64,000 bases of DNA, taken from assembly GCA_902705825.1 (NCBI GenBank), contig CACSIL010000052.1:1-64000 (forward strand). The letters are read 5' to 3'. The stretch is from Halioglobus japonicus. Its GTDB lineage: Bacteria; Pseudomonadota; Gammaproteobacteria; Pseudomonadales; Halieaceae. Positions 1-64,000 of this stretch are shown piece by piece. The notes beneath the pieces were generated by a model. It was given only the letters and a program-made list of their open reading frames with translations, had not been told where the DNA came from and searched no databases. The translations under genes were made by a program, and so were the position numbers. The first letter of the stretch is position 1, and every line of letters begins with the position of its first letter.

Positions 1-67
1 CAAAAGAAGGCATTCAGCGAATGACGGGGTAAGCCCCGCTGCGTTCGAGGAGAGGGCAGCGTTAGCT
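1..67 (+). repeat. Partial attC-like recombination site
   Basis: The window opens in GC-rich, self-complementary sequence that ends in GCGTTAGCTGC around 59-69. GTTAGCT resembles the GTTRRRY right core of integron attC sites, and a same-strand small gene follows closely, as in a cassette. The left half of the site lies outside the window, so the arms cannot be paired fully. Confidence 0.4.
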
Positions 68-110
68 GCATAAGTTGGGGGGCTACTTTTTGTGGGGAAC
101 ACCAGCATCT

Positions 111-479
111 ATGAAGTTTAAAAAGTGGAATATTAGCGAAAAGCCGTCGCTGGATGAGTGTCCTAAGCATTATTGTTTTTGTTGGACGCCTCCTGGTGGT
201 ACCGCTGACTTGTCAAGAAAAGTATACGACTCGTTTGCGGATGCTGTGAGTAGTCAAGATCGTATTACATTCCTACATGGTGGCTGCGCAGCACCTTTTG
301 GGCCATGCAGGAGAGAAACAAGATCCATTTCAGATAAAGATTATTATGAGCCACATAATTGGGGTTTGAAAAAGCATGGGCTGCCTGAGTTATTCTTTTG
401 TGACCCAGAAAATTTAGATAGCAGCGATAAAAATGAATACAAAAAAATGGCAGCCATCATTTGGAGAGAAAATGCTTAA
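111..479 (+). CDS. Hypothetical cassette-type protein
   Basis: A 122-residue protein that I do not recognise. It has no signal peptide or membrane segment and is rich in Cys, Trp and Tyr, with Cys-containing stretches CPKHYCFCW near the N-terminus and CAAPFGPC in the middle. The ATG at 111 is preferred over an in-frame TTG at 75, which lies only 8 bases past the presumed attC core. Its TAA stop is embedded in the left core of the attC site at 473-545, a common arrangement in integron gene cassettes. AT-rich composition differs from the rest of the window. Function unknown. Confidence 0.6.
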   Translation: MKFKKWNISEKPSLDECPKHYCFCWTPPGGTADLSRKVYDSFADAVSSQDRITFLHGGCAAPFGPCRRETRSISDKDYYEPHNWGLKKHGLPELFFCDPENLDSSDKNEYKKMAAIIWRENA

Positions 480-545
480 CAAATCGGGGTTGTCGCCGTT
501 GGCTCGGACGCTCCTGACGTCGCGCCCCAACCCGAGGCGTTATGC
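473..545 (+). repeat. attC-like recombination site
   Basis: The sequence runs from GCTTAAC (473-479, fits RYYYAAC) to GTTATGC (539-545, the near-complementary right core). Inside are L''-like TCGGGGTTG (484-492) and L'-like CAACCCGA (528-535). These arms pair except for one unpaired G, which matches the extrahelical base that polarises folded attC sites. This is the best attC candidate in the window. Confidence 0.75.
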
Positions 546-564
546 GCCCTAGCCTAGGAGTATC

Positions 565-717
565 ATTAATGAGGAGCTAGTAAAGGCTGAATTTGGTTCA
601 TGGTCAAGCGTTCATGATTCCGAAATCTTTCGAATTTCTCTAATACGAGAAGAAAATGGTCCTGACCCAATAACTTCCACCATCCGCAATTACAGCTATA
701 CTAAAATCGATTGTTAG
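565..717 (+). pseudogene. Truncated cassette ORF, possible Imm50-like remnant
   Basis: An open frame of 50 codons follows an AGGAG ribosome-binding site (556-560) and would start at ATT (565-567). The product contains FGSWSSVHDSEIFRISL, which recalls the start of immunity-protein-50-type proteins (W..vHDaEvl.i.l); this resemblance is from memory and weak. Such proteins are usually over 100 residues, so this looks truncated. Its stop overlaps GTTAGAT (713-719), a perfect match to the attC core GTTRRRY, so the truncation may come from a recombination scar. An ATT start is rare, which also argues for decay. Confidence 0.35.
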
Positions 718-817
718 ATGTAGACAACTGCGCTAACCATTTCAACTATTTGAAGAACGCAAGCAGCGGCACCTAGAAGATGCAAGCGCGACAACTAATT
801 TAGTAAGGAGACCCCTC

Positions 818-1450
818 GTGAGGAAACCGGCAACCGCTATTACACTGATTATTATCTTCATGCTGCCAATTCAAGCAACGGCTTTACCGATATTGTCTGC
901 GGACGGCAGCTTACTCACTGGCGTATTGGTGAACGAACAATTGTATGACGTGACATTTGGGGATGCTGTTATAGGAGAGGCCTATCCTCTATCCGTAATC
1001 AGGTCGTTCGGTTGGTTTGATTTTGCGAATGCTATGAAACAGGGCATCGTAGATGCTCTAAATGCTCTGCCTAGTCTGCCTTCACCCGCGGATATCAATG
1101 GTTGCGACGGAAGTGTCTTCATTATTGACGTATGTCTATTGATAATTCCTGATGGTTACCGTCCCGGAGTACTCTACAGTGACAACATACCTCGATATCT
1201 TGACAGAAATGCTGCAGCCTTGCGACCTGATGGTGCGGAGCGCTTCGACCTCTCCGTTAATGGTGCTCTTCCTGCAAACCAGGATACAGCGGGGGATTTT
1301 ATAGCTGGTAATCTCACCATCGCGCAATTTGGCCTCGCGTCGACAAAAGTACCTGCTCCGAGCAGCCTCGCTCTGTTTGTTTCCGCATTGCTGTTAATGG
1401 TTAGAGCACAATCAAGATCGAGCTTAGGCCCTGCAGCTTTGTGTAATTAG
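818..1450 (+). CDS. PEP-CTERM sorting-signal protein
   Basis: A 210-residue secreted protein. It has an N-terminal signal peptide (hydrophobic residues about 7-22, cleavage near ATALP). At the C-terminus is a PEP-CTERM-like tripartite signal: VPAPSSL, a hydrophobic helix (ALFVSALLLMV), then a basic tail (RAQSRS). Proteins of this class are recognised by an exosortase and usually linked to exopolysaccharide production; no exosortase is in the window. The middle has no recognisable domain. The GTG start at 818 is supported by AAGGAG (806-811). It sits among attC-like sites, an unusual place for a PEP-CTERM gene. Confidence 0.7.
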   Translation: MRKPATAITLIIIFMLPIQATALPILSADGSLLTGVLVNEQLYDVTFGDAVIGEAYPLSVIRSFGWFDFANAMKQGIVDALNALPSLPSPADINGCDGSVFIIDVCLLIIPDGYRPGVLYSDNIPRYLDRNAAALRPDGAERFDLSVNGALPANQDTAGDFIAGNLTIAQFGLASTKVPAPSSLALFVSALLLMVRAQSRSSLGPAALCN

Positions 1451-1564
1451 AGGGGGCGTATTGCAGATAAGGGGTCAGGGGAGCCCTTTCTCCAAACGCC
1501 GAATGCGAGCCCAAACCGTGTATATAAGGCCTTAAGTTCAGGTACCGGTCTTTGGTCCAATGAC

Positions 1565-1650
1565 GCATAACAAGTACCGGCTATGCGCCCCTGCGGGGCC
1601 GGACGCAAAAACCGCTGCGCGGTTTCGCCGCCGCTGCGGCAAGCGTGAGT
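1565..1650 (+). repeat. Degenerate attC-like site
   Basis: It starts with GCATAAC (1565-1571), the exact complement of the GTTATGC core seen at 539. It has an inner hairpin around AACCGCTGCGCGGTTT (1609-1624) and ends in GCGTGAGTAC where GCGTTAGTAC would be expected. Its layout parallels the site at 2648-2737, including the shared CTGCGCGGTTT core, which suggests the two belong to one attC family. The next gene starts only 8 bases downstream. Confidence 0.5.
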
Positions 1651-1657
1651 ACCTAGC

Positions 1658-2110
1658 ATGAGCATTCGCGGTGGCTGTAACTGCAATAATATCGAAATCG
1701 TTTGGCATACCGTAGATCACAGTTTGGTTCCGAGAGAGTGCCAGTGCGATTATTGTATTTCCAAGAACGTCTCCTACGTGTCTAAGGCAGGCACTCGAGT
1801 TGAAGTAACCATCCGCAAAGAGAGCCTGCATTATGTCCATCAACATGGAACCATGAGCGCCAAATTTCATGAGTGTGGAAACTGCGGGGAACTAGTATTT
1901 GTAACTGCCGAAATTGATGAAGAGATATATTGCTCGCTAAATGCTAGCTGTCTCAATAATCCTTCCGGATTCAGCTCACCCGTTAAAATGGAACTATATG
2001 ATCAAACGGAAACTGAAAAAAGGAATAGGTGGCGCCAGAACTGGTGCCACCCGGTACTCATAACAAGTCAGTGTTTGGGCCTTTTAGGCAGCCCTAGCTG
2101 TAAGCGTTAG
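1658..2110 (+). CDS. GFA/CENP-V family zinc-binding protein
   Basis: A 150-residue protein of the GFA (glutathione-dependent formaldehyde-activating-like, Mss4-like beta-tent) fold. The zinc-binding cysteines are visible as CNC near residues 7-9, CQCDYC around 28-33 and CGNC around 73-76. The family binds structural zinc; a true formaldehyde-activating role is not established for most members. The last 20 or so residues are encoded by the attC-like sequence at 2060-2116 and probably replace the original C-terminus. GFA-type genes are frequent in integron cassettes (general knowledge). Confidence 0.75.
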   Translation: MSIRGGCNCNNIEIVWHTVDHSLVPRECQCDYCISKNVSYVSKAGTRVEVTIRKESLHYVHQHGTMSAKFHECGNCGELVFVTAEIDEEIYCSLNASCLNNPSGFSSPVKMELYDQTETEKRNRWRQNWCHPVLITSQCLGLLGSPSCKR

Positions 2111-2116
2111 GGTTCC
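2060..2116 (+). repeat. Short attC-like site overlapping the GFA gene end
   Basis: The stretch from TCATAACAAGTCAG to CTGTAAGCGTTAGGG has the left core complement (TAAC), an AAG-type spacer and a right core GTTAGGG. The arms pair only in part. It overlaps the last codons of the upstream gene, and the next start codon lies 2 bases beyond, as expected at a cassette boundary. Confidence 0.5.
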
Positions 2117-2117
2117 C

Positions 2118-2645
2118 ATGAAGGTAGCTACATTAATCATCGTACTATTGATAACGTCTTGTGCTTCTCTTGAAGAAAACTCCTATTTAGTTCCCATTGA
2201 TTCTCCTGGGTGGGACCTACAAAGTGATCGTTTTGGGGCCAAGAGTTTTTCACACGCATGCAATGATGAAGATTTTTTGGTAACGGTAAACGATTTGATT
2301 TCTAGCGACGGTAAGGCCTATTTCGTTCTATTTGTAGTACCAATTCACAGTAACTCCCATAGAGATCAGAATGGTCTCTTCTTGCGATATGGCTATTCCA
2401 CATCCGATATCAGTGAAGAAGCCGGGCACCCTCGCGTGGTTCTAAATGGTAAGGAAATTGCCAGTCCTGAGATTGACTGCCTTCACGACAAATGGCATTG
2501 GTGTCAAGGTGGTTGGCCCATGCCCAACAGAGATGAAGGTAGTCTGGCGATTGAATTTCCAGTACTCGAACGTTGTGAGGTTTCACCATTGAGATTCAAG
2601 TATATGACTGGTACGGAGTACCAATATGATTCGATCTGCTGCTAA
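2118..2645 (+). CDS. Hypothetical lipoprotein
   Basis: A 175-residue protein with a lipoprotein signal peptide: hydrophobic residues 4-12, then a lipobox ending at Cys15 (LLITSC). The mature part has several Cys residues (CNDED, DCLHDKWHWCQGGW, ERCEV and a terminal CC) that could form disulfides in the periplasm. No family was recognised. It follows the GFA gene by 7 bases and is followed directly by an attC-like site, so it is probably the gene of a single cassette. Confidence 0.6.
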   Translation: MKVATLIIVLLITSCASLEENSYLVPIDSPGWDLQSDRFGAKSFSHACNDEDFLVTVNDLISSDGKAYFVLFVVPIHSNSHRDQNGLFLRYGYSTSDISEEAGHPRVVLNGKEIASPEIDCLHDKWHWCQGGWPMPNRDEGSLAIEFPVLERCEVSPLRFKYMTGTEYQYDSICC

Positions 2646-2647
2646 CC

Positions 2648-2737
2648 ACCATACAAGTCCAGGCACAATCGCCCACTACGTGGGCTGGACCTCCAAACCA
2701 CTGCGCGGTTTTCCGGCCTGTGCCGGAAGCGTTAACT
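2648..2737 (+). repeat. attC-like recombination site
   Basis: L''-like TCCAGGCAC (2658-2666) pairs with L'-like GTGCCGGA (2720-2727) with one unpaired T, the classic attC extrahelical base. The right core is GTTAACT (2731-2737); the left core (CCATAC) is degenerate. The centre folds as AACCACTGCGCGGTTTT, shared with the site at 1565-1650. Confidence 0.65.
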
Positions 2738-3282
2738 TTCCGTGTTCCCCATGAAGTGTAGCCACCCTGTATAGTCCATATCTACTTATACAGAGATGTG
2801 GCAGAACACAAAACCAGACATCCACGGAAGAATTCCGCAGAGAGGCGGTGAAACCACGAGGAATCACGACTCCCTTGAGCTTATGTATCTTGAGTTATAG
2901 GCAATGCGGAGTTTATAACCAAAAAACGTTTCCGCGGAAACGCGATACCGGAGCATGTGCAAGCGTCAGGTCTACTTTTCTTAAGCTCCTAAGATTACAC
3001 AGGGGTCGCCGGCCAGCAGATCTCGATCGGGAACTGCCGGTGAAGCAGCCTCTCAATACTACGGCAGCGTGACTGAAGAGCTTTTTTCAGAAATATGAAG
3101 TACCGCTTTTCTGGAGTTTTCACATAATATTGCTGTTCAAGCCATAATTTATTTTTCATACTTTGTTGAGCAATTCCATCTAGCAATGGTTCGCTAAACA
3201 TGTCGTTCTAAACATTTACACCAGAGCCCCTATGGGCCCTCTGAAAATCAACGTCAGGGGAAAATTGACAAGGAGAGTCAGG
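2738..3282. other. Gene-poor stretch between cassettes
   Basis: No convincing gene. It contains the palindromic sequence ACGTTTCCGCGGAAACGCGA at 2926-2945, which recurs almost exactly at 15705. A 68-codon minus-strand frame at 2995-3201 has AT-rich codon use like its surroundings but no supporting motif. An AAGGAG just upstream of 3283 belongs to the next gene. Confidence 0.4.
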
Positions 3283-3879
3283 GTGGCTACAAACTATGTC
3301 CTGATTGATTTTGAGAATGTTCAGCCGAGTAATCTGGAGGTTTTAAAGCAACACCCTTTCAGGGTTTTCGTATTCGTTGGCGCAAATCAAACTAAAATAC
3401 CGTTTGATTTGGCAGTAGCAATGCAGGCTCTTGGCGAATCAGCACAGTACATCAAGATATCTGGCAGCGGTAAAAACGCTCTCGACTTCCACATCGCTTA
3501 CTACGTTGGAGAGTTGTCAGCAAAAGATACAGGTGCCTACTTCCATATTATCTCCCGCGACACCGGATTCGATGCTTTGATCAAGCATCTCAAAGAACGC
3601 GGCATAAAGATTCAAAGAGAGCACGATTTGGCCGAGATACCAGTTGTCCGAATGTCTACTGCTACATCGCCCGACGACAAAGTTGCTGCTATCGTCAAAA
3701 ACCTCGCCGGGAGAGGCCAATCCAGACCACGCAAAGTGAAGACCCTGTCGAACACAATCAACTCACTGTTTACTGAGAAGCTATCCGAGCAGCAGCTAAG
3801 TGCGATAGTGAGAGACCTTGAGCTACGAAAATATGTGATGATTAGTAACGGCAATGTGTCCTACAAACTGCCTCACTAA
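3283..3879 (+). CDS. PIN/NYN-like domain protein
   Basis: A 198-residue cytosolic protein. The N-terminal 110 residues form a PIN-like nuclease domain of the kind that starts ATNYVLIDFENVQP. Conserved acidic residues fit a metal-dependent RNase site: the D of LIDFEN, the D of ALDFHI and the D of SRDTGFD. The last 60 residues are probably a small helical domain ending in VSYKLP. The GTG at 3283 is chosen because AAGGAG lies 9 bases upstream and the product then begins where relatives begin. It might be a toxin-like or RNA-processing enzyme; no antitoxin gene is visible. Confidence 0.7.
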   Translation: MATNYVLIDFENVQPSNLEVLKQHPFRVFVFVGANQTKIPFDLAVAMQALGESAQYIKISGSGKNALDFHIAYYVGELSAKDTGAYFHIISRDTGFDALIKHLKERGIKIQREHDLAEIPVVRMSTATSPDDKVAAIVKNLAGRGQSRPRKVKTLSNTINSLFTEKLSEQQLSAIVRDLELRKYVMISNGNVSYKLPH

Positions 3880-4312
3880 CACGAGTGATACTTGACACAG
3901 CCATCGCCCCATCTTCTTGTATATCTTGGCCCATTGCCATATATCAAGGTCACCTCTGACATTCGACTTCGCATTCTTCCCAGCTAAGCTCCTCCCCCAA
4001 ACGAAGCTTGTGCTACTCTGCTGGCAGGTGTAGAAATGATCATGTGTCCGTCAAGAATACAAATAGAAAATGGGGATCAGACTCCAATTACTCTTCGCAT
4101 GAAAATTGGTCAGAACAACAGAGGCATATACACAATCAAACATCAGTTTAAAGGCTGAAGCGTGAACCCTTCAGAGCTATGCCTCCCATTTCCTTACAAG
4201 ATATACTCAATTCGAAAAGGTTGTATTTCCCGGCTGCATGAAAAACATCCCTCTCTATTCGATTGTGGGTCCATTAGTTTTCTCTTGTAATTTATAGCGA
4301 GTACCCAATAGC
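3880..4312. other. Intergenic, 433 bp
   Basis: AT-rich and without a convincing gene. It contains TGGGGATCAGACTCCAATTACTC near 4071, which resembles the GGGGTCAG-type motif found at 1471, 22065 and 27123. No clear promoter or terminator could be assigned. Confidence 0.35.
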
Positions 4313-4651
4313 ATGAAAAGCGATGATATTGACTCAAACCCCGAATACTCAGAAAAAGAATTTACATTAGAACAACTCGGCGAGCTGTCTGGTGACACTG
4401 TGCTTGAGTTCGGCACACCTTGGTGCGGGCACTGTCAGGCCGCTAGCTCTGCGATAAAAGAAGTGGTCACTGAAAATTCAGAACTACGTCATATCAAAAT
4501 CTATGACGGCAAAGGCAAACCACTCGGACGTGCGTTCAAGGTAAAACTTTGGCCGACATTGATACTACTGCACGATGGCAATGAAGTAGCTCGTCTAGTG
4601 AGACCCTTAGTGCCTGACGAAGTCCGCCAACTAGTTTCGAAATTAAACTAA
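4313..4651 (+). CDS. Thioredoxin-family protein
   Basis: A 112-residue thioredoxin fold without a signal peptide, so probably cytosolic. The active site is FGTPWCGHCQ (about residues 40-49, CGHC redox pair) and the cis-proline loop is KLWPTLIL. The length is typical of a single-domain thioredoxin, but the CGHC motif is more like protein disulfide isomerases than the usual CGPC. It lies within the accessory segment with no partner gene, so its substrate is unknown. Confidence 0.85.
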   Translation: MKSDDIDSNPEYSEKEFTLEQLGELSGDTVLEFGTPWCGHCQAASSAIKEVVTENSELRHIKIYDGKGKPLGRAFKVKLWPTLILLHDGNEVARLVRPLVPDEVRQLVSKLN

Positions 4652-5109
4652 CACCTGTTAACACGTCAAAGCCGGGAGAATGACCGCCATAGCAAGTCAA
4701 AGATTGCCCGGCTATCTTTTCAGAGTTAGACAGCATCCAGGCATTTTGCCTCGACGTAGAATGTTTTCTCCCGAACTGATTGCCGCAGGGGCAGTATGGC
4801 TTTCTGGCTCATCTATGCGTTCTTGATACTGCCAACACTGTCCGTTGGCGCCCTCCGCCGCACGAGCCTTTGCAACTCCCACCAAACGTTAGTTTAGTGT
4901 GGCTTTGACAAAAAAGTGCTCTGATATAGATGTTTCGTCTGGTCAACTTTCCAGTAAAGAGTTGGCTAGTAGCTTATCCGTAGCGAGATAGATCCATGCT
5001 CGAATAAACAAAGGGATAATGTGAAAACACACCACAAAATGTACTTAGCCTTGTTGCAAATATGAACGAGCGAAGCACAAATTGTTGATAATCAATAAAA
5101 GGGAAAACA
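4652..5109. other. Intergenic, 458 bp, with possible attC remnant
   Basis: Downstream of the thioredoxin gene GCCGGG (4671-4676) can pair with CCCGGC, and GTTAGAC (4725-4731) fits the attC core GTTRRRY, but the spacing is not classical. A second GTTAGTT lies near 4890. A TTGACA at 4905-4910 could be a -35 box for the lipoprotein gene downstream, but no well-spaced -10 was seen. Confidence 0.3.
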
Positions 5110-5568
5110 ATGAAAATTGTACTGATTACTACTGCAATGACTATTTCGCTTTTGTCTGCTTGCGCCTCTGTCCCAATGGAGAGTGCAGAACAATCTGACA
5201 GGGCAAAACTGTTTAGTCCACCGTCCAATGACAAAGCTGGATTGTATATATACCGCTCAGGCAGTTTTGGTGGTGCCCTGAAGAAGGATGTTTGGGTTGA
5301 CGGTAAATGTGTGGGAGAAACTGCTCCCAATATATTCTTCTATGAGGAAGTCGAAGGCGATAAAGAGCACAAAGTTTCGACGGAATCCGAATTTTCTCCG
5401 AATGATTTGCTGGTGACCACCGAGAGCGGGAAGAACTACTTTATTAAGCAATACATCAAAATGGGAGCATTTGTCGGCGGGGCTGGAGTAGAGTTGGTTG
5501 ACGAAGAAAAAGGTAAAGCGGATGTGCTAAAACTGGAGATGGCCAAAGATGGAACGTGTAGCCAATAG
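5110..5568 (+). CDS. DUF2846-like lipoprotein
   Basis: A 152-residue predicted lipoprotein with a lipobox at LLSAC (Cys18). The mature part contains the pattern AGLYIYRSGSFGG...VWVDGKCVGETAPNIFFYEEV, which fits the DUF2846 family of small envelope lipoproteins of unknown function. A hairpin with a short T-run follows the stop (5581-5601), suggesting a monocistronic unit. The ATG is preceded by AAGGGAAAAC. Confidence 0.7.
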   Translation: MKIVLITTAMTISLLSACASVPMESAEQSDRAKLFSPPSNDKAGLYIYRSGSFGGALKKDVWVDGKCVGETAPNIFFYEEVEGDKEHKVSTESEFSPNDLLVTTESGKNYFIKQYIKMGAFVGGAGVELVDEEKGKADVLKLEMAKDGTCSQ

Positions 5569-5576
5569 CTAATATA

Positions 5577-5603
5577 GGAGGGGGAGCTAGCTCTCCCCTT
5601 TCC
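5577..5603 (+). terminator. Likely intrinsic terminator
   Basis: GGGGAG (5581-5586) pairs with CTCCCC (5593-5598) across a 6-base loop, followed by TTT. It lies 9-12 bases beyond the stop codon of the DUF2846-like gene. The short T-run makes it a modest terminator. Confidence 0.5.
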
Positions 5604-5758
5604 CTGCGGGGTTGGCATTCAATCTCACCTGCGTCACATCTGCTCTCATAGCCCACTGAGAGTAAGAATTCAGCACCGTGACCGCAACTGTTACGGTATA
5701 ATCACTTCCTTCAACACTTACCATTGACCTCATCTGGAAGAAGCAGGGAACGCTCACT

Positions 5759-6421
5759 TTGACATTACGAAACCTACTATCTGTAATTCTACTCAGCTAT
5801 TGCGCCACAGTATCTGCACTTCCTGTAACCGATACCGTTGTGGCCGACGGCAAAGAGTGGGCTCAAATAGATCTATTTGCAGGTTCCAGCTGGTTCGAAC
5901 TAAATGCCGTATGCCCATCTGGCGTATGCGCAGGCGGCATTCTGAATGGCTTCAGTACCGCCGAGTGGATTTGGGCTTCATTGGATGATACAAAAAGTCT
6001 TATGGTATTTTTCGGCACGCCCTCTCTGCCCGGATACCCTACTGGACACGGCGAGGCTTTAAGCAGCTGGGCGCCAGGTTTTTTTGAGAGCTTCAGACCG
6101 ACGTTTCTAACAGGCGGTAGTATAAATATTATGGGGAGCCCCGGCATTCAGGCCTGGACATCCACCTTTGACGCAGGGTGCTCTTCGAGTGGACACGGCT
6201 GCGGGATCGGACTATCGCTCTATGACAGAGCTGGCATCTATAACAGGCAGAATGATCTTTTGTTTATCGAGGGTATTCCTTCGCGTTTAAAACACCCCAG
6301 TCTCGGTGCATTGCTCTATCGAAATCCCGTACCACTGCCATCCTCGCTTTTCCTGTTAGGCCTTGCCCTGATTTGCTATGGCTGCTCGAGGTTTAACCAA
6401 CGGTCCCCGGCTATTGCGTAA
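5759..6421 (+). CDS. PEP-CTERM sorting-signal protein
   Basis: A 220-residue secreted protein with a signal peptide (cleavage near VSALP, residue 21). Its C-terminus has a PEP-CTERM-like signal: VPLPSSL, a hydrophobic segment (FLLGLALICYG) and a basic tail (CSRFNQR). The middle is Gly/Ser/Trp-rich with four to five Cys residues and no known domain. The TTG start at 5759 follows AGGGAA. It is the second PEP-CTERM protein within 5 kb, and no exosortase is nearby. Confidence 0.65.
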   Translation: MTLRNLLSVILLSYCATVSALPVTDTVVADGKEWAQIDLFAGSSWFELNAVCPSGVCAGGILNGFSTAEWIWASLDDTKSLMVFFGTPSLPGYPTGHGEALSSWAPGFFESFRPTFLTGGSINIMGSPGIQAWTSTFDAGCSSSGHGCGIGLSLYDRAGIYNRQNDLLFIEGIPSRLKHPSLGALLYRNPVPLPSSLFLLGLALICYGCSRFNQRSPAIA

Positions 6422-6502
6422 AATGGTCAGGGACAGCGAATAGCCACTTCAACTTGAGACGATATACATTTTTATCGAGCAATAGTAAGGAATGACACCA
6501 TT

Positions 6503-6682
6503 ATGCGAATCACCACAGTATTTATTATTTTGCTGAGCATAACAGGCTGCTAAACACATGGAGCGTATCTAGAAGAAGACCGTATGACGGAGGTGCAGTC
6601 CTCAGTCAGAAACGCTGAAAAACTTCGCGCATCACTTGGTGCGCCATCTGTAACGATCCCAAAATCAAATGGAAAACGCTAG
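6503..6682 (+). pseudogene. Lipoprotein gene interrupted by in-frame stops
   Basis: The ATG at 6503 begins a lipoprotein signal peptide of 16 residues that ends in the lipobox LSITGC. It is followed at once by TAA (6551-6553). The same frame then stays open for 42 codons and reads EVQSSVRNAEKLRASLGAPS, which recalls the small SmpA/OmlA-like repeats of envelope lipoproteins, until TAG at 6680. Both halves are needed for a functional protein, so I read this as a decayed gene, though a sequencing error is possible. Confidence 0.5.
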
Positions 6683-6743
6683 ATGTCACCAATGCCGCGG
6701 CACCATATCGTAGTTCAGGTCTCCCCTTCTATCCAACCCTTAA

Positions 6744-8144
6744 CTAACTGAGAATCAGCTCCTGGGTGCCAGCGGCGCGATCAAACGGCGTCATTTCATT
6801 GAGCAAGTGCTCCTCATAAAACTGAATGAAGGCAGACATATCCTGTTCATTGTCGTTTCGGGTGAGCAGAAAAAGCGGCAGGTTGATTTTCCCACGTTGC
6901 AGTAGCCGGTGAGCCAGACGTCCATAGCGAATAGTGTTCATGAACCGAAACCCTGCTTCAAGCGCTGGCTCGGTGCCCTTGAAATCACGGTGGAACGCTG
7001 TGATAACCCTGATGTCGTGAACGCTATAAAGATGCTGAATCGCCCTGGGGAAAATACAATGGTCGCACAAAGTCTCGACCCCCGTTGTTTCGTCCTGATT
7101 ATTCTTGGCTGACAAGCCACGGGCGTGACGGTAGTTTTCGTTGTTCCATACGTCAGCGAAACTTACTTGGCCCGGTGTCACTCGCCCGAAGTCATCACGC
7201 TCCTTGGCTGTCGCGCAGCATGGCGAAACAGGGCCACCGCCAGTGACAACGGAAACACCATAATGCCACGAGCAGTGCTTGGGAAAAGTATCATCGTCAT
7301 CAAGCACGTGTGGCATCCAGGAATTACTTTGCTCATCCTCCAGAAAATAGTCACGGGCCCAATCGGCGAACTCGATAAAACCTTTGAAATCAGTCGCTAT
7401 CATACGATTTGCCGATGGCGCCTCGCCCTCCCGATAGCTGGGAAGCCATGACTCGTCGTTGACGGCGGCGTCCTCACGGACAAATGATATTCCTATATCC
7501 TTGCAGTATTTCTGCGCCGCCTCCACCTCGTGCTCGTTATGTCGGAAGATCAGCATTTTGTAGACGATGCGAGTATCCAGCCCTAACCGGTCTCGCGACT
7601 TTGCGAGCGCCTCAAGATTCCGTTTGACCAACTCAATATCGCCACCGACACGATGCACCTCATAGGCCTCTTGCGTGAAACCATCGATGGAGCCTGTGAG
7701 TGTATCCAGCCCAGACGACAACAATTCATCAATTTGCTGCTGAGATAACTTCAGGGAGAGGTTTGAGTGGATCTCTGTTTCGATATCGTAAGCATGGGCC
7801 TTCTGAATATAGCGGGGCAGCTGTTTGTTCAACAGGGGTTCTCCCCAGTTGTAGAACATCACCAGGAAAAGGTAGGGCCCCAACTCATCAATGAGCGAGT
7901 CGAAGAGCTCCGGTTTCATTTGCGAACGACGGCTGCGACGGATGGAGTCCAACTGACTTGCTCGACGGCCAGCGTTCTCTTTTCCGGTGGGGCACGTGGG
8001 GCAGAGAAGTTGACAAGCGTCAGAGGGGTCGATGGTCAGATAGTATGGATATGATGTCACTGTCGAGGTATGGGTGTAAGCCTCATACTTGGCGCGAAGA
8101 AAATTCGCGAAAGCCTCACGGGTATTCTTTTTGAAGGGCTGCAT
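6744..8144 (-). CDS. Radical SAM protein with SPASM-like domain
   Basis: A 466-residue radical SAM enzyme. The 4Fe-4S motif is CQLLCPTC (CxxxCxxC), early in the protein after TIDPSDA. Next come YNWGEPLLN (the GEP-type SAM-binding region) and a TIM-barrel core. A C-terminal cysteine cluster (SPCC near the middle of the C-terminal half, then CDHC) fits an auxiliary SPASM-type cluster. Substrate unknown; SPASM proteins often modify peptides or sugars, but no precursor peptide is visible nearby. The ATG at 8144 is preferred over an upstream TTG because AGAGGGA lies just before it. It is transcribed alone. Confidence 0.8.
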   Translation of the reverse strand: MQPFKKNTREAFANFLRAKYEAYTHTSTVTSYPYYLTIDPSDACQLLCPTCPTGKENAGRRASQLDSIRRSRRSQMKPELFDSLIDELGPYLFLVMFYNWGEPLLNKQLPRYIQKAHAYDIETEIHSNLSLKLSQQQIDELLSSGLDTLTGSIDGFTQEAYEVHRVGGDIELVKRNLEALAKSRDRLGLDTRIVYKMLIFRHNEHEVEAAQKYCKDIGISFVREDAAVNDESWLPSYREGEAPSANRMIATDFKGFIEFADWARDYFLEDEQSNSWMPHVLDDDDTFPKHCSWHYGVSVVTGGGPVSPCCATAKERDDFGRVTPGQVSFADVWNNENYRHARGLSAKNNQDETTGVETLCDHCIFPRAIQHLYSVHDIRVITAFHRDFKGTEPALEAGFRFMNTIRYGRLAHRLLQRGKINLPLFLLTRNDNEQDMSAFIQFYEEHLLNEMTPFDRAAGTQELILS

Positions 8145-8704
8145 TGGGTATTTCCCTCTTTTGGGAACCGCTGCACCCAACGAACAAGGATACTTGCAAC
8201 GGGTCCTGCATAAACCACTCAATCCGTGAAGTGGTCGGTGACGTCAGGCATTATGTGTAGTATTGCTCTTACCGATTTTCACGCTAGCGCGCCAGCACTA
8301 ATGATGTCAAGCACCCATCAAATTACATGCCGATTCTGCGGACTCGCATCACGCTATAGCGACAGAGAAAGCTATCGGGGTCAGGCCTACCTTTCACCAG
8401 CCTATCCTAAAGCAACAACCAGCAGTGAGTTCCCGCGGTTAGCCAAAGGCTAATGAATCACCGCCCCTACTATGAATAGCGTGCCAAGCCCGAAGGCATG
8501 TATGATTATTTTTTTAGGTAAACGACCTGAACACCATCATGGATCACTGAAGGAGAAACGGGGTTGTGGGTAGTTTCAAAAAGCGAGTTCCTCCAAATAT
8601 CATGTTTGCCCGACGATATCAGCCAAAGTAATCCTATAACGCCTTGGGTATTCTCGCAGTGAATACACCAGATGGCACCTACCAACCAAAGGGGATAGAT
8701 CCAC
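8145..8704. other. Intergenic region, 560 bp
   Basis: No convincing gene on either strand. It would carry the divergent promoters of the radical SAM gene and the thioesterase-like gene. The only strong local signal is AAAGGGGA (8689-8696), which serves as ribosome-binding site for the TTG start at 8705. Confidence 0.4.
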
Positions 8705-9163
8705 TTGAAAGAACACAATTTCAGTAACGCAATGGCACAGTATGTGGAAGCAGGCAACTGGCATGAGATCGAGCGTTTTTTTAATCAATCTGAATTGACA
8801 CAACACCTGGGCATAAACGTAGATTTACAGGATCCAACCCAACCAAAATGTGAGGTGCATAACGTACACCGCTTTCACCTGGGTGGTGTCGGGCAGGACT
8901 ATATCAATGGTGCCGTAATTTCGGCGATGTATGATTTGGCAATAGGCTTAACCGCCCTCCCCTATGCATCAGAAGGCAACTTCGCAACGACCAACCTCAA
9001 CATCAGGCTATTAAAGCCTGTAGAAAATGGTCGGTTCTATATGGTGTCAAAAATCAACCGTCGAATTGGCAACCGGGTGTTTGCAGAGGCCACATTGTTT
9101 AACTTCGCAGATGAAGCTCGTGGCCACGCCCATGGCGAGATCAGCGTTGGACTGAAACGCTAG
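8705..9163 (+). CDS. Hotdog-fold thioesterase-like protein (PaaI/DUF4442 type)
   Basis: A 152-residue single hotdog-fold protein. The core segment GGVGQDYINGAVISAMYDLAIG matches the thioesterase pattern in which a glycine-rich turn and an Asn/Asp precede the long hydrophobic helix. This is followed by TTNLNIRLLKPV and FAEATLF strands. It probably hydrolyses an acyl-CoA thioester, substrate unknown. The TTG start at 8705 is chosen for its good ribosome-binding site; an ATG at 8732 is the alternative. Confidence 0.7.
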   Translation: MKEHNFSNAMAQYVEAGNWHEIERFFNQSELTQHLGINVDLQDPTQPKCEVHNVHRFHLGGVGQDYINGAVISAMYDLAIGLTALPYASEGNFATTNLNIRLLKPVENGRFYMVSKINRRIGNRVFAEATLFNFADEARGHAHGEISVGLKR

Positions 9164-9232
9164 CGCCAGTATCAGTAACAGGTAAGCAAGATCAATTTGG
9201 CTCACTTATACTCTGACACAAGCAAAGGCTCC

Positions 9233-9799
9233 TCACTGTTTTAATGGCACAGCGTCTGACGTCGCGAGCGGACTGGCCAGCAGTCCCGACAGCCACAGTC
9301 GTATCGAAATGCCGGGAGGCGTGGTGATACCGCTGGTCATGGACGTAACATGGCCCTGATAAAGCACAGCGATAGTCGGAGTGCCGCGAACGTTCCAGGT
9401 TCGGCCAATATCTCCGCCCGGATCATTCACAATCTGAAACCCAAGATCGTGTTCGCGAGCAAAAGACAACACCTTCTCCCGCGAGCCCGACGATAGCGCT
9501 ACCGTCACCACCGCATAGTCATCCCTGAGCGCCTCAACAGCCGGGGATACGGCCTTACACACCGGGCACCAACTGGCCCAGAAGTACAACAGAACAGGTT
9601 CTGTTTGGCTCATCTGAAACAGATCGATACGCTTACCATCTACATCCAGCAACAGTTGACGGGGCACCGTTTCAGGCGCTTCGCGATGGCGCCAGGAATC
9701 AATCAGTATGGGCATGGTAACTATGGCCACCAGCCACAGCGCTGCAACCTGCCAACTTTTGATCTTGCCTGCCGGAGGCTTATCGGCGGGGTTACGCAT
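9233..9799 (-). CDS. Membrane-anchored thioredoxin-like protein, ScsD/TlpA type
   Basis: A 188-residue protein with an N-terminal membrane anchor (about residues 17-34) and a periplasmic thioredoxin domain. The active site is FWASWCPVCKAV (CPVC) and the cis-Pro loop is VRGTPTIAV. CPVC with this layout is typical of ScsD-like disulfide oxidoreductases. It probably handles disulfides of exported proteins. It stands alone; no scsBC genes are seen. Confidence 0.85.
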   Translation of the reverse strand: MRNPADKPPAGKIKSWQVAALWLVAIVTMPILIDSWRHREAPETVPRQLLLDVDGKRIDLFQMSQTEPVLLYFWASWCPVCKAVSPAVEALRDDYAVVTVALSSGSREKVLSFAREHDLGFQIVNDPGGDIGRTWNVRGTPTIAVLYQGHVTSMTSGITTPPGISIRLWLSGLLASPLATSDAVPLKQ

Positions 9800-9946
9800 C
9801 TGTCTATCCAGGTTCGTTTTCGGTCGTCGACTTTCGTCGGGGCATACTGCCAGTAGCAGCGCTTATACTCATTAGTGTCCCCTTAGTGTCCCCCGCCGCA
9901 GCGATTCGAGTAAACTGTCACCAAAATTGGCAAAAGAGGCACTTTC

Positions 9947-10204
9947 ATGGATGACTCAAAACAGAAAATCGCACTGTTCATAGATGCAGACAACGCTCCC
10001 GCAAACAAGTTCGAAGACGTTCTCAGTGAAGTCGCCAAGTACGGTGTCGTCACTATAAGGAAGGCCTATGGAAACTGGAAGAAATCATCGATAAAGCCCT
10101 GGCGCCGGGCAATTCCTAGTTGGTGCGAAATGCGCGAAAGAAAAAACAGGCATAGCATCACAGGCTCATTTATGGTCTACTTAATGAGAATTGTTTGCAT
10201 TTGA
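9947..10204 (+). pseudogene. Truncated NYN-domain protein (LabA-like)
   Basis: The first 53 codons encode the start of an NYN domain: ALFIDADNAPANK with the catalytic-type Asp residues, then RKAYGNW and IKPW. Full proteins continue with a longer core carrying the K/N/T and D residues of the active site, but here the frame changes to unrelated sequence after about residue 52 and stops at 85. I read it as a 3'-truncated gene. The deletion ends right at the Fur-box-like sequence before fbpA, and the tail of the frame overlaps that box. Confidence 0.6.
10183..10201 (+). promoter_or_regulatory. Fur-box-like operator
   Basis: AATGAGAATTGTTTGCATT is an imperfect palindrome that matches the Fur consensus core (AATGA.AAT..TT...) at most informative positions. 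It ends 38 bases before the fbpA start codon. Iron-dependent repression of an iron importer would be expected, which supports the call. Confidence 0.55.
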
Positions 10205-10239
10205 AGTCTCAATCCATCTGATAATCCCGAGAGGTATCC

Positions 10240-11277
10240 ATGCGTTTTCCCCGCGCGGCTCTGCGCCGTTTTGCATCTGCCCTTTTTGTCACCGCTGCAG
10301 CCATAGCTGCACCCTCCGCTTACGCCGAGGCTGTGAATGTGTACTCCGCTAGGCAGGAGGCGCTGATCAAACCCCTGCTGGATAAATTCACGGACGAAAC
10401 CGGCATCGAAGTTAATCTGGTTACCGGCAAAGATGATGCCCTGCTCACACGCCTGCAAACTGAAGGTCGCAACTCCCCGGCGGATGTGCTGCTCACTGTC
10501 GATGCAGGCCGCCTCTACCGGGCCAAGGAAGCCGGGGTTCTACAGCCTGTCCAATCTGATTTCCTGGAAGAGACGATACCCGCCAACCTGCGCAATGGCG
10601 AAGGCTACTGGTATGGCCTGTCGGTTCGTGCGCGCGTGATCGCCTACGCCACTGATCGAGTAGATCCCGAAGAATTGAGTACCTATGAAGCGCTCACCGA
10701 TGAGAAATGGCGAGGCCGCATCTGCGTGCGCTCCTCCGGTAACATTTACAATCAGTCTCTGGTTGCCAGCATGCTCTCCACTGAGGGCGAAGCCGCCACT
10801 GAAGAATGGATAGAGGGTCTGGTGGCTAATTTCGCTCGCCCACCCCAGGGCGGTGATCGCGATCAGATCAAAGCACTCGCAACGGGTCAGTGTGACGTTG
10901 CACTGGTTAACAGCTACTATTATGGCGCGATGTTGCAAAGCGACGATGCGGAAGAAAGAGCCGCCGCCGATAAAGTGGCTGTATTCTTCCCCAATCAGGA
11001 TGGACGCGGCACGCACATCAACGTCAGTGGAGCCGGTGTCACTAAATCCGCCAAAAACATCGAAGCGGCCACCGCACTTATCGAGTTCTTGGCCGGGCCT
11101 GAAGCGCAGCAATGGTATGCTGAAACCAACAATGAATACCCGGCCAATTCCGAGGTTGAAGCCAGTGCCCTGCTCGAATCCTGGGGCGATTTTAAAGCCG
11201 ATTCAGTTGACGTGACGGAGCTCGGACGCTTGAATGCGCAGGCAGTCATGGCAATGGATCGGGCGAATTGGAAATAA
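10240..11277 (+). CDS. fbpA: Ferric iron ABC transporter substrate-binding protein
   Basis: A 345-residue periplasmic binding protein with a signal peptide (cleavage near AYAEA, residue 30). The mature chain starts VNVYSARQEALIKPLLDKF, as in FbpA/IdiA/FutA proteins. The iron-ligand tyrosines are visible in NSYYYGAML, and the end is NNEYPAN...LGRLNAQA. It captures Fe3+ for the permease and ATPase encoded directly downstream. Its stop overlaps the proposed permease start. A Fur-box-like site lies upstream. FbpA is the usual name for this type; close relatives are called IdiA or FutA. Confidence 0.9.
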   Translation: MRFPRAALRRFASALFVTAAAIAAPSAYAEAVNVYSARQEALIKPLLDKFTDETGIEVNLVTGKDDALLTRLQTEGRNSPADVLLTVDAGRLYRAKEAGVLQPVQSDFLEETIPANLRNGEGYWYGLSVRARVIAYATDRVDPEELSTYEALTDEKWRGRICVRSSGNIYNQSLVASMLSTEGEAATEEWIEGLVANFARPPQGGDRDQIKALATGQCDVALVNSYYYGAMLQSDDAEERAAADKVAVFFPNQDGRGTHINVSGAGVTKSAKNIEAATALIEFLAGPEAQQWYAETNNEYPANSEVEASALLESWGDFKADSVDVTELGRLNAQAVMAMDRANWK

Positions 11278-12965
11278 GCTCAGCAACACCCCCACCACAA
11301 GCATTACATCGCGGGCGCGGCAGCTTCGGTTGGCGCGCCCTGATGTTGGTAACGGCGTGCCTTATTGCTGTGCCTGTGCTGGTAATTGTCGCCAGCCTGT
11401 TCCAGGGTTTCAGCCCGGCCTGGCAGCACCTGCTGGATACCGTTCTGCAGGACTATGTCATCAACTCGCTGCTGTTGATGTTGGGCGTTGGTATCGGCAC
11501 CTTGCTGCTGGGCGTCAGTGCTGCCTGGCTCACTGCGATGTGCGAATTCCCCGGCCGCAAACTGTTCAACTGGGCGCTGCTGCTACCGATGGCGATGCCG
11601 GCCTACATCATTGCCTACACCTACACCGGCATGCTCGATTTCTCTGGCCCCGTGCAGAGCGCTTTGCGTGCGCAGTTCGGCTGGGGCTACGGCGACTATT
11701 ACTTCCCCGAGATACGCTCACTCGGCGGCGCCGTCTGCATGCTGTCATTGGTGCTCTATCCCTATGTCTACCTGCTGGTGAAAGTCGCTTTCACCGAACA
11801 ATCAACGGCAGTATTGGAAGCCAGCCGAAGCCTCGGCAAGGGTCCCTGGAAAACACTGTTTCAAGTGGCTCTGCCAATGGCCCGACCCGCCATCGTCGCC
11901 GGCATCAGTCTGGCGCTAATGGAAACGCTGGCTGATTTTGGCACCGTGGATTACTTCGGTGTGAGCGTATTCACCACCGGTATATTTCGCACCTGGTACG
12001 GACTGGGTGAGCTGCAAACAGCGGCGCAGCTGGCGGCTTTTCTGCTGCTGTTCGTATTTGCCCTGTTCACACTGGAACAATACTCGCGACGCCGCCTGCG
12101 CTTTCATCACAACTCGGCCCAGCAGAAACCCCGTCGAATCGAATTGCGGGGCTGGCGCGGCTGGTGTGCGTTTGCGGTGGCCATGGTGATCGTAACCGCA
12201 GGCTTTGCGCTACCGGCCGCACAGTTGGCCTCCTGGGCCAGTGACCGCATTGGCAGTACTGATGTTGCAGCATTCCTTACGTTAGTGGGCAGCAGCTTCA
12301 CGCTGGCTGCCATCGCCTCTGCCTGCTGTCTGGTAATTGCTCTACTGCTGGGCTACGGCAAGCGCCTGCATCCCGGACAGCTGGAACAACAGGCCGCACG
12401 CGTCTCATCCATGGGATACGCGGTACCCGGCACCGTGATTGCCGTGGGTGTACTGATCCCGTTTGCGTGGATGGACAATCAACTGGATACCCTGATGCGC
12501 GAACATTTTGATCTCTCAACCGGCCTGTTGCTCAGCGGTACACTGGCAGCACTGGTCTTTGCCTACGTGGTGCGCTTTCTTGCGGTGTCACTGCAGACGG
12601 TGGAATCCGGGCTGGCGCGCATTCGTCCCAGCATAGACGAATCTGCCCGTTCTCTGGGCAAACGTCCGCTACAGGTATTGCAGCGTATTCACCTGCCTAT
12701 GCTGCGCGGCTCTCTGGTCACCGCCCTACTGCTGGTATTTGTCGATGTACTAAAAGAGCTGCCCACAACACTGATTCTGCGCCCGTTCAATTTCAACACG
12801 CTGGCAGTGCGCACATACGAACTCGCCTCCGATGAACGGCTGGCCGACGCGGCACTGCCGGCGCTGGCGATAGTGCTGATTGGCCTGCTGCCTGTTATCC
12901 TGATGACCCGCACCAGCAGCGCAGCTGCCCCTACTAATCCACACAATAAGGACGACCATGAGTAG
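11268..12965 (+). CDS. fbpB: Ferric iron ABC transporter permease
   Basis: A 565-residue inner-membrane permease made of two BPD-type halves, each with several membrane helices. The EAA-like loops that contact the ATPase are EASRSLGKGPWKTLFQVALP (first half) and ESARSLGKRPLQVLQRIHLP (second half). This double-length layout is typical of FbpB/AfuB/FutB. The TTG start overlaps the fbpA stop by 10 bases; an ATG at 11343 is a shorter alternative but would lose a leading segment. The C-terminus overlaps the ATPase start by 8 bases, so the three genes form one operon. Confidence 0.9.
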   Translation: MEISSATPPPQALHRGRGSFGWRALMLVTACLIAVPVLVIVASLFQGFSPAWQHLLDTVLQDYVINSLLLMLGVGIGTLLLGVSAAWLTAMCEFPGRKLFNWALLLPMAMPAYIIAYTYTGMLDFSGPVQSALRAQFGWGYGDYYFPEIRSLGGAVCMLSLVLYPYVYLLVKVAFTEQSTAVLEASRSLGKGPWKTLFQVALPMARPAIVAGISLALMETLADFGTVDYFGVSVFTTGIFRTWYGLGELQTAAQLAAFLLLFVFALFTLEQYSRRRLRFHHNSAQQKPRRIELRGWRGWCAFAVAMVIVTAGFALPAAQLASWASDRIGSTDVAAFLTLVGSSFTLAAIASACCLVIALLLGYGKRLHPGQLEQQAARVSSMGYAVPGTVIAVGVLIPFAWMDNQLDTLMREHFDLSTGLLLSGTLAALVFAYVVRFLAVSLQTVESGLARIRPSIDESARSLGKRPLQVLQRIHLPMLRGSLVTALLLVFVDVLKELPTTLILRPFNFNTLAVRTYELASDERLADAALPALAIVLIGLLPVILMTRTSSAAAPTNPHNKDDHE

Positions 12966-14025
12966 CCAGCTGGCGCTGCAACAGGTATCTGTCAGCTATG
13001 GCGATTTTCCCGCCGCGGTGGACGTATCATTCAGTCTGGAAAAGGGACAGATAGGCTGTTTGCTAGGGCCATCCGGGTGCGGCAAAACCACGCTGCTGCG
13101 AGCCATTGCTGGCTTTGAACAGGTTACAGCTGGCACTATCACACTCAATGGTGAAACCATCAGTCGCGCCGGTGCGCAGTTGCCACCGGAGCGGCGCAGG
13201 GTCGGTATGGTCTTTCAGGACTTTGCACTGTTCCCGCATTTGAGTGTGCAACGCAATATCGGTTTTGGACTGGATGCGATGAATCGCGAGGCCCGCGCAC
13301 AACGGGTACGTGAAATGCTCGCGCTGGTGGAACTCGAACACTACGCCAACGCCTATCCCCACGAACTCTCCGGGGGCCAGCAGCAGCGTGTAGCACTGGC
13401 GCGGGCGCTGGCACCCAACCCGGAAATACTCTTACTGGATGAACCTTTTTCCAGTCTGGACAGTGAATTGCGCGAGCAGTTGGCATCGGAAGTCCGCGAG
13501 TTGCTCAAGCGCAACGGTGTCACCGCTATTCTGGTGACCCACGATCAGAATGAAGCCTTTGCAATGGCTGATCAGATCGCGCTGATGCGCCAGGGCCAGG
13601 TTGTGCAACTCGATACGCCGTACAACCTGTACCACAATCCCCGCAGCGAATTTGTCGCGGAGTTCATCGGTCAAGGTACTATCATTACGGTGTCCGTTAA
13701 TGCGTCTGGCGCGCTGAACAATGGCCTGGGCATACTGGATGTAAGAGACCGCCCGTGGCAAGCCGGAGAAACATTGCGACTGCTGGTGCGCCCGGACGAT
13801 ATCGAGTACGACGAACTCAGCGCGTTGAGCCTGCCGGTGGTAAGCAAATCCTTTCGCGGCGCACACTATCTCTACGAACTGGCACTACCGGATGGTCAGA
13901 AGGTGCCCTGTCTTACGCCCAGCCACGTGGCTATCAACCCCGGCGAGAGCCTGCCCGTTCGTTTCAATCTGCAACACGTTGTGGTCTTTGATGATTCTCC
14001 ATCGGAGACAACGCCAATTCGCTGA
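12958..14025 (+). CDS. fbpC: Ferric iron ABC transporter ATP-binding protein
   Basis: A 355-residue ATPase. Motifs in order: Walker A GPSGCGKTT (about residue 37), signature LSGGQQQRVALARAL, Walker B ILLLDEPFSSLD and switch histidine VTHDQNEAF. The last 110 residues form a TOBE-type regulatory domain (LRLLVRPDDIEYDE). It drives Fe3+ uptake with the two upstream proteins. The ATG overlaps the permease stop, indicating translational coupling. Confidence 0.92.
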   Translation: MSSQLALQQVSVSYGDFPAAVDVSFSLEKGQIGCLLGPSGCGKTTLLRAIAGFEQVTAGTITLNGETISRAGAQLPPERRRVGMVFQDFALFPHLSVQRNIGFGLDAMNREARAQRVREMLALVELEHYANAYPHELSGGQQQRVALARALAPNPEILLLDEPFSSLDSELREQLASEVRELLKRNGVTAILVTHDQNEAFAMADQIALMRQGQVVQLDTPYNLYHNPRSEFVAEFIGQGTIITVSVNASGALNNGLGILDVRDRPWQAGETLRLLVRPDDIEYDELSALSLPVVSKSFRGAHYLYELALPDGQKVPCLTPSHVAINPGESLPVRFNLQHVVVFDDSPSETTPIR

Positions 14026-14103
14026 AGGCCCGTGCCGCGACGCCACATTCTGTCAAAGCTGTAGTAGTATTATCGCAACTATAAAAACCATAACGGTGGG
14101 TAC

Positions 14104-15624
14104 GTGGCAGGAATCACGCGCAGGAAATTTGTTCGCAATGCATCGCTGCTGGCAGCGGCAGCGACGGTAGGCTCCGCATGCAGCAATGGCTCAAGTTCCA
14201 ACGGCAGCGCCCCTTGCGCTGTGATCATCGGGTCCGGGTTTTCTGGCTCTGTCGCGGCACTGAGGCTCGGCCAGGCAGGCATCCACACAACCGTTCTTGA
14301 GCGCGGACAGGAATGGACGCTACAGGGGCCAGACACCTTCCCCACCAGCATGTCTGATCGACGCACCACCTGGTTCGGAGACGTAGATGGCCTGACCGGG
14401 CTATCACCTGTCACTCGCTATGCCGGCATGCTGGAACGTGTTCGTGGCGATACGCTGGATGCGGTTGCAGCAGCCTGTGTCGGCGGCGGCTCGCTTACTT
14501 ACGGCGGGGTATTGCTGCAACCACGCCGTGACATCTTCGAGGGCGTGTTCCCCACCATCAGCTATGACGATATGGATCAGATCTATTACCCCAGGGTACT
14601 CGCGGGAATCGGCGCCTCCGCCATACCAGACGATGTTCTGGCTAGCGACCCCTACGCGGCTCACCGGGCCTTTCTGGAGGATTGCGCCAGCGCGGGTTTC
14701 GAAACCATTCGCCCTGCTGCATCCTTCGATTGGGATATCATACGCCGCGAACTGCGCGGCGAACTGCCGCCAGCCGTACTCGCCAGCAACTACCTGTTTG
14801 GTTGTAACAGCGGCGCCAAGTTGTCCACCGACAAAAGCTATCTGCGCGAGGCTATCGAGACCGGCTATGTGGAACTGCGAAGTCTCTGCGAGGTGGCGAT
14901 GATAAGCGAGCTGGACAACGGCTACAAAGTGACCTATCGAAATATTAACCCTGAAGGTGAGTTGCTCGAACAGGTCGAAATCAACGCCGATTACCTGTTC
15001 ATGGCGGCGGGGTCACTCAACACCAGCAAACTTCTTCTGTCCGGTCAGCAAGCCGGCGAACTCCATGGCGCCAACGACAGGATAGGCAAGGGCTGGGGCA
15101 CCAACGGCGATGAGTTGATGATGGAGTTGCGAAAGGACCCACTGCCCGGCCCGCAGGCTGGGCCGGCGTGTATTTCAGCCGTGGATCGCGGCTCACCGGG
15201 CTACCCTGTGGTCTATGAGCACTCTCCCGCGGCCGTGAGCGGTATACAGATTCAATTGGCGATGTCTGTGCCCGATAAGCTCGGAGAACTGGCCTTCGAT
15301 AGGAACGACGCCTTCGGGATACACTGGCCAGACGACAGCGCCACACCCTCGGCGCAGGCACGCGATGACAGTTTCGCACGGCTGGTGAGCACAACAGGTG
15401 GTCTGGATATATCCGGTGCCATCGCACGGACAATCTGGCACCCGCTGGGAGGCACCGTGATGGGCGATGCCTGCGACAACCTCGGCCAGCTCTACGGCTA
15501 TCGCAACCTCTTTGTAATCGACAGCAGCTTGCTACCTGGCAGTGCAGCCAACGCGAACCCGGCACTGACTGTCGCCGCCAATGCAGAGCGCATCATGGAA
15601 GCGCTGGTTCCGAATTTGCGATAA
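14104..15624 (+). CDS. GMC-family flavin oxidoreductase, cholesterol-oxidase-like, exported
   Basis: A 506-residue FAD enzyme. The N-terminus has a twin-arginine motif (RRKFVRNASLL) followed by a lipobox-like VGSAC, so it is probably exported folded by Tat and perhaps lipidated. FAD binding is shown by GSGFSGSVAALRL...VLERG. The C-terminus has the GMC catalytic pair in HPLGGTVMG and NANPALTVAANAERI. The pattern is closest to the cholesterol oxidase branch. Substrate is probably an alcohol or sterol but cannot be set from sequence. The GTG start at 14104 is the only one that keeps the RR motif. Confidence 0.85.
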   Translation: MAGITRRKFVRNASLLAAAATVGSACSNGSSSNGSAPCAVIIGSGFSGSVAALRLGQAGIHTTVLERGQEWTLQGPDTFPTSMSDRRTTWFGDVDGLTGLSPVTRYAGMLERVRGDTLDAVAAACVGGGSLTYGGVLLQPRRDIFEGVFPTISYDDMDQIYYPRVLAGIGASAIPDDVLASDPYAAHRAFLEDCASAGFETIRPAASFDWDIIRRELRGELPPAVLASNYLFGCNSGAKLSTDKSYLREAIETGYVELRSLCEVAMISELDNGYKVTYRNINPEGELLEQVEINADYLFMAAGSLNTSKLLLSGQQAGELHGANDRIGKGWGTNGDELMMELRKDPLPGPQAGPACISAVDRGSPGYPVVYEHSPAAVSGIQIQLAMSVPDKLGELAFDRNDAFGIHWPDDSATPSAQARDDSFARLVSTTGGLDISGAIARTIWHPLGGTVMGDACDNLGQLYGYRNLFVIDSSLLPGSAANANPALTVAANAERIMEALVPNLR

Positions 15625-15927
15625 CAATCATCGCAAGACCAGCCGCCAGTTCTGGTGAATACACAGACATTGATTAAAAAATCAATTCGTCCTGTTTTGC
15701 AAAGACGTTTCCGCAGAAACGCGAAGCCTTATTTTTGTGCGTAATTGCGCCCCAAATTGGCCGGGCGCACCAACGCTGCGCAAAAACACCGCTTTTATCC
15801 CGTTTTCCCTTCAAAAATAGCCCCAAAAGTCGGCACGCTGTTTGCTACCGTAACCCTGAAACCTGCAATCCCGTTGTTAATCGTCTATGGTGGTCAGAAC
15901 AATGGTTGAAAGAGAGGAGCAGCTGAC
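15625..15927. other. Intergenic region before the ectoine operon
   Basis: No protein gene is convincing here. It contains the palindrome-based element ACGTTTCCGCAGAAACGCGA (15705-15724), almost identical to one at 2926. It should hold the promoter of the doe operon. Confidence 0.45.
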
Positions 15928-15984
15928 ATGTCTATCACAGTTTCCGGTTTTCACCGCTTTGCGCCACAGGTCCGTGCGCAGTGA
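15928..15984 (+). CDS. Short leader ORF coupled to the ectoine operon
   Basis: An 18-codon frame (ATG at 15928, TGA at 15982-15984) follows a strong ribosome-binding site AGAGGAG at 15912-15918. Its stop overlaps the GTG start of the next gene (GTGA at 15981-15984). That GTG has no good ribosome-binding site of its own, so translation of the hydrolase is probably coupled to this ORF. The peptide MSITVSGFHRFAPQVRAQ has no known match and no run of one amino acid that would suggest classical attenuation. Confidence 0.5.
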   Translation: MSITVSGFHRFAPQVRAQ

Positions 15985-17198
15985 GCTGGAATGGCATCAT
16001 CAATGACGCGATTGCAGCCCGCCAATGGTTTCACCGCCACCCAGAGCTTACCTGGCAGGAAAAAAATACCGCTATTCACATTCGTGAGCAGCTGACGGAA
16101 CTCGGTATTCAATGGCGAGTGTGCGCCGAACACGGCACCGTCGCCTCACTGGCAGCCGCAGCTGCAGGCCCGCACATCGCATTTCGCTCGGATATGGATG
16201 CGCTGCCGATTAACGAAAAAGCCGCAGTCGATTTTTGTTCATCTGAACCGGGAGTGATGCACGCCTGTGGGCACGATGGCCATATGGCAGCCCTGCTGGG
16301 CCTGGCCGCGTGGCTGAAGCGTCACGAGAGCCAGTTGAGGAATCCGATCAGCCTCATTTTTCAGCCCGCTGAAGAAGGCGGTCACGGCGCCATGAAGATG
16401 ATAGAAGATGGCGCACTCGAAGGCGTGGATATGATCTTTGGCTGGCATAACTGGCCCGCCCTCCCCGCCGGCGTCGCCCTGTGCCCTGACGGTGCGGTTA
16501 TGTCGGGCAACGGCACCTTTCACATGACAATTAGCGGTGTCGGCGGCCATGCCTCGCAACCAGAGATCTGTGCTGACCCGGTACTCGCTGCCGCCGCCAC
16601 AACAATGAATTTGCAACAGATTGTCAGCCGTCGCCTGCCACCACAGGCCGCAGCAGTGGTGAGTGTGACATCCATCGTCGCTGACAGTAATGTCACTGTA
16701 ACCCCTGAATCGGTCTCGCTGGCGGGCAGTATTCGCCTGTCAGACCCACAGTTGCGGGAAAAAATTAACGCCCTGATTATCGAGATAAGCCAGCATACCG
16801 CTGCGGCGTACGGTGTGGCTGTTGATATCGATATTCAATCGCGCTATGAAGCTACCATCAATCATGCTGATGCGGCGCAACACTACCGAGCGGCCTTTGC
16901 CGCAGAACTGGGCGACGGCTATGCCGACAGTGACCTGTTGCTACCCATCATGGCCTCTGAAGATTTTAGTTACTACCTCAATGAAATACCCGGTGCCTTC
17001 GCCCTGGTAGGCATGTCGGAGCGCGCTTCTTCCACCCCGGACTATGATGCTCCCTGTCACAGTCCTGTCTATCGTTTCAATGACCGTATTCTGGAATCAG
17101 TGATACGCGTCTTTGCCCGTCTGGCCGGTTTACCTGTAGGTGAATCGGGCCAGCCCATCTCTAAACCTGGCACTGCCAGGCCATTCGCAGCAAAGTAA
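15981..17198 (+). CDS. doeB2: M20 family N-acetyl-diaminobutyrate deacetylase, DoeB2-like
   Basis: A 405-residue M20 metallopeptidase-type amidohydrolase. Di-metal ligands are visible in DMDALPI, MHACGHDGHMAALLG and AEEGGHGA. A dimerisation domain follows, and the final metal His is probably in DAPCHSPVYRF. The family includes hippurate and N-acyl amino acid hydrolases. Since the next genes are doeD, doeA and doeC homologues, the likely substrate is N2-acetyl-L-2,4-diaminobutyrate made by DoeA. Many ectoine users instead have an AspA/AstE-type DoeB. The GTG start is coupled to the leader ORF. Confidence 0.75.
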   Translation: MSWNGIINDAIAARQWFHRHPELTWQEKNTAIHIREQLTELGIQWRVCAEHGTVASLAAAAAGPHIAFRSDMDALPINEKAAVDFCSSEPGVMHACGHDGHMAALLGLAAWLKRHESQLRNPISLIFQPAEEGGHGAMKMIEDGALEGVDMIFGWHNWPALPAGVALCPDGAVMSGNGTFHMTISGVGGHASQPEICADPVLAAAATTMNLQQIVSRRLPPQAAAVVSVTSIVADSNVTVTPESVSLAGSIRLSDPQLREKINALIIEISQHTAAAYGVAVDIDIQSRYEATINHADAAQHYRAAFAAELGDGYADSDLLLPIMASEDFSYYLNEIPGAFALVGMSERASSTPDYDAPCHSPVYRFNDRILESVIRVFARLAGLPVGESGQPISKPGTARPFAAK

Positions 17199-17211
17199 CT
17201 CTGGAGTTTAT

Positions 17212-18471
17212 ATGAACTGGTTTGAATCCTACGAATCCGAAATCCGCGCTTACGCCCGCGTTTATCCCGCGGTATTTGTAAAAGGCGATAACGCTCGCCA
17301 AACGGATGAAGAGGGAAAAGAGTACATCGATTTCTATGCCGGGGCCGGTGTACTGAATTTTGGACACAACAACCCAAAAATCATCGATGCCATTATCACC
17401 TATCTGCAAAGCGGTGGCGTGATTCACACACTCGATATGATGACACCGCCCAAACGTGAATTCATCAAGGCGTTTGTACAAACCATTCTCGAGCCCAAAG
17501 GCATGAACTACAAATTACAGTTCATGGGGCCTACCGGCACCAATGCCGTTGAAGCCGCTTTGAAACTGGCAAGGCGGGTTACCGGGCGTACCAATGTCGT
17601 TGCGTTTAACCAGGGGTTCCACGGCATGACACTGGGCGCGCTCGCCTGCACGGCCAATGAATATTTCCGTAATGCAGCAGGCACGCCGTTAAACAGCGTA
17701 ATGCACTGGCCCTTTGAAACCAATCAAGGCGGTGGCGTTGAGAGCTTGAAAACCCTGCGCGCGATGTATGAGAACAGTTCCAGCGGCGTGGAGAAACCAG
17801 CGGCCTTTATTGTTGAGGTGTTACAGGCTGAGGGCGGTGTAAACCTCGCCAGCAAAGCCTGGCTACAAGCGTTACAACAACTTGCCAAGGACATTGGTGC
17901 ACTCCTGATCGTAGATGATATCCAGTCGGGCTGTGGCCGTACCGGCAGCTATTTCAGCTTTGAAGACTGCGACATCGACCCGGACATCATCACCCTGGCG
18001 AAGGGCCTTGGTGGTATCGGTACACCCATTGCGATGAACCTGGTGAAACCGGAGCACGACAACCACTGGCAACCGGGCGAACATACCGGCACCTTCCGTG
18101 GACAGAATATTTCTTTCGTCGCCGGCCGCGAAGCACTGCGTTATTTTGAGGACGACGAACTGATGGCGGAGACACGTCGTAAAGGCCAGATTATGGCTGA
18201 CAGCCTCGAAGCTATAGCCAGGCAGTACGCTGACAAAGGTTTTAGCGTTAGAGGTAAGGGCATGATGCAAGGGCTGGATATCGGCAGTGGCGATCTTGGT
18301 AAAGCGATCGCCAATGACTGCTTTGAGAACGGCATGCTGTTTGGCCCCTGTGGTGTGGGTGGCTCGGTGTTGAAGCTGATCCCACCACTCACCATACCCG
18401 ATGACGATCTCAATCAGGGCCTTGCGATATTTGCTGACGCGGTGACACGTCAGGTGGAGGGTCAATCATGA
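17212..18471 (+). CDS. doeD: Diaminobutyrate aminotransferase (DoeD/EctB type)
   Basis: A 419-residue class III PLP aminotransferase. The start MNWFESYESEIRAYAR and the pattern FMGPTGTNAVEAALKLAR, VVAFNQGFHGMTLGALA and VDDIQSGCGRTG match the EctB/DoeD branch. The PLP lysine is in LAKGLGG, and the phosphate-binding loop is GTFRGQNISF. In ectoine degradation it would transaminate L-2,4-diaminobutyrate with 2-oxoglutarate to aspartate semialdehyde. No ectA or ectC lies nearby, which supports the catabolic over the biosynthetic role. The ATG at 17212 has CTGGAG upstream. Confidence 0.85.
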   Translation: MNWFESYESEIRAYARVYPAVFVKGDNARQTDEEGKEYIDFYAGAGVLNFGHNNPKIIDAIITYLQSGGVIHTLDMMTPPKREFIKAFVQTILEPKGMNYKLQFMGPTGTNAVEAALKLARRVTGRTNVVAFNQGFHGMTLGALACTANEYFRNAAGTPLNSVMHWPFETNQGGGVESLKTLRAMYENSSSGVEKPAAFIVEVLQAEGGVNLASKAWLQALQQLAKDIGALLIVDDIQSGCGRTGSYFSFEDCDIDPDIITLAKGLGGIGTPIAMNLVKPEHDNHWQPGEHTGTFRGQNISFVAGREALRYFEDDELMAETRRKGQIMADSLEAIARQYADKGFSVRGKGMMQGLDIGSGDLGKAIANDCFENGMLFGPCGVGGSVLKLIPPLTIPDDDLNQGLAIFADAVTRQVEGQS

Positions 18472-19733
18472 TTGAACGCGATGATATGACCTTCCCTTTT
18501 TCGGAATATCAACGCCGTATCGGCGAACTGCGCTCGCGCATGCAGGAAAGGCTGCTCGATGCGGTGATCATTTCAGATGCCGAAAACATAATGTACCTGA
18601 CGGATTACCAAACCACCGGATACAGTTTCTTTCAGGCATTGGTCGTACCGTTGGAAGGTGAACCCTGGATGGTGACGCGAAAACTGGAGGAGTCCAACGT
18701 CCATGCCAGAACCTGGGTGAGTGTCACACGGCCCTACCCCGATACCGGTGATGCGATACAGATGCTGGTCACTTCGCTGGTTGAGTTTGGGCTGGCTGAC
18801 AATACCATTGGCTATGAGCGCAACTCCTATTACTTTACTGCTTACCATCAGGATTTCTTTCACACCGCATTTGCCAAAAGCCGACTGATGGATTGCTTTG
18901 GTATTGTTGAAGAAGGCCGGGTCGTTAAATCCAGCTTTGAACTGGATGTAATGAGAAAAGCGGCCATCGCGACAAAAGCCGGTATGAAAGCAGGCATCGA
19001 GGCCGCCAAACCGGGTGTGACAGAGAATGAGATTGGCGCGGCTATCAGCTATGCGATGTTCTCTGCCGGCGGTGAGACACCCGCAGTGATGCCCTATGTC
19101 ACCTCCGGGCCGCGCAGCATGATCGGACACGCCACCTGGGAAGGCAGAACGGTTCTACCCGGCGAGCATGTGTTTCTGGAAATTGCCGGCTGTTATCGGC
19201 GTTACCATACCGCGATGATGCGCACAGTGGTGTGCGGCGAACTGTCAGACAGCATGTATAAATCACAGGAGTTAATGAAGCATGCACTGGATACCGCGCG
19301 CCGGGAGTTCAGACCGGGGCTGACAGTGTCCGATGCAGATAAGCTGATGCGAAATATTATTAGCGATAACGATGTGGACGCCAGACTGATCACCCGCTCT
19401 GGCTATTCGATCGGCATTGCTTTCCCGCCAAGCTGGGACGAGGGTTACATCGTTAGCCTGTTTCAGGGCAGCTCGCAAATCTTGCGCCCGGGCATGACCT
19501 TCCATGTGATCCCATGGATGTGGGGAATAGATGGCGATAAATCCTGCGGCATCTCAGACACGTTTTATATTACTGAAAGCGGCTGCGGTTCGTTCTTTGA
19601 CGATGTAGAGCAAGATTTCTCTGTCAAACCGGATACAGACGCCGGCGCCGGGCAGAGCAAAACACCCGCCGAGAAAAAGCCCGTACTGGTACAAACCAAT
19701 CCCAAAGCGGCCTCCCCTAAAGAGAAGGCCTAA
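18468..19733 (+). CDS. doeA: Ectoine hydrolase, M24-fold
   Basis: A 421-residue protein of the creatinase/prolidase (M24, pita-bread) fold: N-terminal domain up to about residue 160, then the catalytic domain. It matches the DoeA/EutD branch, for example in YLTDYQTTGYSFFQA and GPRSMIGHATWEGR. It opens the ectoine ring to N-acetyl-diaminobutyrate. The start ATG overlaps the doeD stop (ATGA). The end is a Lys/Ala/Pro-rich tail of about 30 residues that looks disordered. A second in-frame ATG lies six codons in. Confidence 0.85.
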   Translation: MIERDDMTFPFSEYQRRIGELRSRMQERLLDAVIISDAENIMYLTDYQTTGYSFFQALVVPLEGEPWMVTRKLEESNVHARTWVSVTRPYPDTGDAIQMLVTSLVEFGLADNTIGYERNSYYFTAYHQDFFHTAFAKSRLMDCFGIVEEGRVVKSSFELDVMRKAAIATKAGMKAGIEAAKPGVTENEIGAAISYAMFSAGGETPAVMPYVTSGPRSMIGHATWEGRTVLPGEHVFLEIAGCYRRYHTAMMRTVVCGELSDSMYKSQELMKHALDTARREFRPGLTVSDADKLMRNIISDNDVDARLITRSGYSIGIAFPPSWDEGYIVSLFQGSSQILRPGMTFHVIPWMWGIDGDKSCGISDTFYITESGCGSFFDDVEQDFSVKPDTDAGAGQSKTPAEKKPVLVQTNPKAASPKEKA

Positions 19734-19743
19734 GGAACACACT

Positions 19744-21114
19744 ATGTTTATTGCAACAAACCCGACAACGGGCGAGGAGCTGCACCAATACGCGCTGCAC
19801 ACAGAGGCCGAGGTTACTGCAAAAATTGATGCGTCACTTGGGGCCTACAAGCAATGGCGCAAGACGAGCTTTGCCGAAAGAGCGGCCCTGTTGAAAAAAG
19901 TCGCCCAACTTATGCGCGACGATGAAGAGCGTCTGGCCAAACTGATGACAGTTGAAATGGGCAAACCCATCATCGAGGCACGCGCTGAAGTACAGAAAGC
20001 GGCATTGTGCGCAGACCACTATGCAGAGCGCGCCGAGGAGTATCTCGCGCCTCGCGATCTGCCTTCGGATGCGTCGCACAGTTATGTACAGCATCTGCCG
20101 ATTGGCGCCGTGCTGGGAATACTGCCGTGGAATGCACCGTTCTGGCTGGCGTTTCGCTACTGTGCTCCGTCGCTGATGGCAGGCAATACCTGCCTGATGA
20201 AGCACGACCCGCATGTGCCGGCCTGTGCTGAAGCTATCGGCGAGTTATTTATAACGGCAGGTGCGCCCACAGGGCTGCTGCAGAACCTGCGCTTGAACAA
20301 CGATCAGATCGCTCAGCTTATTGCAGATGACGCGGTGCAGGCAGTGTCCCTCACCGGGTCCAGTGCCGCTGGCAGCGCAGTGGCGTCGCTGGCGGCCAAA
20401 GCGATTAAACCAGCCGTACTGGAACTGGGCGGCTCCGACCCCTGCCTGATTCTGGCCGATGCCGATCTCGACAAGGCGGCCGAGGTGCTAACGGTGTCAC
20501 GTATTATTAACGCGGGCCAATCCTGTATTGCCGCCAAGCGTATTATTGTTGAGGCACCGGTGTACGACAGCTTCATAGAGAAATATCAGCAGCGACTGTC
20601 CCAGTTGGTTGTAGGCGACCCCGCACAAGAATCGACCCAGGTCGGGCCTATCGCCCGCAATGACCTGCGGGATAATCTACACCGCCAGGTGAGTATGACG
20701 ATTGAACAGGGCGCATCCTGCCTGTTGGGTGGAGAAATGCCTGCCGGTGCCGGCTATTTCTACCCGGTGACCTTACTCACCGATGTCACGCCCGGCATGC
20801 AGGCCTATTGTGAAGAAACCTTTGGCCCTGTAGCGGTTGTGATAAAGGCCGATTCAGCGGAGCACGCGATGGCGTTGGCCAACGATACACCTTACGGGCT
20901 TGCGGCTTCCATCTGGTCTGCCGACACCGAAAAAGCTGTTGCTATGAGCTCTGACATTGAAGCCGGTCAGGTGGCTATCAACGGTATTGTCAAAACAGAT
21001 CCGCGCTTGCCCAGTGGCGGTATCAAGCGTTCAGGCTATGGGCGTGAACTCGGGCCTCATGGCATTCTGGCGTTCGTTAATGTTCAGCAGGTCTGGGTTG
21101 GGGGCGCTTCCTGA
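19744..21114 (+). CDS. doeC: Aldehyde dehydrogenase, probable aspartate-semialdehyde dehydrogenase
   Basis: A 456-residue NAD(P)-dependent aldehyde dehydrogenase of the succinate-semialdehyde type. Catalytic residues: Glu in LELGGSDP and Cys in NAGQSCIAAKR. Asn of the oxyanion hole is in LPWNAPFWLA. Within this operon it should oxidise aspartate semialdehyde to aspartate, the last step of ectoine breakdown. SD AAGGAAC lies 10 bases before the ATG, and the gap to doeA is 10 bases. It is shorter by about 25 residues than typical 480-residue members. Confidence 0.82.
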   Translation: MFIATNPTTGEELHQYALHTEAEVTAKIDASLGAYKQWRKTSFAERAALLKKVAQLMRDDEERLAKLMTVEMGKPIIEARAEVQKAALCADHYAERAEEYLAPRDLPSDASHSYVQHLPIGAVLGILPWNAPFWLAFRYCAPSLMAGNTCLMKHDPHVPACAEAIGELFITAGAPTGLLQNLRLNNDQIAQLIADDAVQAVSLTGSSAAGSAVASLAAKAIKPAVLELGGSDPCLILADADLDKAAEVLTVSRIINAGQSCIAAKRIIVEAPVYDSFIEKYQQRLSQLVVGDPAQESTQVGPIARNDLRDNLHRQVSMTIEQGASCLLGGEMPAGAGYFYPVTLLTDVTPGMQAYCEETFGPVAVVIKADSAEHAMALANDTPYGLAASIWSADTEKAVAMSSDIEAGQVAINGIVKTDPRLPSGGIKRSGYGRELGPHGILAFVNVQQVWVGGAS

Positions 21115-21263
21115 CCCAAGATGTTCTCTACTGGAAATTCTGGTTGTCTACGGGCTGTAATGGCCCGAAGGTGACATCGCCTGTGAGCGCTAATTGTAAC
21201 GGCGTCAGGTATCTACGATACTGAGGGCCTCTCACGTCAACCAGAATTAGGGAACAGATATCC

Positions 21264-22046
21264 ATGAGCGACAATGAAGGTTCAATCACCACTGAAGTTC
21301 GCGGCCACATCCTTCTCATCGGCTTGAACCGCCCTGAAAAATACAATGGCTACACGCCTACCATGGCCGAACAGTTAGTCGCCGCCTACACACAGCTCGA
21401 CGAAGATGAAAGCCTCTGGGTTGGTGTCCTGTTCGGCCACGGCGATCACTTTACCGCCGGGCTGGATTTACCGAAATGGACAGGCTCTATGGAGCAGGGA
21501 GTGAGCGGCGATGGCAGTCATATAGATGTCGTGGGCCTTGGCCGCGCCTGCCGTAAACCCATCGTCACAGCCGTTCAGGGCATTACGTTCACTGTGGGTA
21601 TTGAGCTGGCGCTTGGCGGTGACATCGTTATCGCTGCCGATAACTGCCGTTTCTCCCAGCTGGAGCCCAAACGCGGCATTATGGCGACAGGCGGAGCCAC
21701 CATCCGTTTTGTAGAGCGCGGCGGCTGGGGCAATGCGATGTACCACCTGCTCACCTCAGATGAATTCGATGCCGAAGAGGCAAGGCGTATCGGCCTGGTA
21801 CAGGAGATCGTCCCCCTTGGTCGACAGCTTGAGCGGGCTATAGAGATTGCCGAGGTTATCGCGACCGGCGCGCCGCTGGCAGTACAGGCGACCAAGGCCT
21901 CATCGCGCCGTTTTGTACAGGAAGGCTATGACGCTGCAGTCGCTGCACTTGGGCCAACCCAGAAAGCGCTGTTTGAAAGCGAAGATGTTGCAGAAGGCGT
22001 ACAGTCGTTTGTGGAGCGTCGTGCGGCGCAGTTTAAAGGCCGCTGA
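21264..22046 (+). CDS. Crotonase/enoyl-CoA hydratase family protein
   Basis: A 260-residue crotonase-fold protein. The first oxyanion-hole region is GHGDHFTAGLDLPKW and the second VQGITFTVGIELALGGDIVIAA. One acid (the E of SQLEP) is in the position of hydratase Glu144. The second hydratase glutamate, normally in the AxEMxLTG segment, is replaced: the sequence reads AMYHLLTS. It is therefore probably not a classical hydratase but another crotonase (isomerase, lyase or thioesterase). It stands 150 bases past doeC with its own upstream region, so a link to ectoine is not evident. Confidence 0.8.
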   Translation: MSDNEGSITTEVRGHILLIGLNRPEKYNGYTPTMAEQLVAAYTQLDEDESLWVGVLFGHGDHFTAGLDLPKWTGSMEQGVSGDGSHIDVVGLGRACRKPIVTAVQGITFTVGIELALGGDIVIAADNCRFSQLEPKRGIMATGGATIRFVERGGWGNAMYHLLTSDEFDAEEARRIGLVQEIVPLGRQLERAIEIAEVIATGAPLAVQATKASSRRFVQEGYDAAVAALGPTQKALFESEDVAEGVQSFVERRAAQFKGR

Positions 22047-22064
22047 TACAGAAGGTTGATAGAG

Positions 22065-22077
22065 GGGTCAGAGTAAA
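22065..22077 (+). repeat. GGGGTCAG-type short intergenic motif
   Basis: AGGGGTCAGAGTAAAC occurs here between two genes. Near relatives are at 1469 (AAGGGGTCAGGG), 4071 (TGGGGATCAGAC) and 27121 (AAGGGGTCAGATC). The pattern is reminiscent of short repeats seen in many gammaproteobacteria near REP-type elements, but no transposase is present. Confidence 0.3.
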
Positions 22078-22128
22078 CATAGCCAGGCAATCGTACCGTG
22101 ATGGCCTTATGCTCTACCCCCCAACACC

Positions 22129-24105
22129 CTATTGCGGCGGCGCGGCCAGTGCCCGCACTTCCAGTTCATTCAGCGCACGATCGAATACAATCAGTTCGGA
22201 TACCGCTGCGTCATAGTGACGACCGATGTTGTAAAAGCCATCTCCACCCTCGCCAATATTGATGGGATACTCCGACTTGATAGAGGTAACACCCCCGGTT
22301 GGTTGAGTGATTCTGGTTAGGCCGAACACAGGGTCTGCCACATACAGCGACATGCTCTCGTTCTCCAGATCTATAATTGCGACAACATATAGCCACTCTT
22401 CCTTGCTGTAGATAATCGCCGCGGTGTCCTCGCGAAACCGGCCGTCGCCAATGTTCAGCTGTATACCATCACCTGCCAGCGCGATAGTAAAACCTGGGTT
22501 GGTGCCACCGCTCCAATCTTTGTTGGAGACCACATTGGGATCGCTCTCGACCGCACCGTCGACTCGCATTCTTAACCCTATGGATAACACGCGCGTGTCA
22601 TCCAGCGGCTTGATCCAACTCGCATACCCAAGCTCTCGATCAAGCAGCAAGCTACTGTCGCCTTCAGAAGTCCCCGCGCCGAACGTTGGCTCGGCGGCTG
22701 TACCGGGCACCCAACCCAGCGGCAGCAGTGACTCGTCAAATGCCACCTGCAAAATGGCATCTTGCTCCACCGTCACTCGCTCAGGTTGCACACCCAGTAC
22801 AAATGTCGCCTGACTGGCCAGCGGTGTGCCTATATCGGCCTCTACTGCATAGTCGAACTGAAATACACCTGCCCCGCTATCGGCCAATGTCAGGGTATCG
22901 GTATACGTGGTGGTGTCTGAACCCAGTTGCGCGATCAGCTCGTTATCACGGTAGATACGCACCTCTTTTACCTGATCGCCGTTCAACCAATGCAATTGAA
23001 CCTCTGCCGCAGAAAAATCATCCTCCTGACTGACTGTCGCAATCAACCGATAGACACCGAGATCCGATATCAGTGATGCCCCTGCGAAGTTGTCTTCGCG
23101 TACCGCTGGGTATCCTAGATAATCGAGCACTGTGGGAACAATTGAAACCACGGCAGGTCTGCCCATCAAGGTATTTTGCGCCTCATCGTCCGTCAGCGGC
23201 AGTGGCTCGCTAGCGTTGTGGAAAAACGTGTTCATCAGTTCAGAGCGATTTACACCGATCAGTGAAGTCCGCTCGAGCAGCGAGTTGCCGCCATGACCAC
23301 CTGCCTGCACATGCCCGTGGTCCGAGGTGAGAATTACCAGCCACTCCTCGTCAAAATCGCGTTCGCGCCGTTCCACCGCGTCGAGAATTTGGCCAACGCG
23401 ATCATCCATCACTTGCAATGCCTCTTCGTAAAGAGTGCACCAGCCGCAGTTGTGGCCCGCCGCATCCATGTCATCAAGGTGTACGTAGAGAAAGCCCAGG
23501 CTGCTCTGCGGGTTCTCCAATTCGCCGACCACTTCCCCGCTCATGAAGTCGTCGTAATTCAAGGTGTCATCTTTTCGATCGACGATGCTGACTTTGCGTT
23601 CTACCAGCGGCATTTCCTTGGCAAAGTGGCCAAAATTGATGGCTATCCACACCGCAAAACTGCCCGAATCAATACCGGGGTCACGCTGGTCCAGCAGTGA
23701 AAAGACTGCCGGAGCCGCCAACGGTTGCAGGTTGTTGCTCGCTATACCGTGACGGTCTACCCAGGTGCCAGAGAGAATGCTGGCCCAACCGGGACCGGAC
23801 GATGTCGCTTGAAGGGTCGACGTTTGAAAGTATCCTCCCGTCAGCGCGGGAACAATTGTCAGCCGATCAAAGTTAGGGGTTTCGGGTTCATTCAATAGTG
23901 GGTCGTCTACCGCATCAATGTAAGAGTACATCAAGCCGTCTACACCTATCAGCAGCACCTTTTTGACAACCTCTGGCTCTGGCTGCGGTTCGGTTTGAGG
24001 GCCGGCGCTGCCCGGGGTGTTCGTGTTTGAGGAATTGTTGTTGCTGCAACCGAAAAGCAGAGTCGCAAGCAGTGCCGCCAAGCATAGAATAGTAGATATT
24101 TTCAC
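22129..24105 (-). CDS. Lipoprotein with phosphodiesterase and LamG-like domains
   Basis: A 658-residue exported lipoprotein (lipobox LLFGC, Cys20, then an Asn/Ser-rich linker). Residues about 45-350 form an alkaline-phosphatase-superfamily domain of the nucleotide pyrophosphatase/phosphodiesterase type: metal ligand in LIGVDGLMYSY, nucleophile region SSGPGWASILSG and HDCG-like metal site TSDHGHVQAGGHGG. A central Ig/fibronectin-like stretch follows, then a C-terminal concanavalin-A/LamG-like region (GGTNPGFTIALAGDG...WLYVVAIIDLENESMSLYV). It may cleave extracellular phosphoesters or sulfates while binding a polymer. This domain combination is uncommon. Confidence 0.75.
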   Translation of the reverse strand: MKISTILCLAALLATLLFGCSNNNSSNTNTPGSAGPQTEPQPEPEVVKKVLLIGVDGLMYSYIDAVDDPLLNEPETPNFDRLTIVPALTGGYFQTSTLQATSSGPGWASILSGTWVDRHGIASNNLQPLAAPAVFSLLDQRDPGIDSGSFAVWIAINFGHFAKEMPLVERKVSIVDRKDDTLNYDDFMSGEVVGELENPQSSLGFLYVHLDDMDAAGHNCGWCTLYEEALQVMDDRVGQILDAVERRERDFDEEWLVILTSDHGHVQAGGHGGNSLLERTSLIGVNRSELMNTFFHNASEPLPLTDDEAQNTLMGRPAVVSIVPTVLDYLGYPAVREDNFAGASLISDLGVYRLIATVSQEDDFSAAEVQLHWLNGDQVKEVRIYRDNELIAQLGSDTTTYTDTLTLADSGAGVFQFDYAVEADIGTPLASQATFVLGVQPERVTVEQDAILQVAFDESLLPLGWVPGTAAEPTFGAGTSEGDSSLLLDRELGYASWIKPLDDTRVLSIGLRMRVDGAVESDPNVVSNKDWSGGTNPGFTIALAGDGIQLNIGDGRFREDTAAIIYSKEEWLYVVAIIDLENESMSLYVADPVFGLTRITQPTGGVTSIKSEYPINIGEGGDGFYNIGRHYDAAVSELIVFDRALNELEVRALAAPPQ

Positions 24106-24418
24106 GTTACCGCACTTTTCAAATTAGTTTTATTGTTATTCCACGTCGTTAACCGTAGCCATCGAACACCGCCGAGTAAAGCCGAATGACTAGCCCGCTG
24201 CACATCCACTGACGCCGAACATGTGAGCGACTATAATTGGGATCGGGGTATAAGCGCAAACCCTATGCGCAAACAGCACGGGCAGCCTATAGCCAGCGGG
24301 CGTCCAAAGTCAGGCCGCTATGCCCTGCCCTGCATTTGCCATAAGCCTGCGCAGCGATGCGATACGCCAATGAATTTGCGGGTTACCGCTGTATCCATTA
24401 TTCGTGTCGGTCATACCG
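24106..24418. other. Intergenic region, 313 bp
   Basis: No gene or clear regulatory element was recognised between the phosphodiesterase gene start and the 3' end of the sulfotransferase gene. The phosphodiesterase promoter should lie near 24110-24200. Confidence 0.4.
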
Positions 24419-25279
24419 CTATGAAACGAATAAGTTGTCAGCGCCGAGTTTTTTCTTATACAGGGCAATATCGTTCTTGTACGCTTTCTTCACGCACGCC
24501 AATAGTTCATCGTTGTACATGGTTCGGATGGACGGCATGAACCCCTCGCTTTTGTAGGCGAGCAATTCAAGTGGAGAACGCTTATACGGTTTTCTCTTAG
24601 CCAACTTTTGATAACCGTCGCTGCCGTGCTTGGTAAGTGGGCGGGCATCGACCAGTTCAAGCCCAATCTTGTCTTTGAGTACTTGCGCCGCCGTACCCAG
24701 GTCTTCGAGGGCAAAGTAGTCATCATAGTCTTCGTAGACTAGAAAATTGGTTTGTGGCATCCAGTGAATATCCGCATTTCGCACACGTTCATTGCTCATG
24801 CTTTTCACAAAAAACTCAAAGGTAATATCGTCCACATCGATCTTCCGTTTGTGCAGATCGACATATCCCCAGGCTGGGTTGTTCCTGTTAACAATTTTAT
24901 CGAGATACACACTCAGTAGGCGGGCGTAGGGACAACGCAGAATGACAAACGTGTACTTGGCCTTGGCCAGTTCAGATAGGTTGGCACTGAAGGTATTGTT
25001 GTTCTGATGAATCCAGTTGAAATCGGAACTGTCCCTGATGCAGCCATTGGCAATCGCCAACGATGTTCTCATCGTCGAGCAGGCATTCTTGGGTATGAAG
25101 GTGTAGATGGCGTCACTGGGATAGATATTCAGCGCGTACTGTTGCGCAAAACTGTGCTGTCTATTAACTCGAAGTGTGCTGTAGCTTTGGTGGCTGTAGC
25201 GAAACAGGCGTGGCATCGTGTGACTCCAGAGTGATTGTAATCTACCGACCTCCTCGCCCGACAGCAGGTGCTCGGTCAA
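24419..25279 (-). CDS. Sulfotransferase family 2-like protein
   Basis: A 286-residue protein with the PAPS-binding pattern of sulfotransferases. The 5'-phosphosulfate loop is FIPKNACSTMRTSL, and the 3'-phosphate region is VILRCPYARLLSVYLDK. It matches the carbohydrate-type (Sulfotransfer_2) group and lacks a signal peptide. It would transfer sulfate from PAPS to a sugar or other acceptor. The frame starts with TTG at 25279; an ATG at 25216 (M22) is the alternative. No PAPS synthesis genes lie nearby. Confidence 0.75.
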   Translation of the reverse strand: MTEHLLSGEEVGRLQSLWSHTMPRLFRYSHQSYSTLRVNRQHSFAQQYALNIYPSDAIYTFIPKNACSTMRTSLAIANGCIRDSSDFNWIHQNNNTFSANLSELAKAKYTFVILRCPYARLLSVYLDKIVNRNNPAWGYVDLHKRKIDVDDITFEFFVKSMSNERVRNADIHWMPQTNFLVYEDYDDYFALEDLGTAAQVLKDKIGLELVDARPLTKHGSDGYQKLAKRKPYKRSPLELLAYKSEGFMPSIRTMYNDELLACVKKAYKNDIALYKKKLGADNLFVS

Positions 25280-25399
25280 CCTGTTGCACGTCAGAGAGGG
25301 CTTTCGATCCTATCATAGGAATAACAATGCCTTCTATACAACGACCATTGGCAGCGACTCACAACTAGCTTGCTACCTCTGGCAAGTGACACGTCCACT

Positions 25400-25765
25400 T
25401 CACTCCAGGCTACTCAGGAGCAGTACGGCGACGATCTGGGTGATGGATAGCCACACAATAATGTGTCTGGCCATGTAGAAGTAACGCGAGTACCGACGAA
25501 CTTTCCCCGGGGTTGGAAAATCGACCCTCAGATCCAGCTCCCAGCGGCGCAGTAAGACCAACAATCCAGACACCAGTAGGCCCATGCCGATGTTTCCGCC
25601 GATGACCCAGTAGGTGACGGTATTGATTGAGTCACGTATATCGGGATCGGCTAACGCAATACTCAAACCAGAGACTCCCAGAAACACCACGGCGACAAGT
25701 GTATCGGAATAATTGACGATACGGTCGGCAAGCGCGCGACCCTCTGATTTTGGGCTGTTCTCCAT
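25400..25765 (-). CDS. Small membrane protein of unknown function
   Basis: A 121-residue inner-membrane protein with three predicted helices: SDTLVAVVFLGVSGLSIAL, VTYWVIGGNIGMGLLVSGLL and HIIVWLSITQIVAVLLL. A short basic segment lies between the second and third. No family was recognised. The ATG at 25765 is chosen because GGGGGT lies about 8 bases upstream; longer starts lack such a signal. Confidence 0.55.
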   Translation of the reverse strand: MENSPKSEGRALADRIVNYSDTLVAVVFLGVSGLSIALADPDIRDSINTVTYWVIGGNIGMGLLVSGLLVLLRRWELDLRVDFPTPGKVRRYSRYFYMARHIIVWLSITQIVAVLLLSSLE

Positions 25766-25935
25766 ACGCATACCCCCACTGAATACTAGAGAGCCTGCCT
25801 CGCGCAGTGGGTTTGTTATACGCAAGGCATAGCCTCAGTGTAGCGGTCGCGCAGTAGCAGGGCAATGCGATGCTACTGGCCGGCAAATACCCTGCGCTAT
25901 GCGCTTTGATTATGCGGTTTGGTCACGCGGTTTGA

Positions 25936-27081
25936 TTACGCAACCCGAGCTGCCACGGAAATGGCATACTTCTGCAGGTAGTACGCTTCATCGCCGTACA
26001 GCTTGGCCAGCACCATCAGACGTTTGTAGTGGTGCCCGACGCACAATTCGTCTGTCATGCCGATACCACCGTGCAACTGCACCGCCTGTTGCGCAATGAA
26101 CTTGCCGGCCTCTGACACCTTGACCTTAAGCGCAGCACAGGCTGCCGCCGATTCTTCGCTGCCCGCGTCCAAAGCGATAGCGGCATTGAGCAGTAGTGAG
26201 CGGGTTTCTTCCACTTTCAAATACATTTCTGCCATACGGTGTTGCAACGCCTGAAACTTACTGATGGCCTGCCCAAACTGCTTCCGCGTTTTAGTGTATT
26301 CCACGGTTGCCTCCAGCAGCGCCTGCATCGCCCCTAACGCTTCCGCTCCCAGCGCCACGATGGTGGTATCGATCACCGCTTCTACCAGTGGTAGACCGCC
26401 CTCTTCTTCGCCCAGAATCTGCTTTGCACCAAGCTGCACATTGTGCAACTGAACATGCGCACCGCGACTGCCATCCACAGCGACAAAATTCTCTCGCTCT
26501 ACACCGGGGGATGTCGTATCAACGATAAACAAGGTGATGCCGCTCGCCTCGCCCGTGCGCTCCGGACTACGGGCAGTGACAATCAGATAATCAGCACAGT
26601 GTGCGTTCAACACCGCAATTTTGTTCCCGCTCAACACATAGTCGCTGCCAGATTTCTGCGCAACGGTATCGACCCTGCACATGTCGTATCCGGATTGCGT
26701 CTCGGCAAAGGCAAACGCCCACTGCGCGTTACCGGCGATAATGTCAGGAATGTAGCGACCCTGTTGCTCTTCGCTGCCACCACGTTGCAGTAGCCCACCA
26801 CATGTCACCACTGTGGACAGGAAAGGCTCGCGCACCAGCCCCTTGCCAAGCGCTTCGCCCACGACCATCAGGTCAATGGCGCGGCCATCGATTCCGCCCA
26901 GCGCCTCGCTGAATGGCACAGACAACCAACCCAGTTCAGCAAACTGCTGCCAGGCCTGCCGTTCAAAACCCAGTTCGCTGTTGCACAGACTGCGGTGGCG
27001 CTCTACACCGCAGTGCTCGCGCACGTATTTCTCGACACTGTCCTGTAGCAGGATCTGCTCTTCGCTGAGGGAAAAATCCAC
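25936..27081 (-). CDS. Acyl-CoA dehydrogenase
   Basis: A 381-residue FAD-dependent acyl-CoA dehydrogenase: N-terminal helical domain, a beta domain with FAFAETQSGYDM, and the C-terminal helical domain with TRKQFGQAISKFQALQHRMAEM and the FAD-contact pattern QLHGGIGMTDE. Acyl chain specificity cannot be read off. It is the only gene of its strand here and faces the nitroreductase gene across a 127-bp divergent region. Confidence 0.88.
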   Translation of the reverse strand: MDFSLSEEQILLQDSVEKYVREHCGVERHRSLCNSELGFERQAWQQFAELGWLSVPFSEALGGIDGRAIDLMVVGEALGKGLVREPFLSTVVTCGGLLQRGGSEEQQGRYIPDIIAGNAQWAFAFAETQSGYDMCRVDTVAQKSGSDYVLSGNKIAVLNAHCADYLIVTARSPERTGEASGITLFIVDTTSPGVERENFVAVDGSRGAHVQLHNVQLGAKQILGEEEGGLPLVEAVIDTTIVALGAEALGAMQALLEATVEYTKTRKQFGQAISKFQALQHRMAEMYLKVEETRSLLLNAAIALDAGSEESAAACAALKVKVSEAGKFIAQQAVQLHGGIGMTDELCVGHHYKRLMVLAKLYGDEAYYLQKYAISVAARVA

Positions 27082-27120
27082 GGTTTAACCTGTTTCTAGA
27101 AAGGGGTTTTGATCGTAACA

Positions 27121-27142
27121 AAGGGGTCAGATCAAAACAATC
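27121..27142 (+). repeat. GGGGTCAG-type motif in a divergent promoter region
   Basis: AAGGGGTCAGATCAAAAC follows a similar AAGGGGTTTTGATCGTAAC (27101-27119), giving a loose tandem of two units. It sits between the acyl-CoA dehydrogenase and nitroreductase genes. Role unknown. Confidence 0.3.
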
Positions 27143-27208
27143 AATCCATACGGTTTTATTTGAAAGTGATTTACCCTAGACTCAAACACCAAACCAACAG
27201 GATTTCCC

Positions 27209-27865
27209 ATGCCAAAATTACAGTTGAGTGCCGACGAAGTACTGACCACTACCCGAGCTGTGCGCAAACGACTTGATTTCGACACGCCTGTCGAGATGTC
27301 TGTGCTGCGAGAGTGCCTGGAGATCGCCCTGCAAGCACCCTCGGGTTCCAACTCTCAGGGCTGGCACTTTGTACTTGTGACAGATCCAGCTAAAAAGGCT
27401 GCCATTGCAGAGCTGTACCTGAAGGCGTTTGACGACTATGAAGCGGGGCCGGCCCAGCCGACAAAACAACATCTGGATGATCCGTCCATGGCACCCACAC
27501 AGGCGCGGGTACTGAGTTCTGCCCGTTATCTGGCGGACAATCTCGCCAAAGTGCCGGCGATGTTGATTCCCTGCTGTGCCGGGCGACCGGATACGGAGGG
27601 CTTGCCGCACGGTGTCGTCGCCAGTATCTACGGCTCTATCCTTCCGGCAGTATGGAATTTTATGCTGGCCGCCAGAGAGCGCGGCCTCGGTACGTGCTGG
27701 ACCAGCCTGCATCTCAGTTACGAAAGTGAAATAGCGGCGCTGCTTAACATTCCAGACGACGTAGCGCAGGTTGCCCTGATACCCATTGCCTACACCAAGG
27801 GTACAGATTTTAAACCGGCACCGCGCAAGGACCTGGACAATGTACTGCACACCAATGGTTGGTAA
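27209..27865 (+). CDS. Nitroreductase family protein
   Basis: A 218-residue FMN-dependent nitroreductase fold. The FMN phosphate region is TTTRAVRKRLDF, and APSGSNSQGWHFVLV is the typical N-terminal pattern. GLGTCWTSLHL and a C-terminal IPIAYTKGTDFKPAPRKDLDNVL close the fold. The enzyme reduces quinones, nitro groups or enones with NAD(P)H; substrate unknown. The next genes (hotdog pair) follow after about 90 bases. Confidence 0.85.
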   Translation: MPKLQLSADEVLTTTRAVRKRLDFDTPVEMSVLRECLEIALQAPSGSNSQGWHFVLVTDPAKKAAIAELYLKAFDDYEAGPAQPTKQHLDDPSMAPTQARVLSSARYLADNLAKVPAMLIPCCAGRPDTEGLPHGVVASIYGSILPAVWNFMLAARERGLGTCWTSLHLSYESEIAALLNIPDDVAQVALIPIAYTKGTDFKPAPRKDLDNVLHTNGW

Positions 27866-27952
27866 CACCCCGTAGCCGCTGTGCATACAGCGCTGTTTGG
27901 CTACCTGCCGACCGGCGCGTCTGCAAACAGCACGCAAGAGACCAACAGGCAG

Positions 27953-28408
27953 ATGCGTAAGCGACCCATTCCCCTTGAGGCCGAAATCACCCGGCTTGTC
28001 GGCCACCGCTTTCCCGGGGGCTCCTATACGGTGGCGCACTGGGAGAACTTTCTGCTGACGCAGTGCACAGGTGCCGAATTACTCTGTGATGGACAGGTAC
28101 ACCCGGTAGCCCTCTTCCACCTTCCGATCACAGGTGCGGGCACTTCAATCGCTGAAATGTTCGAGCTCGGGCAGGCGGAATCCGATCTTTCCATCATGAT
28201 AGAAAGCTACGACTGGGAGATGTTTCTGCCTTTGCAGGAAGACACCTGCTACAGCGTCAGTGGCGGCATCAACGGCGCACAGCGCTGTACCAACCCGGAG
28301 GGAAAACTGTACGACAGAATCGTGTTCTGCTTTGAAGTACACACGCCCGAGAATATACTCGCAGCACGCACCACCATCACCTGGCACTACACCAGGGACA
28401 CCCTGTGA
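27953..28408 (+). CDS. Hotdog-fold subunit, FAS1-like dehydratase type
   Basis: A 151-residue single-hotdog protein, with the pattern GGSYTVAHWENFLLTQCTGA and later YDRIVFCFEVHT. It resembles the N-terminal (FAS1-like/MaoC-N) halves of two-part hydratases. It overlaps the next gene by 4 bases (GTGA), and that gene encodes the MaoC-like half. The ATG at 27953 is preferred over a GTG 72 bases upstream because the latter lacks a ribosome-binding site and adds an unrelated leader. Confidence 0.6.
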   Translation: MRKRPIPLEAEITRLVGHRFPGGSYTVAHWENFLLTQCTGAELLCDGQVHPVALFHLPITGAGTSIAEMFELGQAESDLSIMIESYDWEMFLPLQEDTCYSVSGGINGAQRCTNPEGKLYDRIVFCFEVHTPENILAARTTITWHYTRDTL

Positions 28409-28875
28409 GCTTGGCTGTCGGAGATTTTATCCCCGAATGGGTAATGGAGAGCGTTACCCCCGAGCGCATGTGCACCATGGCCGCAATACTGCGCGACCCC
28501 AACCCCATCCACTGGGATCGCGATGCCGTGGACGCGCTGCCTTTAGGGCTGGGTAAACGCACAATCAATCAGGGCCCACTGGGGCTGTCCTACATCATCA
28601 ATATGTTGCATGCCTGGGCGGGACCAAACGCGCTGCGACGCATCGTGATGCGTTTTCCCCAGGTCGTACTGGACCAAGAGCGAGTGGTAGCAAAAGGCAA
28701 TATCAGTGCACTGCGAGAGGAACACGGTATAACACTCGCCGACTGCACTGTCTGGCTGGAACACGCCGAGCGTGGCGTGCTACTGGAGGGGATTGCCACG
28801 GTTGTCTTTCCTCCGCCTAAAATGCCTGAGCTAGAATCAAATTTTGAGACAGCCGCTCTCAAGGAGCACGAGTGA
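28405..28875 (+). CDS. MaoC-like hydratase/dehydratase subunit
   Basis: A 156-residue hotdog protein with the MaoC-type active site region ILRDPNPIHWDRDAVDALPLG, containing the catalytic Asp/His pair. NQGPLGLSYIINMLHAWAG is the expected central helix. It probably combines with the upstream subunit as a heteromeric (R)-specific enoyl-CoA hydratase. The GTG start overlaps the upstream stop. The substrate is unknown. Confidence 0.75.
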   Translation: MSLAVGDFIPEWVMESVTPERMCTMAAILRDPNPIHWDRDAVDALPLGLGKRTINQGPLGLSYIINMLHAWAGPNALRRIVMRFPQVVLDQERVVAKGNISALREEHGITLADCTVWLEHAERGVLLEGIATVVFPPPKMPELESNFETAALKEHE

Positions 28876-28909
28876 CAGGAACCACCGCAGCGTCTGTATA
28901 TCACTCTCG

Positions 28910-29212
28910 CTACTTCTGCTTTCGATTGGCTTGCCATCGTTTCGCCCAATGATTGAGGGGTTTGTACACCTCAAGCAGCTCCAGTCCCATAGCGGTAAGG
29001 ACGTATCCACGCACATCATCTTTACCCAGTAATTGATTCACCTGCAGCAGCTTCAAACGATTATTCAACACCGTCGGCGACAGACCCTCACACGCGACCT
29101 GTAACTCGCGAAACGTCAACGGCCCTTCTCGAAGCTCCCAGATTATCCGCATCACCCACTTCTTACTGAGCAAATCAACAATTTCGGCGATCGCTGGCAC
29201 TTCTTTTGACAT
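28910..29212 (-). CDS. HxlR-family transcriptional regulator
   Basis: A 100-residue winged-helix protein of the HxlR type: LLSKKWVMRIIWELREGPLTFRELQ, then GLSPTVLNNRLKLLQ as recognition region. The usual N-terminal cysteine of redox-sensing members is absent; the only Cys is in ACEGLS. It is divergent from the AhpD-like gene, and two matching inverted repeats lie in the 17-75 bases beyond its start codon. It most likely represses that gene, and perhaps itself. Confidence 0.88.
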   Translation of the reverse strand: MSKEVPAIAEIVDLLSKKWVMRIIWELREGPLTFRELQVACEGLSPTVLNNRLKLLQVNQLLGKDDVRGYVLTAMGLELLEVYKPLNHWAKRWQANRKQK

Positions 29213-29227
29213 AGTCTCTACCCGGGG

Positions 29228-29275
29228 TTGCGCTACTTATTTAGTAGCGCTATAGTTTGCTACTCTTTCCGTAGC
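29228..29275 (+). promoter_or_regulatory. Promoter with paired HxlR operators
   Basis: A -35 like TTGCGC (29228-29233) and -10 like TATAGT (29251-29256) are separated by 17 bases. The perfect inverted repeat GCGCTAC-N7-GTAGCGC (29230-29250) fills the spacer. A second copy of the half-site pair, GCTAC-N7-GTAGC (29259-29275), covers the start site. The centres are 27 bases apart. A bound HxlR protein would block RNA polymerase at both places. Confidence 0.75.
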
Positions 29276-29308
29276 ATAATGGATGCAGATATGAGAAAGC
29301 AACGCATT

Positions 29309-29869
29309 ATGACAATTGAACCGCCCTATCCCCAGAGCGTGCAGGCATCGTTTGACACAGTCATGCCGCAGGGCATACCGCCGCTAAATATTTTCAAGAC
29401 GGTGGCAAACAATAAACGCGTGCTGTCGCGCATGGTGAATGGGGGCCTACTGGACAAGGGCTCCATTTCCATTAGGCAACGCGAGCTGGTCATTTTGCGG
29501 GCCTGTGCAAACTGTAAGGCCGAATACGAATGGGGCGTACATGTTGCAGTATTTTCTGCCAAGGCGGGTTTCACACAAGAGCAGATCGCAGATACCTGCA
29601 ACAGCCCAATAGATACCGGGCATTGGTCATCAGAGGAACGGGTGTTGATAAGGCTGGTTGATGAGTTGCACCACAGCGCTCAGCTCTCAGATCAGGCCTG
29701 GATGGACCTCTGCGAATATTTTACCCATGAGCAGATCGTTGAATTGGTGATGCTGGCCGGCCTGTACCATGCCGTCAGCTTCGTCGTGAACGCCCTCAAA
29801 GTCGAGCATGAAGAATTTGCGCCTCGTTTTCACAAGCCGAAAAACGGAGAAAACCTCCCTATCACTTAG
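29309..29869 (+). CDS. AhpD-like carboxymuconolactone decarboxylase family protein
   Basis: A 186-residue protein of the AhpD/CMD family. The central pattern is RQRELVILRACANCKAEYEWGVHVAVFSAKAGF. It keeps the Glu and His of the family site but has no CxxC redox pair (CANC is displaced before EYEW). It may act as a decarboxylase-like enzyme or as part of peroxide defence; function not certain. In-frame ATGs at 29279 and 29291 also exist; 29309 fits the promoter and a typical N-terminus. It is controlled by the adjacent HxlR operators. Confidence 0.75.
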   Translation: MTIEPPYPQSVQASFDTVMPQGIPPLNIFKTVANNKRVLSRMVNGGLLDKGSISIRQRELVILRACANCKAEYEWGVHVAVFSAKAGFTQEQIADTCNSPIDTGHWSSEERVLIRLVDELHHSAQLSDQAWMDLCEYFTHEQIVELVMLAGLYHAVSFVVNALKVEHEEFAPRFHKPKNGENLPIT

Positions 29870-29939
29870 CACCCGCCTTCAACTTCCTATATCGTAAGCA
29901 AGTATCACACGCAGTACCCCGATACAGGAGAATGGCACT

Positions 29940-31085
29940 ATGTTGAGTAGAAAAATCTGGTTTGTGTTACTAACGTTGTCAGTGGCTGTACTGAATGCTC
30001 CCGCCTTCAGCAGCACCGCCACTCCACAAGCCCAGGAACTGATTGAAACACTGGGCCTGTCTGAGGCAGACACCCCCATCAGCAAGCACCCCGGCTGGAA
30101 ACCCAGCAAGATCGTCGTCATGCTGCCGTCGAAAACGGGATTCAGCGGCGCCGAGTACGAGGAGCAATTACGAAATGCTGCCGGCGATGTAGAACTGGTC
30201 ATCGACCGCTCCGGCAGCTTCATTCCATCAGAGCAAATACTGGCTGGCGCAGATGGCGTAATTGGCATTTGCACCTCCCCACTATTGAAAAATGCAGACG
30301 AAAATCTCGTCTGGCTGCACAACTATTATGTCGGCATGGATCACTGCACCGGTGCAACAGACACTCAACTGCAGGAAGTCGTATTCACCAACAACAAGCG
30401 CTTGTCCGGCCCGGCAATCGCTGAACACGCCATCGCGATGTTATTGGCATTGACGCATAACCTGCCAGCGTACAGTGGCGCGCAAAGCGAGGCCAAATGG
30501 GATCGCGCGCTTGCCGATGGTGTCACCTTTGGCGAACTCACCGGAAAAACATTACTGGTTGTTGGGCTCGGAGGCATAGGTACGGAGATAGCCTGGCGAG
30601 CCAACGGACTGGGGATGCGTGTGATCGCCACCCGCAACTCCTCACGCGAAGGACCCGATTACGTTGCAAAAGTGGGCCTGGCAGACGAGCTCCATGCACT
30701 GGCGGGTGAGGCAGACGTAATAGTGAATGCTCTACCCCTGACGCCACAAACAACCGGGATCTTCGACAAAGCGTTTTTTGAGTCGGTGAAACCCGGCGCC
30801 ATTTTCCTTTCTGTCGGACGCGGCAAAAGCACGGTAACCCGTGACCTGATCGCTGCGCTTGAGTCGGGACAACTGTTTGGTGCCGGCCTCGATGTCACAG
30901 ACCCAGAACCGCTGCCAGCAGACAGCCCATTGTGGCACCTACCCAATGTCATTATTACGCCACATGTGTCGTCCGCTGGCGGCGACAGTCCCGAGCGAAC
31001 AATGATCATCGCAGTGGAAAATTTGCGACGCTACGTCAATGGTGAACCGCTACTCAACATTGTGGATATGCAAAAAGGGTACTAG
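29940..31085 (+). CDS. Exported D-isomer 2-hydroxyacid dehydrogenase
   Basis: A 381-residue NAD-dependent D-2-hydroxyacid dehydrogenase with an N-terminal signal peptide (hydrophobic 6-20, cleavage near PAFSS). The Rossmann motif is VVGLGGIGTEIA. The catalytic triad residues are in SVGRGK (Arg), DPEPLP (Glu) and TPHVSSAGGD (His). Such enzymes are normally cytosolic, so export is unusual. The substrate is unknown. It is transcribed alone, about 150 bases before a MarR gene. Confidence 0.82.
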   Translation: MLSRKIWFVLLTLSVAVLNAPAFSSTATPQAQELIETLGLSEADTPISKHPGWKPSKIVVMLPSKTGFSGAEYEEQLRNAAGDVELVIDRSGSFIPSEQILAGADGVIGICTSPLLKNADENLVWLHNYYVGMDHCTGATDTQLQEVVFTNNKRLSGPAIAEHAIAMLLALTHNLPAYSGAQSEAKWDRALADGVTFGELTGKTLLVVGLGGIGTEIAWRANGLGMRVIATRNSSREGPDYVAKVGLADELHALAGEADVIVNALPLTPQTTGIFDKAFFESVKPGAIFLSVGRGKSTVTRDLIAALESGQLFGAGLDVTDPEPLPADSPLWHLPNVIITPHVSSAGGDSPERTMIIAVENLRRYVNGEPLLNIVDMQKGY

Positions 31086-31171
31086 CACCCAATGCGGGTC
31101 GAGCAGCGCTCAGATCAGGCGGCTATCCCTATCTGAGCGCTATACCTGGGAGCACAATATTTTGAGAGATG

Positions 31172-31213
31172 TTTGACTACGCAACAATATTGAATTATGT
31201 TTGCGTACTCAAA
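31172..31213 (+). promoter_or_regulatory. Likely MarR autoregulatory promoter-operator
   Basis: The arms TTTGACTACGCAA (31172-31184) and TTTGCGTACTCAAA (31200-31213) form an inverted repeat with 12 of 14 positions paired. A -35-like TTGACT (31173-31178) and a -10-like TATGTT (31196-31201), 17 bases apart, overlap the two arms. This fits autoregulation by the downstream MarR protein. Confidence 0.65.
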
Positions 31214-31234
31214 TATATCGCAAGAGAATTAGCT

Positions 31235-31654
31235 ATGACGAAAGCAAGTAAAAGCAGCCTGGTGATCGACATCATCAACCTGCAAAGCAAGGTCCAAAGG
31301 CGCATGAGCGGCGCACTCACCCCGCACGGGATAGGGCTTACCGAATACCTCGTATTACATCAATTGTCACTGGCCGCCAATCATTCAATGAGGCGCATAG
31401 ATCTGGCAGAACGCATTGGCCTGAGCCCCTCCGGGATTACGCGTCTGTTAAACCCTATGCAGAAGATTGGCCTTATTACCAAGGAGGTAAATCCGCGAGA
31501 CGCGAGAGTAAGTCTGGTGGCGCTTTCGAGCGCAGGCAAACGCATCTATGGAGAGGCGAATATTTCGTTTGCGCATGCTTCAAACGCATTGTTTGAAGCA
31601 TTCGACGCAAAGCAGATCAAAGCGCTGGAAGGCCTCTTGACCACGGCTGCCTAA
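31235..31654 (+). CDS. MarR-family transcriptional regulator
   Basis: A 139-residue winged-helix regulator. The DNA-binding region is RRIDLAERIGLSPSGITRLLNPMQKIGLI, followed by the wing EVNPRDARVSLVALSSAGK. The start at 31235 has AGAGAATT just upstream; an upstream ATG at 31169 would lie inside the operator and is unlikely. It shares one base with the ybaN-like gene downstream (TAATG), so the two are cotranscribed. The ligand is unknown. Confidence 0.88.
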   Translation: MTKASKSSLVIDIINLQSKVQRRMSGALTPHGIGLTEYLVLHQLSLAANHSMRRIDLAERIGLSPSGITRLLNPMQKIGLITKEVNPRDARVSLVALSSAGKRIYGEANISFAHASNALFEAFDAKQIKALEGLLTTAA

Positions 31655-32016
31655 TGACACGTCTGGCTGCCCTGATACTCGCCTACCTCTGTCTGGCGCT
31701 CGCTGTCGTGGGAGTGGTATTACCAGGCCTGCCAACCGTGCCCTTTTTACTGCTGGCCGCATGGTTCTCCGCCAGAGGTTCCGAACGTTTACATCGCTGG
31801 CTATACGCACACCCGCATTTCGGCAAGCTGCTGATAGATTGGGAGAGCCAGAGGGCTATTTCGCGCTCCAGTAAAGTGATCGCGGTGATAATGCTTGTCG
31901 CGAGCTGGGCTGTGATGTATCACCGCATAAGCAATGTCTGGGTGCTCATCGGCACAGCGGTGTTTTTCATCGCAATGGCGGTGTTTCTGATAAGCAGGCC
32001 CGAACCGAACCGCTAA
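31654..32016 (+). CDS. DUF454 (YbaN-like) membrane protein
   Basis: A 120-residue inner-membrane protein of the DUF454/YbaN family: N-terminal helix ILAYLCLALAVVGVVLPGLPTVPFLLLAAW, then FSARGSERLHRWLYAHPHFGKLL and C-terminal hydrophobic helices. Function of the family is unknown. Its start overlaps the MarR stop. Confidence 0.85.
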   Translation: MTRLAALILAYLCLALAVVGVVLPGLPTVPFLLLAAWFSARGSERLHRWLYAHPHFGKLLIDWESQRAISRSSKVIAVIMLVASWAVMYHRISNVWVLIGTAVFFIAMAVFLISRPEPNR

Positions 32017-32033
32017 AGCAGCGCTTTACAGCA

Positions 32034-32070
32034 GGCTGAAAGACAGGAATAGTCCTGCTATGATTCAGCC
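32034..32070 (+). other. Nested hairpin downstream of ybaN
   Basis: GGCTGAA (32034-32040) pairs with TTCAGCC (32064-32070), and inside it CAGGA (32044-32048) pairs with TCCTG (32053-32057). No T-run follows, so it is not a classical terminator. It might be a small structured RNA element or a weak terminator. Confidence 0.35.
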
Positions 32071-32103
32071 AATCACGAGTTGATCTGCTTAATGGAGTAT
32101 CGC

Positions 32104-32220
32104 ATGCAACTGACCTCCATACAGGGCGCGCGCAATCAAGCGTCAATAGCACTGCGCTGGCATCATCGAAATGGCGCTGGAAATAGGGTGAATATCAGAG
32201 TTCCCAACGATGGGCAGTGA
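32104..32220 (+). CDS. Possible 38-residue ORF
   Basis: A short frame from ATG 32104 to TGA 32218 with GGAG 10 bases upstream. The product, starting MQLTSIQGARN, has no recognisable motif. Its end overlaps the start of the next small membrane protein (ATG 32210) by 11 bases. It could be a translated leader or chance. Confidence 0.25.
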   Translation: MQLTSIQGARNQASIALRWHHRNGAGNRVNIRVPNDGQ

Positions 32221-32416
32221 GTATCATATTGTTTGGGCAATGCTATTTGGCGCAGTGGGCTTTGGCTACTTCTGGTATGGAAGAAAACAGCAAGCTGCCG
32301 TACCTTTTGTCTCCGGCATCGCCCTGTTTGTATTCCCCTATTTCGTAAGCAACGTTTACGCTCTGGTGGGCATAGGGTTTGCACTGATGGCGCTCCCCTA
32401 CTTTATAAGAATTTAG
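32210..32416 (+). CDS. Small membrane protein, unknown
   Basis: A 68-residue hydrophobic protein with two to three predicted helices (IVWAMLFGAVGFGYFWYG, and a long hydrophobic stretch from VPFVSGIALFVFPYF to the end). The sequence layout is that of a small inner-membrane protein. No family was recognised. Confidence 0.5.
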   Translation: MGSEYHIVWAMLFGAVGFGYFWYGRKQQAAVPFVSGIALFVFPYFVSNVYALVGIGFALMALPYFIRI

Positions 32417-32557
32417 CTGTACCTTAGCTGTACTTTAGCTACACAAGAACAATCAGGCTGTATTGTCGTTGCGCTGCACGACACGCAGCTAAACTCGCCG
32501 GACGGCCCCCCAGTACCGTCTGCAGATGTTCACTCTGGGAAAATAGGGAAGACAACT

Positions 32558-32926
32558 ATGAATTGGTATCTGGAAGTTATAAGGAAGTATGCGCAGTTCA
32601 GCGGTCGTGCGCGACGCAAGGAATACTGGTTTTTCGTTTTGTTCAACCTGATAATCAGCATCGCTTTGACCTTTGTTGATAGCGTCATCGGGACACTGAA
32701 TACCGAAACGGGCTACGGCGTCTTGAGTGGTATTTACTCGCTGGCTGTACTCATTCCATCATTGGCGGTTAGTTTCAGACGGCTTCACGACACCGGCCGC
32801 AACGCATGGTGGCTTCTGATCGGTTTGATTCCCATCATTGGCGCAATCGTGCTGCTGGTATTCATGGTGCAGGACAGCCAGGAAGGTGAAAACGAGTACG
32901 GGGCCTCACCTAAACTCGAAGTCTGA
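32558..32926 (+). CDS. DUF805 family membrane protein
   Basis: A 122-residue inner-membrane protein of the DUF805 family: YAQFSGRARRKEYWFFVLFN at the N-terminus, a central PSLAVSFRRLHDTGRNAWWLL and the C-terminal DSQEGENEYGASP. Function unknown. It is followed after 4 bases by the PfpI-like gene and probably forms an operon with it and the CPxCG gene. A GGGAAG ribosome-binding site lies upstream. Confidence 0.88.
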   Translation: MNWYLEVIRKYAQFSGRARRKEYWFFVLFNLIISIALTFVDSVIGTLNTETGYGVLSGIYSLAVLIPSLAVSFRRLHDTGRNAWWLLIGLIPIIGAIVLLVFMVQDSQEGENEYGASPKLEV

Positions 32927-32930
32927 CCCA

Positions 32931-33686
32931 ATGGCTATGCTATTGATGCCACTGCCCGCGCGTGATTTCGATCCCACCGAAGCGGGCGTACCCTGGCTTG
33001 AACTGACACGCCGCGGGCATCAGGTGCGTTTCGCCACGCCGGATGGTCGTGCCGCCGAGGCCGACCCTCGCATGGTGCACGGCACCGGCCTCGGGCCACT
33101 GAAAAGCACCCTACGCGCTGATAAGAACGGTTTGGCCGCGTATGAGGCAATGGTGGCAGATCCTGCCTTCCAGGAACCCTGGGATTACACCCACGCAAGC
33201 TGTCAGACGATCGACGGACTACTGCTCCCCGGCGGCCACGCTAAGGGTATGCGCGAGTATCTGGAATCCATCACATTACAGGTGCTTATCACCCGGGCTT
33301 TCAAGCGCAATATCCCGGTGGGCGCGATCTGCCATGGCGTAGTACTGGCGGCGCGGGCGCAAACAGACAGTGGACGCTCCGTATTGTATGGCCGTAAAAC
33401 CACCGCACTGACTCGCAGTCTGGAGCTTACCGCCTGGGCACTTACCGGGCTGTGGCTGGGGACTTACTACCGCACCTACTTCGAAACAGTAGAGTCGGAA
33501 GTGACCGGCGCGCTGGCAGCGTGTTCTGATTTCGCAAAGGGGCCGCTCGCACTGCGGCGTGATACGCCGGAAAATCCTGAGTGGGGTTTCACCGTTCGCG
33601 ATGGCAACTACCTGTCTGCGCGCTGGCCCGGCGACGCCCACCGCTTTGCGCTGGAGTATGCGAATCTGCTGGATAGTGTGGCATGA
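32931..33686 (+). CDS. DJ-1/PfpI superfamily protein
   Basis: A 251-residue class I glutamine-amidotransferase-like protein. The nucleophile elbow is AICHGVVLAAR with the catalytic Cys; the preceding DGLLLPGGHAKGMREYLES carries the oxyanion-type GG. It probably acts as a glyoxalase/deglycase, chaperone-like enzyme or hydrolase; not determinable. The ATG at 32931 is preferred to an upstream in-frame start inside DUF805. It overlaps the next gene by 4 bases. Confidence 0.8.
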   Translation: MAMLLMPLPARDFDPTEAGVPWLELTRRGHQVRFATPDGRAAEADPRMVHGTGLGPLKSTLRADKNGLAAYEAMVADPAFQEPWDYTHASCQTIDGLLLPGGHAKGMREYLESITLQVLITRAFKRNIPVGAICHGVVLAARAQTDSGRSVLYGRKTTALTRSLELTAWALTGLWLGTYYRTYFETVESEVTGALAACSDFAKGPLALRRDTPENPEWGFTVRDGNYLSARWPGDAHRFALEYANLLDSVA

Positions 33687-33880
33687 CAATGAACGAACTG
33701 GTGGCGCGCGAAATCAGTTGTCCGTACTGCGGCGAGTCCATTGAGGTGTTTCTCGATTGCTCAATCGATCAGCAGCATTATATTGAGGATTGTCAGGTCT
33801 GTTGTCGCCCAATCGAATTCCACGTGTCCGTGGATTTCGAGGGCGACGTATCTGTCACTGTGTCAGCTGAAAATGAGTGA
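33683..33880 (+). CDS. CPxCG zinc-ribbon-like small protein
   Basis: A 65-residue protein of the CPxCG-motif cysteine-rich family: CPYCGES near the N-terminus and CQVCCRPIEF in the middle, which together can bind zinc. The start overlaps the upstream stop (ATGA). Function unknown. It ends 33 bases from the convergent carotenoid oxygenase gene. Confidence 0.85.
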   Translation: MTMNELVAREISCPYCGESIEVFLDCSIDQQHYIEDCQVCCRPIEFHVSVDFEGDVSVTVSAENE

Positions 33881-33913
33881 GTTGCTGAACACAGCCTGAA
33901 CGCTAACGCCGAT

Positions 33914-35344
33914 TTAGTTACCGGGCCGCCAGCCGCCGTGAAACCCTGCGGGTACCCGATGTGACAGGTGCACTTTTGCCAGCGGGCCATCGGACAATTT
34001 CAGGGCATTGAAGATGTAAAGACTGCTGGTTCTGGTTTCAAAGCTGGTAACCACTGTCAACAGATAGCCCTCGCCTTCCGACGCATCCTTGGACGCCGGC
34101 ACAAAGATCGCCTCAGACGGCATCGCCTGACCGCAGGAATAGCGGTCCACCTCTCCGGTCTCGTGATCGACGTGACCTACCACATTGTAGAATTTGTCCA
34201 GCTCATTGGAGCCGCTGTACAACTCGCCATCGGGCGAGGTGTACCAGCCATGGCGATACTCCTTGCCGGTATAACGCGGGTCACACTGGGGGAACTCTGA
34301 TTCAAATTCGTCGATACGTTTAAACACGGCGCGTGGCTCTGCCGCGTTCATATCGATGGTCCAGCGGGTCAGTTGAGGCGCCGAGCGAGGGGTGGACTTC
34401 CCGTCTGCCGTTGGGAACAGTGGCGCTGCCTCTAACTGGCAGGCATCTGCCGTAATAACACCGTCCTTGTCATAGCCGTTCATAAAGTGAAACGCGAAGC
34501 CCAGATCCATTTCTACCCAGCGAATGTTCTCAGCTGTACCGCCGTGGCGCGGCATGACACCCAGAAAAACGCCTTTCTCAGGTTCCCACGCAAAGGGTGG
34601 GCCACCTTCCATCGCCCGCTCCAGGCTGCCGGTAATCGGCATAACAGGAATAACGATGTAATTTTCAGTGACGATAAAGTCGTGAACCATGGCGGAATAT
34701 GGCGTCGGTATCAGAGTGCTCTCGGTCAGAATGCCCTCTGGATTCACCTTGTGCACCATCACGTCTGCCGCAAATGGCCCGGTGGCCATATAGGCAAAGA
34801 ACACCATCTCTCCGGTAACGGGATCCACTTTCGGGTGGGCCGTCATCGCCGTGTTCAATTTACCCCGGAAGTTCCAGCTGCCGATCGATTCGAGAGTGGT
34901 GGGATCCAGCTCAAAGGGCGGATGGCCCTCTTCCATCACCAGCAGGCGCCCGCCGTGCCAGACGATGGCGGTATTGGCTGTGCCGTCTTTATCCGTAAAT
35001 ACAAAATCAGTGTACTGCGGGTCACATTCAAAGGGGTTCAGGGGGTTTATCAATGTGCGCCCTTCCCTGTCCTCCAGCTTCCATTTATTAGTGCGCACCC
35101 AGCGGTTGTTGTAGTCCACCTTGCCATCTTTGATATGAAAGGCGTGCACCATGCCGTCGCCCATAAACAGGTGGTAGTCACCGCGCGGATTGAAGCGCTG
35201 ATTGGGGCCCGCCCGATACAGACTGCCACACAAATCGGCCGGAATCTCACCCTCTACGATCAGGTCGCGGGCGTCGCATTCCATCTGGACTGAACCAAAT
35301 GGGAAATTCAGGAAGGGGTTTGTTGCAGACATCGGAGCGGCCAT
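33914..35344 (-). CDS. Carotenoid oxygenase family protein
   Basis: A 476-residue RPE65/carotenoid-cleavage-dioxygenase-type enzyme. The four iron-ligand histidines are visible in TAHPKVDP, MVHDFIVT, FAFHFMNGY and FHGGW near the C-terminus. It cleaves a conjugated double bond with O2; the group includes apocarotenoid and lignostilbene/stilbenoid oxygenases, and the substrate cannot be chosen from sequence alone. The ATG at 35344 follows GAGGA; the upstream frame start lacks one. It is divergent from a TonB receptor, which may import its substrate. Confidence 0.88.
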   Translation of the reverse strand: MAAPMSATNPFLNFPFGSVQMECDARDLIVEGEIPADLCGSLYRAGPNQRFNPRGDYHLFMGDGMVHAFHIKDGKVDYNNRWVRTNKWKLEDREGRTLINPLNPFECDPQYTDFVFTDKDGTANTAIVWHGGRLLVMEEGHPPFELDPTTLESIGSWNFRGKLNTAMTAHPKVDPVTGEMVFFAYMATGPFAADVMVHKVNPEGILTESTLIPTPYSAMVHDFIVTENYIVIPVMPITGSLERAMEGGPPFAWEPEKGVFLGVMPRHGGTAENIRWVEMDLGFAFHFMNGYDKDGVITADACQLEAAPLFPTADGKSTPRSAPQLTRWTIDMNAAEPRAVFKRIDEFESEFPQCDPRYTGKEYRHGWYTSPDGELYSGSNELDKFYNVVGHVDHETGEVDRYSCGQAMPSEAIFVPASKDASEGEGYLLTVVTSFETRTSSLYIFNALKLSDGPLAKVHLSHRVPAGFHGGWRPGN

Positions 35345-35396
35345 GAGATTCCTCAGTTTTTTATCAAATACAGGGGCCAACACTAGCGCCTAAATT

Positions 35397-35425
35397 AAAA
35401 TCAGTCAATTCTGTTTGTTTTTAAA
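35397..35425 (+). promoter_or_regulatory. Operator-like site shared with 42.48 kb
   Basis: CAGTCAATTCTGTTTGTTTTTA (35402-35423) sits in the 190-bp divergent region between the carotenoid oxygenase and TonB receptor genes. It matches the site at 42488 with 19 of the first 20 bases. The copy at 42.48 kb is palindromic (AAACAgTCA-N5-TGAtTGTTT), as many TetR-type operators are. Confidence 0.55.
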
Positions 35426-35534
35426 ATTGCGATTTGCTACTGTAAACACCACAAAAATATAGCCGACCTCCCGTAAGTCGGCTCACCGTTCCGGTAGCGC
35501 CGGGTATAAACATAAGATTTCACAGGTAACGCGC

Positions 35535-37982
35535 ATGTCTAATCGTCGTTTGGTTTCGGGTATTGCATTAGTGACGCCCATTTTGGGAAGTATGGTGGCT
35601 GCAGTGGCGTTCGCGCAGGACACACCAACACCTGCAACTGGACCTGATCCCCTGGCTTTGGAGGAAGTGGTAGTTACCGCTAACCGGCGCGTGGAGAGCA
35701 TTCAGGAAGTGCCGATGTCGGTAACCGCCTTTACCAGTGATTTCTTCAAGAATTCAGGGGTGACCAACCTGGCAGAGTTAGACCAGTACACTCCCAGCCT
35801 GAAGATCACCCAGGGCACAGATTCCAGCAGCCAGTCCATCCGGATACGCGGCATCGGCTCGGTGGGCACCAACGCAGGCATTGACCCCAGTGTGGGGCTG
35901 TTCATAGACGGCGTCTACCAGGGGCGTGCGGGGATGAGCATCGGCGACCTTATGGACATCCAGCGCGTGGAGATTCTGCGCGGACCACAGGGCACGCTGT
36001 ATGGCAAGAACACCGCCGCAGGCGCCATCAGCATCATCACCAAGCCACCCTCCCCTGAGGGCTTCGAGTCCGAAGTCGAGCTGATGTACAACTCCGATGA
36101 GCGCGGTGAGATACACGCGATGGTTAACGTACCGTTTGGCGAAAGTGGTCACGCCATGCGCCTGACCGGCTACGGTATTGACGGAGAGCACCTGTACGAG
36201 AACAAATTCAATGGCGAGGGTTTGAATGACGCCAACAAATGGGGCGTAAAATCGCGCATTCTGTTCGACACCGGCGCTAAAACTACTGACGACGGTTTTG
36301 GTGAGTTCCTGCTGACCATGGACTACAACAAGGAAGATACCGACTGCTGTGCGCTGGCGGTGATCGACTACTCGGGATTCTCCACACTGGGCGTGCCGTC
36401 CACCGATAATCCCTCTGCGGCCTACCAGCAAAAACTGGGTAAAGATGCACAGGGCCGACAGATATTCCAGTACACGTCCTTCGAAGACACTGTGGGCTTT
36501 GCTCCGCCGGCGAATTCCGATCCCTTTGACGATGACTACTGGATCGATGCACCCATCCACAACAAGGTTGAGGTAGGCGGCATCGCACTGGAATGGAACA
36601 AGGACATCGCCCACGAGAACACCCTGACATTCATCAACGCCTGGCGCCACTTCAATTCAGACAGTGGTTTTGATGGCGACTTCACAGCCTACGATGCCGT
36701 TAACGGCTCGCAGAAATACACGTTCAACCAGTACTCCTCCGAGCTGCGAATCACCTCTCCCGGAGGCGAAACTCTGGACTACCAGGGCGGACTCTACGCC
36801 TTTTATTCGGATCTGGACTCCACCGGTAGATTTGCCCAATCAGCCCTACTGACCAGCATCACTCCATTTCTGGGGCCGCTGTTTCCCGAAGGCACACTCA
36901 ACATAGATGACAACAACTATAAAACCACCAGTTTTGCCGCGTTTGGACAGGTAGTTTGGAATATCTCGGATAAGTTCAGCACCACTTTCGGTCTGCGGTA
37001 TACCTACGAGCAGAAGGACTTTAATGGCTCGCAAATCTCGGACCCAAAATCTGACCTGACCATTCCTCCCATCGTCGGCCCCGATGTGTATCTGGATGAA
37101 ACCCGCAACGATGACGATTTCTCACCCACGTTGATCGGTCGCTATTTTTTCACCCCGGATATCATGACCTACGCCAGCATCAGCCGCGGCTTCAAATCGG
37201 GTGGTTTCAACCAGCGGCGCGAGCTCGAGGGCAGAAATGGCGAGTTTGATCCGGAAACCGCGACCAACTATGAGATAGGCTGGAAGACCTCAACCGATGA
37301 TAGACGGCTGCAGTTTAACGGCACGTTCTATTTTGTCGATTACGACGACTTCCAGGCGCAGTCCTTTGACGGCTCAACATTTACCGTTACCAATGCCGGC
37401 GCGATGCAGAGCTACGGTGCGGAACTCGATCTGGTTTTTGTGCCGATTGCAGATGTCATTGTCGGTTCAGCTATCGGCTACAACAAGGCCGAGTACAAGG
37501 ATTTCAAAAACGGTCAGTGCACCGTCGATCAAGCCATAACAGAATACTACGAGGGCCCCAACGGCCCCGTATTCCTGGGTAATCAAAGCCTGCCACCGGG
37601 TGTAATCACTACCTGTGTTCAGGATCTTGAGGGCGAACCAATTGACAACGCGCCGGAGTGGACCGTCAGCTCCTACGTTCAGTACGAGCGGGACCTGCCC
37701 GCCGACCTGGTCGGCACAGCGCGACTGGAGCACACCTTCACTGACAGTTACTACCTGGACCAGGACCTCGACCCCACGCTGGAAAACCCTTCAGTGGACT
37801 TGGTCAACCTGCGGTTTACGCTAAGCAACATGGAGAACTCCTGGGAAGTCGCCGTATGGGGCCGCAATATACTGGACAAGGAGTACTACAATTTTGGCAT
37901 TGATGCGCCAGTGGTCGGCGGCTTCGTTGGAGCTGTTGCACCCGGTGCAATCTACGGTGTCACCGTACGCTTCATCAACTAG
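35535..37982 (+). CDS. TonB-dependent outer-membrane receptor
   Basis: An 815-residue receptor. A signal peptide ends near FAQD, then the TonB box-like segment EVVVTANRRVESIQEVPM. The plug domain contains RIRGIG, VGLFIDGVYQGR and VEILRGPQGTLYGKNTAAGAI. The rest is a beta barrel ending in GVTVRFIN. The plug signature is the type common in marine and sphingomonad receptors for plant-, terpenoid- or other organic ligands, so not necessarily iron. It is energised by a TonB system such as that at 52-58 kb. It shares a regulatory region with the carotenoid oxygenase. Confidence 0.9.
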   Translation: MSNRRLVSGIALVTPILGSMVAAVAFAQDTPTPATGPDPLALEEVVVTANRRVESIQEVPMSVTAFTSDFFKNSGVTNLAELDQYTPSLKITQGTDSSSQSIRIRGIGSVGTNAGIDPSVGLFIDGVYQGRAGMSIGDLMDIQRVEILRGPQGTLYGKNTAAGAISIITKPPSPEGFESEVELMYNSDERGEIHAMVNVPFGESGHAMRLTGYGIDGEHLYENKFNGEGLNDANKWGVKSRILFDTGAKTTDDGFGEFLLTMDYNKEDTDCCALAVIDYSGFSTLGVPSTDNPSAAYQQKLGKDAQGRQIFQYTSFEDTVGFAPPANSDPFDDDYWIDAPIHNKVEVGGIALEWNKDIAHENTLTFINAWRHFNSDSGFDGDFTAYDAVNGSQKYTFNQYSSELRITSPGGETLDYQGGLYAFYSDLDSTGRFAQSALLTSITPFLGPLFPEGTLNIDDNNYKTTSFAAFGQVVWNISDKFSTTFGLRYTYEQKDFNGSQISDPKSDLTIPPIVGPDVYLDETRNDDDFSPTLIGRYFFTPDIMTYASISRGFKSGGFNQRRELEGRNGEFDPETATNYEIGWKTSTDDRRLQFNGTFYFVDYDDFQAQSFDGSTFTVTNAGAMQSYGAELDLVFVPIADVIVGSAIGYNKAEYKDFKNGQCTVDQAITEYYEGPNGPVFLGNQSLPPGVITTCVQDLEGEPIDNAPEWTVSSYVQYERDLPADLVGTARLEHTFTDSYYLDQDLDPTLENPSVDLVNLRFTLSNMENSWEVAVWGRNILDKEYYNFGIDAPVVGGFVGAVAPGAIYGVTVRFIN

Positions 37983-38041
37983 ATACGGTCACATCCCCGC
38001 ATAGCTCGCTGGATGCCAGGGTGAAAACAGGAGGCTGTAGG

Positions 38042-38851
38042 ATGACAGACGAATCGATTATCACCACCGATCAGGGCACCGGCCGTGTAGCCGCCCCGAC
38101 GAAATCGGGCTTCTACTCTAACTGGGGTCCGCAGGCGTGGATCGACATGTGGATGTCCAACTCCATGTTGGTGAAGAAAGCGATGCCCATCATCAGTCAC
38201 ACCTTTGTGCCCATCCTGCGCCTCTCCGGTGACAAGGAACAGGTGGACCGCGACTACGAAGAGATCAAATCTCGCCGTGAAATCATCGCGCTGTTCGATT
38301 CACCACGGGAGAAGTGGCGCAAGCGCTACGGTAATTTTGTGCGCGAGGCTGAATGGGCGTTGCTGGAGCTGCGCAAGTACTACAGCCAGAAACAGTATGA
38401 AGAGATAGTGATCGGCACATCTGTTGCCCTGTCTCACGAAAACTCGCCTGAGTTTCTCAAGATGATGAACAGCATGTCGGACAAGAACAAAAACAAGAAA
38501 GCCAAACCGACGAAAGAAGGCGGCCCCTCAAAACCGGGGCGCTGGAGCACCTTTCTGTTCGAAACATTTAATCCCGCACACTGGCTGACAGGCCCGGCCA
38601 GCATTACCGAGTTCGACCCCGCCAATGGGCTTACGATAATGGAGATTCCGGATTGTGGCTGGCATACCTGCGGGCCACAGGACAGACTGCCCAACCCCAA
38701 TGCGCTGCCCGAGGAGGGTTGCCTCAATATTTGCAAAGGTCCATTTGAAGCGCTGTTTAACGGTGAGAACGGCGGCCTGAAGATGGAGTTTGACCCCCAC
38801 CTGCCAGAGACCTCCTGCACGGTCAGAATGAGTTGGCAACCCAACCGGTAA
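38042..38851 (+). CDS. Conserved-looking protein of unknown function
   Basis: A 269-residue soluble protein. The N-terminal half is helical and charged (KEQVDRDYEEIKSRREIIALFDSPREKWRKRYGNFVREAEWALLEL is one part). A Lys-rich linker follows. The C-terminal part is rich in Cys: DCGWHTCG, EEGCLNICKG and TSCTVRM. This C-terminal layout weakly recalls V4R/ATC-hydrolase-type metal-binding domains, but I do not assign it. GGAGG precedes the ATG. It follows the TonB receptor by 59 bases, so both may be cotranscribed. Confidence 0.6.
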   Translation: MTDESIITTDQGTGRVAAPTKSGFYSNWGPQAWIDMWMSNSMLVKKAMPIISHTFVPILRLSGDKEQVDRDYEEIKSRREIIALFDSPREKWRKRYGNFVREAEWALLELRKYYSQKQYEEIVIGTSVALSHENSPEFLKMMNSMSDKNKNKKAKPTKEGGPSKPGRWSTFLFETFNPAHWLTGPASITEFDPANGLTIMEIPDCGWHTCGPQDRLPNPNALPEEGCLNICKGPFEALFNGENGGLKMEFDPHLPETSCTVRMSWQPNR

Positions 38852-38865
38852 CGCGGCCTGCGCCA

Positions 38866-39117
38866 ATGATAAAACTGGCAGACATTCTCTCCCCGCGACA
38901 ACGGCTACTGCAACAGGAAAGGGAGATTGCGCAGCTGCGGGGTGAGCTCACCAAACTGCAGGCGCAGAACGACAGCATGCGCGCGGGAATGCGGCGCTGT
39001 GTGACCTGCGAATACCGCATTGATTTCAAGGCACGCCAGGACGCCCCGGCAGTTGCGGAGCCTACCGAGACAATCACCAACACAAGTACCGAAACAGACA
39101 TCGACAAACAACACTGA
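38866..39117 (+). CDS. Small coiled-coil protein
   Basis: An 83-residue protein. Residues 10-40 (RLLQQEREIAQLRGELTKLQAQN) form a strong coiled coil, followed by CVTCEY (CxxC) and a disordered acidic tail rich in Thr/Glu. No known family. It lies 14 bases after the unknown protein and 35 bases before the SDR gene, so it looks like part of the same operon. The CxxC may bind metal or form a disulfide. Confidence 0.6.
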   Translation: MIKLADILSPRQRLLQQEREIAQLRGELTKLQAQNDSMRAGMRRCVTCEYRIDFKARQDAPAVAEPTETITNTSTETDIDKQH

Positions 39118-39152
39118 AAACCCACCCACCGTACTATCGAGAGAGGTCAACC

Positions 39153-40019
39153 ATGTCCGTTATTCTAGTTACCGGCAGCAGCACTGGCATAGGCCAGGAA
39201 ACCGCCCTGCACATGGCGCGCAAGGGTCACGACGTATACGCCGCAGTGCGCAGTCCGGATACCGCCATTGAACTGAAGGAAAAGATCGCCGAGGAAAATC
39301 TATCCGTCACCGTGATACGACTGGATCTGGTAGACCCAACGTCCATCAAGACTGCAGTGGCAGAGATCATGGAGCGCAGCGGTCGCATCGACGCGCTGGT
39401 CAACAACGCGGGCATCGGCGGCGGGCGAGCCGTTGAGGAGACCTCTCTCGAGGAAGCGCGTGAAATATTTGAGACCAATTACTTCGGCAATGTCAGCGTG
39501 CTGCTTGAAGTCACACCCATCATGCGCAAACAGAACTCAGGCAGAATCGTCACTGTCGGCTCACTGGCCGGCCGTGTGGTGATGGGCTGCCACGCCCACT
39601 ACTCCGCCTCCAAATGGGCTATGGAGGGCCTCAGCGAAGCGCTGGCGCAGGAAATGGCCGAGTTCAACGTCAAGGTCGCCATCATTGAACCGGGCTGTGT
39701 GCTCACGCCCATCTGGGAGAAGGGTTCACTGCCCACTGAGCCCTCTCCGTACATCAACTCTCTGCAGCGCCTGGGACGGTTCTTTGAGTTTGGACTGGGC
39801 CGACCAGCCATGCCCACTGACGTGGCCGGCGCCATCGAGCACGCAATAGAGTCAGACAAGCCACACTTCAGATACCCGGTCGGGCCGGATGCCGAGGAAA
39901 CCATCGCCGCTCGCGCCAAAGTCACTGACGACGAGTGGCTTGAGGCCAATTGCCTGCAGGGTGAGGCATTTTATGATCGCTGGAAGGCATTGGTGGGCGT
40001 TGATTACTATCGCGAGTAA
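39153..40019 (+). CDS. Short-chain dehydrogenase/reductase
   Basis: A 288-residue classical SDR. The coenzyme motif is VTGSSTGIGQETA; NNAGIGG and the active-site Ser/Tyr/Lys are in VTVGSLAG and YSASKWAMEGLSEAL. It oxidises an alcohol or reduces a ketone with NAD(P). GAGAGAGG precedes the ATG. It is the last plus-strand gene before the repeat array. Confidence 0.9.
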   Translation: MSVILVTGSSTGIGQETALHMARKGHDVYAAVRSPDTAIELKEKIAEENLSVTVIRLDLVDPTSIKTAVAEIMERSGRIDALVNNAGIGGGRAVEETSLEEAREIFETNYFGNVSVLLEVTPIMRKQNSGRIVTVGSLAGRVVMGCHAHYSASKWAMEGLSEALAQEMAEFNVKVAIIEPGCVLTPIWEKGSLPTEPSPYINSLQRLGRFFEFGLGRPAMPTDVAGAIEHAIESDKPHFRYPVGPDAEETIAARAKVTDDEWLEANCLQGEAFYDRWKALVGVDYYRE

Positions 40020-40063
40020 CACTTGGCGTTGTGACGCCGGAAAAACCAGGATCTGTTAACACT

Positions 40064-40632
40064 CGGGCCTGTCTCGCGCAAAGACGACTCGCAACGACCG
40101 ATGTGCGGGATATGCGACAGGTCGGGTGTACCTCCGTGTCCCTGGTTTTTCGGTGAATCGCAGTGGTTCGACGGTGAGCTGTCCCGCACTCGTCCAGTTT
40201 GCTCAACTGAAACGGCCATTCGCCACTGAACGAGTGCGGGACAACTCACCTCACACCGTGTAATTTCCGATAGTAGTTTTGGCTTTGGCGTTCTCTGATT
40301 CTAGTCTTTGCGCGAGACAGGTCCGGGCGCGAATATCTCAGCCTTCTGAGCGACCGGGCCTGTCTCGCGCAAAGACGACTCGCAACGACCGATGTGCGGG
40401 ACAGCTCACCTCACATCGTGTAATTGCCGATAGTAGTTTTGGCTTTGGCGCTCTCAGATTCGAGTCTTTGCGGGAGACAGGTCCGGGCGCGAATATCTCA
40501 GCCTTCTGAGCGACCGGGCCTGTCTCGCGCAAAGACGACTCGCAACGACCAATGTGCGGTATATGCGACAGGTCGGGTGTACCTCCGTCACCCTGGTTCT
40601 TCGGTGAATCGTAGTGGTTCGACGGCAAGCTG
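40064..40632. repeat. Repeat array with alternating inverted arms
   Basis: A 118-bp sequence is present at 40064-40181 and 40515-40632 (about 93 percent identical, offset 451). Between them is a 160-bp unit in tandem at 40241-40400 and 40401-40560. An 18-base arm CCTGTCTCGCGCAAAGAC occurs on alternating strands at 40068, 40304 (inverted), 40359, 40464 (inverted) and 40519, so RNA from either strand would form long hairpins. A small hairpin CTCAG-CCTT-CTGAG lies in the loop. It fills the space between convergent SDR and alcohol dehydrogenase genes. No transposase or coding signal was seen. Confidence 0.85.
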
Positions 40633-40645
40633 GCCTACTGCTGCG

Positions 40646-41680
40646 CTAATCCATCCGTGCCAAAACCTTGCATTGATGGCTGGGGGTACGCAGCGCCTCG
40701 AATGCGTCGGGCATTTCGTCGAGGCTGACAATGTCTGTCACCATGGGTGAAACATCGATGCGCCCCTCCCCCAGCATCGCCACACAGGTATCAAAATCAT
40801 CGCGTGTATAGGCGATAGCAAACTGGATCTGTAACTCCTTCACCAGTCCAAAGAAGGGCATGATGCTGTCCGGTTGCTCACACACGCCAACCGGGATAAT
40901 CCTGCCACCATACGGCGCCATTTCGATACATTGCTGCAACAAACCCGGCGCGCCAACACATTCAAAAATGACATCAGGCGCACCACCGGCAACGTCTGAA
41001 AATTGTTGCAACAACCCCTCGGCCCCCTTCGACAGGTCCGGGTGAATCACTGCGGTGGCGCCCATCTTTTTCGCGAGATCTGCACGCGTGGTGGCAACCT
41101 CACTGACGACCACATCTCTAGCGCCAAAGAAACGGCACCACAGCGCCACCGTCAGACCGATAGGCCCGGCGCCGATCACCAGAATGCGGCTGCCCGCCTT
41201 GACGTTGCCAACGCGCACCGCATGTATTCCCACTGCCAGTGGTTCCACCAGTGCAGCGCTTTGCATATCGAGGGTGTCGGGTAATAAAATTGTTTCACGA
41301 CACCCAGTGGTTACAAACTCGGCGAAGCCTCCCTGGTCATCTACCCCGGATACCTTTTTCTCAGCACACTCGAAGAAACGCCCGGCGGCACACGGCAGGC
41401 AGTGACCACAGGCGATGAAAGGCATCGCACAGACGCGGTCGCCGACCTGCCAGTCCCCCGCCGCTTCTTTGCCGACCTCGACAATTTCACCCACATACTC
41501 GTGACCGAGGATCTGGCCGCAGCAGGCCGTGGTCAAACCCTCGCGGGTGGCGTGCAGATCCGTGCCGCAAATGCCGCAGAAACTGACCTTCATCACCAGT
41601 TCTGTGGACTCCGGCACCGGGTCTGCCACGGTTTCTACTGCCAGTGGCTGACCCACCTCTTTAAACACGGCCGCTTTCAT
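40646..41680 (-). CDS. Zinc-dependent alcohol dehydrogenase (MDR family)
   Basis: A 344-residue medium-chain dehydrogenase. Catalytic zinc ligands: Cys in CGICGTDLH and His-Glu in GHEYVG. Structural zinc ligands: CGHCLPCAAGRFFEC (four Cys pattern). The NAD motif is VIGAGPIGLTVALW. It is close to threonine/sorbitol/butanediol dehydrogenases; substrate unknown. It lies 38 bases downstream of the GST gene on the same strand and is probably cotranscribed with it. Its 3' end faces the repeat array. Confidence 0.88.
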   Translation of the reverse strand: MKAAVFKEVGQPLAVETVADPVPESTELVMKVSFCGICGTDLHATREGLTTACCGQILGHEYVGEIVEVGKEAAGDWQVGDRVCAMPFIACGHCLPCAAGRFFECAEKKVSGVDDQGGFAEFVTTGCRETILLPDTLDMQSAALVEPLAVGIHAVRVGNVKAGSRILVIGAGPIGLTVALWCRFFGARDVVVSEVATTRADLAKKMGATAVIHPDLSKGAEGLLQQFSDVAGGAPDVIFECVGAPGLLQQCIEMAPYGGRIIPVGVCEQPDSIMPFFGLVKELQIQFAIAYTRDDFDTCVAMLGEGRIDVSPMVTDIVSLDEMPDAFEALRTPSHQCKVLARMD

Positions 41681-41718
41681 GCTGGTACCTCTCCTATGCG
41701 TATGAGCGGTTCAGCCGA

Positions 41719-42354
41719 TCAGGCCGCCTGTGAGGGATGCAGGCTTGCTGCGGCGCTGGGACGCTCGGCTACGCGCTTGAACCAGGCTGCCAGATTGGGC
41801 ATGCCTTCGGGAATCGGCTGGCCGATCAGTGTGCCAAAGTCGGCAAAGACAAAAAGCTGAATGTCAGCCAGCGTAAATCGGTCGCCGCAAATGTAGGTCT
41901 TACCCGCCATCTGAGGCTCCAGCCAGGCCCAGGACTCACGCACCGAGGCTTTGAGATCATCCGCTGCATGCGGAATCACGTAGCAGCGGTTCTTGAACAG
42001 TTCCAGCGCTTCTGCGCTGCGAAATGCCAGCGACATGGGCTCGAGGAAGCGCGCGTCGAAACGCCGGTTCCACATGCGAGTTTCGGCTCGCTCTTCAGGC
42101 GTTTCACCAATCAAGGAGTCACCCTCAGTAATTTCATCCAGATAGCCACAGATCACCGTGATCTCTGCAATCGTGCTTCCGTCGTCGAGTTCCAGGCAGG
42201 GAGATTGTGCGGAAGAGTTGAGCTTACGGTAATCGTCGCCAAGGTTTTCACCCGCCATGATGTCCACTTCCTGCTCTGGCAATGTGATACCGCGTTCAGC
42301 CATGAACATTTTGACCACTCGTGGATTCGGACCTACGGAATAATAAAGTTTCAT
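41719..42354 (-). CDS. Glutathione S-transferase
   Basis: A 211-residue GST. The N-terminal thioredoxin-like domain starts MKLYYSVGPNPRVVKMF and contains QSPCLELDDGSTIAE (cis-Pro and GSH-contact region; the usual SPxV is SPC). The helical C-terminal domain contains YICGDRFTLADIQLFVFA. A Ser or Tyr near residue 4-6 is probably the GSH-activating residue. It may detoxify or open rings of intermediates of the local catabolic set. The ATG at 42354 follows AAGGAGA. Confidence 0.9.
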   Translation of the reverse strand: MKLYYSVGPNPRVVKMFMAERGITLPEQEVDIMAGENLGDDYRKLNSSAQSPCLELDDGSTIAEITVICGYLDEITEGDSLIGETPEERAETRMWNRRFDARFLEPMSLAFRSAEALELFKNRCYVIPHAADDLKASVRESWAWLEPQMAGKTYICGDRFTLADIQLFVFADFGTLIGQPIPEGMPNLAAWFKRVAERPSAAASLHPSQAA

Positions 42355-42480
42355 GGTGCTCTCCTTAATTCGGTTCACTGCGGCGATTGGCGCGATGCAA
42401 CTCTACCTGCAGCACTGGCAAAAATTGGGCGATTATTCAGGGTACTCTGCGGCCCAGCGCGTCCACAGTATCGGATACAA

Positions 42481-42511
42481 AATAAACAGTCAATTCTGAT
42501 TGTTTTATAGA
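42481..42511 (+). promoter_or_regulatory. Palindromic operator-like site, copy of 35.4 kb
   Basis: AAACAGTCAATTCTGATTGTTT (42485-42506) is palindromic (AAACA.TCA-N6-GA.TGTTT) and matches the site at 35402 in 19 of 20 bases. It lies in the divergent region between the GST and ThuA-like genes. A common regulator for both promoters is likely; no TetR-type gene is in the window. Confidence 0.6.
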
Positions 42512-42566
42512 AACAGGTTTGATAACGTGCCTGCGAACCCGTGTTGAGACCCCAGGATGCAGCCCT

Positions 42567-43331
42567 ATGAGCAAGAGTGATCGTATTGATGTCTACCTTG
42601 TCGCCGGTGGCAAGTTTCACAACATTGATCATGCCAGAGTAGAGATTCTCAAGCTGCTTGCGGAGCAGCCGCGGATCAAGGTTTTGGTAGGCTCTGACTT
42701 CAGTGACATCGATGCTATCTGCGCCAGTGATTTCCTGATTACCTACACCTGCGACGTCCTTCCTACCGAGGAAGAAACTCGCCGCCTGGTGGCCTATGTC
42801 GAAAGCGGAAAGAAATGGTTTGCATTGCACGGCACCAGTTCCATTTTGCGCTTTATGGAGCCCGGCGCAGACGGTTCGCCACGGGTCGATTGTCCCGAGG
42901 AGAACAAGCCCTTCATGGAACTGCTGGGCAGCCAGTTCATGGCGCACCCACCGATACAGGAATACGATGTGCATGTGACCGAGCCTGAACATCCTCTGGT
43001 CAAAGGCATACCGACATTCACAGTGGATGATGAGCTCTACCTGTGCAAGTTTCACGGTGAACACCACACGCTATTGCACACACACTGGTCAGAGCCAGTG
43101 GAAAACTTCCTGCGCGACGACTGGATGAATGACACCGACGTGCAACCTGTGCTGTACATCCACAATTATGGTGCGGGGCAAGTGTTGTATCTGACGCTGG
43201 GCCACTGCCGTGGCAAATACGATATGCAGCCGTATATCGAGGAGTACCCGGTACCGGAAGAAGGGGCCTGGAAAACCCCGGAATTCTATGAACTGTTACG
43301 CCGCGGTATACGCTGGTCGATGGAGCCATGA
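42567..43331 (+). CDS. ThuA-like domain protein
   Basis: A 254-residue protein of the ThuA-like (glutamine-amidotransferase-fold) family: VYLVAGGKFHNIDHARVEIL at the N-terminus, WFALHGTSSILRF in the middle, YDVHVTEPEHPLVKGIPTFTVDDELYLCK and the C-terminal VLYLTLGHCRG. ThuA-like proteins occur in sugar or other catabolic gene clusters; the catalytic Cys of amidotransferases is replaced by HG. The gap to the next gene is 16 bases, so ThuA, the acyl-CoA dehydrogenase and Rieske genes form one operon. Confidence 0.8.
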   Translation: MSKSDRIDVYLVAGGKFHNIDHARVEILKLLAEQPRIKVLVGSDFSDIDAICASDFLITYTCDVLPTEEETRRLVAYVESGKKWFALHGTSSILRFMEPGADGSPRVDCPEENKPFMELLGSQFMAHPPIQEYDVHVTEPEHPLVKGIPTFTVDDELYLCKFHGEHHTLLHTHWSEPVENFLRDDWMNDTDVQPVLYIHNYGAGQVLYLTLGHCRGKYDMQPYIEEYPVPEEGAWKTPEFYELLRRGIRWSMEP

Positions 43332-43347
43332 CGCTGGAGCCTATGCT

Positions 43348-44535
43348 ATGAATCTCAATTTCAGTGAAGAAGAACTGCAATTCCAACGCGAAGTCCGTCA
43401 GTTTCTCGCCGAGAATTTACCCGCCCATATCATCGAGGGTACTGCCAACAACGGCAGCGTGTTTGTCGAAAAGGACATCGCTCTGGAGTGGCAGGCTATC
43501 TTGGTAAAACAGGGCTGGGCCGTGCCGCAGTGGCCCGTCGAACACGGCGGCACCGACTGGACTCCCGCACAGAAATATATCTTCAGCAAAGAGTGCTACC
43601 ACGCAGGCGCTCCCATGCTGATTCCGCTGGGGCTGCTGATGCTGGCACCGGTAATTATGGCTTTTGGCAGCGAGCAGCAGAAAGCGGAGTATCTGCCAAA
43701 GATACTGAACGGTGAACACTACTGGTGCCAGGGCTATTCCGAGCCCGGTGCCGGTTCCGACCTGGCAAGCCTGCAGTTAAAGGCAGAACCCGATGGCGAT
43801 CACTATGTCGTCAACGGCTCGAAAATCTGGACAACACACGCGCATCTGGCGGACCACATCTTCTGCCTGGTGCGCACAGATTCCAGCGGCAAACCACAAC
43901 ACGGCATCAGCTTTCTGCTGATCGACATGGCGACACCGGGGGTCACGGTGGAGCCCATTATCACGATGGCCGGCGATCACGAAGTCAACCAGGTGTTCTT
44001 TGACAACGTGCGCGTCCCCATGGCTAATCGTATTGGCGAGGAAAACAAGGGTTGGAGCTACGCCAAGTACCTGCTGGAGTTTGAACGCGGTGGCGGCTTC
44101 AGTGCACACCGTATCCGGCATGAACTTGACAGCCTTCGCCAACTCATCAGCAATGCCAAAAATGACAACCCGGCATTTGATACACACGGTGATATCGACC
44201 GCAAAGTCGCCCGTGTAGAGATCGACCTCAAAGCACTGGAAATCACCGAATTGCGTATTCTCTCTGCTGTCAGTGGTGGCGGTAATCCCGGGCCGGAGTC
44301 CTCCATCATGAAACTGTCCGCAACCAAGCTGGAACAGGACATCAATGAGTTGTCGGTAGATGTGCTGGGCTACACGGGTTTCATTATGAACCCGGTGCCC
44401 GAGGGGAACCCGGTGAGAGCCGATTACATCAGCTCTGTCGTCCCCCGCTACCTGAATAATCGCGCCGCCTCTATCTTTGGTGGGTCACAGGAAATACAGC
44501 GCAATATCATCGCCAAGATGGTGCTGGGTTTGTAG
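43348..44535 (+). CDS. Acyl-CoA dehydrogenase
   Basis: A 395-residue acyl-CoA dehydrogenase. GYSEPGAGSDLASLQL is the FAD-contact segment, IWTTHAHLADHIFCLVRT follows, and the C-terminal part ends with IFGGSQEIQRNIIAKMVLGL. The layout (long N-terminus, GGSQEIQRN ending) is the type common in side-chain degradation of bulky acids such as sterols or terpenoids. It is in one operon with the ThuA and Rieske genes. The ATG at 43348 is chosen as the typical start (MNLNFSEEE). Confidence 0.9.
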   Translation: MNLNFSEEELQFQREVRQFLAENLPAHIIEGTANNGSVFVEKDIALEWQAILVKQGWAVPQWPVEHGGTDWTPAQKYIFSKECYHAGAPMLIPLGLLMLAPVIMAFGSEQQKAEYLPKILNGEHYWCQGYSEPGAGSDLASLQLKAEPDGDHYVVNGSKIWTTHAHLADHIFCLVRTDSSGKPQHGISFLLIDMATPGVTVEPIITMAGDHEVNQVFFDNVRVPMANRIGEENKGWSYAKYLLEFERGGGFSAHRIRHELDSLRQLISNAKNDNPAFDTHGDIDRKVARVEIDLKALEITELRILSAVSGGGNPGPESSIMKLSATKLEQDINELSVDVLGYTGFIMNPVPEGNPVRADYISSVVPRYLNNRAASIFGGSQEIQRNIIAKMVLGL

Positions 44536-44545
44536 GAGAGTTTTC

Positions 44546-45694
44546 ATGCAACGGCAACAACTGGTCGAAGAAATTAAAGTCTTGATGGATCTGGTGGCGC
44601 GCAATACCACGACGCTGGCGGAAGGCGTGATGGAAATCGACGTTAACGAGTACACCGATCCAGCCCTGTTCGAACGAGAGAAACTCGAATTGATTCGCAA
44701 CTACCCGCAGTTCGTAGGACCTAGTTGTGTGGTACCCGAGCCGGGCGACTATTTTGCTTTTGACGATACCGGTGTGCCCATCCTCATCGTGCGTCAGGCC
44801 GACAAAAGCCTGAAGGCGTTTGTAAATATCTGCTCACATCGCGGCGCACCGCTCAATGAGTGTGACCACGGCAAGGCAAAGAAAGGCCGCATGTTTTCCT
44901 GCCCCTACCACGGCTGGACGTATGACCTTGAGGGAAAACTGGTAGGCGTACCCTTCGGCAAAGAGGGCTTTGACACTATCGACAGGGATACCCTGGGCCT
45001 GCGCGCACTGGATGTACAGGAAAAACACGGCATGATTTTTGTCATGCCCAACCCCGACCTAGGCTTTGATATCGATGAGGTTCTGGGGGGGATTCAGGAA
45101 CGCCTGTCAGGTTTCGGGTTTGAGGATTCCTTTTATCTGGGCGCAAAACAGGTGTTCACTGATTTCAGCTGGAAGCTGAACATGGATACCTTCCACGAGT
45201 ACTATCACTTCGAGTTTTTGCACCCGAACACTATCGCCACCATGGCCTATAGCAATACCGCCAACTACCGCCAGTATGGACGCAATCACTCAATGGGCTC
45301 GCCCGCTCTGGCTATCAACGAGCTGAAAGATATTCCAGAAAGTGAATGGGAGCCGATGAATTACAGCTCCTACGTCAACTATATTTTCCCCAACACCGTC
45401 ATCTTCGTCGTGGCAGACCACTTCCAGACCTGGCGTGTTTATCCTATAGCACCCGATCGCAGCGTGGTGTATCACAGCATGTTCCTGCCCCAGGAGCCGA
45501 CGACGCCGGAGCAGCGGCAGGAGTACGAAGAGTACTTCCAGATGATTAACGACGTCGCTGTGGCCGAGGACTACTCGCTGGTAGACAAGGTCAATCGCGG
45601 CCTGAAGGCGGGTATACCGCGCAAGGTACTGATTGGTCGCAACGAACCGGGAGTACAGAATATGCACCGTCAGCTGCAGGATATCCTCGGCTAG
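44546..45694 (+). CDS. Rieske-type ring-hydroxylating oxygenase, catalytic subunit
   Basis: A 382-residue Rieske oxygenase alpha subunit. The [2Fe-2S] ligands are in CSHRGAP and CPYHGW. The mononuclear iron site is in DTFHEYYHFEFLHP (two His plus a later Asp). An electron-transfer partner (reductase/ferredoxin) is not in the window. It should hydroxylate or demethylate an aromatic or hydrophobic substrate, consistent with the neighbouring acyl-CoA dehydrogenase. The ATG at 44546 is preceded by GGAGAG. Confidence 0.9.
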   Translation: MQRQQLVEEIKVLMDLVARNTTTLAEGVMEIDVNEYTDPALFEREKLELIRNYPQFVGPSCVVPEPGDYFAFDDTGVPILIVRQADKSLKAFVNICSHRGAPLNECDHGKAKKGRMFSCPYHGWTYDLEGKLVGVPFGKEGFDTIDRDTLGLRALDVQEKHGMIFVMPNPDLGFDIDEVLGGIQERLSGFGFEDSFYLGAKQVFTDFSWKLNMDTFHEYYHFEFLHPNTIATMAYSNTANYRQYGRNHSMGSPALAINELKDIPESEWEPMNYSSYVNYIFPNTVIFVVADHFQTWRVYPIAPDRSVVYHSMFLPQEPTTPEQRQEYEEYFQMINDVAVAEDYSLVDKVNRGLKAGIPRKVLIGRNEPGVQNMHRQLQDILG

Positions 45695-45810
45695 CCCCAC
45701 ACCCTACCGCTCAAAACAGTTTTATCTCGCACCTGGCTGCCCCCCGTGGCGGTAGCCAGGGCGACTTCGTGTACCATAGGGAGAATCGACGGCGCAAAAT
45801 AAGCAATCCT

Positions 45811-47607
45811 ATGAACCACGGCAACTACGACAGCGAGCCCAACCAGCAGATCAACTGGCATCTCATCCGTATGATCTGGCCCTATCTGATGGAGTACCGC
45901 AGTCGTGTGCTGCTCGCTCTGGGCTTCCTGATTCTTGCCAAAGTGGGCAGTGTCGCGGGGCCATTCATCCTCAAGCATATTGTCGACGCACTGGACTCTG
46001 AAAAATCGCAGATCATCGCCGCGCCGATAGCGCTGGTCTTCGCCTATGGTCTGGCCCGTTTTGCCAATGTGCTATTTGGCGAACTGCGCGATACGATTTT
46101 TGGCCGCGTCACCGAGCGGGCAATGCGCAAGATCGGCCTTGAAGTCTTTCAACACCTGCACAATCTCGATCTCGATTTTCACCTCAATCGTCGCACCGGC
46201 GGGCTGTCACGCGATATTGAGCGCGGTACCACCGGCATCAGCTTTTTGATGCGCTTTTTCGTGTTCAATATTGTGCCGACGTTTATCGAGATATTCATGG
46301 TGGTAGGCATATTCCTGTTTAACTACGGGTGGGGCTTTGCGCTCATCACCCTGGTGGCGGTAATTCTGTATACCGGGTACTCGGTGGTAGCGACGGAATG
46401 GCGCACCAAGTTTGTCCGCGAGGCCAATATGGCAGACTCGGCCAGCAATACGCGGGCGGTTGATTCACTACTGAACTTCGAAACGGTCAAGTATTTCACC
46501 AACGAGGAGTTTGAAGCAAAACGCTACGATTATGAGCTGGAGAAATGGGAGCTGGCACGACGCAAAAATCGGCTGTCACTGTTTTCACTCAATGGCGGAC
46601 AGGCACTGATCATAGCGTTGGCCATGACCAGTATGATGTGGCTGGCGGCTCACCGCGTGGCCGCAGGCAGCATGACGATCGGCGATTTTGTGCTGATCAA
46701 TGCCTTTATGATCCAGCTGTTTATGCCGCTCAATTTTCTCGGGTTTGTATACCGGGAAATAAAGGGCTCCATGGCCAATATTGAGAAAATGCTGCAGTTA
46801 CTGGATGTGCGCCCAAGCGTGAACGACAAAGCACAGGCGCCCGAGCTGCAACCTGCCACGGCCAATATCGAGTTCCGGGATGTGTCCTTTTTCTACCGAC
46901 CAGATCGTGAGATTCTGCGCGGCGTATCGTTCAGTATCGATAGCGGTGAAAAAGTCGCGGTGGTGGGCGCCAGTGGCGCAGGAAAATCCACACTGGTAAA
47001 ACTCCTGTTCCGCTTTTACGATCTCACTGGCGGCACCATCACGATAGACGGCATTGATATCAGCGAGGTCAGCAAACACTCTCTGCGCCAAGCGATTGGT
47101 ATCGTGCCACAGGACACAGTACTCTTTAATGATTCGGTGTTCGAAAATGTGCGCTATGGCAATCCCGAAGCCAGTGATGCCGAGGTTACTGAGGCTATTC
47201 GACTCGCCCATCTGGACGATTTCATCAGCCAGTTGCCAGATGGGCACCGGACGATGGTAGGCGAGCGCGGTTTGAAGTTGTCGGGAGGGGAGAAACAGCG
47301 GGTGGCGATCGCCCGTACGATTCTCAAGCGCTCGCCGATACTGGTGTTCGACGAAGCCACATCCTCGCTGGACAGTAAATCCGAACAGGCCATACTCAAG
47401 GCCCTGAGGGAGGTTGCCAAAGGGCATACCAGCCTGGTGATCGCACACCGCCTCTCCACTATCATAGACGCAGATAAGATCGTCGTGCTCGATCAGGGAC
47501 AGGTCGTTGAGCAAGGCACACACGAACAGCTACTGGAGCTGCGCGGGCACTATGCGGAGCTGTGGTTTACACAACAAAAAGAACAGCAAAAGGCGATCGC
47601 CACTTAA
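45811..47607 (+). CDS. Atm1-type ABC exporter (fused permease and ATPase)
   Basis: A 598-residue half-transporter with an N-terminal six-helix membrane domain and a C-terminal ATPase. The segment GGLSRDIERGTTGISFLMRFF and NFETVKYFTNE are signatures of the Atm1/ABCB7 group. The ATPase has GASGAGKST (Walker A), LSGGEKQRVAIARTIL (signature) and ILVFDEATSSLD (Walker B). Bacterial members export glutathione conjugates or polysulfides. It works as a homodimer. Confidence 0.9.
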   Translation: MNHGNYDSEPNQQINWHLIRMIWPYLMEYRSRVLLALGFLILAKVGSVAGPFILKHIVDALDSEKSQIIAAPIALVFAYGLARFANVLFGELRDTIFGRVTERAMRKIGLEVFQHLHNLDLDFHLNRRTGGLSRDIERGTTGISFLMRFFVFNIVPTFIEIFMVVGIFLFNYGWGFALITLVAVILYTGYSVVATEWRTKFVREANMADSASNTRAVDSLLNFETVKYFTNEEFEAKRYDYELEKWELARRKNRLSLFSLNGGQALIIALAMTSMMWLAAHRVAAGSMTIGDFVLINAFMIQLFMPLNFLGFVYREIKGSMANIEKMLQLLDVRPSVNDKAQAPELQPATANIEFRDVSFFYRPDREILRGVSFSIDSGEKVAVVGASGAGKSTLVKLLFRFYDLTGGTITIDGIDISEVSKHSLRQAIGIVPQDTVLFNDSVFENVRYGNPEASDAEVTEAIRLAHLDDFISQLPDGHRTMVGERGLKLSGGEKQRVAIARTILKRSPILVFDEATSSLDSKSEQAILKALREVAKGHTSLVIAHRLSTIIDADKIVVLDQGQVVEQGTHEQLLELRGHYAELWFTQQKEQQKAIAT

Positions 47608-47619
47608 AGAAGAACCGTT

Positions 47620-48642
47620 ATGATGCGAATCAACATCGTCTCCTGGCACAATGGCGGCGGCCTCAGTCGAGATATCCATACGCTACTGGATGTACTCCCG
47701 GCCAGCCGCTTTCAGGTCTCGCTGAACGGCGCGCCGCGCGAGCAGGCCACTATCCGTCGCCGCCGCATTGTGCACCGCGCCGTCAATCAGTTGCATCTGC
47801 GCTTTCATCACCAGGAAATGGCAGCGGCACAATATGATATCAACCTCTTCCTGGAGGATATCACTCCCGGTTTCTTCAAACACGCGAGCGCTAACCTGTT
47901 TATCCCCAATCCCGAGTGGTTCAAGGACAACCAGCGCCGTCATCTGCGCGGAATTGATGTTGTGCTGTGCAAAACGCGCGACGCAGAGGAAACATTTTCG
48001 CGATTGGGCAGCACAGTCCGATTCATTGGCTTTACCAGTGAAGACCGCAGCGATTCAGAACAGTCCCGACAGCGAGATAATACCTTTTTACACCTGGCAG
48101 GGCGCAGTTGGCAAAAAGGCACAGAACCATTGGTATCACTCTGGCGACAACACCCGGAATGGCCGACTCTGACTGTAGTTCAAAATGCCAGAACCTACAG
48201 TCAATCGAAGGTTGCACCTATTGCTGCACCCAATATCAAGCACATTCTTGAACGCCTGGATGATGCGGCGTTGCGACAATTTCAGAACAGTCACGCCATC
48301 CACCTGTGCCCCTCGGAGGCCGAAGGTTTTGGACATTGTATAGCCGAGGCAATGAGCTGCGGCGCATTGACACTGACCACCAATGCGCCCCCAATGAACG
48401 AGTTGATCACCGCTGAACGCGGCATCCTGGTTGACTACAACAGAACTGCCAAACAGCGCTCAGGCGCCAACTACTATGTGGATCCCGCCGATCTGGAGCG
48501 CAAGATTCAGGGCATCATCGCGATGGACGAGCAGTCAAAGAAAGAACTGGGCGACAACGCACAGCGCTGGTATCGTGAGAATGACCACTTGTTCCGCACA
48601 CGCTTTGTCGACGCTCTGGAAGCGTCCCAGTCCAACGGCTAG
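47620..48642 (+). CDS. Glycosyltransferase family 4-like protein
   Basis: A 340-residue GT-B-fold glycosyltransferase: LHLAGRSWQKGTEPLVSLW in the hinge and CPSEAEGFGHCIAEAMSCGALTLTT as the E-x7-E nucleotide-sugar site. Acceptor and donor are unknown. It starts 12 bases after the ABC exporter and may be cotranscribed with it. The second ATG two codons in is also possible. Confidence 0.82.
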   Translation: MMRINIVSWHNGGGLSRDIHTLLDVLPASRFQVSLNGAPREQATIRRRRIVHRAVNQLHLRFHHQEMAAAQYDINLFLEDITPGFFKHASANLFIPNPEWFKDNQRRHLRGIDVVLCKTRDAEETFSRLGSTVRFIGFTSEDRSDSEQSRQRDNTFLHLAGRSWQKGTEPLVSLWRQHPEWPTLTVVQNARTYSQSKVAPIAAPNIKHILERLDDAALRQFQNSHAIHLCPSEAEGFGHCIAEAMSCGALTLTTNAPPMNELITAERGILVDYNRTAKQRSGANYYVDPADLERKIQGIIAMDEQSKKELGDNAQRWYRENDHLFRTRFVDALEASQSNG

Positions 48643-48913
48643 CTCCATAGCCTATACAGCCGGCAAGACCCGCATACAGCAATAGATGCGCTGCAGTGGC
48701 GGGAACAGAGGTAACGGCCCTCCCCTATAGCGAACCGACATCCTTCCTGTCATACACAGCAACCTTTCAAGTTATTCATAGATATCTCCAATCCGTTTTT
48801 ATTTTGTTCTATACTGCGTGCAGTACCAACGAGGCGCACTGGTCCCCGGCAAGCGTCATCCCACTCGCACAGAGCAACGGTAACACCTACCCTCCTTCCG
48901 ATAAGACTCACTC

Positions 48914-49489
48914 ATGAAAAAACGCCTTGCGCGATGGCTGTTGCGCCTCACTGGTTGGCAACTGTCTGGCACGCGCCCACAGTACGACCACTACGTACTG
49001 ATCGCAGCGCCTCATACCTCGAACTGGGATTTTCCATTGATGCTGTTGTTCGCAGCCGCATTCGACATCAAAGTCACATGGATGGCAAAGCACAGCCTGT
49101 TCTTGCCCCCGATGGGCTGGGTACTGCGCGCGATGGGTGGCATGCCGATCACCCGCAACAAAAACCAGAACGTCGTTTCCGCGATGGTCGCCGCTTTCGA
49201 GACAGTACCCCACCTGGTGCTGGTGGTCCCCACAGAGGGCACCCGGGAAAAATCTGAATACTGGAAATCCGGGTTTTACCACATCGCTCGCCAGGCGGGC
49301 GTGCCCATTGTTCCGTCCTTTCTCGACTTTGGTAACAAGCGGGGCGGCTTCGGGCCGCCCCTTAGCGTCACCGATAACGTACAAAACGATATGCAATATT
49401 TTCGTGATTTCTATTTTGGGATGATCGGAAAGTTCCCCGAGCAATTCGGCCCGGTACGTCTGCGGGAAGAGGACAACACAACACCTTAG
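48914..49489 (+). CDS. 1-acylglycerol-3-phosphate acyltransferase-like
   Basis: A 191-residue acyltransferase of the PlsC type. The catalytic block is APHTSNWDFPLML (HX4D, here HTSNWD) and the substrate block is VPTEGTREKSEYWKSGFYHIARQAGVP. It acts at the membrane on a lysophosphatidate-like acceptor; exact role unknown. There is a 271-bp upstream region with no other gene. It has only one weak hydrophobic segment. Confidence 0.82.
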   Translation: MKKRLARWLLRLTGWQLSGTRPQYDHYVLIAAPHTSNWDFPLMLLFAAAFDIKVTWMAKHSLFLPPMGWVLRAMGGMPITRNKNQNVVSAMVAAFETVPHLVLVVPTEGTREKSEYWKSGFYHIARQAGVPIVPSFLDFGNKRGGFGPPLSVTDNVQNDMQYFRDFYFGMIGKFPEQFGPVRLREEDNTTP

Positions 49490-49629
49490 TGCACCACCGC
49501 AATGTTCCCTGATGCTCTGGACCAGTGGCGCACAATCACTGATAGAATTATCGTCGGCCGCTCAGGCCAGCAACCGTAGTCAATCATCTAGCCCATCACC
49601 CAGATGTGATGCGGCACGGGGAGTAAACC

Positions 49630-50133
49630 ATGAGACAGGAAGTGCACGCCAACGTGCTTATCGAACTGCCACGCGATAAAGCCTGGGAAAAACTGCGGGA
49701 TATTTCCCTGGCACACAACTACGTGCCCGGCATCGTCAAAACCGAGATTGTAAGCGCGCAGGCTGAGGGTGTTGGCGCCAGCCGCTATGTCTACCGGAAC
49801 CAGAAAAGCTACATACAGGAAACCATAGAAGAATGGCAGGAGGGCAGCGGCTTTCTGATCCACCTGCACAGGGGTGACAAGCCCGCCCCGCCTTTCAAGG
49901 ACGCCTGGTTTCGATATGCGTTAGAGGATGCGGACCAGGGGCAAACGCGCCTGACGACCAGCCTTATCTACGAAATGCCCTGGGGCCGTCTGGGCGCATG
50001 GCTCGGTGAAAAAATGGCCGGCTTTGTGCAGGCCACTATCAACGATGTCGCCATCGCCATGAAGCTGTATTACGAAACAGGCAAGCCCACTACAGCAAAG
50101 GCGCTGAAAGAGTATAAAGCATCGACTAAATAG
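49630..50133 (+). CDS. SRPBCC (polyketide-cyclase/START-like) protein
   Basis: A 167-residue protein of the SRPBCC fold, with EVHANVLIELPRDKAWEKLRDISLAHNYVPG at the start and LIYEMPWGRLGAWLGEKMAGFVQATINDVAIAMKLY as the closing helix. It probably binds a hydrophobic ligand. No catalytic residue can be named. It is transcribed alone and faces the porin gene via the hairpin at 50152-50181. Confidence 0.8.
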   Translation: MRQEVHANVLIELPRDKAWEKLRDISLAHNYVPGIVKTEIVSAQAEGVGASRYVYRNQKSYIQETIEEWQEGSGFLIHLHRGDKPAPPFKDAWFRYALEDADQGQTRLTTSLIYEMPWGRLGAWLGEKMAGFVQATINDVAIAMKLYYETGKPTTAKALKEYKASTK

Positions 50134-50145
50134 CGTATTGGTGAC

Positions 50146-50181
50146 AAAAAAAATGGCCGCTCCCTGTGGGGAGCGGCCATT
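50146..50181 (-). terminator. Intrinsic terminator of the DUF1302 gene
   Basis: A 13-bp stem, AATGGCCGCTCCC (50152-50164) with GGGAGCGGCCATT (50169-50181), and a 4-base loop. On the minus strand it is followed by a run of T (the A-run at 50146-50153 on the plus strand). It lies 25 bases past the porin stop and may also stop plus-strand reading from the SRPBCC gene. Confidence 0.9.
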
Positions 50182-50206
50182 GTCCTGCGATAACTAGCTC
50201 AGGTGT

Positions 50207-51940
50207 TTAGAAGGTACGCTTGACGGTCAGGGCAATATTGTCCCTGTCCTTGATAAACGCTGCAGTACCATTTTTCTGCGGGCCGTAGTACATATTGTAG
50301 TTCAGCGCGATGTTCCACACCTGTTCGATGTCGATAGAGCCACCAATGCTGGCGTTGCCGACTTTCTCGTTACCACCGGCTGAGTTCGGCGCCTGCTTAC
50401 AGCTGATAGCGTAGCTCACACTACCCAGTGCGCTGAAATCCCAACCTGGACGTACCTGGTACCAAGTCGGCTTGAATACGCCGCCGATGTGCGAGCACAG
50501 GTTGTCATCCTTGATGTAGGTGTTCGCCTTGTTCTCGAAATCGTTGAAATCGAGCAGTTGTGACAACGTCAGTTCTGCAAGATAGGTACCGCCGTCCCAC
50601 AGGCCCCATTCGCCATCGAGGAAGCCAAGACCGTTGATCACGATATGTGCTGTATCACCCGTCGGGCCAGGATAGTTACCTTTCGTGTCGACATCGGCTG
50701 CTGAGACGTAAGAAGCACCCAGGCTAGCTGTCAAGTCAGGAGAAAGCGCGTTGTTCAGACGAACCACAAAGTCTGCACCCCAGCTTATGTCCCACATCTG
50801 CTTGGAGAAAGACAAACCGAATACATCGATATCTTCCTTGTAAACCCAACCGTAGAGGCCCAGCAGTGTAGCGTTGGTATCAGCCGCTTCTGAAATCATA
50901 CCGGGCGTTACGCCACCGGCTGAATAAAGACCACTGGTGAGCCGGTCTGTCGCATTCATATAGATCGCTGAAACTTCCAGATCCCAGGGCTCGATGTAGT
51001 AGCCCACATTGATACCCCAATCTCCGGAGTCCTTGCTCTTGTAGTCAATTGACCGGAAACAACCCCGGGTATTGGGGCCGGCAATATTCGCTGCAGCTGT
51101 CAGACACTCAGAGTGCTCTGTCAGCAACTCGTTCAAGCTGAAGTACGTACCGGCGGCAGGCCAGCGCAGCGGCTCAAAGCCCATTGCGTAATAGGCACTG
51201 ATGCTCCATCCGCCGGAAAGCTGCAACGTGGAAGAGATCTTGTTATTGGGAATGAACAGCTCTTTGGCTTCACTGCCCGGAGTACCCAGACCCTTGGCGA
51301 GGTCGAGCGCCGCCATGGAGCCCGCAAAGCCGTGTATCGCACCGGTAGCCAGCAGGCTTTGCCCCCAGTAGATGGTGTGACGACCGACGCGAACGTTGGC
51401 AGAAGCATTTTCAGAGATATCGAAGTTCGCAAACACAAACGCGTCAAGTAATTCACCACCGCGGTAGTGCAAATCTTTCGCCGCGTCGTTGTACTCGCCG
51501 GGCTGTACCGTCAAATATGCGAAAGTAGAATAAGGTTCGTTGCCGGCTTTGTTGATGCCGTTAGAGGGATACGCGCTGCCGTCGTAGGCAAAGTCATACC
51601 AACCCGCTCCACTTATCCTGAAGCCCATTTTGTCTTTCCAGATCACATCCATCTCAGACAGCAAGTCAACCCGTTGGCTGACAAAATGCCCCTGCTTGAC
51701 GGAGAAATCCGCGTCATCGGCGATACCGGCTGCTGTGCGGTTCGGACCACCATCTGACCGGGTGCGGTCTGGGTCATAAACCGACGGATCCATATCTTCG
51801 ACACGCATCATAAGGTTGCCCTTGATGGTGTTATCCCAACGGATATCCCAGTCACTGGGTGTATCGAACTTGAACGCTTGCGCGTGCATGCTGGCAGCAC
51901 TAGCAGTGGCAAGAACTGAAACGGCGAGCAATTTCTTCAT
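50207..51940 (-). CDS. DUF1302 outer-membrane protein
   Basis: A 577-residue porin-like protein with a signal peptide (cleavage near MHAQAF) and the family start FKFDTPSDWDIRWDNTIKGNLMMRVEDMDP. The body is a beta barrel with many aromatic-Gly strands and ends VKRTF. DUF1302 proteins commonly neighbour DUF1329, RND and YCF48 genes, as here; they are thought to move hydrophobic compounds across the outer membrane, but function is not proven. The ATG at 51940 begins a standard signal peptide; one at 51955 is possible. A strong terminator follows. Confidence 0.85.
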   Translation of the reverse strand: MKKLLAVSVLATASAASMHAQAFKFDTPSDWDIRWDNTIKGNLMMRVEDMDPSVYDPDRTRSDGGPNRTAAGIADDADFSVKQGHFVSQRVDLLSEMDVIWKDKMGFRISGAGWYDFAYDGSAYPSNGINKAGNEPYSTFAYLTVQPGEYNDAAKDLHYRGGELLDAFVFANFDISENASANVRVGRHTIYWGQSLLATGAIHGFAGSMAALDLAKGLGTPGSEAKELFIPNNKISSTLQLSGGWSISAYYAMGFEPLRWPAAGTYFSLNELLTEHSECLTAAANIAGPNTRGCFRSIDYKSKDSGDWGINVGYYIEPWDLEVSAIYMNATDRLTSGLYSAGGVTPGMISEAADTNATLLGLYGWVYKEDIDVFGLSFSKQMWDISWGADFVVRLNNALSPDLTASLGASYVSAADVDTKGNYPGPTGDTAHIVINGLGFLDGEWGLWDGGTYLAELTLSQLLDFNDFENKANTYIKDDNLCSHIGGVFKPTWYQVRPGWDFSALGSVSYAISCKQAPNSAGGNEKVGNASIGGSIDIEQVWNIALNYNMYYGPQKNGTAAFIKDRDNIALTVKRTF

Positions 51941-52143
51941 CTTTTGACCATCCATTTTAGAGTTATAGAGGGCGGGTATACGAGATACCAAGTTACCCTT
52001 TTTACTGGCTGACGGGCTTCAGTGCGGTGCTTCAGCCTCTATTTTCAGATCGAATACTACAGGACTATCCTCTCATGTCCAATGCGAAAAATGTGTACTA
52101 TCTGCGTAAATTAGTCACGGTCAATTTCTGTCCCCTCCGCGAC

Positions 52144-53934
52144 TTAACGGATTCCGATCTGCAACTCAACGCGCAGCGTATCTGCGCTGTTACTCTGCGG
52201 AACCACGATACGCGTCTCCCCGGTGAATTCGTGCTGCGCGGCCTTAACCGCCTCGGCTAATTGCGCAAGCGCCGCCGCCACTGCCTCACCCTCCCCTTCA
52301 AACGACTGGGAGGCGCATTTAAAGGATTCCGTTGTCCTCACCCGAAACCGGCCGCTGCCACCGGTAGAACCGCGAAAGGGTGCGCCCAATTCCACATCAA
52401 CCCCCGCCTCGCTGCGCGGATCGCCGGTCAAAATGATTTGCAAGGGGCCATCGGCGCTGCCACCTGACTTGGCCAGGCTCACATATAGCTTGATCAGGGT
52501 GCCCCGCAGCGCGGCCATTGTTTCGTCCAATGGTTTCGTCGACTGCATGTAATACAACGACATCGGGGGAACAGTTTTTATCTCAAATGCCGCGGGGGCC
52601 TCCTCCTGTGCAGGAGAATCAGCAGGGGTGTCCACATTGCTTTTCACGAGCGTACCTGTGGCCTTCATCTGTTTATCATTTTGCCCGTAACAGATACCCA
52701 CAATCCCGCTGAGCTCGTCCTCCGTAGCGGGCGGTCCGTCCATGAAACGAAGCCACTGCCCTGCCTGTGCATTCACGCCCCCGATCAGCGTCGCATTGAT
52801 GAAGGAACGGCGCGCGCCCACTTCATCACCCAGCTTCAGCTGGCTGACACCCAGCAGCAGATTGGCACGACCTACGTATTTGTCGGGCAGTGGTTTGCCG
52901 CAGGCCAGGAGCATCGTTTGGTACATATTGTCAAAATCCGCATCTTCCATCTGCAATTGGGCCAAATACAGATACAGCTCGATATCCCCACTCAATTTCG
53001 CGGCCTGCTGCAAGGCCTTGCGCGCCTTCTGTTGCTCTCTGGCTTGCAACCAGAACTCGAACAGCCGGCGGTACGTCGTTGCATTTTGCGACACCGCTTG
53101 CGCCGCCAACGCATTCTCCAAAACGTCTGCAGCGCCGTAGGGGTTGTTGTTGGCCGCGTGCAGGCTGGCCAGCAGCAGGATATCGCGCTCGGTAAACGGC
53201 ACGCCTTTATCACGCGCCAGAGCGAGCTGATCGAGCGCCTGCTTCTTTTTATTCTGCTGCAGATACACCGATGCCAGCAGATGCCAGTTCTGCGCGTCGT
53301 CCGGCTGCAACTCCAGCAGGCGACCGAGCAGCACCTCGCACTGCGCAAACGCACCCGCGTGGTAATACAGCGCCAGTGCCTGTTGCATCTGCGCGGCATC
53401 CATCGACAACCCGGCCTTTTGTATACCATCCAGGGCTGCAACGACTCCCACGTACTTACCCAGATGGTGTTGCGCACGGGCCAGCAACAGGAAATCCCCA
53501 ATCTCAGGCACCAGATCAATACTGAGAATTTTCTGCAGCGTCTGTGCTGCCGCCGGGTAATCCTTTTTCAACAGATAAACCTGCGCCAGCTCGCGCAACA
53601 TTTCGCGATTGGCAACATCTGAAAGCCCTTCTGCTGCCAGCGCCTGCTGATAGAAATCGATAGCCTTGTCGTACTGCTTGGCCTCGACGTAGTGCCGGGC
53701 CAGGTGACGGCCAGCACTGGATTTAGCGTAGGACTCCTCAATGCTGCCCAGTTGTTGCTCCAGCTCCTCGATCGACAGCCCGGCGCCCTTGGCCCAGTCA
53801 CCTTCATTGGGCGTTATCAGCACTTTGCTGCGGTACTGGCCATCGTCTGCGGCGGCAACATGAGGCAAAGCCACAGCCCAGAGCAGGCAAATACACAGTG
53901 CTGCAACGCCGGTATGCATTTTCTCAGTCAACAT
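52144..53934 (-). CDS. TPR protein of a TonB system
   Basis: A 596-residue periplasmic protein with a signal peptide (cleavage near VAAADD) and at least five TPR-like repeats (for example residues 75-150 and 230-330). The last 130 residues form an alpha/beta domain with RFRVRTTESFKCASQSFEGEG and a run of helices. It is the last gene of a DUF3450-TtpC-ExbB-ExbD-TonB operon. Similar TPR proteins accompany the second TonB system in Vibrio and marine relatives; the role is unclear, perhaps anchoring to the cell wall. It overlaps the tonB gene by 11 bases. Confidence 0.82.
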   Translation of the reverse strand: MLTEKMHTGVAALCICLLWAVALPHVAAADDGQYRSKVLITPNEGDWAKGAGLSIEELEQQLGSIEESYAKSSAGRHLARHYVEAKQYDKAIDFYQQALAAEGLSDVANREMLRELAQVYLLKKDYPAAAQTLQKILSIDLVPEIGDFLLLARAQHHLGKYVGVVAALDGIQKAGLSMDAAQMQQALALYYHAGAFAQCEVLLGRLLELQPDDAQNWHLLASVYLQQNKKKQALDQLALARDKGVPFTERDILLLASLHAANNNPYGAADVLENALAAQAVSQNATTYRRLFEFWLQAREQQKARKALQQAAKLSGDIELYLYLAQLQMEDADFDNMYQTMLLACGKPLPDKYVGRANLLLGVSQLKLGDEVGARRSFINATLIGGVNAQAGQWLRFMDGPPATEDELSGIVGICYGQNDKQMKATGTLVKSNVDTPADSPAQEEAPAAFEIKTVPPMSLYYMQSTKPLDETMAALRGTLIKLYVSLAKSGGSADGPLQIILTGDPRSEAGVDVELGAPFRGSTGGSGRFRVRTTESFKCASQSFEGEGEAVAAALAQLAEAVKAAQHEFTGETRIVVPQSNSADTLRVELQIGIR

Positions 53935-54613
53935 TCGGTAAATTCTGTGGGTAGTTCTGCCACTTTACTTCCACTTTCTGCGTCAGTATCACGTCGCCTT
54001 TCAAGTCACCGGAAAAGCTGATGCGGTAGGTCCAATCTTCGACAGCCGCGATGACTTTTTCTTCAAAAACACCGCGTGGGCTGGCGTCCAATACGCGCAC
54101 ATCCCTGGTTCTGCCCTGGGCCGTGACCGAGAATGCCACCAGTACCCAGCCGTCAATTTTATTCTGCCAGGCCACCTCCGGCACATTCGGTCGGCGGGTG
54201 TCGAAAGGCACCACCTCTATATAGCCCTGGGCATCCTGCCCACCGACAACGACCTCGCCACTGCCGCCACCCAGCGGCGCACTCCAGCGTTTACCGGATG
54301 CGGCTATATCAATATCCCCCGCGCCCAGATCGAGCGCTGGAATTTCCAGCGTATCGGCGGGAACGGGTGCTGCGGGACTAACGGTGGCCACCGTAAGCGG
54401 CTCCATCGTAGGTTCGTCCAGCGCTTCCGGCTCCGCTTCGGGCTCCGGCTCTTGGGGCGGTGGTTCATCGGGCTCCTGCTGGATGATCTGCACGTCGTTG
54501 TAGACCACGACCGGCACCCCCTCCTCCTTACCCCGCTGGATAAGGCTGTGCATGAACAGAAAAACCACCAGCGTAATCAGCAGTGCACCAACCAGGGCGG
54601 GGATCACTCGCAT
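53924..54613 (-). CDS. tonB: TonB energy-transducing protein
   Basis: A 229-residue inner-membrane-anchored protein: N-terminal helix (LVGALLITLVVFLFMHSLIQ), a Pro/Glu-rich linker (DEPPPQEPEPEAEPEALDEP) and a C-terminal TonB domain from VPEVAWQNKIDGWVLVAFSVTAQGRTRDVRVLDASP onward. It transfers the proton-motive energy gathered by ExbBD to receptors. The ATG at 54613 is the start; earlier codons of the longer frame are shadow sequence. Confidence 0.9.
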   Translation of the reverse strand: MRVIPALVGALLITLVVFLFMHSLIQRGKEEGVPVVVYNDVQIIQQEPDEPPPQEPEPEAEPEALDEPTMEPLTVATVSPAAPVPADTLEIPALDLGAGDIDIAASGKRWSAPLGGGSGEVVVGGQDAQGYIEVVPFDTRRPNVPEVAWQNKIDGWVLVAFSVTAQGRTRDVRVLDASPRGVFEEKVIAAVEDWTYRISFSGDLKGDVILTQKVEVKWQNYPQNLPNVD

Positions 54614-54627
54614 CGTTTGAACCCCGT

Positions 54628-55038
54628 TTACTCCGCGCGCTTGTCGGCGGCGATGGCGATACCCTCGACACCGGCCAGGCGTACCTGATCCATGATATCC
54701 ACCAGCACCCCGGTTGCAGAGTCCGCATCCGATTGAATAATCACCGAGCCTTCGGGGTTGTCGGCATGCAACCGCGCCACAATGGCGCGCACAGAGCGGG
54801 GGTCCACCGGCCGACGGTCGACCCACACTTCACCGGAAGCCGTTATAGCGATAAAAATATTGGCGTTTTCCTGGTTAGCGGCCGTTGCCGCCTGCGGTGT
54901 ATTTACTGTTACACCGGACTCCTTTACGAAGGAGGTCGTAACGATGAAAAAGATCAGCATGATGAAGACGATGTCCAGCATCGGCGTCATGTCCAGCTCA
55001 GTCTCCTCCTGTACCGGGATGTGACGTCTTGCACTCAT
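54628..55038 (-). CDS. exbD: ExbD/TolR proton-channel subunit
   Basis: A 136-residue single-pass membrane protein: ELDMTPMLDIVFIMLIFFIVTTSF, with the functional Asp in the membrane, followed by the periplasmic peptidoglycan-binding domain. It forms the proton channel with ExbB. The stop is 14 bases from the tonB start, and the start overlaps the exbB end. Confidence 0.92.
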   Translation of the reverse strand: MSARRHIPVQEETELDMTPMLDIVFIMLIFFIVTTSFVKESGVTVNTPQAATAANQENANIFIAITASGEVWVDRRPVDPRSVRAIVARLHADNPEGSVIIQSDADSATGVLVDIMDQVRLAGVEGIAIAADKRAE

Positions 55039-55586
55039 GCTTGCACTCCTGCGCTTGCCGTATCATGTGATACCAGCCTGTCCTTCAACTTACTGGCTTC
55101 ACGATCGGCTAGCCGCCGCAGGCGCACGGTAAAATAAATACCAGTGAGTGCAACCACCAGCCCCGCCATAGTGGGAATGGTGGCGCGGTAAATACCACGC
55201 GCCATTGCCTGAGCATCGTCATTGCCGCTGATCGCTATCACTTCAAATACTCCGATCATGCCCAATACCGTACCCAGCAACCCCAACAGCGGACACAACG
55301 CCACCAGCATCTGGATAAAAGGCAGCATCGCGCGCAATTCCAGCTGTACTTCAGAAATGATGGATTCGCGGATTTTTTTCGCGCGCCACGAGATGCGATC
55401 CTCGCGGCTACTCCACTGCTCGATCCACTGCGCAGCACGCCTGGGCCAGGTGAAACGCACAAACCACAAACGCTCCAGAATCAGCAGCCAGAGCAGCAGG
55501 CAGGTAGCAAAGATCACCCACAGTACCGGGCCACCCTGATCAATCAGATCCAGTACGGCATTCGTAACTGCAAAGAGAGGATTCAC
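55035..55586 (-). CDS. exbB: ExbB/MotA-type proton-channel protein
   Basis: A 183-residue membrane protein with three helices and the conserved MotA/TolQ/ExbB block LPFIQMLVALCPLLGLLGTVLGMIGVFEVIA, then GIYRATIPTMAGLVVALTGIYF. It starts with GTG at 55586, overlapping the TGA of the upstream TtpC gene, which makes the operon coupled. Upstream in-frame codons belong to the previous gene's sequence in another frame. Confidence 0.92.
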   Translation of the reverse strand: MNPLFAVTNAVLDLIDQGGPVLWVIFATCLLLWLLILERLWFVRFTWPRRAAQWIEQWSSREDRISWRAKKIRESIISEVQLELRAMLPFIQMLVALCPLLGLLGTVLGMIGVFEVIAISGNDDAQAMARGIYRATIPTMAGLVVALTGIYFTVRLRRLADREASKLKDRLVSHDTASAGVQA

Positions 55587-56968
55587 CGCGCGCGCTCCTG
55601 CTCTTCGGCACTTCTGGCGAGGACGCCCGCGCATTGTTCATCGAGACGCTGGATCATTGATCGCGATAAGTAGGCAATAATGCTGTGACTGAAAAGCAAT
55701 GGAATGGCCACAACAAGACCCAGCACGGTGGTCACCAGCGCCTGGGAAATGCCGCCAGCCATCAGCTTCGGATCGCCGGTGCCAAACAGGCTGATAGCCT
55801 GGAAGGTGAGTATCATGCCCGTCACCGTTCCCAGCAACCCTAACAGGGGCGAAGTGGCGGCCAGCAGTTTGATCACACCATTGCCGCGTTCCAGCGCCGG
55901 CATTTCAGCCAGAACCGCTTCATCCAGTTTCAACTGCAGCAGTTCATCATCGTGTAGATCAATGCCTTCGACCGACTTCAAAACACGGCCAAGCGGGTTT
56001 GAAGCTTTGGGCGCTTGCAGGTTTTTCAGCTGACTGCGAATGCGAAAGTACACCGCACCCAGATAGACGCCACGCCAGCAGGCCATCAACATACCCAGCG
56101 TTCCAAGGCCGATAATAATTAGACCAATCATGCCACCCTGGTCGATGCGCTCGCGCAGACTGGGTGTATAACTGAGCATGCCCAGCAAGCTGCCTCGGCT
56201 GGGATCAAGGGTAATCGATGAAACCACACCGGGCTGCTGCGCAAACTCATTGGCGGCCTCGCGATAGCGAGCCGCGGGTTGCCGACTCAATACCAGCAGT
56301 TCACCGGTCTCGGGCACGAAACGTAAAAACTCGCCGTCGCTAAACGCGGAAAATGGACCGATGCGCAGCACATTGCGCACAGTGGCGCTACCATTAGGCT
56401 GCACCACTGGTGTTTCAAATGTAGTGATCTGAGCGGCCTCCGTCATCTCCTCCTGCAGTAATACCCACAGCGCCTGAATCTCATCGATACTGGGGTGTGT
56501 GGTTGCCGAGGCGAGTTCCTGCAGCTGCTCTCGCCGCTGAGGAAATTGCGCGCTGATCATGGAATCCTGTAACACCGCGGAGAAATCACCGGAGAACTCC
56601 CGGAACGTGCTGGCCAGATCACCCATCTCCTGGACGGCCTCCTCCAGCTGCGTTTGCAAACTTTCAATCTGCGCCGCATTTGATTCAGTGACAGCCAGCA
56701 GCGGCTGATTTTGCTGCTTGTTCCGTTCAAATTCGCGTCGCGACTGCGTCAACAATTCCTGCTGTTGCTGCTTGTCGCGCAGGAATCGCTGTTCCCGCTG
56801 GGCATTGCGCGCCTGCTGCTGTCGTTGGGCCTCACGCACGGATTCCAGCAACTGATTCAGATCGGTAATTTGCTGCTCAGGTAGTGCCTCCTGCGCCGAT
56901 ACCACCACTGCCTGCGATAGACTCACCCACACACAGGCTGCCAACACTGTCCTCACCACAGCCTTCAC
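55583..56968 (-). CDS. ttpC: TtpC-type MotA/ExbB protein with long periplasmic domain
   Basis: A 461-residue protein: signal peptide, a coiled-coil region (about 30-130, rich in Gln/Glu/Arg) and a beta domain with VRNVLRIGPFSAFSDG. The C-terminal part is a MotA/TolQ/ExbB channel domain (LLAATSPLLGLLGTVTGMILTFQAISLFGTGD). This extended ExbB variant is known as TtpC in Vibrio TonB2 systems and is required for their function. It overlaps the DUF3450 gene by 4 bases. Confidence 0.85.
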   Translation of the reverse strand: MKAVVRTVLAACVWVSLSQAVVVSAQEALPEQQITDLNQLLESVREAQRQQQARNAQREQRFLRDKQQQQELLTQSRREFERNKQQNQPLLAVTESNAAQIESLQTQLEEAVQEMGDLASTFREFSGDFSAVLQDSMISAQFPQRREQLQELASATTHPSIDEIQALWVLLQEEMTEAAQITTFETPVVQPNGSATVRNVLRIGPFSAFSDGEFLRFVPETGELLVLSRQPAARYREAANEFAQQPGVVSSITLDPSRGSLLGMLSYTPSLRERIDQGGMIGLIIIGLGTLGMLMACWRGVYLGAVYFRIRSQLKNLQAPKASNPLGRVLKSVEGIDLHDDELLQLKLDEAVLAEMPALERGNGVIKLLAATSPLLGLLGTVTGMILTFQAISLFGTGDPKLMAGGISQALVTTVLGLVVAIPLLFSHSIIAYLSRSMIQRLDEQCAGVLARSAEEQERAR

Positions 56969-57741
56969 GATGCATCTCCCGGCGCTTTCATCGGCAACTG
57001 CAAGAGCTGCGGCGCTACCTGATTCCTGGCTACCCGCAATGCCTGCGTGATATCGCGATTAAACTCAGAAGCCAGTGGCAGCCACTGCTCCTGTTCGCCG
57101 CTCCAATAGCCGCTGTTCGCACCATCCAGCGACTGAAAATACAATGCCACCCTGCCTATTCGAAGGAATTCGACGGAAAGTTCCTCGCCCTGCCACTCCA
57201 GAGGCCCACGCCAGGCTTCAATATTGCTGCCATAGCCCTGCTCCAGTTGATACGCTTCGAGCAGCAAGCGGAATTTTGCCGACACCGATAAGTCGGCCTC
57301 GTTCAGTCGTCGCTTCAACAACAGGACCCCGTTGATGCGCTCTTCGTGATGGAATGGCAAATCCAATACGACAAATTTCTCCAGCGCGTCGGCCATGCTG
57401 CGCATCAGCGGCACAATCCGCTGGCGTGTGATAGACGCCTGGGCTATCTGCCGCTGCAGTTCCTCAATTTGTATACGCTGCGCCTGTTCCAGCCCCTCCA
57501 GCTCACGTGTATAAGCCGCTTGATACTCAACCCCGTCCTGCAGCCGGCGGTATTCTTCCAGCAGCGCCCGGGTCTCGCCCGACAGTTTGTCGATTTTTTT
57601 CTGCGATGAGGCGGCGCTGCTGTTAGTGCCAGACACAACACTCAAACTCTCTTTGACGTCTGCTGCCAATGCATTGGGTACCCACGACGACAACAACGCC
57701 GCGAGGCCTGCGGCTACAGCCTTGTACATACAACGGTGCAT
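56965..57741 (-). CDS. DUF3450 periplasmic coiled-coil protein
   Basis: A 258-residue protein with a signal peptide (cleavage near NALAAD). A long coiled coil follows (LLEEYRRLQDGVEYQAAYTRELEGLEQAQRIQIEELQRQI), then a small beta domain (VEFLRIGRVALYFQSLDG). It is the first gene of the TonB operon; members of this family always occur with TtpC-type ExbB genes. It probably acts as an accessory of the TonB complex. The promoter should lie at 57742-57800. Confidence 0.85.
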   Translation of the reverse strand: MHRCMYKAVAAGLAALLSSWVPNALAADVKESLSVVSGTNSSAASSQKKIDKLSGETRALLEEYRRLQDGVEYQAAYTRELEGLEQAQRIQIEELQRQIAQASITRQRIVPLMRSMADALEKFVVLDLPFHHEERINGVLLLKRRLNEADLSVSAKFRLLLEAYQLEQGYGSNIEAWRGPLEWQGEELSVEFLRIGRVALYFQSLDGANSGYWSGEQEQWLPLASEFNRDITQALRVARNQVAPQLLQLPMKAPGDAS

Positions 57742-57792
57742 TATCCAGTTATTCCTTCTATCAATAGATTCGAGTCGCGTACCCGCTCATAC

Positions 57793-57823
57793 AAAAACGG
57801 CCATCAAAATACAATGATGGCCG
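57793..57823 (-). terminator. Intrinsic terminator of the RND exporter gene
   Basis: CGGCCATCA (57798-57806) pairs with TGATGGCCG (57815-57823), and on the minus strand TTTTTG follows. It lies 30-60 bases past the RND stop codon and just before the DUF3450 start, so it separates the RND/YCF48 operon from the TonB operon. Confidence 0.85.
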
Positions 57824-57855
57824 CCTAATAAGCGCCTGTTTCAGACCGGTCTAAC

Positions 57856-60252
57856 TCAGGCCGTCTGGGAAACATCCTTGGGCTTGATCAAGAATACTGC
57901 CAGTGCCGGCATCAGGATCAGCGCGCCGAACATATTCCAGATAAACATGAAGGTAAGCAATATACCCATATCAGCCTGGAACTTGATCGGTGACAGCGAC
58001 CATGTGACAACACCCGCTGCCAGTGTTACGCCGATCAATGCCACGACACGACCGGTAAAGTTCAGTGTCTCGTAATAGGCCGTAGTGAGATCCTTGCCCT
58101 CGCGGGTTTTCGCCAGAATAACGGTCAATACATACAGCGCGTAGTCGACACCGATACCTACACCCAGTGCAATCACCGGCAGCGTCGCAACTTTAACGCC
58201 GATGCCCAACCACACCATCAACGCCTCACAAAGGATCGAGGTGAGCATCAGTGGCAGCACTGCGCAAATCACACCAGGAACCGAACGGAAAGTCAGAAGA
58301 CACAGCAGTATTACCGCGCCATACACGTAGAACAGCATTTCCGTATTCGCTTTCTTCACGATGATGTTGGTCGCCGCTTCAAAACCGGCGCTACCAGCAG
58401 CACCGAGGAATTGAATATCTGCGCTCGGCCACTCTTCGTTAAATTGTTCCAGCGTATCGACCACCCGGGTAAGCGTCTCTGCCTTGTGATCAGACAGATA
58501 AATAGGCATCGGCCATATCGAACAACCGGGATCGACATAATCCAGGTTTGCCAGTTCTGTCACAGAGTAATTGATGGTGTCCTGGTTGCGGAACAACGCT
58601 TCCCACTTCGGAAAGCCTTCGTTGAGGCCCATCATTATCTGCCGGGTACGAATATTCAGGCCGCTGACATCCTCAACACCTTCGAGCTGACGCATACGCC
58701 ACTCCAGCTCATTCGCCAGGCTCAGGCCCTCGTGATCGATACACCCATTTTCTTCTGTTTTCACAATAACCGCGAAGACGTCGGTGCTGACTGAGTAATT
58801 ATTGATCATAAACTCAACATCACGGTTGTATCGGGAATCAGCCCGCAGTTCCGGCGCACCGGGATCGAGATCACCTATGGCCAAATCCTGCGCGACGTAC
58901 AAACCACCGCCCGCCATCAAAACGCTTATGAAAATGGCCGCTGCTGCAGGTCCTTTTTTAGTGAAGGACAACAGGAAGCGCCAGAGCACGTGCATATCCT
59001 CGGCACTTTTCACTTCTCGACTGGCCAGTGAGGCGCATTTCTTACCAACACCTGTATAGGACAGTGCAACCGGAATCAGGATCAAGTTGGTGAAGATCAG
59101 TACAACCACACCGATACTGGCCGTGATCGCCAGATCCTGAATGACCTGAATCTGGATGATCATCAGGACTGCGAAGCCGACGCCATCGGACAGCAGCGCT
59201 GTCACACCGGCCAGGAACAACCGCCTGAATGTGTACCGTGCCGCAATATAGCGGTGCGTACCACGCCCGATATCCTGTATTACGCCATTCAGCTTTTGCG
59301 CGCCATGGCTCACACCAATGGCGAAGACCAGAAACGGCACAAGAATTGAGAAGGGGTCCAACTCATAACCCAACCACGCCAGGATACCCAACTGCCACGT
59401 CACAGCGATCAGTGTGATGAAAATCACCATGACCGTAGAGCGAATGCAGCGCGTGTACCAATAGAGCAGTATGGTCGCGATCACAACGGCTACTGCAAAG
59501 AACCCCATAACGGCAAACAAACCGTCGATGAGATCCCCAACGAGCTTCGCAAAGCCGATAATGTGTATCGATTTGTCAGGATCATCTGCGGTGAAGCGAT
59601 CGCGTACGTCCTCCAGTTTATTACTGAGATCTGCGTAATCGAGGCGCTCGCCTGTCTCCGGGTTTTTATCCAGCAACGGCACGATAATCGTCATCGATTT
59701 CATGTCGTTTGAAACCAGGTCACCGAGGATGCCCGCTCGGACCATATTGAGCTGAATTTCCGCGATAGACTTCGGTGAATCCGGATCGTAATCGCCGGGA
59801 ATAACTGGCCCGCCCTCAAAGCCTTCCTCTGTCACCACACGCCATCGGGTGTTAGGCGTAAACAGGGATTTCATTCCGTTGCGATCGACACCGGGTACGA
59901 AAAAGATTTCGTCGCTGACTTTTTCCAGATACCTGAGGTTCGCCGGGGTAAATATATTTCCTTCTTTGACGGCGACGACGATACGCAGGTTGTTGCCAAG
60001 CCCCTTCAGTCCATTCTGATTAGCCTGATAATTGAGTACGTACTCATGCGCCTTCGGTAGTGTTTTCTCAAAGCCTGCCTGTAGTTGGATTTTTGTCGCC
60101 TGATAACCAAGTACAATGGTAACCAGTGCGCACAGAATCAAAACAATACCGCGGTGATTAAACACCAACCGTTCGAGCAAACTACCAGACTGATAGTCAA
60201 ACTCCCTGAGATTTCCAATAACCGGCAGATCTGACTGGGTTGCGTGGGCCAT
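57856..60252 (-). CDS. RND/MMPL-family exporter
   Basis: A 798-residue inner-membrane protein with the two-half RND layout: an N-terminal helix, a periplasmic domain (FEKTLPKAHEYVLNYQ), five helices, a second periplasmic loop and five more helices. The central membrane segment has FAIGVSHGAQKLNGV. This MMPL-like group neighbours DUF1302 and YCF48 genes in many gammaproteobacteria and is thought to export hydrophobic molecules; the substrate is unknown. The YCF48 gene starts 21 bases upstream in the same operon. Confidence 0.85.
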   Translation of the reverse strand: MAHATQSDLPVIGNLREFDYQSGSLLERLVFNHRGIVLILCALVTIVLGYQATKIQLQAGFEKTLPKAHEYVLNYQANQNGLKGLGNNLRIVVAVKEGNIFTPANLRYLEKVSDEIFFVPGVDRNGMKSLFTPNTRWRVVTEEGFEGGPVIPGDYDPDSPKSIAEIQLNMVRAGILGDLVSNDMKSMTIIVPLLDKNPETGERLDYADLSNKLEDVRDRFTADDPDKSIHIIGFAKLVGDLIDGLFAVMGFFAVAVVIATILLYWYTRCIRSTVMVIFITLIAVTWQLGILAWLGYELDPFSILVPFLVFAIGVSHGAQKLNGVIQDIGRGTHRYIAARYTFRRLFLAGVTALLSDGVGFAVLMIIQIQVIQDLAITASIGVVVLIFTNLILIPVALSYTGVGKKCASLASREVKSAEDMHVLWRFLLSFTKKGPAAAAIFISVLMAGGGLYVAQDLAIGDLDPGAPELRADSRYNRDVEFMINNYSVSTDVFAVIVKTEENGCIDHEGLSLANELEWRMRQLEGVEDVSGLNIRTRQIMMGLNEGFPKWEALFRNQDTINYSVTELANLDYVDPGCSIWPMPIYLSDHKAETLTRVVDTLEQFNEEWPSADIQFLGAAGSAGFEAATNIIVKKANTEMLFYVYGAVILLCLLTFRSVPGVICAVLPLMLTSILCEALMVWLGIGVKVATLPVIALGVGIGVDYALYVLTVILAKTREGKDLTTAYYETLNFTGRVVALIGVTLAAGVVTWSLSPIKFQADMGILLTFMFIWNMFGALILMPALAVFLIKPKDVSQTA

Positions 60253-60272
60253 TACTTATTCTCCAAATTCTG

Positions 60273-61376
60273 TTATTTCGGCAACTTAACTTTGCGAATA
60301 CCGTTAGGACCACCCAACAACAGCGTGCCGTCCGGACCTTCTGCGACTGCATAAATATAGCCGCTGCTGGTATAAAGCTGCCCACCGCCCGCTATCGGTA
60401 CGTTGGCAAAGCTGACCCCGTTGTTCTTGCTCACCAATACCTCGCCGCCAATGCCCACCGCCACGAGGCGACCATCAGACAGCTGTATAGAATCGACAAT
60501 TGCACTGGTAGGCGGTTTTTTCACCGTTTTCCAAGTGACGCCGACATCGTTTGTGAGAAACATATTGCCACGCAAGCCGCCTATTACGAGACCTCCTTTG
60601 GCGGTATTGACGATGGTGAAGAAGCTCCCTTCCCAGGGCACATTCTCTACCCTTTCGGCGATTTCCTCATTGATGTCGATAGACAACAAAAGACCGGCCT
60701 CGCCACTTGCAAAGAACTTACCCTTTCCGGGCAGCGGGGCGAAATCGAATATATGGAAGAAGCCGTCGTTCTCGATATTCTCCAGTACAGGAACCCAATC
60801 CTTGCCGCCATTTTCAGTTTCAAGTGTCATACCGTAGGCGCCCAGGGCATAACCGTGGTCCTTGGTAGGGAATGAGACTCTGAATAAGGGCTTATCCGCG
60901 CCCTGTGATATCGCGAACTCCATTTCTTCGACCAGATAAGGCAAATTCTCGTTCTCGGGATCGGCTTCCGCCAACGCCTGATAATATGCCAGACCTTCCT
61001 TGCCGTAGCGCAGGCCGTCGTATTGCTTCACCCAGGTTTTTCCACCGTCACTGGAGTGCAATATCACGCCCTCATGCCCTACCGCCCAACCCAGTTCCGG
61101 TGTAGGAAAGTCGATATCAAGAATACTGCTGCGCACAGGGACCTCAGCCTGTTCCCAGCTTTCGCCGCCGTCATCTGAATACAATATATGCCCGTGCTGC
61201 CCGGTGGCAAAATAGCGATCGCCAAATTTATTGATGGAGTAAATCAGGGATTGGGATGCCAACTCACTTGGAATGGCCGGCAAGTCCAGCACATCATACT
61301 TTTTTGATTCTGGCGCCGCCGAGGATGTCGCTGCCAGAGTCAGGGCGCATATCAGCACAACTATTTTTAACTTCAT
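60273..61376 (-). CDS. YCF48/BNR-repeat protein
   Basis: A 367-residue secreted beta-propeller protein with a signal peptide (cleavage near SSAAPE). The BNR-type repeat S.DGG.TW is seen as YSDDGGESWEQ, HSSDGGKTWVK, ETENGGKDWVP and NDVGVTWKT. It is like YCF48 (Hcf136), a PSII assembly factor in plants, but is found here beside an RND exporter and DUF1302 gene as in other non-phototrophs. It probably supports assembly or stability of that transport system. The ATG at 61376 follows GGAAG. Confidence 0.82.
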   Translation of the reverse strand: MKLKIVVLICALTLAATSSAAPESKKYDVLDLPAIPSELASQSLIYSINKFGDRYFATGQHGHILYSDDGGESWEQAEVPVRSSILDIDFPTPELGWAVGHEGVILHSSDGGKTWVKQYDGLRYGKEGLAYYQALAEADPENENLPYLVEEMEFAISQGADKPLFRVSFPTKDHGYALGAYGMTLETENGGKDWVPVLENIENDGFFHIFDFAPLPGKGKFFASGEAGLLLSIDINEEIAERVENVPWEGSFFTIVNTAKGGLVIGGLRGNMFLTNDVGVTWKTVKKPPTSAIVDSIQLSDGRLVAVGIGGEVLVSKNNGVSFANVPIAGGGQLYTSSGYIYAVAEGPDGTLLLGGPNGIRKVKLPK

Positions 61377-61873
61377 ATCACGACTTCCATTACTAACAAT
61401 CATAAGGAGAGAATCCAACCATCGCGATTCCCTTCAAATCAGCAGCACCGACATTCTTCTGAGCGGACGCATCTCGGGGAAAAAAACCCTGCTGCTAAGC
61501 ACACACCCTGAACATTACGAATTCCAACTGTACTCTGTGAGTTTAGCTGATCCATGAGCACCTGCTGCCAATTTGTTATTAAACGGCCTCATCAGTAGAG
61601 TTCTGCTCTCCACATTTTGCTGCTTTCCCGTGCCAGCTATGCGACCGGTCGGATCGACTCCAAGTAACAACAGAGCCATGCCGGTTTGCGCCAATCATAT
61701 CAGCTATTACTAATGGAACAACACCCGTGGCGTTTGAATTCCCAAATTCCTTCGGGTGATCGAGTACCACGGGACGCTCACACCCCAGATGGGGCACAGC
61801 GTTATCAAACATGGACGAATCAAAGCGCGCCTGAATATCCAGAGTTCTCGCCCACGGACGCTGCCAGGATGAG
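61377..61873. other. Intergenic region, about 500 bp
   Basis: It should carry the promoter of the YCF48-RND operon. A minus-strand frame at 61579-61812 contains FGNSNATGVVPLVIADMIG, which faintly recalls the C-terminus of ketoacyl-ACP synthase III, but no motif confirms it. No other signal was recognised. Confidence 0.35.
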
Positions 61874-62779
61874 TCAGGTCAGCACCACATGCCGCAGCAA
61901 CTGCCCATAGCCATGAAATTCCGGCACCTCATCCAGCGCCCGATGTTTGCGCAAGTGCTCACGAAGTGCCTTGAGTTTGTAGCAAGGCACACTGGCCATG
62001 AAGTGGTGTTCCATATGGAAGTTCACACCGCAGGGCGCGAAGATTATGCGCTGCCACCAGGGCGCATCCACTGTGCGCGTGTTCAAGCGTGAATCCGGGT
62101 CAAACAAATCTGGCACCGCAGCATGCTCCGCAATCTGGCGCACGCGTATGATGAACATAAAAACCGTCATATAGGCCACCACCCAAAGCAGGTAGGTCCA
62201 GGCGATACCGCAGGCAGCCAGAATCAGGAACAGCACCAGTTGCACCAGTAATTGCTGCACAAACGGCAGCGCCGACGCGCGCTTTTCGTTGGAAATAACA
62301 CCTGATGCCCCGCGAAAAATGTAAGACATCAGCTTAAAGCCTGTCTGGCCCGTCAGGTCGCGAATGGCCTTGCGACGAAAGCTCGCACGCGATATCGGGT
62401 AGGCCTGGTAGTTGGGCAGATCGGGATCTTCATGGCTGCCCGCCTTGCGGTGGTGCTCAAGATGTCCGCGCGCATAGGATGGCTGATCATTCATGACCGG
62501 CAGTGCGCAAAGCCACTGGCCAATCACATCATTTAGCCGCGCTGAGCGAAACAATGTGCGATGCCCGCAGTCGTGCATCAGTATCGACAAGGCCAATTGC
62601 CGCCCCGCAAGCAGGATCACCGCAGCCACAATTGTCAGCGGATTGGGCCAGGATGCAACTGTGGCAAAAATAGCCGCAATAAAGAACCAGTTACCCAATA
62701 CCATTGCGCCGGCCTGCCAGTCACTCTTGGCGGTGAAGTACGCAATCTCATCACGCGTCAAATAATCACTTACCTTCAT
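61874..62779 (-). CDS. Fatty acid desaturase
   Basis: A 301-residue membrane-bound di-iron desaturase. The three His boxes are HDCGHRT, HLEHHRKAG and NFHMEHH, in the order and spacing of the family, with four hydrophobic segments. It introduces a double bond or hydroxylates lipid chains or related hydrophobic compounds. The ATG at 62779 is preferred because GGAG lies about 8 bases upstream; an ATG at 62809 is an alternative. Confidence 0.88.
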   Translation of the reverse strand: MKVSDYLTRDEIAYFTAKSDWQAGAMVLGNWFFIAAIFATVASWPNPLTIVAAVILLAGRQLALSILMHDCGHRTLFRSARLNDVIGQWLCALPVMNDQPSYARGHLEHHRKAGSHEDPDLPNYQAYPISRASFRRKAIRDLTGQTGFKLMSYIFRGASGVISNEKRASALPFVQQLLVQLVLFLILAACGIAWTYLLWVVAYMTVFMFIIRVRQIAEHAAVPDLFDPDSRLNTRTVDAPWWQRIIFAPCGVNFHMEHHFMASVPCYKLKALREHLRKHRALDEVPEFHGYGQLLRHVVLT

Positions 62780-62913
62780 CAACCACTCCGGACCCTGCAA
62801 TACACGCATCACTTATCAGCCAGCAGTATATACAGGCCGTAACGCACGGTTAAGCGTGCAGCCGAGGTAATAGCATAGCTATTGCTAACTTAATCAACGA
62901 CGATGCGTTGCCA

Positions 62914-63843
62914 TTAGGGAAAATTGCTGTCCAATGCTCCCTCGCCGCTGCAATCGCGCTGAAGGTCGCTCGATCCGATAATCGACCAGGCTTCCTCTGC
63001 CGAATCAACAATGCAAAAGAGCGACAAATCGTTCTCGGCGACCACGCCTTCTTCCACCAGACGGTCAAAGTCGATAACACGCTCCCAGAATTCCCGCCCC
63101 AGCAGCAATACGGGGAGCGCAGGCATTTTGTGCGTCTGGATAAGTGTCAGCGTTTCGAACAATTCATCGAGCGTGCCAAAACCGCCCGGACACGCAACAA
63201 GGGCTTTTGCACGCTTGAGAAAGTGCATCTTGCGAATCGCGAAATAGTGAAACTGAAAACACAGCTCTGGAGTGACAAAGGCATTGGGGGTCTGCTCAAA
63301 CGGCAAGACAATATTCAGCCCTATACTTTTTCCACCGGCCTCCATGGCACCGCGGTTGGCGGCTTCCATAATCCCTGGCCCGCCGCCGGTAACGACTGTC
63401 AGTTCAGACTGACTCCCACTTAGTGCATCTGCCGTAATCAGCCGCGATAACTCTCTCGCTTCGTCATAGAAACGACTGTTATAGACCACTCGCTCCGCCA
63501 CTTTAACCTTGCGAGCCAGGGCCGCATCATCTGGCCTGTCGGCCAGACCTGCTCTGGCATGCTGTAAGCGCTTTGTCGCAGTTTCGAAATCGGGAATCCG
63601 TGAACTGCCGAAAATAACCACCGTCGAATGAATTCCATACTCATCCTGCAACACATCGGGCTTGAGCAACTCCAACTGCAGCCTTACGGAAAGGAGTTCA
63701 TCCCGTTCCATAAAAGCCTCATCGGTATAGGCCAGCTTATAAGTCGAGGAGTTGCATTGATCGCTGTGAACAGGACCCTGTGCCGCGTGCGTATCCTCAC
63801 AGCCGCCGGACTGTGCCGCTGTGGGTTTTGTTGGCCCTACCAT
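62914..63843 (-). CDS. LOG-family protein (Rossmann-fold nucleotide monophosphate hydrolase)
   Basis: A 309-residue LOG/TIGR00730-type protein. The key motifs are GGGPGIMEAANRGA and PGGFGTLDELFE, which bind the nucleotide and catalyse release of ribose 5-phosphate from a cytokinin-like or other nucleoside monophosphate. The first 45 residues are Ser/Thr-rich and poorly conserved; an internal Met near residue 45 could be the true start. The bacterial role is usually nucleotide metabolism, not hormone synthesis. Confidence 0.88.
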   Translation of the reverse strand: MVGPTKPTAAQSGGCEDTHAAQGPVHSDQCNSSTYKLAYTDEAFMERDELLSVRLQLELLKPDVLQDEYGIHSTVVIFGSSRIPDFETATKRLQHARAGLADRPDDAALARKVKVAERVVYNSRFYDEARELSRLITADALSGSQSELTVVTGGGPGIMEAANRGAMEAGGKSIGLNIVLPFEQTPNAFVTPELCFQFHYFAIRKMHFLKRAKALVACPGGFGTLDELFETLTLIQTHKMPALPVLLLGREFWERVIDFDRLVEEGVVAENDLSLFCIVDSAEEAWSIIGSSDLQRDCSGEGALDSNFP

Positions 63844-63877
63844 GAGATTCTCATCCTGTCGTTTCCTGGAACCTTAT

Positions 63878-64000
63878 TCAGAACGTGATAGCCTCGCCCT
63901 TTTTCGCTATTTCAGCCGCCCAACCTTTCTCGGAGAGAAAATCACGGAAGGCCGATTTTGCGTTCTGCTCTCCGTGCACGAGATAAAGCCTGGGGCGAGC
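63878..64000 (-). CDS. 3' end of a beta-CASP/MBL-fold hydrolase (partial)
   Basis: The last 40 codons of a minus-strand gene that continues past the window edge. The sequence ARPRLYLVHGEQNAKSAFRD followed by LSEKGW matches the C-terminal RMMBL segment of metallo-beta-lactamase RNA-processing exonucleases (RLVHGE..A...L). It ends 34 bases from the LOG gene start on the same strand, so the two may be cotranscribed. Partial coverage limits the call. Confidence 0.6.
   Translation of the reverse strand, partial: ARPRLYLVHGEQNAKSAFRDFLSEKGWAAEIAKKGEAITF

Follow-up and report, generated by a model that had tools for sequence, protein, structure and literature searches.

The repeat array in the 64,000-nucleotide stretch analysed here (the window) is probably one place where a dispersed mobile hairpin, non-autonomous and of a REP/REPIN-like kind, has been amplified into a local cluster; the hairpin would be recognized as a folded single strand. 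The initial annotation had offered three explanations, namely a bidirectional terminator, a source of paired antisense RNA and a non-autonomous mobile repeat that spread by duplication; the last is the best supported, on account of the dispersal of the hairpin and of a discrete element with hairpin ends. In one variant, the copies stop at the hairpins and lie in unrelated flanks.

Anatomy of the repeat array

The array spans about 40064-40645, between converging genes for a short-chain dehydrogenase (SDR) and a zinc alcohol dehydrogenase (ADH) (Table 1). A repeat scan recovers its direct repeats, eight inverted pairs and the five alternations of an 18-bp arm, CCTGTCTCGCGCAAAGAC, at 40068 (+), 40304 (-), 40359 (+), 40464 (-, one mismatch) and 40519 (+), and the array is therefore real. 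The convergent flanks and the two inner 160-bp copies described initially are borne out as well (Tandem Repeats Finder reports 40234-40559 with a period of 160), and the outer copies are present at the expected identity but measure 121 bp instead of 118 bp. From left to right, the array consists of a T1 right-arm remnant, a T2 hairpin, a T1 hairpin, a T2 arm fragment, a second T1 hairpin and the second outer-spacer copy; hence, the 160-bp unit comprises a T1 hairpin, its spacer and a T2 fragment. Neither the two hairpin types (T1 and T2) nor the dispersal of the family had been noted in the initial annotation.

Table 1. Features of the array and its flanks, in window coordinates
Feature	Position	Strand	Basis or remark
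Whole array	40064-40635	.	direct and inverted repeat scan
First outer direct copy	40064-40184		121 nt, 93% identity between copies
Second outer direct copy	40515-40635		121 nt, 93% identity between copies
First inner tandem unit	40234-40393		160 nt, 95% identity between units
Second inner tandem unit	40394-40553		160 nt, 95% identity between units
T1 hairpin right-arm remnant, without left arm or tip	40064-40085	+	inverted pair I6, arm positions; left end of array
T2 hairpin, 26-nt arms, tip core GCGAATGGCCGTTTCAGTTGAGC on - strand	40173-40250	-	fold z -10.9 (RNA), -9.1 (DNA)
T2 tip core	40201-40223	-	core also present in G120 and G127
First T1 hairpin, 25-nt arms	40304-40376	+	R1 match 40307-40373, 78.6 bits; RNA fold z -9.0
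T1 tip core GCGAATATCTCAGCCTTCTGAGC of first hairpin	40329-40351	+	tip pattern search
T2 arm fragment inside 160-bp unit	40394-40410	+	pair I8, 17 nt, 100% complementary to 40173-40189
Second T1 hairpin, one more stem mismatch	40464-40536	+	R1 match 40467-40533, 74.9 bits; RNA fold z -8.5
T1 tip core of second hairpin	40489-40511	+	tip pattern search
Flanking gene, short-chain dehydrogenase (outside element)	39153-40019	+	PF00106, 7e-53
Flanking gene, zinc alcohol dehydrogenase (outside element)	40646-41680	-	PF08240 and PF00107

A scan of the whole window at a threshold of at least 15 for both arm and score, below which the second T1 hairpin scores, returned two hairpins, both in the array, as against zero in 20 Markov-1 simulated windows. 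With these simulations empty and the reversed-pattern controls (see below) at background, a chance origin of the array hairpins is rejected. The RNA folds of hairpins of this family are very stable, with z between -8.2 and -10.9.

The 25.4-kb segment between two inverted arrays (window 40220-64000, continuing to position 65584 of contig C52) occurs twice in the assembly: a 26-kb contig, C19, repeats C52:40220-65584 at 99.96% identity, and both of its ends are array sequence. The second C52 array, related and in reverse orientation, lies at 65.5-65.8 kb, past the end of the window and on the far side of a stretch of Ns. This repeat may be a true duplication, a strain or inversion variant, or an assembly product. 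C19 contains four T1 cores spaced 160 bp apart, versus two at the corresponding place in the window. Hence, the earlier caveat that misassembly might have collapsed or expanded the array holds for its copy number in its own assembly, which is uncertain, but not for its units, which recur in relatives. In the related genome G116 (L249-L267 and other loci), 23 of the 29 model matches are found no more than 600 bp from a contig end, which makes it probable that long arrays break that assembly.

A dispersed hairpin family

Searching for the T1 tip with up to three mismatches yields 15 sites in the array's own assembly (G000; other G numbers denote related genomes) and none with a reversed-pattern control. 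Seven of the 15 lie on the duplicate contig C19 (six plus one array copy), and the number of independent copies is accordingly lower. Across 18 genomes of the genus, the tip search gives 16 matches in G000, 28 in G116, 27 in G123, 19 in G126 and 8 in G127, while the remaining 13 have 0-3, which is the level of the reversed control (0-3, with the maximum of 3 in G129). T2 tips are found in three of the 18.

A covariance model, R1, built from 21 hairpins and applied with strict filters on the matches, extends this distribution to 11 of 140 genomes of the family, in five of its 28 genera. The own assembly has 15 matches, and there are 29 in G116, 2 in G120, 36 in G123, 28 in G126, 7 in G127, 8 each in G030, G033 and G114, 2 in G044 and 1 in G047. 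The array is thus not unique, the count having given 1-36 matches in each of ten relatives. Among 390 genomes sampled from the order, R1 matches only G000 and G030, both of the same family. From 162 model matches, 152 were kept after exclusion of eight opposite-strand shadows and two short partial matches; 120 of the 152 are 67 nt long and 105 of these are distinct. The hairpin occurs as a single copy, as an opposite-tip pair and as a tandem array.

Several other identities were considered and rejected. The window has no Rfam hits, and those overlapping hairpins at twelve loci are to microRNA models, far under thresholds; a tRNA search rejects a tRNA identity for the array. A phage, plasmid or viral origin is likewise rejected, as the exact tip pattern is absent from viral contigs and blastn with the array finds no match in plasmids or phages. 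An exact tip match in a Coriobacteriales contig has unpaired arms and was taken as chance. A search of the open-access literature found no paper on such a hairpin family.

A conserved tip on a freely varying stem

The tip conforms to the frame G-N-GA-N...N'-GA-N'-C, over 18-23 nt. When only the tip sequence was searched for, with no demand for pairing (although the pattern itself favours C2 and G22), all 84 distinct copies in hairpin-bearing genomes had paired arms, compared with 0 of 12 chance matches in other congeners. Among these 84, pair 5:19 is A-T in 23, G-C in 58 and unpaired in 3; pair 1:23 is G-C in 67, C-G in 11 and otherwise in 6; and pair 2:22 is C-G in 72, T-A in 6, T-G in 5 and otherwise in 1. 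Within the distinct model matches, G3:A21 is kept in 104/105 and A4:G20 in 103/105. The same frame recurs in further tip types, namely T2, a 19-20-nt form, a GGGAGTC...CGACC form in G116 and both ends of the G114 element described below, one of which has C5-G19. A search with the frame returned 81 distinct forward matches versus 4 in reversed sequences, where overlapping loci were counted. From these letters, a tandem sheared G.A motif is predicted for the tip, whose closing pairs covary. The mini hairpin that had been seen in the loop is indeed the minimum-energy fold predicted for the window copy, as RNA and as DNA; however, it is rejected as a conserved fold, given that over 21 aligned copies its covariation equals the shuffled level and that, of its five pairs, one is broken in 11 copies. 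A second conserved hairpin tip (CGTGTGGCGACAGGACGTCGCCAC...GGATGTGCG.TTTTTGGCG) is seen in G127 on long locus-specific stems, at L055 5039-5171, L044 1151-1268 and L115 5632-5745, the first two of which have no Rfam match.

The stem, of 14-39 bp, varies in sequence between loci, yet is about 92-99% Watson-Crick paired. Of the 1995 outer stem pairs in the 105 distinct copies, 1830 (92%) are Watson-Crick, as are 680 of 722 (94%) in 38 representatives of the stem clusters, between which the mean identity is 0.38 in the arm and 0.81 in the core. In 21 copies, chosen for paired arms and paired tips, double changes occur at 24 of 25 pairs, with a covariation score of 0.934 versus 0.231 for shuffled columns; for 135 distinct rows, fitted to the model, the score is 0.935 versus 0.216 when shuffled and at most 0.148 with a slid partner. 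The 27 distinct dispersed copies of G126 show 2208 double and 143 single-side differences, and 507 of 513 pairs are kept at an arm distance of 0.342 and a core distance of 0.108. Inspected by eye, these copies have a short leader in common 5' of the foot, with a terminus close to AAAT or GAAT; 3' of the hairpin, no clear shared sequence is apparent. In G116 and G123, many copies have stems in common, and larger duplication therefore also drives spread.

The conservation of the tip, together with a stem that changes in matched pairs, suggests that the folded single strand is read by some cellular factor. It is very improbable that the units are instead relics, moved long ago or as passengers of duplications, with arms kept perfect by template switching alone and nothing to read them. 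Template switching does homogenize arms, as described in PMC8794818 and PMC8604942, and ongoing duplication is evident from the tandem arrays and from the 25-kb segment present twice; but the tip is kept while the arms diverge, as in the G126 distances above, and the GA/GA letters are invariant in 103-104 of 105 copies.

A discrete element and hairpin-bearing gaps

In G114, all eight model matches are the right or left ends of an element of 587-793 bp, with one hairpin per end and oppositely oriented tips in 8/8 copies. Similarity between the copies ends at the hairpin feet, the distance being 0.559 in the left flank (49 columns) and 0.159 in the spacer (428 gap-free columns, and hence a low estimate). 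The stem distances, 0.304 and 0.206, exceed that of the spacer, while 198/208 and 188/200 pairs are Watson-Crick; double changes number 196 and 108, as compared with means of 111 (maximum 168) and 55 (maximum 102) when the 3' arm is shuffled. The spacer (L189-L191, L268-L272) has more inverted segments and a central part that is wholly different between copies.

A near-empty site is seen in the rpe-trpE gap, which measures 20 bp in G121 versus 385 bp with a hairpin pair in G127, a difference of about 365 bp between species about 80-89% alike at the DNA level. In G128 (L219), the gap that bears the pair in G127 contains two more long hairpins, whose tips are different. At the SDR-ADH position, a hairpin lies within 900 bp in three of the 17 SDR-bearing genomes, namely G000, G126, whose stem is its own, and G120, whose tip is 20 nt long. 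The notion that arrays border special gene cassettes was rejected, the DNA between arrays in G123 and G030 containing, on inspection, ordinary-looking long ORFs.

Strand asymmetry and gene context

G.T is more frequent than A.C on the core strand, by 86 to 16 over all 105 copies (which are not independent), by 19 to 5 in the 38 representatives (p 0.007) and by 44 to 15 when distinct events are counted across 28 stem clusters (p 2e-4). Sorted by the upstream gene, the ratio is 40:6 with the core strand sense and 28:9 with it antisense for all copies, and 16:0 and 14:6, respectively, for cluster representatives (difference p 0.024; antisense alone p 0.12). That the excess is stronger with the core strand sense favours some RNA-level selection. 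One strand is so the working one, mostly regardless of transcription, with an RNA part possible; strand-biased deamination could be an alternative source of the excess.

Gene context could be assigned for 59 of the 105 sites, those flanked within 1.2 kb by an ORF of 120 aa or longer on each side (mechanical and uncurated ORFs; 46 sites unused). These gaps are tandem in 37 cases, convergent in 17 and divergent in 5, versus 123, 32 and 49, respectively, of 204 hairpin-free control gaps from the same loci; hairpins are thus depleted in divergent gaps (p 0.0097) and in excess in convergent ones (p 0.035). The 14 two-hairpin sites comprise 12 of (-,+), one of (+,-) and one of (++) orientation, and single hairpins in tandem gaps are equally sense (13) and antisense (13).

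These data bear on the possibility that the hairpin is an RNA element, i.e., a tail-less bidirectional terminator or 3'-end stabilizer whose tandem G.A tip is read by a protein and whose copies spread because they are useful. This is conceivable but not likely. It would agree with the location behind genes and the scarcity in divergent gaps, with the highly stable RNA folds, with a G.T excess that is strongest in the sense orientation, and with the different hairpins that G000, G126 and G120 have in the orthologous SDR-ADH gap. However, the same gap is hairpin-free in 14 of the 17 SDR-bearing genomes, sense and antisense hairpins balance in tandem gaps, and single-side changes are rare in G126 (143 versus 2208), whereas selection on RNA would leave many G.U intermediates. 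Further, the T-run that follows the G+C-rich stem of an intrinsic terminator (scored as 5 of 8) is found after 0/112 hairpins on the core strand and 12/112 on the other, and a terminator scan of 39900-40800 places no site in the array. The bidirectional terminator proposed initially is thereby weakened for intrinsic forms, as distinct from Rho-dependent or tail-less ones.

It appears improbable that the hairpin serves as a site in duplex DNA, whether by cruciform extrusion or by binding a nucleoid protein or gyrase. Such roles have been proposed for some BIMEs, and the long perfect inverted repeats, the (-,+) pairs and arrays and the intergenic location would be in keeping with one. Yet a duplex-binding protein would keep letters and not pairing, while here the closing pairs of the tip covary, and a cruciform treats both strands alike, which is at odds with the 44-to-15 excess of G.T over A.C.

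Comparison with known mobile hairpins

Like the GTAG REPs, REPINs and BIMEs as characterized in PMC8266576, PMC3733652 and PMC2817692, the hairpins are strand-specific extragenic palindromes that occur singly, in opposite-oriented pairs and in clusters, mainly in tandem and convergent gaps; their placement, extragenic, behind genes and in predominantly (-,+) pairs, is of the REP/REPIN type. They differ in their stems, of 14-39 bp as opposed to the 5-13 bp reported for GTAG families, and in that the conserved part is the tip and not the stem plus tag. GTAG lies within 12 nt of the foot, on either side, in 0/112 hairpins, and CTAC on the 3' side in 1/112 (GTGG was uncounted). No hairpin of this kind lies beside a Y1_Tnp locus (0/11 and 0/7) within flanks of about 1.5 kb or up to the contig end. 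Lacking both the GTAG tag and a copy beside any of these 18 Y1 loci, the family is not filed as a member of the REP-RAYT group.

Y1 transposases (PF01797) are encoded by 33 of the 140 family genomes, 8 of the 11 with hairpins versus 25 of the 129 others (p 0.0004); among genomes of at least 3.7 Mb, the figures are 8/11 and 22/42 (p 0.31). Hence, the family-wide link vanishes after matching for genome size, and the Y1 transposase, which is absent from the hairpin-bearing G126, G127 and G047, is not favoured as partner. G030 (L292 1060-2039) has, close to a Y1 gene, hairpins of another sort with the ending GTAGGAGCGGCT / GTAGGAGCGGCTACAGCCGCGA; these resemble ordinary GTAG REPs, and they coexist in this genome with tip-conserved hairpins.

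Being dispersed palindromes without a dedicated transposase, the hairpins are also like the CGTC REPs, as portrayed in PMC3733652. Unlike in those, 4/112 have CGTC in the 12 nt that precede the foot and 2/112 have GACG on the 3' side, and the stems of 14-39 bp contrast with reported stems of 8-9 bp and loops of 4-5 bp. As the defining features tested for GTAG and CGTC REPs are wanting, the family is filed as neither.

With the ends of IS200/IS605 elements, the hairpins have in common a subterminal position, a putative reading as single strands and, in G126, the short 5' leader before the foot; here, however, the tips at the two ends are oppositely oriented. No transposase gene was found inside the units looked at. 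The G114 element is like a MITE in being short and non-autonomous with inverted ends, but whereas MITE ends are conserved in sequence, the tip and foot alone are conserved here, and a hairpin makes up each end. Integron attC sites, which recombine as folded single strands, have conserved feet and a variable tip; the present arrangement is the reverse. In sum, the hairpins form a real family that is REP-like yet conserved at the tip and probably works as REPs and REPINs do; the window array is one amplified cluster of it.

Mechanistic and biological implications

According to PMC8266576, PMC3733652 and PMC2817692, TnpA-REP acts on folded single strands and contacts the loop or irregularities of the stem, and in the Marinomonas system a swapped stem is only moderately harmful. 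Such behaviour, as depicted in PMC8266576, could serve by analogy as a model for how the tip might be read, but is not evidence of membership. In the mobile-hairpin reading that we prefer, a single-strand-acting enzyme would recognize the folded core-strand tip, comprising the tandem G.A motif and loop; with the folded tip being what is recognized, the stem sequence would be free provided that its arms pair. The arms might be kept matched largely by the copying of one from the other through template switching in replication. Insertion would be tolerated mainly downstream of genes, and tandem arrays, including that in the window, may go back to a T2(-)/T1(+) pair that was duplicated. The influence on adjacent genes is probably secondary.

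A further idea, which we regard as rather unlikely, is that of a self-templating hairpin, i.e., tip-read mobile DNA whose stem is rewritten by fold-back copying at each replication or move. Such a stem would always be perfect, fast-drifting and wholly replaceable (as the G126 copy L243 might illustrate), with the tip and foot kept. REPs conserve stem and tag, and to our knowledge self-templating spread has not been described for them.

At a practical level, hairpin arrays of this kind probably disrupt assemblies. The approximately 15-to-1 preponderance of double over single changes constitutes a natural data set on the upkeep of perfect palindromes, and the combination of a conserved tip with a nearly free stem separates what a hairpin-reading enzyme would need from what must merely pair.
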